Source: a virus
Direction: 5' to 3' (one strand)
DNA: 30,687 bases
IMG/VR virus record: IMGVR_UViG_3300037189_004311
Location: 1-30,687 of that record
The notes beneath the pieces were generated by a model. That model saw only the letters and a list, made by a program, of their open reading frames with translations. It did not search any database and had not been told where the DNA came from. The position numbers and the translations under genes were made by a program. This document shows, in pieces, positions 1-30,687 of the stretch. Each line of letters opens with the position of its first letter. The stretch's first letter is position 1.

Positions 1-954
1 ATGCTACGTAACTATTCTGAAGGCAAAGACCTTTTGAATGCGTTAAAGATTCCGTCTGGTAAAAAGATTATTGGTAAAGATTTAATTAATCCTGAATACT
101 TTACTTACGATCCTTCTGGATTACCGAGAGAGTTTTTCTCTACTCGTAAAAAAGTAGAGGATTTAATTAATCTTACTAAAGACAAAGGTTTTGTAGAGCA
201 GCAAGCCTCTAACCATGTTGCCCGTGTTTTAAAAGATGCTGACGCTAAAACAGTCAAGCAATACATGGAAAAGAATGGTGAGTGGTTAGATTTACTGCCA
301 AGCCTTAAATCAAGACTGCAAGACCATTACGCTGCTGTATCTCGCGCAGGAAGTGTTGTTCCTAAAACTGAGAAATTAGCGAGTGGGTTAAAGACAGAGA
401 TTAAAAACTTACCTATCGCTGCTCAAACAGAAGCAGAAAGAATTAGGAAAGAGGCAGGTAAATCTGCTGAAGAAGCTATTGCGGCAGGTAAAAAACAGGC
501 TAAAGAACTTACTACTAAAGGCAAAGAAGAAGCCGGTAAGATTCCAATGCCTAATGAAAAGTTTGAAGCGTTAGTCGGCAAAGGTGACACGATAACGCAG
601 ATACGTAAGCTGATTACTGATGGTAATACAGATAAATTACGTAGAGCGTCTGAAGTTATTAAGTCTGATCCACAAGTAGCGGCTGCATTTAAACAAGCTG
701 TTAAACAAGAGTTGTCACAGCTAGACCCTCGTAACCTTGCGGGTGGTAAGAATGCTCGTAGTGAGTGGGAAACTAAGTTAAAACCTGCTTTGCTAGAAAC
801 CGGATTGATTGATGACAAGTTGGCGAAAGAAGTATCTGAGCGCATGAAGGTTGTGCAGCTTACGATGGAGCCAAGCCAAAAGGCACAGGCATTATTCTTT
901 GTGCTGCGTCAAGCATTATCAGGAAAACTAGGCGAACTAACAGGTGCAGAATGA
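1..954 (+). CDS. Ala/Lys/Glu-rich helical protein, probable C-terminal part of an internal virion protein
   Basis: The reading frame is open from the first base of the window, so the ATG at base 1 may be an internal methionine and the protein may extend upstream. The 317 visible residues are mostly charged and helical. Residues about 125-185 are rich in A, K and E with the look of a coiled coil, and the last 30 residues (after MEPSQKAQ) form a hydrophobic helix. There are no cysteine clusters or recognisable catalytic motifs. It shares an ATGA overlap with the next small gene and lies upstream of the lysis genes. In podovirus-type genomes that place is usually taken by large internal or ejection proteins. 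That role is inference from position and composition only. Confidence 0.6.
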   Translation: MLRNYSEGKDLLNALKIPSGKKIIGKDLINPEYFTYDPSGLPREFFSTRKKVEDLINLTKDKGFVEQQASNHVARVLKDADAKTVKQYMEKNGEWLDLLPSLKSRLQDHYAAVSRAGSVVPKTEKLASGLKTEIKNLPIAAQTEAERIRKEAGKSAEEAIAAGKKQAKELTTKGKEEAGKIPMPNEKFEALVGKGDTITQIRKLITDGNTDKLRRASEVIKSDPQVAAAFKQAVKQELSQLDPRNLAGGKNARSEWETKLKPALLETGLIDDKLAKEVSERMKVVQLTMEPSQKAQALFFVLRQALSGKLGELTGAE

Positions 955-1154
955 GTAAGAAAAAAGACAAAGGCGTAAATGCCGAACTAGAGGAAGCGGT
1001 GAAGAAGCTATTGCAGGAAGTAATGATGGATAGCACCGCTAGTTTGACTGACAAGTGCAAAGTCATTGATCGTGCAATCAACATCGAGAAACTTAAACAA
1101 AAGATAACAGACGATGAGTGGGGTGCGGGATTTGCCACGGATGATGATGAATAG
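951..1154 (+). CDS. Small acidic-tailed hypothetical protein
   Basis: A 67-residue protein whose ATG overlaps the stop of the preceding gene (ATGA), so it is probably translated by coupling. It starts with a lysine-rich stretch, continues with two predicted helices (residues about 10-25 and 32-52) and ends in an acidic DDDE tail. I recognise no enzyme motif. Small helical proteins with acidic tails are common beside terminase or internal-protein genes, but nothing in the sequence assigns a role. The competing frame at 1161..1382 lacks these features and is rejected. Confidence 0.7.
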   Translation: MSKKKDKGVNAELEEAVKKLLQEVMMDSTASLTDKCKVIDRAINIEKLKQKITDDEWGAGFATDDDE

Positions 1155-1188
1155 TATTATATGAGTATCTTTCAAAGGGGGATACTTT

Positions 1189-1413
1189 ATGGATGCTATA
1201 CAGTTGGTTCGACTTGCTCTCGAGGTCATATCAGAGAGATTGTTGGTGATTTTGGCGATGGCTGCGAATATGGCACTCGCTTGTTGGACAATGTGGGGAT
1301 TAGGATGGGAACGGTTGGTAGCGATGACGGTGTTCGCCATTTTCAGCTATCTGATAATCAAGATGGAAAGGAAGCAAAATGAGAGAAAAGAAAGACCTGC
1401 AACTCAAGAGTAG
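1189..1413 (+). CDS. Small membrane protein, possible second holin or lysis accessory
   Basis: A 74-residue protein with two hydrophobic segments (about residues 16-33 and 40-58), followed by a highly charged tail (KMERKQNERKERPATQE). The start is supported by a purine-rich AAAGGGGG site a few bases upstream. Two membrane spans plus a basic tail fit the general form of class II holins or other inner-membrane lysis accessories, and the endolysin lies less than 1 kb downstream. A better holin candidate sits directly before the endolysin (1971..2135), so this one is called only as a membrane protein. The 3' end overlaps the next gene by 35 bases. Confidence 0.65.
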   Translation: MDAIQLVRLALEVISERLLVILAMAANMALACWTMWGLGWERLVAMTVFAIFSYLIIKMERKQNERKERPATQE

Positions 1414-1618
1414 TGTTCCGGGCGCACAAGACTTTAATATGTCGCAAAAATTCGCTAAAGCTATTCGCCCACAGAAGCCTTCTGACGTTACTGAGCGCAC
1501 TCAAAAATGGCAGCCTGGTCAAGTTCCTATGGGTGGCTTTCGCAGCACCTTTTGCTTTGACGATAGCTACGGAAGCAAACAAAGCCCGACCTCTGGCGGT
1601 GGGAAGAAGGTGTACTAA
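1379..1618 (+). CDS. Small hypothetical protein of the late unit
   Basis: A 79-residue basic protein with an AAGGAAG site five bases before its ATG. It starts inside the end of the membrane-protein gene and ends with a TAATG overlap into the next gene. The C-terminal half is rich in G, S, Q and P (for example PGQVPMGGF and SPTSGGGKKVY), suggesting a disordered tail. I do not recognise the family. Its coupling to both neighbours is the main support that it is real. A minor virion protein is possible but not shown. Confidence 0.6.
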   Translation: MREKKDLQLKSSVPGAQDFNMSQKFAKAIRPQKPSDVTERTQKWQPGQVPMGGFRSTFCFDDSYGSKQSPTSGGGKKVY

Positions 1619-1974
1619 TGGCTAATAATATTGCGTTTCAAGCGATGGGTAAGACAGTTAAAGCTAATGCTACTGTCACAGTTCAGCAAAAACAAATGGC
1701 TGTTGATTCGCCTTGCTCACAGTATATGCTTGTTAGTCACGAGCCTACGGGAGCAGGTGGTATTCCTGTTTATGTTCGTATTTCAAATAGTGCTACTGGT
1801 AATGTAGCGTTACCTACAAATACATCAGCAGAATATGCGTATGTAGTTCCTCCGGATTCAGTAATGGTTGTTACAGGACCGACTGCTACAACTAGCGCAA
1901 ACGTATTTTTGACGTTTGTAACTGAATCTGGTTCTGGTGAAATTTACGTAACTCCTGGGGAGGGTATGACATGA
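1618..1974 (+). CDS. Small beta-rich protein, possible minor virion protein
   Basis: A 118-residue protein starting in a TAATG overlap. It has alternating hydrophobic and small residues, many T, V, S and G, no charged helices and few lysines, which suggests a compact beta-sandwich. Such proteins are often decoration or fibre-associated virion parts, and composition resembles the small head proteins at 20123..20878. No sequence motif confirms this. It ends in an ATGA overlap with the holin-like gene. Confidence 0.65.
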   Translation: MANNIAFQAMGKTVKANATVTVQQKQMAVDSPCSQYMLVSHEPTGAGGIPVYVRISNSATGNVALPTNTSAEYAYVVPPDSVMVVTGPTATTSANVFLTFVTESGSGEIYVTPGEGMT

Positions 1975-2135
1975 AGCAATACATTTTAGAAAGAGCAAAA
2001 GAACCATCGTCATGGCGTGGTTTGATTTTATTCCTAGCAGCTATTGGTGTTCCTGTTGCACCTGAACTGGCTAACCATATTGTTACTGTGGGCTTGGGCG
2101 TTGCCGGTATTATCGGAATGTCCACTAAGGGATGA
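1971..2135 (+). CDS. Holin-like small membrane protein
   Basis: A 54-residue protein with ATGA overlaps on both sides, to the upstream gene and to the endolysin. It has a charged amphipathic N-terminus (KQYILERAKEPSSWRG), then two hydrophobic segments (residues about 18-31 and 37-50) separated by PELAN, and a short STKG tail. The EPSSWRGL start followed by two short spans is typical of small phage holins, which permeabilise the inner membrane at a set time so that the endolysin can reach the cell wall. Direct coupling to the peptidase gene supports that role. An alternative is a pinholin or a lysis regulator. Confidence 0.75.
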   Translation: MKQYILERAKEPSSWRGLILFLAAIGVPVAPELANHIVTVGLGVAGIIGMSTKG

Positions 2136-2548
2136 TAAACAGTCGTAGCCTTGATGATTTGCTTCCAGTAGTCAAAGTCAAGGTACAAAAGTTTTTAGAC
2201 CTAGCCAAAGCTGAAGGCATAGATTTATTAGTAACCTCGACTTATCGTGACCACGAAAGTCAAAATGCTTTGTATGCTCAAGGTAGAACTGCTGCCGGAA
2301 AAATTGTTACTAATGCCAAAGCCGGTCAGTCTTTTCATAACTGGCGATGCGCTGTTGATGTTGTTCCTATTGTGAATGGCAAAGCGGTTTGGAATGACAA
2401 TGGTACGTGGGCTAGAGTTGGTGTAATAGGAAAATCTGTAGGATTAGAATGGGCGGGGGATTGGAAAAGATTTAAGGAGTTTCCTCATTTTCAGTACACA
2501 GGAGGAACAACTCTAGCTCAATTGAATCAGGGAGCAACAATTGTCTGA
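2132..2548 (+). CDS. Endolysin, M15-family L-alanyl-D-glutamate/D-Ala-type peptidase
   Basis: A 138-residue single-domain zinc peptidase of the VanY/T5-endolysin type, expected to cut peptide bonds of the peptidoglycan stem after holin action. Visible motifs are TSTYRDHESQNALYAQGR (residues 35-52), SFHN..AVDV with zinc ligands H69 and D76, and EWAGDW...EFPHF (106-120) with the third zinc ligand H119 and acidic residues E106 and E116 near the active site. There is no signal peptide or cell-wall-binding domain, as expected for a Gram-negative phage endolysin. The glycine that usually follows the first zinc histidine by three residues is R72 here. The start overlaps the holin-like gene by ATGA. 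Confidence 0.9.
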   Translation: MINSRSLDDLLPVVKVKVQKFLDLAKAEGIDLLVTSTYRDHESQNALYAQGRTAAGKIVTNAKAGQSFHNWRCAVDVVPIVNGKAVWNDNGTWARVGVIGKSVGLEWAGDWKRFKEFPHFQYTGGTTLAQLNQGATIV

Positions 2549-2768
2549 TACCAATTTATCTGTCGGTCGTGGTGAAAAGCTATCTGTTAAAGCAGGAGGC
2601 GGTCTTACTGCCAAAGGTCGTAAGAAATACAATCGTGCTACTGGTAGCAATTTAAAAGCACCAACCAAAGACAAAAAGAATCCTCGCCACAAATCATTTT
2701 GCGCCCGTTCTAAATCATGGAAGGGCGAAAGAGGCAAAGCCGCCAGAAAGAGATGGGGTTGCAGATGA
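2541..2768 (+). CDS. Small basic conserved phage protein (KKYNRATGSNLKAP motif, DUF6321-like)
   Basis: A 75-residue basic protein starting at TTG, chosen because GGGAG lies just upstream and because the frame overlaps the endolysin end by 8 bases. The core GGLTAKGRKKYNRATG with SNLKAP is followed by a K/R-rich region ending in SFCARSKSW...GKAARKRWGCR, with two cysteines. From memory this motif string recurs in a short conserved family of marine and freshwater phages (DUF6321-like), whose role is unknown. The high charge suggests nucleic-acid or virion-core contact, but that is inference. It is coupled to the next gene by ATGA. Confidence 0.75.
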   Translation: MSDTNLSVGRGEKLSVKAGGGLTAKGRKKYNRATGSNLKAPTKDKKNPRHKSFCARSKSWKGERGKAARKRWGCR

Positions 2769-2920
2769 AAGATGGACTTTATGCCAATATTCACCGAAAG
2801 CGTGAAAGAATCAGAAAGGGTTCTGGCGAGAAAATGAGAAGTGTTGGCAGCAAAGGCGCACCAACAAGTGAAGCGTTTCGCAGGTCTAAAAAAACCGAAA
2901 AGAGAAAATCTAAACGATGA
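2765..2920 (+). CDS. Very basic conserved small phage protein (KDGLYANIHRKR motif)
   Basis: A 51-residue, K/R-rich protein. I chose the ATG at 2765, which makes an ATGA overlap with the upstream stop. A longer frame begins at 2717 inside the previous gene and has no better ribosome site. The motifs GLYANIHRKRERI, GSGEKMR and GSKGAPTSEAF form a recognisable short phage family that often accompanies the previous protein. It has no cysteines and no membrane segment. The function is unknown; a nucleic-acid-binding or packaging accessory is possible from the charge. It overlaps the methyltransferase start by ATGA. Confidence 0.75.
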   Translation: MKDGLYANIHRKRERIRKGSGEKMRSVGSKGAPTSEAFRRSKKTEKRKSKR

Positions 2921-3444
2921 GTCACCCTGCACAAATATTTTTTGTTTCTTCCGTTAAAGAAATGTTTCCAGAGATGTTTGTCCGTAAACAGGTACTGGAA
3001 GTAGGAAGTTTAGATATTAACGGCTCTATTCGTGATTTCTTTGAGCAATGCACCTACATTGGTGTTGATCTCGGAGAAGGCAAAGGAGTTGATTTAATCG
3101 CTAGGGGTGAAGATTTAGTCTTTGAGGACAAATGCTTTGACGTTGTAGCAAGCTGTGAATGTTTTGAGCATAACCCTAAGTGGGTAGAAACATTCAACAA
3201 CATGGTTAGAATGTCCTCTAAGCTAGTTTTCTTTTCTTGCGCTACTACAGGTAGAGCAGAGCATGGAACAGCAAGAACGAACCCGTGGGATTCGCCCTTT
3301 ACTGCCCATGATTACTACAAGAACCTAACTGAACAAGACTTCAGAGATCATTGCGATCTAAGCCAGTTTGAAGAATATGCGTTCTCTACAGATGATGACG
3401 CACATGATCTATATTTTTGGGGCATCAAGAAGTCAGAAAAATAA
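2917..3444 (+). CDS. Class I SAM-dependent methyltransferase-like protein
   Basis: A 175-residue Rossmann-type methyltransferase. VLEVGSLDINGS (residues 26-37) is motif I of the SAM-binding site, D51 in YIGVDLGEGKGVD is the acidic residue that binds the ribose, and FDVVASCECFEH (74-85) is the post-II/IV region, as in small Methyltransf_11-type proteins. The DPPY/NPPY motif of N6-adenine or N4-cytosine DNA methylases is absent, so the target is not evident; a small molecule, sugar or protein is as likely as DNA. It is the last rightward gene, and its 3' end overlaps the leftward membrane-peptide gene by 20 bases. Confidence 0.75.
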   Translation: MSHPAQIFFVSSVKEMFPEMFVRKQVLEVGSLDINGSIRDFFEQCTYIGVDLGEGKGVDLIARGEDLVFEDKCFDVVASCECFEHNPKWVETFNNMVRMSSKLVFFSCATTGRAEHGTARTNPWDSPFTAHDYYKNLTEQDFRDHCDLSQFEEYAFSTDDDAHDLYFWGIKKSEK

Positions 3445-3520
3445 ATAAAGCTACACCAATAATTCCAAAGGCTATTGCCATTCCAAGAAATATTCCACTA
3501 CCAATAAGAATCCCCGTCAT
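3425..3520 (-). CDS. 31-residue single-span membrane peptide
   Basis: A short frame encoding MTGILIGSGIFLG then a continuous hydrophobic stretch ending in FLTS, with no charged residue at all. Its ATG overlaps the stop of the upstream HTH gene (ATGA on the minus strand), so it would be translated by coupling. An AAAGAG stretch lies seven bases before the start. It is the last gene of the leftward unit and its end overlaps the convergent methyltransferase gene by 20 bases. The single hydrophobic span suggests an inner-membrane peptide such as a superinfection-exclusion, inhibitor or toxin-like element; none is shown. Confidence 0.55.
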   Translation of the reverse strand: MTGILIGSGIFLGMAIAFGIIGVALFIFLTS

Positions 3521-3741
3521 ATCAAACTCTTTATTTCTTTAATAGACATATCTGTTTTCTCATGAACTAAGAGAATAAAGGTAGCGGAAACCTTTTTGCG
3601 ATTATGACGCAGTTTACTAATTACCGGCTTACTAGTTGATAAGAACCTAGCTAACTGTCCGTCAGTTCTTAAATCATGTTTGTCTTTAATAAAGTCCAGT
3701 AACTTATGATCTGGCATATAGTTATCAACTGTATTCTCCAT
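3517..3741 (-). CDS. Small helix-turn-helix DNA-binding protein (Cro/XRE-like)
   Basis: A 74-residue protein with a helix-turn-helix at about residues 26-47: DGQLARFL (helix 2), turn STSK, and PVISKLRHNR (recognition helix), followed by a hydrophobic C-terminal helix and IKEIKSLI. The ATG follows a strong AAGGAG site. Such short Cro-like proteins bind operator palindromes as dimers and often repress early or late promoters. Operator-like palindromes are present near 7832 and 10942, but there is no evidence linking them to this protein. It is near the end of the leftward operon and coupled by ATGA to the membrane peptide. Confidence 0.7.
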   Translation of the reverse strand: MENTVDNYMPDHKLLDFIKDKHDLRTDGQLARFLSTSKPVISKLRHNRKKVSATFILLVHEKTDMSIKEIKSLI

Positions 3742-3750
3742 GTTATCTCC

Positions 3751-4491
3751 TTACGGTGCGGGTGTTAAAGCACCTTCAAAAATAAAGCTGCCAACGTGCG
3801 CTAAGTGAGTCCACGGGGCGGCATAAATCTTTCCACCTGCTTTGCGCCAGATATAACAAAAGTGATAGTCCTCTGACAGTAAGCGGTTTGTTTCCGGTTC
3901 TATGCTTGTTGTAAAGTATTCTTTGATCTGCTCTGCGCCATTCATCGTTCCACCTAGATCATGAACATCATTAGAGTAAGATGGAACTTTGTCTGCAAGC
4001 TGATCGAATACTTCACGTTTAATAATCATAAAACCTGTGCCGCCATTCCATATCTCTACTGGCTCACTAATAGGTACAGTAACGCTTCCTTCATAGTTTG
4101 CTAGGTTTACTACAAAAGAACCTGTGTGATACTTCAATTGATCGTCAGGCACTCCTGCATCCATTGCATTCTTTACCGCCCCCCAATTAATTTCCTTTTT
4201 CGGATAAATGCCACACATAATGTCTTTGTCAGCATTAAGCATAGGAATTACATCATTCGCATTAAATCTAATGTCAGCATCAATAAACATTAAATGCGTA
4301 CAGTCTGTTTTAAGAAAGTTATGAACCATTGCATTTCTTGCTCTGGTAATAAGACTTTCATTAAACATAAAACTCATAAGGCTAGGAATGTTATGTTCTT
4401 TAAATACATTGTTTAGTTGCAGTATAGACTGCGTATAAAACCCGTAGCACATACCACCGTACATCGGAGTTGCGATAAAAACTTTAGTCAT
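3751..4491 (-). CDS. GT-A-type glycosyltransferase-like protein
   Basis: A 246-residue protein with the GT-A layout: an N-terminal beta strand KVFIATPMYGG, the ITRARNAMVHNFL helix (48-60), and THLMFIDADIRF (65-76), where DAD (71-73) is the DxD metal and nucleotide-sugar binding motif. WNGGTGFMIIKREVF follows, then SEDYHFCYIWRKAGGKIYA with an acidic pair (ED) that may include the catalytic base. The acceptor cannot be told from sequence: host surface glycan, modified phage base or virion glycoprotein are all possible. It has an AAGGAA site before its ATG and sits in the early operon between HTH-containing genes. Confidence 0.75.
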   Translation of the reverse strand: MTKVFIATPMYGGMCYGFYTQSILQLNNVFKEHNIPSLMSFMFNESLITRARNAMVHNFLKTDCTHLMFIDADIRFNANDVIPMLNADKDIMCGIYPKKEINWGAVKNAMDAGVPDDQLKYHTGSFVVNLANYEGSVTVPISEPVEIWNGGTGFMIIKREVFDQLADKVPSYSNDVHDLGGTMNGAEQIKEYFTTSIEPETNRLLSEDYHFCYIWRKAGGKIYAAPWTHLAHVGSFIFEGALTPAP

Positions 4492-4499
4492 TGTTTTCC

Positions 4500-4772
4500 T
4501 TAAAATAATTGATATTTATAAACGGGAGAGATCAGTTTCCCTGTGATCTTGCATTTTCTTTTATCGCCTTCCTTTAGCATCCCAACTTCAAGCATTTCAT
4601 TTACTCTGCCACACACAGAGGAAAGTTCCATGCCTGTTGATCTGGCTAGTTCTTTGCGTGAATATTCAATTCCAAAGTCCATGTAATCAAACAATGCTTG
4701 CGCTTGTTTACCAACCTTGCCTAATGCTTTGTGTTCTTTGTAAGCAATAATAGATGTGTCTGCTACTGTCAC
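4500..4772 (-). CDS. Winged-helix DNA-binding protein
   Basis: A 90-residue protein starting at GTG (GTGA overlap with the upstream stop; strong GGAGG eight to nine bases before it). GKVGKQAQALFDYM and YSRKELARSTGMELSSVCGRVNEML read as helix, helix, recognition helix, followed by a two-strand wing (MLKEGDKRKCKITGKLISPVYKY). This resembles MarR/ArsR-like single wHTH phage proteins used in replication or transcription control. The partner DNA is unknown. Co-operonic with the recombination genes. Confidence 0.65.
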   Translation of the reverse strand: MTVADTSIIAYKEHKALGKVGKQAQALFDYMDFGIEYSRKELARSTGMELSSVCGRVNEMLEVGMLKEGDKRKCKITGKLISPVYKYQLF

Positions 4773-5086
4773 GATATATCCTCCACTCTCATAACGTATC
4801 TGCCTTTAGTATTTTTGCGCCAACCATGCACTTCTATTCGTATTCCGGCATCCCTGACTAGCGCAACCGTAGATGATTCTTGAATCTTTTTAATGCGGTC
4901 TGCAACGGCAGAGGCGGTGACTTGTACAGCCAACACCTCGCCTTTTCTAATAGCTAAAATGTCGCACCAGTTCCAAAGGTCTTTCCTTTGCTTAGTGAAA
5001 GCATTCCACTTTTCCACCACCTCACAATGGTATCCCTGCTCTCGTAGATAGGCTAAAGACCTTTGTGTGGGGCTAACTTTTGCCAT
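4769..5086 (-). CDS. PD-(D/E)XK-fold nuclease-like protein (resolvase-like)
   Basis: A 105-residue protein with KDLWNWCDILAIRKGEVLAVQVTA (35-58). The acid D42 followed after about a dozen residues by a beta strand ending QVT matches the core of small PD-(D/E)XK proteins such as Holliday-junction-resolvase-like and VRR-NUC-like families. The usual E-x-K is QVT here, with Q55 replacing the second acid and no lysine at the end. Activity is therefore uncertain: it may be a variant active site, as seen in some Q-containing families, or a DNA-binding relic. It is coupled to the SSB-like gene (TAATG) and to the winged-helix gene. Confidence 0.65.
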   Translation of the reverse strand: MAKVSPTQRSLAYLREQGYHCEVVEKWNAFTKQRKDLWNWCDILAIRKGEVLAVQVTASAVADRIKKIQESSTVALVRDAGIRIEVHGWRKNTKGRYVMRVEDIS

Positions 5087-5385
5087 TAGAACGGTACGTC
5101 ATCATCTTTAAATGGATCATGCTCACGAGGGCGTTTCATTGTTCCCTCTGGCTCTGCCATTGGTTGTTTGCGATAACTAGGATCAGGTACAAAGTTATCT
5201 TGCGCTAGGCTAATTAGATTACCTACTTGAGTCTTTTTAACCCATGCAGCAAGTTTCACCTGTTCACCTGCTTTTACATCTCTATCTAATGTAATCAAGC
5301 CTTTATAGTCAGGTTGTCTTTCACCTGTCTTTTTATCGTTTTGAAAGAGAACTCCTTTACCTGCTTCTTGATTATGTTGCTTCAT
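5086..5385 (-). CDS. Single-stranded DNA-binding protein-like (DUF736-like fold, SSB-type acidic tip)
   Basis: A 99-residue protein. Residues 10-60 (GKGVLFQNDKKTGERQPDYKG...VKLAAWVKKTQVGN) resemble the beta-barrel of DUF736-like small OB-type proteins. The tail is charged and disordered and ends in FKDDDVPF. That end is almost the classic C-terminal tip of bacterial SSBs (DDDIPF), which recruits host repair and replication proteins. It follows RecT with an ATGA overlap and a GGAGG site, so the pairing of annealing protein and ssDNA-binding protein is clear from context. The role in protecting ssDNA during recombination is inferred. Confidence 0.75.
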   Translation of the reverse strand: MKQHNQEAGKGVLFQNDKKTGERQPDYKGLITLDRDVKAGEQVKLAAWVKKTQVGNLISLAQDNFVPDPSYRKQPMAEPEGTMKRPREHDPFKDDDVPF

Positions 5386-6230
5386 ATTACCTCCAATGAA
5401 TTAGCAGCCGCGACAACCTTCATCTTGGTTACTGTGTCTAATGTATCAATTACTTCGCCATTAACATCCTTCAAACGCTTTAGCTTGTCACGCTTTGCGT
5501 CATCAGATAACTTGTTACTTCCCTTGATCCTCGCCACTAAATCGTGGAATGAAATTTCCCAACCCGCTAAGTTCCCTGCTGTAGCGTATGGTTCCTCTTG
5601 ATCGGGAATGTAAAGCGGCAAAAAAGCCTTACCCTCTGCTTTCATCTTCTCCAGTACCTCAGGGGTAATGTCCTTACTGGACTTAATTTCTTCAACAATC
5701 TCTGCTGCTCCCATATTCTTAATCTCTGGAGCGTGAGCCTTTGACGGTTTATCCTCGAAATCTTGGACTTCCTCAACGGTATATGTGCCAACAGCGCAGC
5801 TTGGGTATATCGCCCGAATACCTTCAGAGATACATCTTGAACGTAGCATAGCTCTTGGGTATTTAACCCATCCCGAATCTGGTCTAACAAGACCGATATT
5901 CTTAGCTTGAGCAATAGTCCATGTAACAGATAAGCTACCACCGGCAGGATGAGAAAAAACACCAGTAACCATGTCATCTGCATAATCCTTCCATTCAACC
6001 TTACCACCCGCCATTTGAAAACGAGCAAGTAATGCGTCTGCTTTTAATGCAGGTCTGCCCTTGATGATGTGATAGTCACGAGCAGCAATAGCAGGGTGCA
6101 TACCTTCTGCTTGCGCTATCAGCATTAAAGCCATTGCCTGATCTGCTGTCTGCACCCCAAATAAATTGGATTTTGCTACTGCTTGAGCCATGATCTGTAT
6201 TTGATCTACAGGCACTATGTAATTACTCAT
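5382..6230 (-). CDS. recT: RecT-family ssDNA-annealing recombinase
   Basis: A 282-residue protein matching the RecT pattern: ADQAMALMLIAQAEGMHPAIAARDYHIIKGRPALKADALLARFQ (29-72), then a beta region with WTIAQAKNIGLV (104-115), and WVKYPRAMLRSRCISEGIRAIYP (121-143), the conserved K-P-x-x-M-x-R core. The acidic C-terminal part (150-282) is variable, as usual. RecT proteins anneal complementary ssDNA made by a partner 5'-3' exonuclease; that exonuclease is encoded two genes upstream (6426..7331). An AGGAA site lies before the ATG, which overlaps the upstream stop (ATGA). Confidence 0.88.
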   Translation of the reverse strand: MSNYIVPVDQIQIMAQAVAKSNLFGVQTADQAMALMLIAQAEGMHPAIAARDYHIIKGRPALKADALLARFQMAGGKVEWKDYADDMVTGVFSHPAGGSLSVTWTIAQAKNIGLVRPDSGWVKYPRAMLRSRCISEGIRAIYPSCAVGTYTVEEVQDFEDKPSKAHAPEIKNMGAAEIVEEIKSSKDITPEVLEKMKAEGKAFLPLYIPDQEEPYATAGNLAGWEISFHDLVARIKGSNKLSDDAKRDKLKRLKDVNGEVIDTLDTVTKMKVVAAANSLEVI

Positions 6231-6418
6231 GTCGCATTCCTTTCTCTCATCATTGCGTCTGCATATTGGTAAGATAATTTAGCTACATCATTAGGTGTAG
6301 TTATGTGGTTTTCAAGTGTTTTTATAAGTGATGGCATAGCCTTAGCTGCAAAGTAATCTCTTAGTGTCATTCCCTGCTCTGGTTGAGCAATATTGTTTAC
6401 CGGAAATGCTTGCATCAT
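6227..6418 (-). CDS. Small conserved phage protein (TLRDYFAAKAM motif)
   Basis: A 63-residue protein between exonuclease and RecT, with MTLRDYFAAKAMPSLIKTLENH in the middle and LSYQYADAMMRERNA at the end. This arrangement recurs in many phage and prophage small proteins of unknown function; I recall no characterised member. Two adjacent ATGs follow a GGAGAAC site; the first is used here. It is coupled to RecT by ATGA, which suggests stoichiometric expression with the recombination genes but does not prove a role. Confidence 0.7.
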   Translation of the reverse strand: MMQAFPVNNIAQPEQGMTLRDYFAAKAMPSLIKTLENHITTPNDVAKLSYQYADAMMRERNAT

Positions 6419-6425
6419 GTTCTCC

Positions 6426-7331
6426 TTATTTCAGTAAGAATCTGCGTGAACCTGCCATCTCAACAATGTATTTGTTGTAAACGTCAGGCATTGCTTGTTG
6501 GAATAGCTTTGCATCGAACTTCATGCTCGGCTTACTATTTCGCCACGTAACTAAAGTCTTACCTTCAATGTCAAATAGAGTTGACTTAGTTCCCATGTAG
6601 TTGCGTATGGCAAGGTCAATTTGATCTGCTTCCGCTTGTAGTTCGTTGATACGGTCTTTGTAGTGTTTAAGAGTGTGACACGCCCGTTCAACCGCCTCAG
6701 TAGCGGTGATCGTTTGATTGTCCTCAGTCGGAAATATGATTTTTGCGGCTTCAAGGGAATCGGGGATTGGATCGTTTGTCGAGAAACAATACCCCCAGTA
6801 GTTCGCCATTTGCTTAATGAGTTCATCTTTCATCTCACCCGTAATTTCAAAATGAAAAGTACGAAACCTTTGACCACCGAAAAGGACAGCCAGATAAATG
6901 TCAGACACGTTATGGCAAGCAGCCTCATGAATAAGCTGCGCCATGTCAGCTTTGGGTATCGTATTAGTTTCCTCATCGAATTTATTGATGACCGAACCTG
7001 AGTAGTTTTTAACTTCAACGAGTGTTTTTCCATCTGCGCTAATGTAGTCAAAATGTGATTTAAGCCAGTTTTCTTTTGAGTGTGCCAATGTATAGTCGGC
7101 ATCCTTCAATTCGATTCTATGCTTGTCTTGAAAGAGTTTAGCAATGGTCGGCTCCATCACCTTACCCATTTGTACTTCTTCAATCTCAGATAGATCAGGA
7201 ATGTCTTTAAGACCACGCTTCTCTAAAATTACTTCTGTGGCTTTGCCGTTAGCTGCTTTACGGCTATCACCTGACCACCATGCACCTCTACGAACCTCTG
7301 GTGCAAAATCACCTTGATTAGGACTTGTCAT
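6426..7331 (-). CDS. YqaJ-type 5'-3' exonuclease (lambda-exonuclease-like)
   Basis: A 301-residue protein with the YqaJ viral recombinase pattern. G56-K-V-M-E60 corresponds to the conserved G-x-x-x-E that precedes the active site, followed by LKSHFDYISADGKTLVEVKNYS (90-111) with D95, E106 and K108 forming the PD-(D/E)XK catalytic set, and KADMAQLIHEAA (127-138) with the conserved Q near the end of the fold. The C-terminal 90 residues are helical and charged. It is expected to resect dsDNA ends for RecT. The start follows an AAGGAG site. Confidence 0.85.
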   Translation of the reverse strand: MTSPNQGDFAPEVRRGAWWSGDSRKAANGKATEVILEKRGLKDIPDLSEIEEVQMGKVMEPTIAKLFQDKHRIELKDADYTLAHSKENWLKSHFDYISADGKTLVEVKNYSGSVINKFDEETNTIPKADMAQLIHEAACHNVSDIYLAVLFGGQRFRTFHFEITGEMKDELIKQMANYWGYCFSTNDPIPDSLEAAKIIFPTEDNQTITATEAVERACHTLKHYKDRINELQAEADQIDLAIRNYMGTKSTLFDIEGKTLVTWRNSKPSMKFDAKLFQQAMPDVYNKYIVEMAGSRRFLLK

Positions 7332-7552
7332 TGTAAATACTCCTTATTTCGTTTGTCTTGCGCTTTACTGAGAGCATCAAGTAAAACAGTAATTGAATAA
7401 CCTGCTCCATCACATAAAGCGGCTAGTAAAGCCATTGCAATGGTTATTTGATGTTTGTCATTGTCGGGTGCTGCTTCTTCCAATACCTGCATCAAACTCT
7501 CGCAAACGGCTTGCATCTTTTCTGGCGGTAGTTTTTTAAAGGGGGCTGTCAC
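7328..7552 (-). CDS. Small hypothetical protein, GTG start
   Basis: The frame is open further upstream to 7654, but that extension lies entirely inside the next gene in another frame. A GTG at 7552 follows a strong GGAGGAGG site at the right distance, giving a 74-residue protein (MTAPFKKLPPEKMQAVCESL...). It is mostly helical, with a hydrophobic centre (ITIAMALLAALCDGAGYSI). I do not recognise it. The 17-base overlap with the upstream gene suggests coupling. It is directly followed by the exonuclease, so a role in recombination is possible but unsupported. Confidence 0.6.
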   Translation of the reverse strand: MTAPFKKLPPEKMQAVCESLMQVLEEAAPDNDKHQITIAMALLAALCDGAGYSITVLLDALSKAQDKRNKEYLQ

Positions 7553-7793
7553 GCATAGCCTCCTCCATTTCTGCGGCACGTTTGACACGTTCGGCATGGG
7601 CATCACTAGCATGAACGAAATGGGCAGCTTCCCTGCCACAAAGGTCTGGATCACCTCGCATGGTCATGGCATACATGAAACGGGTAGAGCCGTGAACTGG
7701 TTCGATATAAGCGGATAGCTTATGTAGGCACTTGTCGGGGGTGTCGAAAAACTGACAATCGACACATAGTTTTAGGTCTTTTAGATAGGTCAT
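7536..7793 (-). CDS. Small cysteine-containing protein, probable zinc-binding
   Basis: An 85-residue protein with CVDCQFF (10-16), a further C and H in KCLHKL (21-26), and PDLCGREAAHF near residue 50. The C-x-x-C ... C-x-H ... C-G pattern is typical of small phage zinc-ribbon-like proteins; the family is widespread in phages and unnamed. The start follows GGGAGATTAGCA, close to the leader repeated in this early region. It is the first gene to the left of the origin-like region, with a possible promoter at 7842..7870. Confidence 0.7.
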   Translation of the reverse strand: MTYLKDLKLCVDCQFFDTPDKCLHKLSAYIEPVHGSTRFMYAMTMRGDPDLCGREAAHFVHASDAHAERVKRAAEMEEAMRDSPL

Positions 7794-7831
7794 TGCTAAT
7801 CTCCCTGTTGGGTCTTATCTGTTCGGAATTG

Positions 7832-7846
7832 AACATTACAGATGTT
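7832..7846. promoter_or_regulatory. Operator-like palindrome AACAT-N5-ATGTT
   Basis: Perfect 5-bp arms around a TACAG spacer, overlapping the -10 box of the possible leftward promoter. The size and place fit a dimeric HTH repressor site. The chance of such a short palindrome is not negligible. Confidence 0.3.
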
Positions 7847-7870
7847 ACTCGAAAACAATCTAGTTTCCAA
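7842..7870 (-). promoter_or_regulatory. Possible leftward promoter for the recombination operon
   Basis: On the minus strand TTGGAA (-35, four of six) and TAACAT (-10, four of six) are separated by 17 bases, about 49 bases before the start of 7536..7793. Both boxes are imperfect. A promoter here is expected because a terminator at 8273..8304 lies upstream on the same strand. Inference from sequence pattern only. Confidence 0.35.
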
Positions 7871-7917
7871 TGGATAATTACTATTACTTTTTGCTAACCT
7901 ATTAGGATAAACCTATC

Positions 7918-7960
7918 TGTGGATAAACCTGTGGATAACTTGTGAATAACCTGTGGATAG
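7918..7960. promoter_or_regulatory. Four tandem DnaA-box-like sites
   Basis: Four 9-mers of the TGTGRATAR type in the same orientation with start-to-start spacing 12, 11 and 11 bp. Two are perfect complements of TTATCCACA, one matches TTATTCACA, and the last has one mismatch. Four in-phase copies in 43 bases are hard to explain by chance. Confidence 0.65.
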
Positions 7961-8000
7961 ATTTAATGGAATGATTCTTGCAATATATGGAATATAGATA

Positions 8001-8022
8001 ATAGTACTTATACAAGTACTAT
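8001..8022. repeat. Inverted repeat in the AT-rich part of the origin candidate
   Basis: Perfect 9-bp arms ATAGTACTT and AAGTACTAT around a 4-base spacer ATAC. It lies about 40 bases from the last DnaA-like box. It could form a cruciform or bind a dimeric protein. Confidence 0.5.
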
Positions 8023-8083
8023 ACGATAAGATTATATTTCTTAAATATATGAATTTATATAATGCAAAATGCTTAAAAAAAAG

Positions 8084-8110
8084 GCATAGGTAGCGTAGGT
8101 ATCGGAGGTA
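8084..8110. repeat. Three contiguous 9-bp repeats (iteron-like)
   Basis: GCATAGGTA, GCGTAGGTA and TCGGAGGTA follow each other with no gap. All end in AGGTA. Directly repeated short units next to DnaA boxes resemble plasmid or phage iterons. Confidence 0.5.
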
Positions 8111-8130
8111 GAGGGGTTTTAAAAGTATAA

Positions 8131-8154
8131 AGGGGTATAGGGGCATTGGGGCAA
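8131..8154. repeat. Three contiguous 8-bp G-rich repeats
   Basis: AGGGGTAT, AGGGGCAT and TGGGGCAA follow each other directly; another GAGGGG lies at 8111..8116. They form a second repeat set beside the 9-bp repeats. Confidence 0.45.
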
Positions 8155-8272
8155 CTTTCGGTGTTCTGCAAAGCAAAAGCCTTTCATCATCAAAATTAAG
8201 GGAAGAACTTTTCTCCGGCTTGGTTTCTTTATCGGCTGACCTTGCAAGGCACGTATGCGCGCGTATGGATGG

Positions 8273-8304
8273 AAAAAAAGGGCTAGGTGATACAACCCTA
8301 GCCC
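8273..8304 (-). terminator. Rho-independent terminator of the leftward small-gene unit
   Basis: Arms GGGCTAGG (8280..8287) and CCTAGCCC (8297..8304) form a perfect 8-bp stem with a 9-base loop. On the minus strand the stem is followed by seven T (8273..8279). It lies 29 bases after the stop of 8333..8500, so it would end transcription from the strong promoter at 10697 before the origin-like region. Confidence 0.8.
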
Positions 8305-8332
8305 CTACTGGATTTAAACGCTCACAGAGCCT

Positions 8333-8500
8333 CTAATCCGTTTTGTTGTCTTTATTTAATTTAGTCAAAAAATCAATAGCATTTTGATATTGATCTAGCC
8401 TTTCATGAGAATCATCGAATTCAAAAATCATTTCTGATTCTCTAAACTTGATTGAAAAATAATTTTCTTTTTCTGTAATTATACGTTCTTTAAGTTTCAT
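8333..8500 (-). CDS. Small hypothetical protein (55 residues)
   Basis: A 55-residue charged protein, MKLKERIITEKENYFSIKF then EMIFEFDDSHERLDQYQNAIDFL, which alternates a likely beta hairpin and an amphipathic helix. Its ATG overlaps the end of the upstream gene by 11 bases, and the frame ends 29 bases before the terminator at 8273..8304. The ribosome site is weak (TGGGCG), so coupling to the upstream gene is likely. I do not recognise the family. AT-rich codon use is like the neighbours. Confidence 0.6.
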   Translation of the reverse strand: MKLKERIITEKENYFSIKFRESEMIFEFDDSHERLDQYQNAIDFLTKLNKDNKTD

Positions 8501-8717
8501 TTTTCGCCCATTTCATAGCTTGATAGATTGATTCTGCTAGATTGTTTAATTCGTCATCAATAGCCCGTTTAGACCAATCCTCGAAAGGCTGCCACGGTAT
8601 CTCGCATTCATCATCACAATAAAAAAATCCCTCTGCTATACCATAGGCACGTTCTAGCATTAGGTTTTCTTTAGTAGGGGCTAGTCCGAATTGCTCGATC
8701 TCTTGTAATAAACTCAT
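8490..8717 (-). CDS. Small acidic hypothetical protein
   Basis: A 75-residue acidic protein (FFYCDDECEIPWQPFEDW in the middle, then an amphipathic helix). It has the leader GAGGGAGATTAAATA before its ATG, a variant of the repeated early-gene leader. No known motif. Small acidic proteins made early are often inhibitors of host proteins, including DNA mimics, but this is only a possibility. Confidence 0.65.
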   Translation of the reverse strand: MSLLQEIEQFGLAPTKENLMLERAYGIAEGFFYCDDECEIPWQPFEDWSKRAIDDELNNLAESIYQAMKWAKNET

Positions 8718-8720
8718 TAT

Positions 8721-8966
8721 TTAATCTCCCTCAATAGGTGAAAAATTACTAATGTGAATTGTGTGTTCAAAAAATATATCTCCGTGAACATTAAAGCATT
8801 CCAGATAGGCGAATCCATCCTCTAATCGGACTGAGATATAGCCGCCTACATTCTTTCCCTTATCAAAATTAATCAATACGCATTGACTAGTGTCATTCTC
8901 ATGAGTGTCTAATGACGGTGTTAAACCGGCTTGTTTTCTGAATACTTCAATTGCGTCATAAATCAT
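8721..8966 (-). CDS. Small hypothetical protein (81 residues)
   Basis: The frame is open from an ATG at 8981, but the ATG at 8966 is preferred. It is preceded at eight bases by GGGAG, and GGGAGATTCGACAATG matches the leader of the neighbouring gene at 9190 (GGGAGATTCGATAATG). The first ATG would overlap the ribosome site itself. The protein begins MIYDAIEVFRKQAGLTPS and continues as alternating beta strands (QCVLINFDKG, GGYISVRLEDGFAYLECF). Family not recognised. Confidence 0.65.
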   Translation of the reverse strand: MIYDAIEVFRKQAGLTPSLDTHENDTSQCVLINFDKGKNVGGYISVRLEDGFAYLECFNVHGDIFFEHTIHISNFSPIEGD

Positions 8967-8980
8967 TGTCGAATCTCCCA

Positions 8981-9190
8981 TTAATTAATTGAAATATCTA
9001 CTGCCCAAGAAGCCGGTATCGGCTTATCTGGTCTAAATCCATTGCTCCCGTCACCAATAGCTACAAAATTCACATCACCGATAGAAAATCGGCTTGTAAC
9101 AGTCGAACTAAGGAAAACGTTAAAAATCCCGTATTCGGTGAATACCTTGTATTTTTTGCCGATATTTTTAACTATTGTCTTTTTTCTCAT
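8981..9190 (-). CDS. Small beta-rich hypothetical protein
   Basis: A 69-residue protein with a basic start (MRKKTIVKNIGKKYKVF) and then several short beta strands with glycine turns (FSIGDVNFVAIGDGSNGF), ending in SWAVDISIN. The form suggests a small barrel. The leader GAGGGAGATTCGATA sets the start. No family recognised and no catalytic residues stand out. Confidence 0.6.
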   Translation of the reverse strand: MRKKTIVKNIGKKYKVFTEYGIFNVFLSSTVTSRFSIGDVNFVAIGDGSNGFRPDKPIPASWAVDISIN

Positions 9191-9203
9191 TATCGAATCT
9201 CCC

Positions 9204-9464
9204 TCAAATAGTAGGATTAAAAAAGTGTAATTTCACGTTATAACAATTTGAAAATAATCCAGTTACATCACAATCAATAAAATGAGAATCTTGATTTTCA
9301 ATATCGTCAATATCCCATAATGGATTTTCTACAGTATTGGCGAAAGATAAAAAACGATTTAATAAGTTTTCTTCCTCGTCATTTAAGCCGGAATAATCTC
9401 CATTAACAATTGCAGATAAAAAATGTTCTGCAACATTAAAATCATAATAATCATTAAAAATCAT
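9204..9464 (-). CDS. Small acidic hypothetical protein (VNGDYSGLNDEEE motif)
   Basis: An 86-residue acidic protein containing AEHFLSAIVNGDYSGLNDEEENLLNRFL (about 12-39) and the end DVTGLFSNCYNVKLHFF. The NGDYSGL-D-EE plus C-terminal D-VTGL pattern recurs in small phage and plasmid proteins (DUF6926-like, from memory, not verified), often near antirestriction genes, as here. Function is unknown. Its start has the exact leader GGAGATTAGAAAATG. Confidence 0.65.
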   Translation of the reverse strand: MIFNDYYDFNVAEHFLSAIVNGDYSGLNDEEENLLNRFLSFANTVENPLWDIDDIENQDSHFIDCDVTGLFSNCYNVKLHFFNPTI

Positions 9465-9477
9465 TTTCTAATCTCCA

Positions 9478-9564
9478 TTAAATTAAAAATAACATCACTA
9501 AAAAAGCATAGAAACAAGCCGCAAGATAAAAACCGAAAAATACTTTTAGCAATAAATTAAGCAT
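9478..9564 (-). CDS. 28-residue membrane peptide
   Basis: Encodes MLNLLLKVFFGFYLAACF followed by more hydrophobic residues and LFLI. A single charged residue (K7) precedes one long membrane span. A GGGAGAT site lies six bases before the ATG, and the ATG shares one base with the stop of the upstream gene (TAATG). It is far below usual gene-finder limits, but the ribosome site and the fitted spacing on both sides support it. A small inner-membrane effector is likely; its target is unknown. Confidence 0.55.
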   Translation of the reverse strand: MLNLLLKVFFGFYLAACFYAFLVMLFLI

Positions 9565-9731
9565 TAATATCTCCCTGTAATTGCGTCAATTTGTGCCTGA
9601 TCGAACTTGATCATATTGTTTGCTACAAATAGCAGATAAGCCGCCTTGATAGTTCCCTCACTTTTTCTTGCCATATAAAAAGCATAGGAAAAGCCGAAAT
9701 TCTTAATATTGTTTTTTACTTGAAATATCAT
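9564..9731 (-). CDS. Small hypothetical protein (55 residues)
   Basis: A 55-residue protein, MIFQVKNNIKNFGFSYAFYM then KSEGTIKAAYLLFVANNMIKFDQAQIDAITGRY, mostly helical and basic. Its start carries the exact leader GGAGATTAGAAAATG, shared with 9204..9464 and with ArdC. The stop overlaps the start of the 28-residue membrane peptide. Family not recognised. Confidence 0.6.
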   Translation of the reverse strand: MIFQVKNNIKNFGFSYAFYMARKSEGTIKAAYLLFVANNMIKFDQAQIDAITGRY

Positions 9732-9785
9732 TTTCTAATCTCCATTAAGTAGGAATTGATGAGGGAGCGAACTCCCTCTATTGAA

Positions 9786-10640
9786 TTAAGCCGCTAAGAG
9801 TTCTTCGGCTTCGGTTACATTGCTTTGCATTAAATAATCTGTTGCGGCTTGTGCTAGTCCTGAGGCTTTGAATATTGCTTTGCTGTCATTCTTTAAGCAT
9901 TTCAACCATGATTGAATATATCCGGCATGACGTAGATCACCTTTGATACCGTGATTCTGGCACATGAAAGCCGCTCCCAATTCAGCGACTAATTCCTCGA
10001 AAGCATAATCAGCGTTGCCGAATCTACCTTTTGAGAGATCACGGTCACAGCGAGATTTTTCGCTAGTCCAGTGAGTGAGTTCATGAAAAGCCGTTGCATA
10101 GTAATGTTCAGGTGATGAGAATGTGCCGAGTTCAGGCATTTTGATGAGATCAACGGAAGGAATAAAACAAGCCGTGTCACCGCCATGAACTATTTTTGCA
10201 CCAGTAGCTGAAATTGTCTTTTCGCAATTATCGATTTTTTGGTGATCTGATACGGTATCGGCACTAGGTACAATATCGATATTGTCTACCTGAGAAACAT
10301 TGAATACAAAGTATGCTTTAGCGAAAGCATAGGATTTTTGCTCGCCCTCTGGATTAACTGATTGTGCCTGATTCCAGTATATGATCTTGGCGGCTTTTTC
10401 ACCCTTGCGAACTTGACCGCCTAAAGAATCCCATTGTTTATATGTAGCCCATACTGGAACGCTATAGCCTTTGATACCTGAGAGCATAGCTAAGAGTAAG
10501 CGATTAATGCCACGGTATGGTTTTTGTGAAATTACATTCTTATCCGCGCCACTAGGTGCATTCCACGGCTTTACCCATGGCGCGCATCCGTTCTCTAGTT
10601 CGGTGATGATTGATTGAGTGATTTCTTCGTATATATTCAT
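9786..10640 (-). CDS. ardC: ArdC-like antirestriction protein with zinc-metallopeptidase domain
   Basis: A 284-residue two-part protein. The N-terminus (1-120; NIYEEITQSIITELENG.APWVKPW, PYRGINRLLL, VWATYKQWDSLGGQVRKGEKA, YFVFNVSQ) is the ArdC N-terminal/DUF1738-type ssDNA-binding domain. The C-terminal part has HELTH (186-190), with zinc ligands H186 and H190 and catalytic E187, and FEELVAELGAAF (214-225) with the third ligand at E216 or E220. ArdC proteins protect incoming DNA from type I or II restriction and bind ssDNA. It is the first gene after the strong early promoter, which fits action at the moment of infection. It uses the GGAGATTAGAAAATG leader. Confidence 0.88.
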   Translation of the reverse strand: MNIYEEITQSIITELENGCAPWVKPWNAPSGADKNVISQKPYRGINRLLLAMLSGIKGYSVPVWATYKQWDSLGGQVRKGEKAAKIIYWNQAQSVNPEGEQKSYAFAKAYFVFNVSQVDNIDIVPSADTVSDHQKIDNCEKTISATGAKIVHGGDTACFIPSVDLIKMPELGTFSSPEHYYATAFHELTHWTSEKSRCDRDLSKGRFGNADYAFEELVAELGAAFMCQNHGIKGDLRHAGYIQSWLKCLKNDSKAIFKASGLAQAATDYLMQSNVTEAEELLAA

Positions 10641-10696
10641 TTTCTAATCTCCTGTCTAATATGATGAATAAATATGTTTCTTTGTTGCTGAGATTG

Positions 10697-10724
10697 ATTA
10701 TACATGATTATCGTATTATGGCAA
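10697..10724 (-). promoter_or_regulatory. Strong sigma70-type early promoter for the leftward unit
   Basis: On the minus strand TTGCCA (-35, five of six) and TATAAT (-10, six of six) are spaced by 16 bases. The ArdC start lies about 57 bases downstream of the -10 box. An AT-rich tract directly upstream (10725..10855) could act as an UP element. This is the best promoter in the window. Confidence 0.75.
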
Positions 10725-10855
10725 GCATATATTTAATATATTTTCATATTTTTTATATGGACTATATATATATATATAGAGATATATATTTATTTATATT
10801 TATTAATATAATGTTATCTATATACTTATATATACATAAGGAAATAAACTTGTTG
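10725..10855. other. AT-rich tract with an 18-bp alternating palindrome
   Basis: About 130 bases almost free of G and C, lying between the early promoter and the structured region. At 10762..10779 there is a perfect palindrome CTATATATATATATATAG. It contains no convincing gene; a 69-codon frame across it is made of low-complexity I, Y and L. It could be an UP element, a melting region or a curved segment. Confidence 0.5.
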
Positions 10856-10868
10856 AAACTCGGGGTGT

Positions 10869-10920
10869 AGTGCCCTCAGATCACCGCTCGGTCGATTATG
10901 TATTTTCCCTTTGGGGCACT
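10869..10920. repeat. Long-range inverted repeat AGTGCCC/GGGCACT
   Basis: Seven-base arms at 10869..10875 and 10914..10920 enclose 38 bases. As RNA this would be a stem with a large loop; as DNA it could be a protein site. No tRNA features (no T-loop or CCA) are inside. Confidence 0.3.
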
Positions 10921-10941
10921 CTGGCAACCAGTTAAATCATT

Positions 10942-10958
10942 ATTACATCAAGTGTAAT
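10942..10958. promoter_or_regulatory. Operator-like palindrome ATTACA-N5-TGTAAT
   Basis: Perfect 6-bp arms around a TCAAG spacer in the divergent intergenic region between the early and late units. The form is like a binding site for a dimeric HTH protein. Related in size to the palindrome at 7832..7846. Confidence 0.4.
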
Positions 10959-10980
10959 CGCTAAGACTAGGTTAGATCAT

Positions 10981-11000
10981 GGCTTGGTCAGGCTTGGTCA
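10981..11000. repeat. Tandem 10-bp repeat GGCTTGGTCA
   Basis: Two perfect contiguous copies, 10981..10990 and 10991..11000. They lie between the operator-like palindrome and the GC-rich hairpin; possible protein-binding or packaging element. Confidence 0.5.
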
Positions 11001-11042
11001 AATTAATACTTTGACATCATGCAAATTTGGCAATGCGATGGT

Positions 11043-11148
11043 CGAGGCGGGGGTGGGAGAGCGTGCCCCCCTCGTGGTTCCCCCCAAAAAAAAATAGTGT
11101 TTTTTATTCTGTTGGATTAGTATTTGTTATCGGCTTACCGGAGCCGAT
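11043..11148. promoter_or_regulatory. Structured non-coding segment: GC-rich stem and a second perfect hairpin
   Basis: The first structure pairs CGAG (11043..11046) and GGGGG (11049..11053) with CCCCC (11066..11070) and CTCG (11071..11074), with a two-base bulge. It is followed by runs of six C and nine A. The second is a perfect 7-bp hairpin, ATCGGCT (11129..11135) and AGCCGAT (11142..11148), with a 6-base loop. With the terminator that follows, this is a 165-base structured block just before the late genes. It could be a leader RNA, an antitermination site or a cos/pac site. Confidence 0.4.
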
Positions 11149-11177
11149 GTACTTCCTTCAAGTTATGTGAACTTTTT

Positions 11178-11206
11178 GCCCTGCCGCGATGGTGGGGCTT
11201 TTTTTT
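11178..11206 (+). terminator. Rho-independent terminator just upstream of the late unit
   Basis: GCCCTGCC (11178..11185) pairs with GGTGGGGC (11191..11198, with two G-T pairs) around a GCGAT loop, followed by eight T. It reads rightward, yet the first late gene starts only 44 bases after it. It implies a transcript entering from the left that is stopped unless antiterminated, or a short non-coding RNA. Confidence 0.75.
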
Positions 11207-11249
11207 GTCTGTGCATTAAGGTATTATGATTATGAAGGGAGGTAGAGAT

Positions 11250-11483
11250 ATGCTTATGGGAGAGAGTGTGAGTATTAGTGTTGAGAGTAGTATTCCTATA
11301 CCTGCTGCCAAACCTAATCGGAAGTATCCGCATCAGGTGATGGATGTAGGCGATAGTTTTTACGTGGAAGGTATTCAGATGCAGGTTGTGCTGAATGCTA
11401 ACTGGAGGGCGGGTAAGAAGTTAGGGCGTGGCTTTATAGCCAGGAAAGAAGGCGTTGGAATTCGAGTTTGGAGAACGGTATGA
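11250..11483 (+). CDS. Small conserved protein (GDSFYVEG...GVRVWRT-type, DUF7303-like)
   Basis: The frame is open from 11226, but the ATG at 11250 is chosen because GGGAGG lies seven bases before it; the earlier ATGs have no site. The 77-residue protein contains KYPHQVMDVGDSFYVEG, then a basic stretch and FIARKEGVGIRVWRTV. This combination is found in many short phage and bacterial proteins of unknown role (DUF7303-like, from memory). It is the first gene of the late unit and overlaps the next by ATGA. Confidence 0.7.
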   Translation: MLMGESVSISVESSIPIPAAKPNRKYPHQVMDVGDSFYVEGIQMQVVLNANWRAGKKLGRGFIARKEGVGIRVWRTV

Positions 11484-11659
11484 GCATGAAAGACAAGGGA
11501 ACTTTGAAGTTTGAGATTGATATGCCAGTAGATACTTTTTTGGATCAATACGTTATCTGGCGTTTAAAAGACATCCTGCGGTTTGAGGATGATCCTAAAG
11601 TTAGGGCTGCGTGTAAAGAACTTAAAGCGTACATGAGTAGCCCTGTTGAGGAAGATTAA
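11480..11659 (+). CDS. Small helical hypothetical protein (59 residues)
   Basis: The ATG at 11480 makes an ATGA overlap with the upstream stop and has GGAG six bases before it, so it is preferred over the ATG at 11468. The protein (MSMKDKGTLKFEIDMPVDTFL...) is acidic, with one amphipathic helix (DQYVIWRLKDILRFEDD) and a second (KVRAACKELKAYM). No family recognised. Confidence 0.6.
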   Translation: MSMKDKGTLKFEIDMPVDTFLDQYVIWRLKDILRFEDDPKVRAACKELKAYMSSPVEED

Positions 11660-11671
11660 CAAGGAGAAATA

Positions 11672-11878
11672 ATGAGTGCACAAATTATTAAGCTGCATGA
11701 AGATTACTTGGATTTAGATGGCAATGATTACTGGCAAGCCGTAAGGCGCATGAATCATGCTGAACTGGTAATGGAATTGCGGAAGGTAAAAGCTAGGTCT
11801 GATGGTCTGCTTGCTGAATGCTTGGCAGAGTTATCACATTTACAAAAGGTCATAGATGGAGAATACAGAACCGTTTGA
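11672..11878 (+). CDS. Small helical hypothetical protein (68 residues)
   Basis: Starts after an AGGAG site. The protein is almost entirely helical (YWQAVRRMNHAELVMELRKVKARSDGLLAECLAELSHL), consistent with a coiled-coil dimer. It could be a regulator or a terminase small subunit accessory, but no HTH is visible. The last 23 bases overlap the next gene. Confidence 0.6.
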   Translation: MSAQIIKLHEDYLDLDGNDYWQAVRRMNHAELVMELRKVKARSDGLLAECLAELSHLQKVIDGEYRTV

Positions 11879-12119
11879 GGAGAGGTATCAGCAAGAATTA
11901 CTTCTGTCACGCAAGATACTAAAGACAGAGATGGGTAAGGCTCTTGCTGCTATTTCACCGACCGCTAAACGGGCGTTGGTCGCACGTTGGAAGCAAGACT
12001 ATGGCACTACCATGTTTAATGATTTGATGAGCGTAGCGAAGAATCCAGAGGCTAGGTATCGCATAGCAAACTGGAATCTAGGTGAATTTGATAAAGAAAG
12101 AAAAAAGGGGATGAGATGA
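11856..12119 (+). CDS. Small conserved phage protein, candidate terminase accessory
   Basis: An 87-residue basic protein with SPTAKRALVARWKQDYGTTMFNDLMSVAKNPEARYRIANWNLGEFDKERKKG. The RW-QDYG...ANWNL-EF-KE pattern recurs in phages beside terminase genes. No terminase small subunit with a clear HTH is present in the window, and this gene is one of two candidates (with 12116..12286). Weak AAGG site; overlaps the upstream gene by 23 bases and the next by ATGA. Confidence 0.65.
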   Translation: MENTEPFEERYQQELLLSRKILKTEMGKALAAISPTAKRALVARWKQDYGTTMFNDLMSVAKNPEARYRIANWNLGEFDKERKKGMR

Positions 12120-12286
12120 ATGATTTAGAAGAATTCTTTGCAAAAGGATCGCCTTTAGGTAAAAGACCTAAACAATGGGTAGGGCTGACGGATGAGGAGA
12201 TAAAGAATTTAATGCGAGGACACAATACGCAAGTGGAGTTTGCTAGAGCGTTAGAAGCAAAGCTAAAGGAAAAGAATGAAGTTTAA
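12116..12286 (+). CDS. Small protein immediately before terminase
   Basis: A 56-residue protein, MNDLEEFFAKGSPLGKRPKQ then WVGLTDEEIKNLMRGHNTQVEFARALEAKLKEKNEV. ATGA overlap at the start, 11-base overlap with terminase at the end. LTDEEI followed by a helix, and a final amphipathic helix (EFARALEAKLKEK), are all that can be seen. A packaging accessory is inferred from location. Confidence 0.65.
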   Translation: MNDLEEFFAKGSPLGKRPKQWVGLTDEEIKNLMRGHNTQVEFARALEAKLKEKNEV

Positions 12287-14039
12287 TCTTGCTCAGTTTT
12301 ACCGTTTTTGTTCAAACCTAAAAATTGAAACTAAAGAGCAGGGCTTGCGTAAGTTGGACAACTTGCTTGGTACGCAGACTTATGTAATGGATGAAATTTC
12401 TCAAGGTTTAAATGAGGGCGTTCATTTCTTTGTTATTTTGAAAGGGCGGCAGTTAGGTATCACTACTATCTCACTTGCCCTCGACCTTTACTGGCATTAT
12501 TTAAATCAAGGATTAAATGGAACACTCGTCACAGACACAGAAGAAAACCGAGATATGTTCAGAGGAACGCTCGGTGCTTACATGGATGGTTTGCCGAAAG
12601 AGTACAAGATACCCATACTCGCCCACAATCGGAATTCCCTTTCCCTCAAGAACCGAAGCAGAATCTTTTATCAAGTCGCAGGGCTTAGAGCGAAAGGAAG
12701 TCTTGGTCGTGGCAAAGGTATCACCTTCCTTCATGGGACAGAAACTAGTTCGTGGGGGGATGAGGAGGGTCTAGCATCTCTGCTTGCCTCGCTTGCAGAA
12801 ACAAACCCTAAACGTCTTTACATATTTGAATCTACTGCTCGTGGCTTTAATATGTTTCACGATATGTACGTTACCGCTAAACGTGCCAAAACTCAGAAAG
12901 CTATTTTTTGTGGATGGTGGCGCAATCAATTCTATTCCGTTGACGCTGAATCAAACATCTACAAAGTCTATTGGGATGGAAAGCTAACGTCTGAAGAAAA
13001 AGAATGGACTAGGGATATTAAGAAACTCTACAACGTAGAGATCAATTCCCGTCAAATGGCTTGGTGGCGTTGGAAGCTACATGAGGGCATCAAGGATGAT
13101 GCGTTGATGTATCAAGAGTTCCCGCCTACAGAGGACTATGCCTTCATCATGACAGGCACATCCTACTTCTCAAATGCTAGATGTACTGACGCTATGAAGA
13201 TCGCAAAGAAGATAGGTTGCGACTATTACCGTTACAGCATGGGCGCAAACTTTATAGATACCGAAGTTATCAAGTCCACAGAAAGACTTGCTACACTAAA
13301 GGTATGGGAGCAACCAGTTGATACGGCATATTATGTTATTGGTGCAGACCCTGCTTATGGTTCGTCTGATTGGGCTGATCGTTTCTGTATCCAAGTCTTT
13401 AGATGCTATGCCGATGGAATGGAACAAGTTGCTGAGTTCGCTACGTCTGAAATGAATACGTATCAGTTCGCATGGACTATTGCACACCTTGCAGGTGCTT
13501 ACAAAAACTCCACGTTAAACTTAGAGGTAAATGGTCCTGGTCAGGCAGTCATCAATGAATTGCGAAACTTGAAGCGTCAGGCTGCTGTGCTTGAAGGCAG
13601 AATGGGTTATGACTTAATGAATGTGTTAGGTAGCATGAGCAATTACATTTGGAGGCGCAACGATACGATGGGCGGCATCTCCAATTCAATTGGTTGGGTT
13701 ACTACCTCCGCTACAAAAGAACGTATGCTTTCTTACATGAAGGATTACTTTGAGCGCGGCATGATGGCTATTTATTCTATTGATGCTATCGAAGAAATGA
13801 AAACCATCATTCGTGATGGCGCAAGTATTGAAGCCTCTGGTCGTAACAAAGATGATCGTGTAATGGCGGCTGCACTTGCTACTGCTGCATTTGCTGAACA
13901 ATTACAACCAAGATTGATTGCACAAAAACTTACAAGGCAAGTAAGTAGAACTCTTGATGATAGTACACCGGAAGAAATTGCAGTTGGTCGTAATGTTTCT
14001 GATTACTTAAAGAGGATAGGGATATATGGAAACACTTGA
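12276..14039 (+). CDS. terL: Terminase large subunit
   Basis: A 587-residue packaging motor. The ATPase part has the Walker A-like KGRQLGITT (56-64; the usual GK/S is replaced, as in many TerL), a Walker-B-like ITFLHGTE (149-156) with the acid at E156, and the coupling motif ESTARG (185-190). The nuclease part has GADPAYG (356-362, D358), LNLEVNG (414-420, E417) and KDDRVMAAALA (525-535, D526/D527), the expected RNase H-like acids for cutting concatemers. Length fits the family. It overlaps the upstream gene by 11 bases and the DUF5672 gene by 14. Confidence 0.92.
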   Translation: MKFNLAQFYRFCSNLKIETKEQGLRKLDNLLGTQTYVMDEISQGLNEGVHFFVILKGRQLGITTISLALDLYWHYLNQGLNGTLVTDTEENRDMFRGTLGAYMDGLPKEYKIPILAHNRNSLSLKNRSRIFYQVAGLRAKGSLGRGKGITFLHGTETSSWGDEEGLASLLASLAETNPKRLYIFESTARGFNMFHDMYVTAKRAKTQKAIFCGWWRNQFYSVDAESNIYKVYWDGKLTSEEKEWTRDIKKLYNVEINSRQMAWWRWKLHEGIKDDALMYQEFPPTEDYAFIMTGTSYFSNARCTDAMKIAKKIGCDYYRYSMGANFIDTEVIKSTERLATLKVWEQPVDTAYYVIGADPAYGSSDWADRFCIQVFRCYADGMEQVAEFATSEMNTYQFAWTIAHLAGAYKNSTLNLEVNGPGQAVINELRNLKRQAAVLEGRMGYDLMNVLGSMSNYIWRRNDTMGGISNSIGWVTTSATKERMLSYMKDYFERGMMAIYSIDAIEEMKTIIRDGASIEASGRNKDDRVMAAALATAAFAEQLQPRLIAQKLTRQVSRTLDDSTPEEIAVGRNVSDYLKRIGIYGNT

Positions 14040-14823
14040 TAAGTTTAAAGACATAACCGTTGTTGCGATATACGGTAATGGTCAAGGTGATATGGCAATA
14101 CCTGCAATTGAAAAGACTTGCTCTGAATTGCCAGGTTCTAAACCTTTGCTAATCACAAACAAAATGTTTAATACACGCATACCGCAAAAACAAATTGCGC
14201 CACTAACGCACATTACTTACAGTCAGTTTGTAATGTATGGGCTGCATAACTTTATTGATACTAAGTATGCTTTAATTGTTCAACATGATGGTTGGGCTTT
14301 GAACGGGGAGAACTGGCGAGATGAATGGTTTGATTTTGATTTTATTGGTGGTCTTACTCATGCTGCTTTGTCTGGACTAACGTATTACACAAACTATATG
14401 TATGTTGGACATCCTAATTTATTTATAGTTCAGAATGGCGGTTTTAGTTTGCGAAGCAAAGCATTTTTAGAAGCACCTACTAAGTACGGTATCTTTGCAC
14501 AAAACTTAGATCATGAATTATTTCATAATGAAGATATTCAGCTTTGTTGTTTTATGCGTTCTTACTTAGAAGAAGTAGGTATGAAGTTCGCAACAGATGA
14601 AGAAGCAAAATTATTTTCGTTTGAACATTTGTCTAGCATTGTTCACAAAGACATAGACATTAAAAAAATATTTGGTCATCATTCTCGCTTCAGAAAATTA
14701 GTTGCTCCTAAGTTTATGGAATGGCACTTAACAGATTTTGAAACAATGCAGATAGATAAAGAGCCAGAGATATTTAGAATGTTTGAAAATTACGGATACC
14801 ACATTACTAAAACAAATGGATGA
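14026..14823 (+). CDS. DUF5672-like glycosyltransferase-type protein
   Basis: A 265-residue protein with the DUF5672 pattern: YALIVQHDGWALN (81-93), WRDEWFDFDFIGG (97-109), QNGGFSLRSKAFL (136-148), NEDIQLCCFMR (168-178) and FATDEEAKLFSFE (188-200). The family has a GT-A-like fold; HDGW takes the DxD position and NED the catalytic-region acids. The sugar donor and acceptor are unknown. Insertion between terminase and portal is unusual, as these are normally near neighbours; it may be a moron that modifies virion or host glycans. GGG-type ribosome site and 14-base overlap with terL. Confidence 0.8.
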   Translation: METLDKFKDITVVAIYGNGQGDMAIPAIEKTCSELPGSKPLLITNKMFNTRIPQKQIAPLTHITYSQFVMYGLHNFIDTKYALIVQHDGWALNGENWRDEWFDFDFIGGLTHAALSGLTYYTNYMYVGHPNLFIVQNGGFSLRSKAFLEAPTKYGIFAQNLDHELFHNEDIQLCCFMRSYLEEVGMKFATDEEAKLFSFEHLSSIVHKDIDIKKIFGHHSRFRKLVAPKFMEWHLTDFETMQIDKEPEIFRMFENYGYHITKTNG

Positions 14824-15208
14824 AGTTATACCTAGAGTTGAATTGAAACGCATTATCAAAGCGTTCATGATGGACAAGAGGCGGGGCATTCCGCTTTCCT
14901 TGTTTGCTGAGTTATGTGGAATGGATCGAACTCATTTGTACAATATATTTATTTCTGAATCACATCCTTTAACTGAAACGATGCAGCGCAGAGTATCAAA
15001 GGGCTATTGCTCTTGGCGTGATGGCAAAATTATTGTTTTAGAGAGATACGGAAAGAAATGGATTGAGTATCGTAAAGAACCAAAGAAAAAAGCAGCGAGG
15101 GGTTATGGACTACAGATCAAAGATGGTGAAGTGCGTCTTAAACTGGGCATTAAAAATAGGCTTGATTATTCTGATTATTCTATTGATGAACAACTGAAGG
15201 GGATATGA
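14816..15208 (+). CDS. Conserved phage protein with HTH-like N-terminus
   Basis: The ATG at 14816 overlaps the upstream stop by 8 bases; a TTG at 14783 would extend it but has no ribosome site. The 130-residue protein contains IPRVELKRIIKAFMMDKRRGIPLSLFAELCGMDRTHLYNIF (about 5-45), an HTH-like helix pair, then QRRVSKGYCSWRDGKI and a basic C-terminal region ending in LDYSDYSIDEQLKG. The pattern is widespread in phages between terminase and portal genes; function unknown, DNA contact likely. Coupled to the next gene by ATGA. Confidence 0.7.
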   Translation: MDEVIPRVELKRIIKAFMMDKRRGIPLSLFAELCGMDRTHLYNIFISESHPLTETMQRRVSKGYCSWRDGKIIVLERYGKKWIEYRKEPKKKAARGYGLQIKDGEVRLKLGIKNRLDYSDYSIDEQLKGI

Positions 15209-15672
15209 TTATGGCGGTATTAAACGATTATAAGTGCGTTAAACACGGATATTTTGAGGCTTACGAGGGTAAATGCCCTATGAAAGGCTGTTCAGAGGAA
15301 GTTCATGTTGTTTTTCTTCAACCTGTTGCTTTTAAGTCAGATACGACTAAACACAACGATAAAACCTTAAATCAGCTTGCTATTGACTTTAATATGACCG
15401 ATATTAAGTCGGCAAAAGAAGATGATAACCAATCTGGTTACTTAACTCGTAATAATGGCGCAGCACCTGCTGAACCTAGACCGGGCGATGCGGTAAAATG
15501 GGGGAATCAAGGAGGCAAGTGGGACTTGGGATCACTTGTTAAGGGGAGAACCTTTGCTCCCGTTCGTGATGAATCCGTTAGTGTCCTGCCTAGTCAAATA
15601 GGAAACTTGACAGCACCCAAGACTGCGAGTTATATAGCGGATCATGAGAACCTACAAGTGAAGCCTGAATAA
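15205..15672 (+). CDS. Zinc-ribbon-containing protein upstream of portal
   Basis: A 155-residue protein. The N-terminus KCVKHGYFEAYEGKCPMKGC has the order C-x-x-H ... C-x4-C of a zinc ribbon, followed by a long, likely flexible region with G, N, P and S. The ribosome site AAGGGG lies close to the first of two possible ATGs (15205 and 15211). The gene ends in TAATG with the portal. Small zinc-ribbon proteins in this place are common in phages of this layout; whether they join the head is not known to me. Confidence 0.7.
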   Translation: MIMAVLNDYKCVKHGYFEAYEGKCPMKGCSEEVHVVFLQPVAFKSDTTKHNDKTLNQLAIDFNMTDIKSAKEDDNQSGYLTRNNGAAPAEPRPGDAVKWGNQGGKWDLGSLVKGRTFAPVRDESVSVLPSQIGNLTAPKTASYIADHENLQVKPE

Positions 15673-17294
15673 TGCGAATTCCGACAAACCCTGTTCATCG
15701 TGAAGAATTCTATTTGGATTTAATTCAAAAGTGTTTTGTTTCGCGTGAAGAAAGAATCGCAGACTATTCCGCTTTACGTAGCTACTATTTATTTGGAGCA
15801 TCACCGGAAGAACCACCGGCATTGTTTAATAAAATTTTTCCGCACGTTGACCAATTAACTTCATTTCTTTATTCGGCAGAAACAACCAGATTCACAATTA
15901 GTCTTGGTGCTGAAGTCAATCCAATGGAACAACGTAAAGTTCCAATACTGACAGACAAGATAAATGATGAGTGGTTAAACTCAAACGCAGACCAAGTATT
16001 TTCTACTGCCTTAACTTGGGCGTTGTGTTATTCAAGTACGTTCTTAAAATTAGTTGTCAACAAAGGGATTCATCCCTACATGGTTGAACCGGCTGCGATG
16101 GGAGTATTAAGAGAAGATTCTCCTTACACAGATAGACAAGAAGCATTAGTCCAAACGTACTACATTACTAAGTCAGAATTATATTCACGGCTTTACTCTC
16201 ACCCAAAGCGCGAAGAAATTATTAAGCGTGTCACTTCAAGTTACAAACCTCAACAAGTAGAAGTTCCTGAAGGTATTGATCGTATCATCATGTCGCAATC
16301 AAACCCGACAATGGTAGGTACAGTTAATCTTGATTTGTCCGGCATGAACAGATACAAAGCTCGTGTTGCAGAAGATACGATTGAGATGCGTGAGTTGTGG
16401 GTATGGAATGACGAAACGATGGATTATCAGGTTGTTACTATTGCTGAACCTGACGTTATTATTTACGACCGTAGTGGCGAATCAGTATTTTTGAAAGGCG
16501 AATTGCCTTTTGTTCAGCTTTGCCCTAACCCAATGTACGACTACTATTGGGGTCAATCGGAAGTACAGCGTTTAGTTTTCTTGCAATCCCTGCGTAATAA
16601 ACGCATGACAGAAATTTTAGATTTATTGTCTAAACAAACATCCCCGCCAACGGCATTAATTGGTTTTGCGGGTATCTTAGACGAAAAGAATTTTGCTTTA
16701 AATCGCTCTGGCGGTGTGTTGGCAACTGATATGCCTAACGCAAAAGTGGAAAAACTTGCTCCACAAATGCCTGGTGATCTATTTGAAGTTATTCATGAAG
16801 TAGATGCAATGTTTGCAGAAGCCTCTGGTATTACTTCTGTATTGTCCGGTAGGGGCGAAACAGGGGTAAGAAGTCAGGGTCATGCCTCTCAATTGGCACG
16901 TTTAGGTTCATCAAGAGCCAAAAAACGGGCGTTAATCATTGAGGATTCGCTTGAAAAGGTCGCAACATTGTATTTAAAGATCATTCAAGAGTACGACAAA
17001 GAGAAATTGATGGATACAGAGAATGTTGCTTTCATTCCAGAGCAATTTACTAAAAACTTTGTCGTTAAAGTAGATGCACACAGTAATTCGCCAATATTTA
17101 CGGAAGATACCCGTCAAATGGCATTCAATTTGTTTAAATCGGGCGCAATCGACAAAGAATCTTTACTTGACTTGTTAGAGCCTCCAATGAAACAATTATT
17201 AAAAGAGAAATTGAAAAAGCGTGAGAAAGAACAGGGAAAGCAGCCTCCAAAAGAGGGAAAGAAACCTGATGTTAAAGCAGAGGAGAAGAAATAA
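15672..17294 (+). CDS. Portal protein (head-tail connector)
   Basis: A 540-residue protein starting in a TAATG overlap. Typical portal signs are FNKIFPHVDQLTSFLYSA near residue 52, a long central region with PFVQLCPNPMYDYYWGQSEVQRLVFLQSLRNKRMTEI, the ASGITSVLSGRGETGVRSQGHASQLARLGSSRAKKRALIIEDSLEKVA segment forming the clip and stem helices, and a highly charged C-terminal tail (KLKKREKEQGKQPPKEGKK). The portal forms the dodecameric ring through which DNA is packaged and ejected, and docks the terminase. Position after terminase and before capsid genes agrees. Confidence 0.88.
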   Translation: MRIPTNPVHREEFYLDLIQKCFVSREERIADYSALRSYYLFGASPEEPPALFNKIFPHVDQLTSFLYSAETTRFTISLGAEVNPMEQRKVPILTDKINDEWLNSNADQVFSTALTWALCYSSTFLKLVVNKGIHPYMVEPAAMGVLREDSPYTDRQEALVQTYYITKSELYSRLYSHPKREEIIKRVTSSYKPQQVEVPEGIDRIIMSQSNPTMVGTVNLDLSGMNRYKARVAEDTIEMRELWVWNDETMDYQVVTIAEPDVIIYDRSGESVFLKGELPFVQLCPNPMYDYYWGQSEVQRLVFLQSLRNKRMTEILDLLSKQTSPPTALIGFAGILDEKNFALNRSGGVLATDMPNAKVEKLAPQMPGDLFEVIHEVDAMFAEASGITSVLSGRGETGVRSQGHASQLARLGSSRAKKRALIIEDSLEKVATLYLKIIQEYDKEKLMDTENVAFIPEQFTKNFVVKVDAHSNSPIFTEDTRQMAFNLFKSGAIDKESLLDLLEPPMKQLLKEKLKKREKEQGKQPPKEGKKPDVKAEEKK

Positions 17295-17461
17295 TGGCGA
17301 GAGCAAATAAATCACCTAAATCAGACCAACCTCTTGCAAACACAAAAGACGCAAGACAGGCAATGCCAAAAGAACCAAGTTTGCAGTACAGGGTGCAAGG
17401 CATACAAAGTTATGGTCGCGCACCATCATCAAGAGGTATGAGCAGGGCGGCAAGGGGATAA
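17294..17461 (+). CDS. Small basic protein after portal (55 residues)
   Basis: A 55-residue basic protein, MARANKSPKSDQPLANTKDA then RQAMPKEPSLQYRVQGIQSY and a G/R-rich end (GRAPSSRGMSRAARG). It shares a TAATG with the portal stop, so translation is coupled. Low complexity and charge suggest a disordered, nucleic-acid-contacting or capsid-internal peptide. Not recognised. It is followed by two still shorter basic peptides. Confidence 0.6.
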   Translation: MARANKSPKSDQPLANTKDARQAMPKEPSLQYRVQGIQSYGRAPSSRGMSRAARG

Positions 17462-17478
17462 TTACTTAGGAGTAAATT

Positions 17479-17520
17479 ATGTACAAGAAAATGAAGCGTG
17501 GTCGCAAGACTAAGCGTTAA
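17479..17520 (+). CDS. 13-residue highly basic peptide
   Basis: Encodes MYKKMKRGRKTKR with eight K or R in 13 residues. AGGAG lies exactly six bases before the ATG, a near-optimal site, so ribosomes are very likely to start here. After the TAA the same frame continues as another basic stretch, SVPVKRKKGCSALPMK, before the next stop. It lies in the head-gene region, and a related peptide follows. A DNA-contacting role like that of small packaging peptides is a guess. Confidence 0.5.
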   Translation: MYKKMKRGRKTKR

Positions 17521-17598
17521 TCAGTTCCCGTAAAACGGAAAAAGGGGTGTTCTGCTCTCCCTATGAAATGAGTAGTTAAACGCAAAAGGAGAAATACC

Positions 17599-17643
17599 AT
17601 GCGTGGTCGCAAAAAAGGTGCTCGTAAGGGCAAGCGTAAGTAA
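17599..17643 (+). CDS. 14-residue highly basic peptide
   Basis: Encodes MRGRKKGARKGKRK with nine K or R in 14 residues. It has an AAGGAG site at good spacing, and MRGRKKG resembles MKRGRKTKR in the preceding peptide, so the two look like relatives. The stop codon is part of a perfect hairpin (17641..17656), so translation and RNA structure may interact. Confidence 0.5.
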   Translation: MRGRKKGARKGKRK

Positions 17644-17691
17644 TCCTTAGGGATTATCCCTGGGGGCGGGGAAAAAAAATATACGCCCCCA
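17641..17691 (+). promoter_or_regulatory. Two hairpins after the basic peptides
   Basis: The first hairpin is TAATCC (17641..17646) with GGATTA (17651..17656) around TTAG. The second is TGGGGGCG (17661..17668) with CGCCCCCA (17684..17691) around a 15-base loop that contains eight A. There is no U run after the second stem, so it is not a typical terminator; RNA stabilisation or processing at the border between portal and capsid genes is possible. Confidence 0.4.
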
Positions 17692-17695
17692 CCTA

Positions 17696-17724
17696 TTGAC
17701 AAAATTTATAGTTGCGGTTATTTG
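17696..17724 (+). promoter_or_regulatory. Possible promoter before the capsid genes
   Basis: A perfect TTGACA (17696..17701) with a weak TATTTG (17719..17724) at 17 bases, located 26 bases before the next gene and directly after the hairpins. The -10 match is poor. Confidence 0.35.
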
Positions 17725-17749
17725 TATTGCAAAAATCTATGAGGTTATT

Positions 17750-18328
17750 ATGAGCGTTCCACCAGATGAACTAATGAAGTTGATGAAGGGTCAGCAATCA
17801 GGAATGGATCAGCCATCTCCTGAGGATTCTCTCGCATCACCTACAGACGGAACACCTCCTATGGCTTCCCCAATGTCAACGCCAGAGCCTAAGTTGGGTT
17901 CACGCGAAGGTGCATTAGTCAATCTTGGTTTAGCTATGGATTTGATTGAGCAAGCACTTCCTGCTATTGGAAGCGAATCGCCAGAAGGACAAAAAGCAAT
18001 AGCTGCGCTGCGTACCTTGACAGGTATCATTGGCGCAAAGAAAGCATCTACTAATGAATTGAAACAATCTGAGATTCTTCAGATGCTTCAAGCACTTCCA
18101 CAGGCGGGTGGCGCAACGCCTGAAAGCAGAGCATTATCAGCCGCGCCACAAATTCCTGGAATGAATCCACAGTCAATACCTGCACCGCCATCGCCTCCTC
18201 AAATGGGTGAGCTTGGTGGTGCGGGTGGTATGCCTGGCGGTATGCCTCCTGGCGGTATGCCAGGTGGAATGCCCGGTGGCGCACCCGGTGGAATGCCTCC
18301 TGGAATGCCCCCTCAACCACCAATGTAA
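17750..18328 (+). CDS. Pro/Gly/Met-rich head-region protein
   Basis: The frame is open from a TTG at 17696, but the ATG at 17750 has a GAGG site five bases before it, giving 192 residues. The N-terminal part (MSVPPDELMKLMKGQQSGMDQPSPEDSLA) is polar; the centre (LVNLGLAMDLIEQALPAIGSESPEGQKAIAALRTLTGII) is an amphipathic helical region. The last 40 residues are a low-complexity string of GGMPGG/PPGGMP units. Proteins with this layout occur between portal and scaffold or capsid genes in related phages; role unknown, head assembly is inferred from position. Confidence 0.7.
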   Translation: MSVPPDELMKLMKGQQSGMDQPSPEDSLASPTDGTPPMASPMSTPEPKLGSREGALVNLGLAMDLIEQALPAIGSESPEGQKAIAALRTLTGIIGAKKASTNELKQSEILQMLQALPQAGGATPESRALSAAPQIPGMNPQSIPAPPSPPQMGELGGAGGMPGGMPPGGMPGGMPGGAPGGMPPGMPPQPPM

Positions 18329-18340
18329 TAGGAGTTTCAA

Positions 18341-18526
18341 ATGGATTTATTTAAGCCAAGAGGTTCAGCCTCACCACGCAGACCAACTGACAACAATCAG
18401 CAGAATGGTCAAATGATTAATACACCTCGCTATTCTGAGTTTGGTGGTCTGACTTCTTCTACTGCAATCGGTAGCAAGAACAAGATGCAAGTTCAGAAGC
18501 CTGGCGATGGCAAAAAAGTAATTTAA
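18341..18526 (+). CDS. Small hypothetical head-region protein (61 residues)
   Basis: A 61-residue polar protein (MDLFKPRGSASPRRPTDNNQ ... YSEFGGLTSSTAIGSKNK) with an AGGAG site six bases before the ATG. Rich in S, N, G, K and R and probably unstructured. Resembles 1379..1618 in its GKKV-type ending (GDGKKVI and GGGKKVY), perhaps by chance. Not recognised. Confidence 0.6.
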   Translation: MDLFKPRGSASPRRPTDNNQQNGQMINTPRYSEFGGLTSSTAIGSKNKMQVQKPGDGKKVI

Positions 18527-18544
18527 TAAATTAAGGGGATAACC

Positions 18545-19075
18545 ATGTCGTTAGAAGATTTAAGTTCAGAAGCTAGAGATGAGTTGGCATTGCTTGCTCG
18601 TAGATTAGCCGAGAATCCAAATACAAGAAAAGACTTTCTGCGTATGACTAAGACAGTCAATCCAGATATGCCTATTCCTGAATTGGAGATCGAAGAATCT
18701 ACAAATAGAGCAACCAATGAAATGCGTGAAGAACTTCAAGCAATGCGTAACCAAATGCGGGAACGTGATGCTCTTGAAGAATTAGGCAAGCGCAGAAATA
18801 AGTTGAAAGCAAAAGGCTTAATTCAAAACGATGAGGACATGAATGAAGTGGAAAGAATAATGCTTGATAAGGGCATTACTAACCACGAAGCGGCTGCGGA
18901 ATACTGGACTTGGATGAAGCAGTCGGCAGCTCCTACACCAACGGGCTACAATCCGTCAGCAATTAGCAAGTTCGACCTATCTAAATACTGGAAGAACCCT
19001 ACTGCGGGTGCAAGAGATGAAGCAGCAAAAGCACTCAATGATTTGCGTAAACCTACGCGACCCATTGGTTTATAA
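18545..19075 (+). CDS. Scaffold-like protein
   Basis: A 176-residue, strongly charged, helical protein directly before the major capsid gene. Residues about 55-95 (STNRATNEMREELQAMRNQMRERDALEELGKRRNKLKAKG) form a coiled coil, and the C-terminal end (FDLSKYWKNPTAGARDEAAKALNDLRKPTRPIGL) is basic, like capsid-binding tails of scaffolds. There is no catalytic motif of a prohead protease. Start follows AAGGGG. A scaffold role is inferred from position and composition and is common in this layout. Confidence 0.7.
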   Translation: MSLEDLSSEARDELALLARRLAENPNTRKDFLRMTKTVNPDMPIPELEIEESTNRATNEMREELQAMRNQMRERDALEELGKRRNKLKAKGLIQNDEDMNEVERIMLDKGITNHEAAAEYWTWMKQSAAPTPTGYNPSAISKFDLSKYWKNPTAGARDEAAKALNDLRKPTRPIGL

Positions 19076-19107
19076 ACAAGGGGATTTTTTAAACGGAGAT
19101 AAACGTC

Positions 19108-20109
19108 ATGGCTATTGGCGGCGGTATTCTTCCGGCTTCAGGTTCGACTCAGTTTACTGAGTTAACTTACGTAACCCGTAGGGCGTTTATCCCGAAGCTG
19201 GTTGTACAACTTTATAACTCGACACCTCTCATGGCGGCTCTGATTGCTAACTCGCAACAGGCTTCTGGTGGTGTTTCTTCTGTAACAGTTCCAGTCCAGG
19301 GTTCACAATTTGTGAATGCCCAATGGTCGGATTATTCTGGTTCTTTCAATCAGCCTTCAGTACAACAAGGTGCTTATAATGCCGAGTTCAACCTGAAACT
19401 GATGATCGCTCCAGTTCCGTTCCTCGGTATGGAAGGTGCAGTTCAACAAGATGCAGCAATCATCCCGCTTATTGAAGCTCGTATGAATGATGCAACTAAC
19501 GTGATGATGGATGCAATGGCAACCGCCTTGTACACCAATACATCAAACACCCAACAGTTTATCGGTTTACCTGCTGCTGTATCCTCATCCGGTACATACG
19601 GCAATATCGACCGTTCAGCTTACACTTGGTGGCAGTCTAAGCAGTACACCGCTACTGGTCAAAACCCAACCCGTCAAAACATTCTCCAGTACATTTCAGG
19701 TACTGTTAAGAATGGCGCAGAAGTTCCTACTTTTGGCGTTTGCGGATTCGGTACATGGACATTACTTGCTCAAGATTTCGTAGGTCAAGAGCAGTACATG
19801 ATTACTCCAGGTAACGGTTTTGATAGTGATGCAAATGGTCCTAGTGCGGCTTTCCGTGCTTTGATGGTTGCAGGTGTACCTATTTATCCAGACCCATACT
19901 GTCCTGAAGGTACTGTTTACTTCTTGAATAGCAACTACCTGTCGCTCTACATCCATGAGCAAGGTTCGTTCGTATTCACAGGCTTTGAATCAACTCTACC
20001 TAACTGGCAGATTGGTTACGTTGGCGCAGTTCTGACAATCGCAGAATTGGTAAATACCAAACCTAAGTCAATGACTAGGGTGACGGGCTTTAACTCTTTA
20101 ACTTTGTAA
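19108..20109 (+). CDS. Major capsid protein
   Basis: A 333-residue protein consistent with an HK97-fold capsid subunit of moderate length: a flexible start, RRAFIPKLVVQLYNSTPLMAALIAN (25-49), a long hydrophobic beta-rich body, DAMATALYTNTS, and the C-terminal part with VAGVPIYPDPYCPEGTVYFLNSNYLSLYIHEQGSF (about 255-290), which resembles the A-domain end of many coat proteins. Its abundance is suggested by a GGAGA ribosome site and by the scaffold gene before it. HK97 fold assignment rests on pattern and context. Confidence 0.85.
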   Translation: MAIGGGILPASGSTQFTELTYVTRRAFIPKLVVQLYNSTPLMAALIANSQQASGGVSSVTVPVQGSQFVNAQWSDYSGSFNQPSVQQGAYNAEFNLKLMIAPVPFLGMEGAVQQDAAIIPLIEARMNDATNVMMDAMATALYTNTSNTQQFIGLPAAVSSSGTYGNIDRSAYTWWQSKQYTATGQNPTRQNILQYISGTVKNGAEVPTFGVCGFGTWTLLAQDFVGQEQYMITPGNGFDSDANGPSAAFRALMVAGVPIYPDPYCPEGTVYFLNSNYLSLYIHEQGSFVFTGFESTLPNWQIGYVGAVLTIAELVNTKPKSMTRVTGFNSLTL

Positions 20110-20122
20110 AAGGAGAATAGTC

Positions 20123-20458
20123 ATGTCATTAGGTCTAAATAAAATCTTAGTCGCAGGTGCAGCTACCAATGCAGCGTCAGCTTATTTCTTAACTTACGCT
20201 GCCGGTAACGCAACCGTTACGCTACCTGCCGGTACGTACTACATTGCACCAACTGCAAACGTCACCATTGAATTAAACACCAATCAATCTGGCAACATCA
20301 GCAATGCTGCTTATAGCGTTGTTGTTGCTAACAATACTGGTGGTTTGTTCATTGCTGACGGTACAAATGTTCGTGCAAATGTTTTAGCAGGTGCACCAAC
20401 AATTACCTTGTTTACCGTTAATGGCGGTAACAATGTAAGCGGCACTTACAACGTGTAA
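20123..20458 (+). CDS. Small beta-rich head protein, possible decoration protein
   Basis: A 111-residue protein with almost no charged residues and many T, N, A and V (YFLTYAAGNATVTLPAGTYY, ANVTIELNTNQSGN), a composition typical of beta-sandwich decoration or head-fibre proteins. It has an AAGGAG site before the ATG and follows the capsid gene directly. Related in style to the next gene. Function inferred. Confidence 0.65.
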   Translation: MSLGLNKILVAGAATNAASAYFLTYAAGNATVTLPAGTYYIAPTANVTIELNTNQSGNISNAAYSVVVANNTGGLFIADGTNVRANVLAGAPTITLFTVNGGNNVSGTYNV

Positions 20459-20467
20459 GGAGCGAAC

Positions 20468-20878
20468 ATGAATGCAAACCATGTAGGTTCGTTGCTACCA
20501 AATAGTTTTGGCAATTTTGAGATTGCAACAAAGGTTGTTATTGATGTTGGAACAACCGGAAATGCAGTTGCTCTTTTACCTATTATTGGCGGCACTTCAT
20601 ACATCGTTCGCAGAATTACTGTCGCTAATGCAAACAAAAGCCTCGCTACCGCAAACGTAACCATTCTCACCAGTAATGATGGGAATGCTTCCAATGCGGT
20701 ATCGGGCGATGTTACGTTGGGAAATATTACTAGCACAACAACTTATCAAGACTTAACTCTTGCTAGTGGTGCTGCTACTAACATTTATTCTGCGGCTGCA
20801 TTGTATGTAAAAGTTGGTACTGCTGTATCTGGCGGTACTTGCGATATTTCTGTTTACGGTGATGTAACAACACTATGA
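20468..20878 (+). CDS. Second small beta-rich head protein
   Basis: A 136-residue protein, again T/V/A/N-rich with few charges (VVIDVGTTGNAVALLPIIGG, VTILTSNDGNASNAVSGDV). AAGGAGCG lies just before the ATG, and the stop overlaps the next gene by ATGA. Probably a beta-sandwich decoration or minor head protein; whether it pairs with 20123..20458 is unknown. Confidence 0.65.
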   Translation: MNANHVGSLLPNSFGNFEIATKVVIDVGTTGNAVALLPIIGGTSYIVRRITVANANKSLATANVTILTSNDGNASNAVSGDVTLGNITSTTTYQDLTLASGAATNIYSAAALYVKVGTAVSGGTCDISVYGDVTTL

Positions 20879-21213
20879 CAACTGTATATGTGACTAACAA
20901 GAGCGATAAGCCTCTTGTCGATGAATATGCGTATAAGACGATTACGTTTCCTGTAAACGAAACCGTTGAAGTACCTGTTGCAATTGCCCGTCACTTATTC
21001 GGATATGAGCAGGAGGATAAAGTCCCTGCTATGGTTCGGATTGGGCTAATTAAAACAACCAACGATATAGACGAAGGTCTAGCAAAATTGGCTAAGTTTC
21101 AAATTACTCATGAAGAACCGAAACAAGATCGCTTTTTATCCCCTGGCGATGACCTAGTAACCCCCCTTGTGCATAAAGCACGAGAGGGGAGAAAAGTCGT
21201 TCAAGCCGCTTAA
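20875..21213 (+). CDS. Conserved small head protein (DEYAYKTITFP...ARHLFGY pattern)
   Basis: A 112-residue protein, NKSDKPLVDEYAYKTITFPVNETVEVPVAIARHLFGYEQEDK then VRIGLIKTT and LAKFQITHEEP. The combination F-P-x-x-E-x-x-E-V-P-x-x-x-A-R-H-x-F-G-Y recurs in small proteins coded just after the capsid in podovirus-type genomes; exact role unknown. ATGA overlap upstream. Confidence 0.7.
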   Translation: MTTVYVTNKSDKPLVDEYAYKTITFPVNETVEVPVAIARHLFGYEQEDKVPAMVRIGLIKTTNDIDEGLAKLAKFQITHEEPKQDRFLSPGDDLVTPLVHKAREGRKVVQAA

Positions 21214-21226
21214 CTATGGATATTAA

Positions 21227-22072
21227 ATGGCAACACTCGGTGGCTACATCACAGAAGTTCGTAGGCTTCTGCACGATGCAAACGGAAACTTTTATTCTGA
21301 TACTGAATTAACTGACTATATTAATTCGGCACGGGAACGTGTTGTCCGAGATACCGGATGTTTAAGAACCATTCAAATTTCACAAACGCCTATTGCTCCA
21401 GTTGGCTATACAGGAACTCCAGTAATTTGGAGTCCTCAGACTGCGGTAGCACAAGGTGATTTAATATTTTCAAACGTATTTATTTATGAAGTAACTACTG
21501 CGGGTACAACCGGAGATGATGCTCCGGGTTACCCTTCAGCAGGTTATACATATCCCCCGACAACACCATTTGCGAACGGAACCGCACAATTTCAATATGC
21601 AGGTAACTGCGAAATTATTCCGTATTCAACTTTGCCAAATGGAGCGCAAACTCTTGATATATTAAATATCAATGTGTTTTGGGGAAACAGTAGATACCCA
21701 TTAAGTTATTTGCCGTGGACTCAATTTAATGCCCAATTACGTTATTGGCAGAATTACATTGGTAGACCGGCAGCATTTTCTATTTTTGGTCAAAATCAAA
21801 TTTACATATCTCCAGTACCAGATCAATCGTATGTCATGGAATTAGATACGGTAATTCTTCCTACTGAATTATTAAATAACTCTGAAGTTGACCAAATTGT
21901 TGACCCGTACACAGTTCCCGTTGCATTTTATGCAGCATACAAAGCAAAATATAAAGAACAGTCTTATGGCGAAGCAGAAATATTCAAGCAAGAATATATC
22001 AACCAAGCACGGTCAGTTCTTAATACGGTATTTACTCGTCGTATTCCTGATCCGTACAGTAACCCGTATTAA
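21227..22072 (+). CDS. Adaptor / head-to-tail connector (gp11-like) with inserted beta module
   Basis: A 281-residue protein. The N-terminal [40 protein letters not shown] (5-44) is the helical pattern of podovirus adaptor proteins (T7 gp11 / P22 gp4 type), which join portal and nozzle. The end ([36 protein letters not shown]) is the matching C-terminal helix pair. Between them, at about 67-126, [37 protein letters not shown] and [10 protein letters not shown] form a small beta module not part of the basic adaptor, resembling modules of other phage structural proteins. Confidence 0.75.
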
Positions 22073-22074
22073 TT

Positions 22075-24084
22075 ATGGCATCACCAGAACAAAAGAAAAG
22101 TTATCAGGTTGTCAAACAGTTCAAGGGTTTAAATACCAAAGCGAACCGTACTGCTATTGAGGAATCGGAATTTTCATGGCTAGAAAACGCCATGCCGATT
22201 GGTTACGCAAACATAAAGATTACTCCAACATCTTCCCAAGTTTATAACGCTAGTAATGTAGCTGTTACTTTTGCAAATACTCCATCACACATGGCTTCAG
22301 TCAACTTGAATAATGTTGACTACATTATGGTGTTTCAAGCAGACGGGAGTTTAGATGCTTTTAATCTTGTTACAAATTTAAAATCAACAATAAAGACTGC
22401 GGGATTTTTTTCTGCTTCAGGAATTTCTGTTACGCAATGGAAAAATGAACTTGCGCTGATTCTTGATCCGGTTAAAGGTTATTTTGTTTGGGATGGAATA
22501 AATGTTATTTCTGTTGGCTCTGTCGGTGTAATTGGTATTAGAACAGGTGGCGCAGGTTATACCTCTACTCCGCTTGTAACAATTAGTGCGCCTAATGATG
22601 CAAATGGTATTCGTGCTACTGCGGTAGCTTCTGTTACGGCTAATGCTGTTACAGCAATTACGGTCACAAATCCTGGCTCTGGATACACAGTTGCTCCTAC
22701 TGTTACGGTAACTGGCGGTGGAGCCTCCACTCAAGCTAATGCAGTAGCTAGTATTGTTTCTTTTGCTACAGGAACAATTTATCTAAACCTTTTAACTGGC
22801 GGTACAGGATACATAAACGTATCTAACATTACCGTAACTATTGCAGGTGGTGGTGGTGCTAATGCGGCAGCTACTGCGCTTCTTTCTGGTACTCAAGTAT
22901 CCAGATTGATTATGACGAATGTAGGAAGCGGATATACCAATGTTTCTAATTTAACAGTCACTATTACTGGCGGTGGCGCAACTACAAACGCAACTGCAAA
23001 TGCCGTTATTAATAGCGCACAAAACGTAGATATTGCATCTTTTTCTGGTCGTACATGGATTGCTTACGGTAGAACAGTTACTTATAGTGCGGCAGGTACT
23101 TATAATGATTTTACGTCTGTATCTGCGGGTTCCGTAGCCTTAACAGATAGTACGTTGCATGGCGATATTCAAAAATTATTATCGGCAAATAACTTCTTAT
23201 ATTTATATGGCGATGACAGTATTAACGTATTTTCTGACGTTCGTGTAACTACAGCCGGTACGACTATTTTCACCAATACAAACATTAGTGCGTCTGTAGG
23301 ATCAAAAAGAAAAAATGCAATTTTCCCGTATTTCAGATCAGTTTTATTTTTAAACGATTACGGTATCTATGCGCTTGTAGGTTCTACAACATCTAAAGTT
23401 TCAGATGCTCTTGACGGCATTTTTGCAAACATTGATTTCACGTATCCGATTTATTGCGGAGAAGTTTTATTAAATAATATTCTTTGCGCTGCATTTAATT
23501 TTAGATATTACGATGCAGAATTTAGCGGTGGATACAGATACATTCAGGCAATATTTTTTGATAAGAAATGGTTTTTTACAAGTTCTCAAAACACGATGCA
23601 ATACATTGTTTCTGTTCCATTAGAAGGAACATTAACTTTGTATGGTGTTGCTAATCCTAATGGTGTATGGAATTTATACGAATTATATTCAAGCACAACA
23701 TTGCCAGTTAATTCTATTATTCAATCAGCATTAGATTCAATGGGTGATCCAATTAGAGATAAACAAGCATTAAAAATAGGTATTGAATCTACATCAACAG
23801 GAACTAGTATTGCAACTTTTGTAGCCACAGTAGATTCAGAAAAACAATCAAGTCCAGACATCACATTATCTTCTGGAGTTATTTGGCAAAATAATAATTT
23901 TGAAACTTGCGTATGGGAAAACAATACTAATCAAATTGTAGAGTGGGGATCAGTTGGTTATAACTTGTATAAATCAGACGCACAACAATGGGGCAAATAT
24001 CTTGGAATGACGATAAGGTCGTCAACTCCAGGATTTTTTATTAACGGATTGCAGTATGAACATGAATTAAGAGCGAGATTCTAA
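22075..24084 (+). CDS. Tail nozzle protein (gp12/gp10-like) with four inserted GSGYT-type repeats
   Basis: A 669-residue beta-rich protein directly after the adaptor, starting [34 protein letters not shown], the usual start of podovirus nozzle / stabilisation proteins. Residues about 154-310 hold four repeats with GG.GY.s.P or GSGY...VTxTGGG patterns (158-170, 201-216, 242-260, 284-301). The rest is propeller-like beta structure ([36 protein letters not shown]). The nozzle extends the channel and often carries fibres; the inserted repeats could be an adhesive side domain. TAATG overlap to the fibre. Confidence 0.75.
22534..23004 (+). repeat. Four internal GSGYT-type protein repeats in the nozzle
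   Basis: The repeats share GxGY followed by P/S, a VT strand and (in most) a GGG turn. They are 41-43 residues apart, except that the second to third is about 41 with a divergent linker. Such repeats are common in phage and bacterial surface proteins. Confidence 0.6.
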
Positions 24085-26675
24085 TGGCTAAACCAGTTAC
24101 CCTACCTAATACATTTGGTACGCAAGGGGGAACAATTCCCTTAAATTACTTAGATCAAGATTTTACTGCTGTAACGAATTCACTTAATGATCTTGCAACG
24201 TACAGTAATTATGCGGTTGATAGCGGTTCCGTAAACAATTTTATTGCAAACTTTTCTACTGGAATAGTTACTAGCACATTAACTTCTGGCTTGCGTCTGC
24301 AATTTAAAGCAGCAAATGCAAATACTGGTGCTTCTACACTTCAGGTTCAAGTTAATACTGTATCTATTGGTACTGCTTCTATTAGATTAACAGACGGTTC
24401 TGTTTTATCTGCTAATGCTATTACTGCGGGTGCGGTAGTAGATGTTTTGTATGATGGAACAAACTTTCAATTATTGAATGATTCTGGTGGTGGTTCCGGT
24501 ACTTTTACTGATTTAACAGTTACAGGAAATCTTGCTGTTATAGGAACAAGTACATTTACAGGTAATGTAACTGCTAACATTGCTAATGTAACTACATTGA
24601 GAGTAACAACAGCAAATATTTCTACTGCAAATGTAACAACAATTATTGCTACAACCGCAAACGTAACAACGGCAAATGTAACTACAGTAATAGCTACAAC
24701 TGCTAACTTAACTAATGCAACTATAACTACAGCTAATGTAACAACAATAAATGGAAATGTTGCTACATTTACTGGAAACGTCACCATTCAAGGCAATGGA
24801 AGTAATGTTCAAGGAAACTTGACACTTGGTAATGTCACAATATTAGGCACAGCTAATCTTGCCGGAAATATTTCTAGTGGAAATCTTTCTGTTACTTCTT
24901 TAACTAGCACCGGAAATATATCTATTACTGGTAGCGGTATATTTAAAGCAGGTAATGTAAGTTATTCTGATACTGGTGTTGTTGCTTCATTCCAAAGCAA
25001 TGTTGCAGGTTACAACCAAATAATTTTACAGAATACTTCTGCTGCTGCAAACGCATCTACAAATTTTAACATTTCAAACAATTCTGGAACTGCTACTACA
25101 AATTTTGGTGAGATCGGAATTAATAGTTCTGCGTTTACAGGAACAGGATCATTTTCTACTCCTAATAATGTATATCTTGCTTCTGCTTCTACAGATTTAG
25201 TTATTGGTACTTACGCAGCAAATTCAGTTAGATTTGTTGTTAATAGCGGTGCTACTGACGCTATGCAAATTGGTACTACTGGTCTTGTTGGTATTGGTAC
25301 AACGACACCTGCATCAAAATTAAATCTTGCGGGTGCTTTGTCTTTTGCTCCCTGGACTACTTCTGCTCCTGGATTAAGAATTGATGCAATAACATTTACA
25401 TCAACATCAACATTATCTGGAACTGTTTCTGCTAATAGTATTGCTCAACCTACGTTTGCGGCAACTACTGTGGCTCAAACCATAACTAATGGTGCTACTT
25501 TATACATTGCCGATGCTCCCGCATTAGGAACAAATATAACTGCAATTACAAATAATTATTCTTTGTATATTGCCGGTGGAAATGTTTTTATGGGAGGGTC
25601 GCAATTATCTATAAGAGGTTCTGGTACTACTTATCCTGCTGCTGCTTTTGGAGTGGCTCTTAGTGTTGGCACAGTTGGTTTTTCTGTTGGTCCTGCAACA
25701 TATACTTCAGCAGCAGGAGCATCTGGTACTGTTGCTATTCATGCTTTTAGCACACCAACAATTGCAACAACCACAGCATCACAAACAATTTCAATTGCTG
25801 CTACTTTATATATAGCAAATCCCCCACAAGCAGGAACAAACGTAACTATTACAAACCCATACGGAATATATTGTCTTGCTGACGTTTTAATTGCTGCAAA
25901 CAGATTAAGAATTAGTACATCATCACCGCAAACATTTCCTGCGGGTGATTTTGGAACAACTGGTTATTTGTTTTCTCAAAGTTCAGGAAACATAATAACT
26001 TCTGCTGCCGGATTATCGGGAACAGTTGCCGCAAATAGTTTTTCTCCAGGTAGTATTGCTGCTACAACCGCAAGTCAAACCATAACAAATGCAGTAAATT
26101 TATATGTTGGAGCTGCTCCGTCAGCAAGTACAAATGTAACTATTACTAATAGTTGGTCTTTGTACGTTGCATCAGGAAATTCATATTTTGGAAGCACGTT
26201 AAATATTGGTGGAACAGCCGCCAGAGCGACAACGGCAGGAACTTCTTTACTTAATGTTTTTAACGGAACTGCTCCTGTTGGTACGTTGACTAACGGTGTA
26301 TCCATATACTCTGTGTCTGGCGATTTAAACTTTATGGATGCAGCAGGTAATGCGTTTAAAGTTGGCTATAGAAATGTTCCTCCAGTAGGAACAAAAACCG
26401 GTTCTTATACTTTAGCGACTACTGATGTTGGAGAATATGTTCAGTTAGGAACAGGTGGAGCAATTGTAATTCCTGATGCAACTTTTGCTGAAGGTGACAT
26501 TATTTCTGTATTTAATAATACAACAGGAAGTATCACAATTACTTGTTCAATTACAACGGCATATATTGGTGGCGTTAATACAGATAGAGCCTCAGTTACT
26601 TTAGCAACACGAGGTTTAGCAACAATTTTCTTTATTAGCAGCACAGTCTGCGTAATTAATGGAAATGTATCGTGA
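24084..26675 (+). CDS. Repeat-rich tail fibre
   Basis: An 863-residue protein almost free of charged residues, rich in T, N, S, A and V. The start ([27 protein letters not shown]) is the typical podovirus fibre attachment segment. Residues 168-222 repeat ANVTT (often TTANVTT), and 140-300 is a T/N-rich beta helix. Residues 421-708 are three tandem copies of an about 100-residue unit (SGTVxANS, TTxxQTI, LYIxxAP, NVTITN). The last 95 residues (TGSYTLATTDVGEYV ... FFISSTVCVING) look like the C-terminal knob. It is expected to bind a host surface glycan. Confidence 0.8.
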   Translation: MAKPVTLPNTFGTQGGTIPLNYLDQDFTAVTNSLNDLATYSNYAVDSGSVNNFIANFSTGIVTSTLTSGLRLQFKAANANTGASTLQVQVNTVSIGTASIRLTDGSVLSANAITAGAVVDVLYDGTNFQLLNDSGGGSGTFTDLTVTGNLAVIGTSTFTGNVTANIANVTTLRVTTANISTANVTTIIATTANVTTANVTTVIATTANLTNATITTANVTTINGNVATFTGNVTIQGNGSNVQGNLTLGNVTILGTANLAGNISSGNLSVTSLTSTGNISITGSGIFKAGNVSYSDTGVVASFQSNVAGYNQIILQNTSAAANASTNFNISNNSGTATTNFGEIGINSSAFTGTGSFSTPNNVYLASASTDLVIGTYAANSVRFVVNSGATDAMQIGTTGLVGIGTTTPASKLNLAGALSFAPWTTSAPGLRIDAITFTSTSTLSGTVSANSIAQPTFAATTVAQTITNGATLYIADAPALGTNITAITNNYSLYIAGGNVFMGGSQLSIRGSGTTYPAAAFGVALSVGTVGFSVGPATYTSAAGASGTVAIHAFSTPTIATTTASQTISIAATLYIANPPQAGTNVTITNPYGIYCLADVLIAANRLRISTSSPQTFPAGDFGTTGYLFSQSSGNIITSAAGLSGTVAANSFSPGSIAATTASQTITNAVNLYVGAAPSASTNVTITNSWSLYVASGNSYFGSTLNIGGTAARATTAGTSLLNVFNGTAPVGTLTNGVSIYSVSGDLNFMDAAGNAFKVGYRNVPPVGTKTGSYTLATTDVGEYVQLGTGGAIVIPDATFAEGDIISVFNNTTGSITITCSITTAYIGGVNTDRASVTLATRGLATIFFISSTVCVINGNVS
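24585..24749 (+). repeat. ANVTT short-period repeat in the fibre
   Basis: About 55 residues made of TTANVTT-like units with 5-7 residue spacing (codons GCAAATGTAACAACA and variants). Suggests a regular beta helix and may recombine. Confidence 0.65.
25344..26207 (+). repeat. Three tandem units of about 100 residues in the fibre
   Basis: Aligned anchors are SGTV at residues 445, 547 and 645; Q-T-I at 465, 567 and 665; and an I-T-N near 588 and 687. Distances are 102 and 98 residues. The units differ enough to have diverged some time ago. Confidence 0.65.
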
Positions 26676-27517
26676 GTGGAATAATGATACTGCTAAGAGG
26701 TTCTTCCTCGTCAGGTAGTGCTGCACCTGGTTTTGTTGACTATCTTGTTGTTGCGGGTGGTGGTGGTGGTGGCATACAGGGTGGAGGTGGAGGCGCGGGT
26801 GGATTTAGGACTGCAACCGGATTACCTGTTGCGGCAGGAACTGCTTATACAGTAACTGTAGGAGCAGGTGGTGCAGGAAATAGCGTGGGTTTAAGTTCTG
26901 TATTTTCTAGTATTACTTCTGATGGTGGCGGTTATGGCGGTAGAGCCGCAGGAGGAACTATTTTTGGTGGACCAGGAGGATCAGGCGGGGGTGGTGCTGT
27001 TACATCTTCTTCTGGATCAACGGGCGGGACAGCATCAGTCGGTCAAGGTAGCGATGGTGGATCAGGAACAACTACATCTCTATATGGAGGAGGTGGTGGC
27101 GGTGGCGCGGGGACTGCGGGTGTTTGGGGAACAGGCACTAAAGGCGGGGATGGCGGTCTTGGATCACCTAGTTCTATGGCAACTGGTTCTGCCCTTAATT
27201 TTTGTGGTGGCGGTGGCGCAGGTATATTTACTGGAGGCGCAGCAGCAGGGTCTGGAGCTTCTGGTGTTGGTGGTAATGGGACTATTGGTGCTGTTAATGC
27301 TACCTCTGGACAAGCAAACAGAGGCGGCGGAGGCGGTGGAACTGGAGCAAGTCCATCTAGCCCAGGTCAAGGTGGATCGGGTGTGGTAGTTATTTCATAC
27401 TCATCAACAAACTCAGACCTTGTAAGTATTGGTGGCGGTTTAACTTATACAAAAAATGTTGTAAGTGGAAATACTGTTTATTTGTTTACTGCCGGTACTG
27501 GAACTATTTCTTGGTAA
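26672..27517 (+). CDS. Glycine-rich tip / adhesin-like protein
   Basis: A 281-residue protein. Start is either GTG at 26672 (GTGA overlap with the fibre stop) or ATG at 26684; the overlap favours the first. After APGFVDYLVVAGG (18-30) there are many runs of four to eight G (31-44, 84-110, 139-146, 179-183, 218-223) separated by short T/S/A segments, and the end has GSGVVVISYSS. This matches glycine-rich sandwich domains seen in phage adhesin tips such as T-even gp38-like proteins. It probably sits on the fibre and contacts the receptor. Confidence 0.75.
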   Translation: MSGIMILLRGSSSSGSAAPGFVDYLVVAGGGGGGIQGGGGGAGGFRTATGLPVAAGTAYTVTVGAGGAGNSVGLSSVFSSITSDGGGYGGRAAGGTIFGGPGGSGGGGAVTSSSGSTGGTASVGQGSDGGSGTTTSLYGGGGGGGAGTAGVWGTGTKGGDGGLGSPSSMATGSALNFCGGGGAGIFTGGAAAGSGASGVGGNGTIGAVNATSGQANRGGGGGGTGASPSSPGQGGSGVVVISYSSTNSDLVSIGGGLTYTKNVVSGNTVYLFTAGTGTISW

Positions 27518-27522
27518 TTAAA

Positions 27523-27894
27523 ATGGCACATTACGCTTTTTTAGATGAAAACAATATTGTTATAGGAGTTATCCCCGGTAAAGACGAGGGTGAGGATGGT
27601 ATTGATTGGGAAGAATTTTATTCTAAAGAAATGAACGCAGTTTGCAAACGCACTAGTTACAATACTTATGGCGGGGTTCATAATAATGGCGGTGTTCCAT
27701 TTAGAAAAAATTATGCGGGTATGGGTTTTACTTACGATGAAACAAGAGATGCTTTTATCGCTCCAAAACCACATCCGTCTTGGATATTAAATGAGGATTC
27801 TTGTATTTGGGAACCGCCAATTCCATATCCAGATAGCAGCGTAATGACTTTTTGGGATGAAGAAAGTTTGTCATGGATTGAGGTAAACCACTAA
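27523..27894 (+). CDS. Conserved tail-module protein (MAHYAFLDENNIVIGVI pattern)
   Basis: The ATG at 27523 is used; a TTG at 27511 has no support. The 123-residue protein contains AHYAFLDENNIVIGVI at its start, then KRTSYNTYGGVH and FRKNYAGMGFTYDETRDAFIAPKPHPSWILNEDSCIWEPPIPYP, a strongly conserved string in marine and freshwater phages. Function is not known to me; its usual place after tail fibres suggests a fibre or tail accessory. Followed by a short terminator-like hairpin. Confidence 0.75.
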   Translation: MAHYAFLDENNIVIGVIPGKDEGEDGIDWEEFYSKEMNAVCKRTSYNTYGGVHNNGGVPFRKNYAGMGFTYDETRDAFIAPKPHPSWILNEDSCIWEPPIPYPDSSVMTFWDEESLSWIEVNH

Positions 27895-27915
27895 CCTAAA
27901 TAGTGGGATTTTTTT
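27888..27915 (+). terminator. Short rho-independent terminator after the tail module
   Basis: CCACTA (27888..27893) and TAGTGG (27901..27906) with a 7-base loop, followed by GA and seven T. Only six pairs, so probably partial. The stop codon of the previous gene lies in the stem and loop. Confidence 0.5.
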
Positions 27916-27927
27916 AAGGGGATGTAA

Positions 27928-28107
27928 ATGGGTAATTCTGAAATTAAATTAGTTTTGACCGTAGATCAAGTAAACGGAATTTTGCAAGCGTTAGGCAATA
28001 TGCCTTATATACAAGCCGTTGATTTGATTGCTGCTGTTCGCAACCAGGCTTCTTCACAAGTTCCTGCTCCTAGCGCACCGCAAGCGGTTGAAATAGTGGA
28101 CAACTAA
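27928..28107 (+). CDS. Small hypothetical protein (59 residues)
   Basis: Encodes MGNSEIKLVLTVDQVNGILQ then ALGNMPYIQAVDLIAAVRNQ, a helical hydrophobic pattern, and a flexible P/A-rich end. The ATG follows AAGGGGATGTAA. The N-terminal pattern (IKLVLTVDQVNGILQALGNMPY) is one I have seen in several phages as a short protein of unknown role. Below usual length limits but with a good ribosome site. Confidence 0.65.
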   Translation: MGNSEIKLVLTVDQVNGILQALGNMPYIQAVDLIAAVRNQASSQVPAPSAPQAVEIVDN

Positions 28108-28119
28108 TAAGAGAAAAAA

Positions 28120-28353
28120 ATGGAATCTCAGATAACTTTTAATTTGGTCATAACCTTTTCTGGCGCATTAGGCGGTTGGATGTTGAAGGTTATTTGGGAT
28201 GCCATTACAGATTTAAAACAAGAAGTGCGAGAAATGAACAAAGAAATTCACCAAGACTTTGTTCGCAGAGAAGATTTTTCCGAAGCTATTCTAAGAATAG
28301 AAGCAATGTGTACCCGTATCTTTGACAAACTAGATGCGAAGGCAGACAAATAA
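28120..28353 (+). CDS. Membrane-anchored coiled-coil protein (XhlA/holin-accessory-like)
   Basis: A 77-residue protein with one N-terminal membrane span (about 5-26, NLVITFSGALGGWMLKVIW), then a charged coiled coil (LKQEVREMNKEIHQDFVRREDFSEAILRIEAM) and the end FDKLDAKADK. This layout is like XhlA-type or phage-tail membrane-associated proteins. A role in lysis or in DNA entry is possible. TAATG coupling to the next gene. Confidence 0.65.
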   Translation: MESQITFNLVITFSGALGGWMLKVIWDAITDLKQEVREMNKEIHQDFVRREDFSEAILRIEAMCTRIFDKLDAKADK

Positions 28354-28691
28354 TGAACATGGAAGCATTAGCCTCTGTGATTTTTGGGGATGATGAATCT
28401 CTAGGAATTTTCTTATTTGAAAACGGGCTACAGCACAAACTGTTTCAAGAAACATTTATGGACTTAGGTATCTCTATGCCTATTTTTCCAATTACTGATG
28501 CTAACACCGCTAATCTTGATGATTGGCTTTTAGCACACCAAGTAGAGCATCAAGCGTTTGCTGACCTGTTAAGTTTAAATAATCCATCAAATTTGCTAGA
28601 TGTTGATTTCAATGATGAGAATGATTTTTATGATTGGCTTGCTTCTCATCAATACATCCATCAACAAATTGTTGCGTCTTTAAATCTGTAA
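28353..28691 (+). CDS. Small acidic protein with twin DWL.xHQ motifs
   Basis: A 112-residue acidic protein. The motif DWLLAHQVEHQ (residues about 56-66) recurs as DWLASHQYIHQ (about 93-103), suggesting an internal duplication of a helical hairpin. The histidine pairs could bind metal, but no activity is known to me. TAATG start overlap; a short gap then leads to the internal virion protein gene. Confidence 0.6.
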   Translation: MNMEALASVIFGDDESLGIFLFENGLQHKLFQETFMDLGISMPIFPITDANTANLDDWLLAHQVEHQAFADLLSLNNPSNLLDVDFNDENDFYDWLASHQYIHQQIVASLNL

Positions 28692-28699
28692 GGTGATAT

Positions 28700-30139
28700 A
28701 TGCCATATAAAGGATCAGGTAATTTAACTTCAGGAGAAAAAAAAGCTCTAGATAAAAGTTTTAGAGAAGGAGTTAAAAACTATGCTGCTAGTTTAGGAGT
28801 AAATTTACCTTTAGGGTCTGACGATTTTATTAGTTACATTCTTAGGGCGAATAATGTAAGCAATAAGAATGATCCTCAAAAAGTAGTTGATGATTATTTA
28901 AGAGATAAAAAAGGTTATTTAACAAGATACATTGAAAAAAGACTCTCTCTAAATATTTCTATTCTTGCAGGACAAAGTGGCGTAGGCGATCCTTTAACAA
29001 ACATAAACAAAGCTATTGAGTTTGGAAAAAATCATGTAAAAGAAATGCTTCCTTATTTACAAGAAGCAGGACTTTCTATTGAAGAAATTAATACTTTAAC
29101 AGTAAATTCTTTACAAAAAGGCGTTAGTGATTATCAAGCAGGAGTAGAAGCAATAGCTGCCATTCGCAATCAAGACGGTGGATGGCTTGATGCCGTAGCA
29201 GGTCCTATCATGGCGGTTACAGGTGCTATTGCCACAGGCGGTTTATCGTTAGCGCAACAAGTAGCATTTAATGCTGTTGGATCAGCATTGCAAGGTGGTG
29301 ATATTGAAACTATCTTGCGTAATTCATTAGCTACTTTAGCGGTAAATGAAATACCTGGATTTTTAGATACGATGAAAATATCTGTTAACGATCCTGCGAT
29401 GCAAGCAGTTATCGATAACGTAGCAAAACAAGCAACGGCAGCAGCAATTAAAGGTCAAGATATTAAAGCTGCGGCACTTGGTGGTTTAGCCGGTGGTGCT
29501 GTAGCTCAAGGTATTGCAACATCCGGTCAATTAGGTTCTTACAACGATCAAATTGCTAGAGCAGCAGGTGAATATGTACAAGGAAAAACTGCGGGATTAA
29601 GTGAAGAACAAGCACTTACTAGAGCATTAACTGGATTTATTTCTCAGACAGAAAAAGAACAAGCAAGAGAAAAGATTTTGCAAAAAGCAGAATCAGGTAC
29701 ATATACTGATCCTAGTAAACCAACACCACAACCAGGCACTTCCGAGTACAGAGCAATGGAAGAAAAAACACTTCCAACCGTTGAGGTTACTGGAGAAAGA
29801 TTTAAACCTACTTCTGCTGATAAATTAAGTATTGCAGATCAAAGCAAACAAGCTCAAGTTGGGGAAAAAGGTCAAAACAAAAACTTAGACCCAAGATACA
29901 GAGTGTTATTGTCTATATTAGATCAACCTTCTCTTACATCTCAGTTTACTCGCGGCACTCCTGGCGGTCAAAAATCATCAGTTACTACAACTGGTCAAGG
30001 CGCATCTCCTGGAACTTCTGCTTTAGCGCAAGCGTTGAGAACAGACACTAACGAAACTATTATTGCCGGTGATAAGAGTGGTAAACGCAAGGGATGGAAT
30101 TTAGAATCATTACGTTATATGGGGAATTCTGGAGGCTGA
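28700..30139 (+). CDS. Probable internal virion / ejection protein
   Basis: A 479-residue protein. The N-terminal half is charged and helical. Residues about 165-205 and 255-280 (GPIMAVTGAIATGGLSLAQQVAF, AAALGGLAGGAVAQGIATSG) are hydrophobic, glycine/alanine-rich segments of a type seen in proteins that insert in membranes during ejection. The last 150 residues are polar and disordered (TPQPGTSEYRAME, GQGASPGTSALAQ). Location before another internal protein gene suggests an ejection-complex part, but the assignment is inferred. Confidence 0.65.
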   Translation: MPYKGSGNLTSGEKKALDKSFREGVKNYAASLGVNLPLGSDDFISYILRANNVSNKNDPQKVVDDYLRDKKGYLTRYIEKRLSLNISILAGQSGVGDPLTNINKAIEFGKNHVKEMLPYLQEAGLSIEEINTLTVNSLQKGVSDYQAGVEAIAAIRNQDGGWLDAVAGPIMAVTGAIATGGLSLAQQVAFNAVGSALQGGDIETILRNSLATLAVNEIPGFLDTMKISVNDPAMQAVIDNVAKQATAAAIKGQDIKAAALGGLAGGAVAQGIATSGQLGSYNDQIARAAGEYVQGKTAGLSEEQALTRALTGFISQTEKEQAREKILQKAESGTYTDPSKPTPQPGTSEYRAMEEKTLPTVEVTGERFKPTSADKLSIADQSKQAQVGEKGQNKNLDPRYRVLLSILDQPSLTSQFTRGTPGGQKSSVTTTGQGASPGTSALAQALRTDTNETIIAGDKSGKRKGWNLESLRYMGNSGG

Positions 30140-30140
30140 T

Positions 30141-30687
30141 ATGACAAAGAAACTAGCTAAATTATTAAAAACTGACAGCATGGGCGATTTGGATACAAAA
30201 GTATTAGCTCAGATACTTAAATCTAAAGGTCGTAAGGGCGATACTATGCTTGCCCATATCAACCCTCAAGAAGCTGCTCTGCTCAAGAAAAGAGGCGGTT
30301 CAGGAACAGAAAACCCTGAAACAGGATTGCCTGAGTTTTTTGTAATTTCTGATGATTATGCTTATGGCTCAGATTATGCAAAAGCAAGCCCTTCAACTAA
30401 ATCATCTTTTTCATACGATGATGTTGATTTTGCTCCGACTACTGGAGAAAGTTTTTCTTTTCCATCGGTAAACAATTTTGATTCTAATTACTTTACTCCG
30501 GTAAACAATCTTAGTTCTGAATACTACACCGCCCCTCCTCCTTCTCAGCAATATTCTTTGTCTAAGGGAGATAATATTGGTTTGAATTACGGATCAACTG
30601 TAGGTTTGAAGCCAGAGGGATATTCACAATTATCTGCTCCTCAAGCAGCTATTCCGTTACCTTCGGCAGGTTCTGAATTTACGAGAG
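30141..30687 (+). CDS. Internal virion protein, cut at the window end
   Basis: Open to the last base; at least 182 residues. GGAGG lies five bases before the ATG. The hallmark stretch is KGRKGDTMLAHINPQEAALL (from about residue 29) followed by KKRGGSGTENPETGLPEFF. This combination is typical of internal or injection proteins of many podovirus-like phages; function is unclear. The rest visible is S/Y/P-rich and probably flexible (DYAYGSDYAKASPSTKSS, APPPSQQYSLSKG). The real length is beyond this window. Confidence 0.8.
   Translation, partial: MTKKLAKLLKTDSMGDLDTKVLAQILKSKGRKGDTMLAHINPQEAALLKKRGGSGTENPETGLPEFFVISDDYAYGSDYAKASPSTKSSFSYDDVDFAPTTGESFSFPSVNNFDSNYFTPVNNLSSEYYTAPPPSQQYSLSKGDNIGLNYGSTVGLKPEGYSQLSAPQAAIPLPSAGSEFTR

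Follow-up and report, generated by a model that had tools for sequence, protein, structure and literature searches.

The window (the whole stretch of DNA analysed, 30,687 nucleotides, IMG/VR record IMGVR_UViG_3300037189_004311) belongs to a tailed dsDNA phage with terminase, portal and adaptor genes. Its head module is arranged in the order terminase large subunit, SU10-type portal, a small frame U, mini-genes A and B, a gene in scaffold position, major head protein (MCP) and adaptor (Table 1); ORFs of 61 and 176 codons lie between the scaffold-position gene and the MCP gene. The first-pass annotation, made from the letters of the window, had placed two ultra-short genes between portal and capsid, and the gene order bears this out. 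Both the scaffold-position protein (pI 4.6) and the MCP (pI 4.7) are acidic. Frame U was found to be 35–54% identical across many relatives and is annotated as a 55-codon hypothetical in the environmental genome MW202753.

Table 1. Features of the locus. Positions are those of the window unless another genome is named.
Feature	Positions	Strand	Remarks
Portal, SU10-type	15672-17294		match to Pfam SU10 model
U	17294-17461	+	basic ORF of 55 codons, pI 11.3; overlaps the portal stop; context only
Shine–Dalgarno site of A	17468-17472	+	AGGAG, 6 nt before ATG; site also present in relatives
Mini-gene A	17479-17520	+	13 codons + TAA; MYKKMKRGRKTKR; from ORF reading, relatives and dN/dS
Small hairpin 3′ of the stop of A	17525-17540	+	UUCC...GGAA; seen in alignment, no statistical support computed
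PK1, upstream of B	17543-17575	+	H-type pseudoknot; AGGGG tgtt CUGCUC UCCCU augaaau GAGUAG
Shine–Dalgarno site of B	17587-17591	+	AGGAG, 7 nt before ATG
Mini-gene B	17599-17643	+	14 codons + TAA; MRGRKKGARKGKRK; from ORF reading, relatives and dN/dS
PK2, after B	17657-17691	+	H-type pseudoknot with A-rich third loop; UCCC UGGGGGCG GGGA aaaaaaauaua CGCCCCCA
TTGACA, −35-like hexamer after PK2	17696-17701	+	TTGACA or TTGACT in 109 of 129 distinct relatives
Scaffold-position gene	starts 17750		so named solely for its position and acidic composition; matched no family
Major head protein (MCP)	starts 19108		
Adaptor, SU10-type	starts 21227		match to Pfam SU10 model
Tail-fibre-like ORF	24084-26675		short TANVTT-type repeats
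ArdC-like antirestriction protein	9786-10640	−	zincin-like metallopeptidase domain
A and B in MW202753 (L082)	A 4758-4799; B 4878-4919		antisense-annotated region 4740-5038
A and B in MW202825 (L081)	A 7810-7851; B 7929-7970		antisense-annotated region 7779-8039

Mini-genes A and B had been described as frames of 13 and 14 codons, each behind AGGAG at good spacing, encoding peptides that are more than half K/R and resemble each other. The frames and spacings were confirmed, as was the composition (K/R at 8 of 13 residues in A and 9 of 14 in B); the relatedness of the two is strongly supported, and they are probably paralogous to each other. On both strands of the window, A and B were the sole ORFs of 8–30 codons with a Shine–Dalgarno (SD) site and at least 40% K/R. 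Dinucleotide-preserving shuffling of the window (300 shuffles) yielded no ORF of 8–30 codons with an SD site and at least 50% K/R.

Relatives were collected in two ways. A portal search of IMG/VR returned 80 relatives (71–85% identity), and nearly all of those that extended far enough carried two short basic ORFs at similar spacing 3′ of the portal, with MYKKMKRGRKTRR and MARKARKGRKARK as typical peptides, each preceded by an SD site. All 2.9 million IMG/VR contigs were also scanned, without regard to context, for a DNA pattern that encodes the last part of B (RKxRKGRKxRK-stop), which matched at least 120 stretches; among the matches listed, 115 of the 116 readable ones were located at the portal–scaffold locus. 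The sole readable exception among those listed (L117) had no start codon and matched no protein of the window. A GGAG-type SD site was present ahead of B in 128 of 129 distinct relatives.

Among 202 distinct portal-to-scaffold intervals, two K/R-rich mini-ORFs were found in 133, one in 58, three in eight and none in three; thus 199 carried at least one and 141 carried two or three. Shuffled intervals contained at least one in 61 of 4040 cases and two in no case, and a search of the reverse strand of the intervals for K/R-rich mini-ORFs found none. Chance ORFs were ruled out by the shuffles of the window and of the intervals. The intervals with three basic mini-ORFs were those of L103, L158, L170, L187, L229, L231, L241 and L276. 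The three intervals that had none at the thresholds used (L203, L205 and L227) indicate that the mini-genes are not universally essential.

The intervals encode 131 distinct peptides, almost all of 10–15 residues, with a mean K+R content of 58% and hardly any D/E; order and length vary among them, and the charge stays. A lone cysteine near the C terminus (SCR, GCR, TCR or GCK) was noted in 29 of the 131, in both A- and B-types, and L158 carries a 22-residue version, MARRGRKAHKGHKARKGRKARK, which suggests growth by internal repeat. Mini-ORFs were still present at 51% portal identity (L204) and at 38–40% (L280, L282 and L283); the peptides of the deepest clade are MARKHKRAKRK with MARHMRRSRRK and MARKSRRHKRK with MARRMRRHKRK. 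On the portal tree they occurred in every deep branch, their number having changed separately many times. They always lie directly after the portal gene and, except in the clade of L204, ahead of the scaffold-position gene; in that clade B is still immediately 3′ of the portal, the genes downstream differ and the scaffold gene has moved away.

As far as was searched, the family is confined to uncultured phages from water that form one large group with SU10-type portal and adaptor. The named-phage collection contained only two relatives, the environmental GenBank genomes MW202753 and MW202825. No comparable mini-ORF was found in the examined parts of SU10, phiEco32, Mx9, BUCT555, Mwe-JY13, a TM7 phage and a Hydrogenobaculum phage; these contained a few weakly basic GTG/ATG frames, located elsewhere and resembling neither A nor B. 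The SU10-type (Kuravirus) head module is close in its portal and adaptor, the window's genes matching the SU10 Pfam models; SU10 and phiEco32 differ in having a 78-residue protein and no basic mini-ORF between portal and scaffold. Six contigs of the group were found in metagenome-assembled genomes (MAGs) of unrelated phyla, the labels of L200–L205 being Legionella, beta-proteobacterium, Balneolaceae, Saccharibacteria and Alphaproteobacteria. This spread is most likely due to mis-binned phage DNA, and hence no host is claimed. In the passages of the literature consulted, no support was found for Limnohabitans phages as possible relatives.

Selection was estimated on all two-peptide intervals: ORFs of equal length were joined in minimum spanning trees, along which changes were counted. 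By these simple counts, which are uncorrected for multiple hits, dN/dS was 0.24–0.50 for A and 0.20–0.25 for B in frame and 1.3–4.6 in the two other frames, a large contrast that shows the amino acids to be under purifying selection. A value of 0.145 obtained for A from a regex-chosen subset was biased by the choice of pattern and was not used. Synonymous codons are exchanged freely (arginine is encoded by all six codons and lysine by both), and indels between relatives are whole codons. When relatives were compared for loss of start codons or frames, as the first-pass annotation had proposed, starts, stops, frame, SD sites and charge were found to be kept, with variation mainly at third codon positions, an outcome that favours the genes.

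Mini-gene B is flanked by two conserved RNA pseudoknots, neither of which had been noticed in the first-pass annotation and neither of which is included in Rfam. For the upstream one, PK1, fold detection alone gave moderate support (mean score 29.0 versus 22.7 for shuffled sequences, with 63% of 70 sequences exceeding the 95th percentile). For covariation, 98 distinct sequences were anchored on the conserved GGCU strand, and the partners were re-dealt as a control; 97 double-change cells were counted versus 31 ± 4 in the shuffled sets, a count in which relatedness is not removed, and 97 was reached in none of 1000 shuffles. In the second stem, a two-pair motif was seen to switch as a unit, UG/GU versus UU/UC. 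The 3′ end of PK1 lies 18–23 nt ahead of the start codon of B in most phages, which is about where an initiating 30S subunit would have its trailing edge. A is often absent while PK1 and B remain, L070 lacks both PK1 and B, and L205 lacks A, PK1 and B; from this joint presence and absence, PK1 belongs to B in the main clade. PK1 was not seen in L280 and L282, though the peptides are there.

The downstream pseudoknot, PK2, scored 30.7 on average versus 16.5 for shuffled sequences, the 95th percentile of the shuffles being exceeded in 93% of 61 distinct sequences, and whole stems are replaced with compensation among relatives. It was also found in L070, L263, L267, L269, L272 and L276 and was not seen in L205, L206, L219, L250, L280 and L282. 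L203 and L204 have hairpins and a T run near its place, resembling an intrinsic terminator; PK2 may be an unusual 3′-end element. For the TTGACA hexamer that follows, no clear −10 was found in the window. In several relatives the hexamer is followed by an inverted repeat, GTTTGTAA...TTACAAAC, which is operator- or hairpin-like.

That the locus holds no genes, only a conserved structured RNA or chance ORFs, is extremely improbable. Conserved RNA structure does exist in the region, and the window gave a single weak Rfam match to the preQ1-II riboswitch; against this stand codon-level selection in the coding frame only, length changes by whole codons, the SD sites and deep conservation of the peptides where the RNA is missing. 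Constraint on RNA alone was ruled out by the codon statistics and by the clades without structures. The riboswitch itself (RF01054, in the gap between A and B) was rejected, its score being 24.8 bits versus a cut-off of 47 in the window, with no match in 14 relatives. A single protein made from A and B by programmed hopping or fusion is unlikely, because each has its own SD site and ATG start codon and can be absent without the other. A and B are thus almost certainly real peptide genes and are predicted to be translated separately. Since the peptides persist at 38–40% portal identity without the pseudoknots, the peptide and not the RNA is the conserved entity; only some of the phages in the group have the pseudoknots.

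Bacterial leader peptides and phage minigenes are similarly short ORFs with SD sites in structured mRNA. A reading along these lines, in which the act of translation matters (by stalling, coupling or unfolding of PK1) and the free peptide does not, would suit the position of A just 5′ of PK1 and B and the two structured elements nearby. It is very improbable, as PK1 and B are kept where A is missing, the peptides outlast the structures and, in many phages, B is followed by the promoter-like TTGACA and by no coupled gene. In leader peptides the codons that are read or that stall matter, whereas here synonymous change is free and the amino acids are kept; leader or attenuator ORFs are conserved with the element that they regulate and depend on their codons, and A and B do neither.

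The RNA elements also raise the reading that either peptide would bind PK1 or PK2 in its own mRNA and so set translation of the operon or stability of the message. Arginine-rich-motif RNA-binding peptides of the lambda N type have active segments of about 12–20 basic residues; the short basic stretch is alike and conserved RNA structures adjoin the gene here, but those segments are parts of larger regulators, whereas here 10–15 codons make up the whole gene, and in evolution the peptide persists where the RNA structures are gone. Autoregulation would fit with the near-constant distance at which PK1 accompanies B ahead of its start and with the covariation in both pseudoknots. It is improbable nonetheless, given that the peptides occur without either pseudoknot in L280 and L282, PK1 without A, and PK2 without B (L070).

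The products of A and B would be free polycations with a net charge of about +8, repeats of R/K with small residues and no hydrophobic core. Peptides of 13 residues with 60% K/R should not fold alone, which suggests that they act through their charge, on acidic surfaces or on nucleic acid. The 131 variants keep high K/R and few D/E while varying in order and length, as expected if charge matters. The position in the head module, the acidic scaffold-position protein and MCP, and the analogy with the microvirus J/VP8 proteins together make nucleic-acid handling the best single guess: tentatively, the peptides may bind nucleic acid and act in head assembly as accessory polycations. We infer that, while the prohead is built and filled, their binding partner could be nucleic acid, alone or along with acidic head proteins, and that they could serve as neutralising accessory factors in the manner of J/VP8. 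The role suggested in the first-pass annotation, as DNA-condensing or capsid-internal peptides, is compatible with the observations. Several points count against such a role: three intervals lack the mini-ORFs, the peptides have no acidic or aromatic capsid anchor such as that of J/VP8, and SU10, phiEco32, Mx9 and BUCT555 package without mini-ORFs in their examined parts. PK1 probably tunes the translation of B in the main clade, because it goes with B and ends 18–23 nt before the start in most phages.

The same acidic partners would serve if the peptides bridged scaffold, MCP and portal without working through nucleic acid. This is unlikely, since apart from charge the peptide sequence is loose, and the clade of L204 keeps B although its scaffold gene is gone elsewhere; the constant location between portal and scaffold-position gene speaks for such bridging, and the C-terminal cysteine of 29 of the 131 variants could be a contact. 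Small phage proteins frequently act on the host (review PMC11323111), and A and B might bind host nucleic acid, ribosomes or membranes, their placement in the head operon being due to chance. This also has a low probability, as linkage to the portal is strict across deep divergence. Host-directed phage genes usually move freely and are located in early regions. Bridging of head proteins, RNA feedback, action on the host and a leader-type role share most of the probability that remains beside nucleic-acid handling. Doubtful, though possible, is a wider form of the nucleic-acid reading, in which one to three free polycations of 10–15 residues make up an undescribed class of assembly or virion factors, with PK1 at the ribosome edge setting the output of B in the main clade; perhaps B would bind PK1 RNA as feedback once the DNA to be bound is gone.

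The closest known proteins in kind are J/VP8 of microviruses (phiX174 J, SpV4 VP8), short, R/K-rich, DNA-binding virion proteins that lie inside the capsid and guide DNA packaging (PMC11281519). They share with the present family a very short, R/K-rich chain, a pI near 12–13 and a gene beside those of the capsid. They are longer, SpV4 VP8 being built to residue 38 (PMC11281519) versus 10–15 residues in total here, and their C terminus is buried in a hydrophobic pocket of the capsid (PMC11281519), whereas nearly all variants here stay K/R-rich right up to their end; J/VP8 is one gene of an ssDNA virus, and here one to three genes are carried by a dsDNA tailed phage. Homology to J/VP8 was not found and none is claimed, kinship being unsupported; as two defining features of J/VP8 are lacking, the peptides are not assigned to that family, although their mode of action may be similar. 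Baculovirus P6.9 and ascovirus P64 are protamine-like cationic proteins that condense dsDNA for encapsidation (PMC12159748, PMC6163548); they are far longer, belong to eukaryotic viruses and have had condensation shown experimentally, whereas here it is suggested by composition only.

Neither the family nor its locus and RNA elements were found described in the literature and libraries searched. A and B thus represent a new family of ultra-short genes. If the guess at function is right, its functional kind is broadly known; if not, the family stands further from known systems. In bacterial viruses, conservation at the peptide level has rarely been shown for genes of 10–15 codons. With 131 natural variants and a built-in RNA element, the need for charge versus sequence is directly testable, and the locus likewise opens to test whether motor-driven packaging needs polycations and how the translation of ultra-short genes is controlled.

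That such genes are missed by usual gene finders, as had been predicted, is strongly supported: A and B are not listed in any annotation, which is due to their length. The default floor of PHANOTATE is 90 nt (PMC6853651). In MW202753 and MW202825, antisense hypothetical ORFs are annotated exactly over A and B, probably in error. The peptides would probably not survive tryptic proteomics, since trypsin cuts after most of their residues; with gene callers omitting them as well, a layer of head-module components may be overlooked. Some of the peptides may sit unnamed in smORF catalogues such as GMSC, in which ORFs are called from 30 nt upward (PMC11364881).
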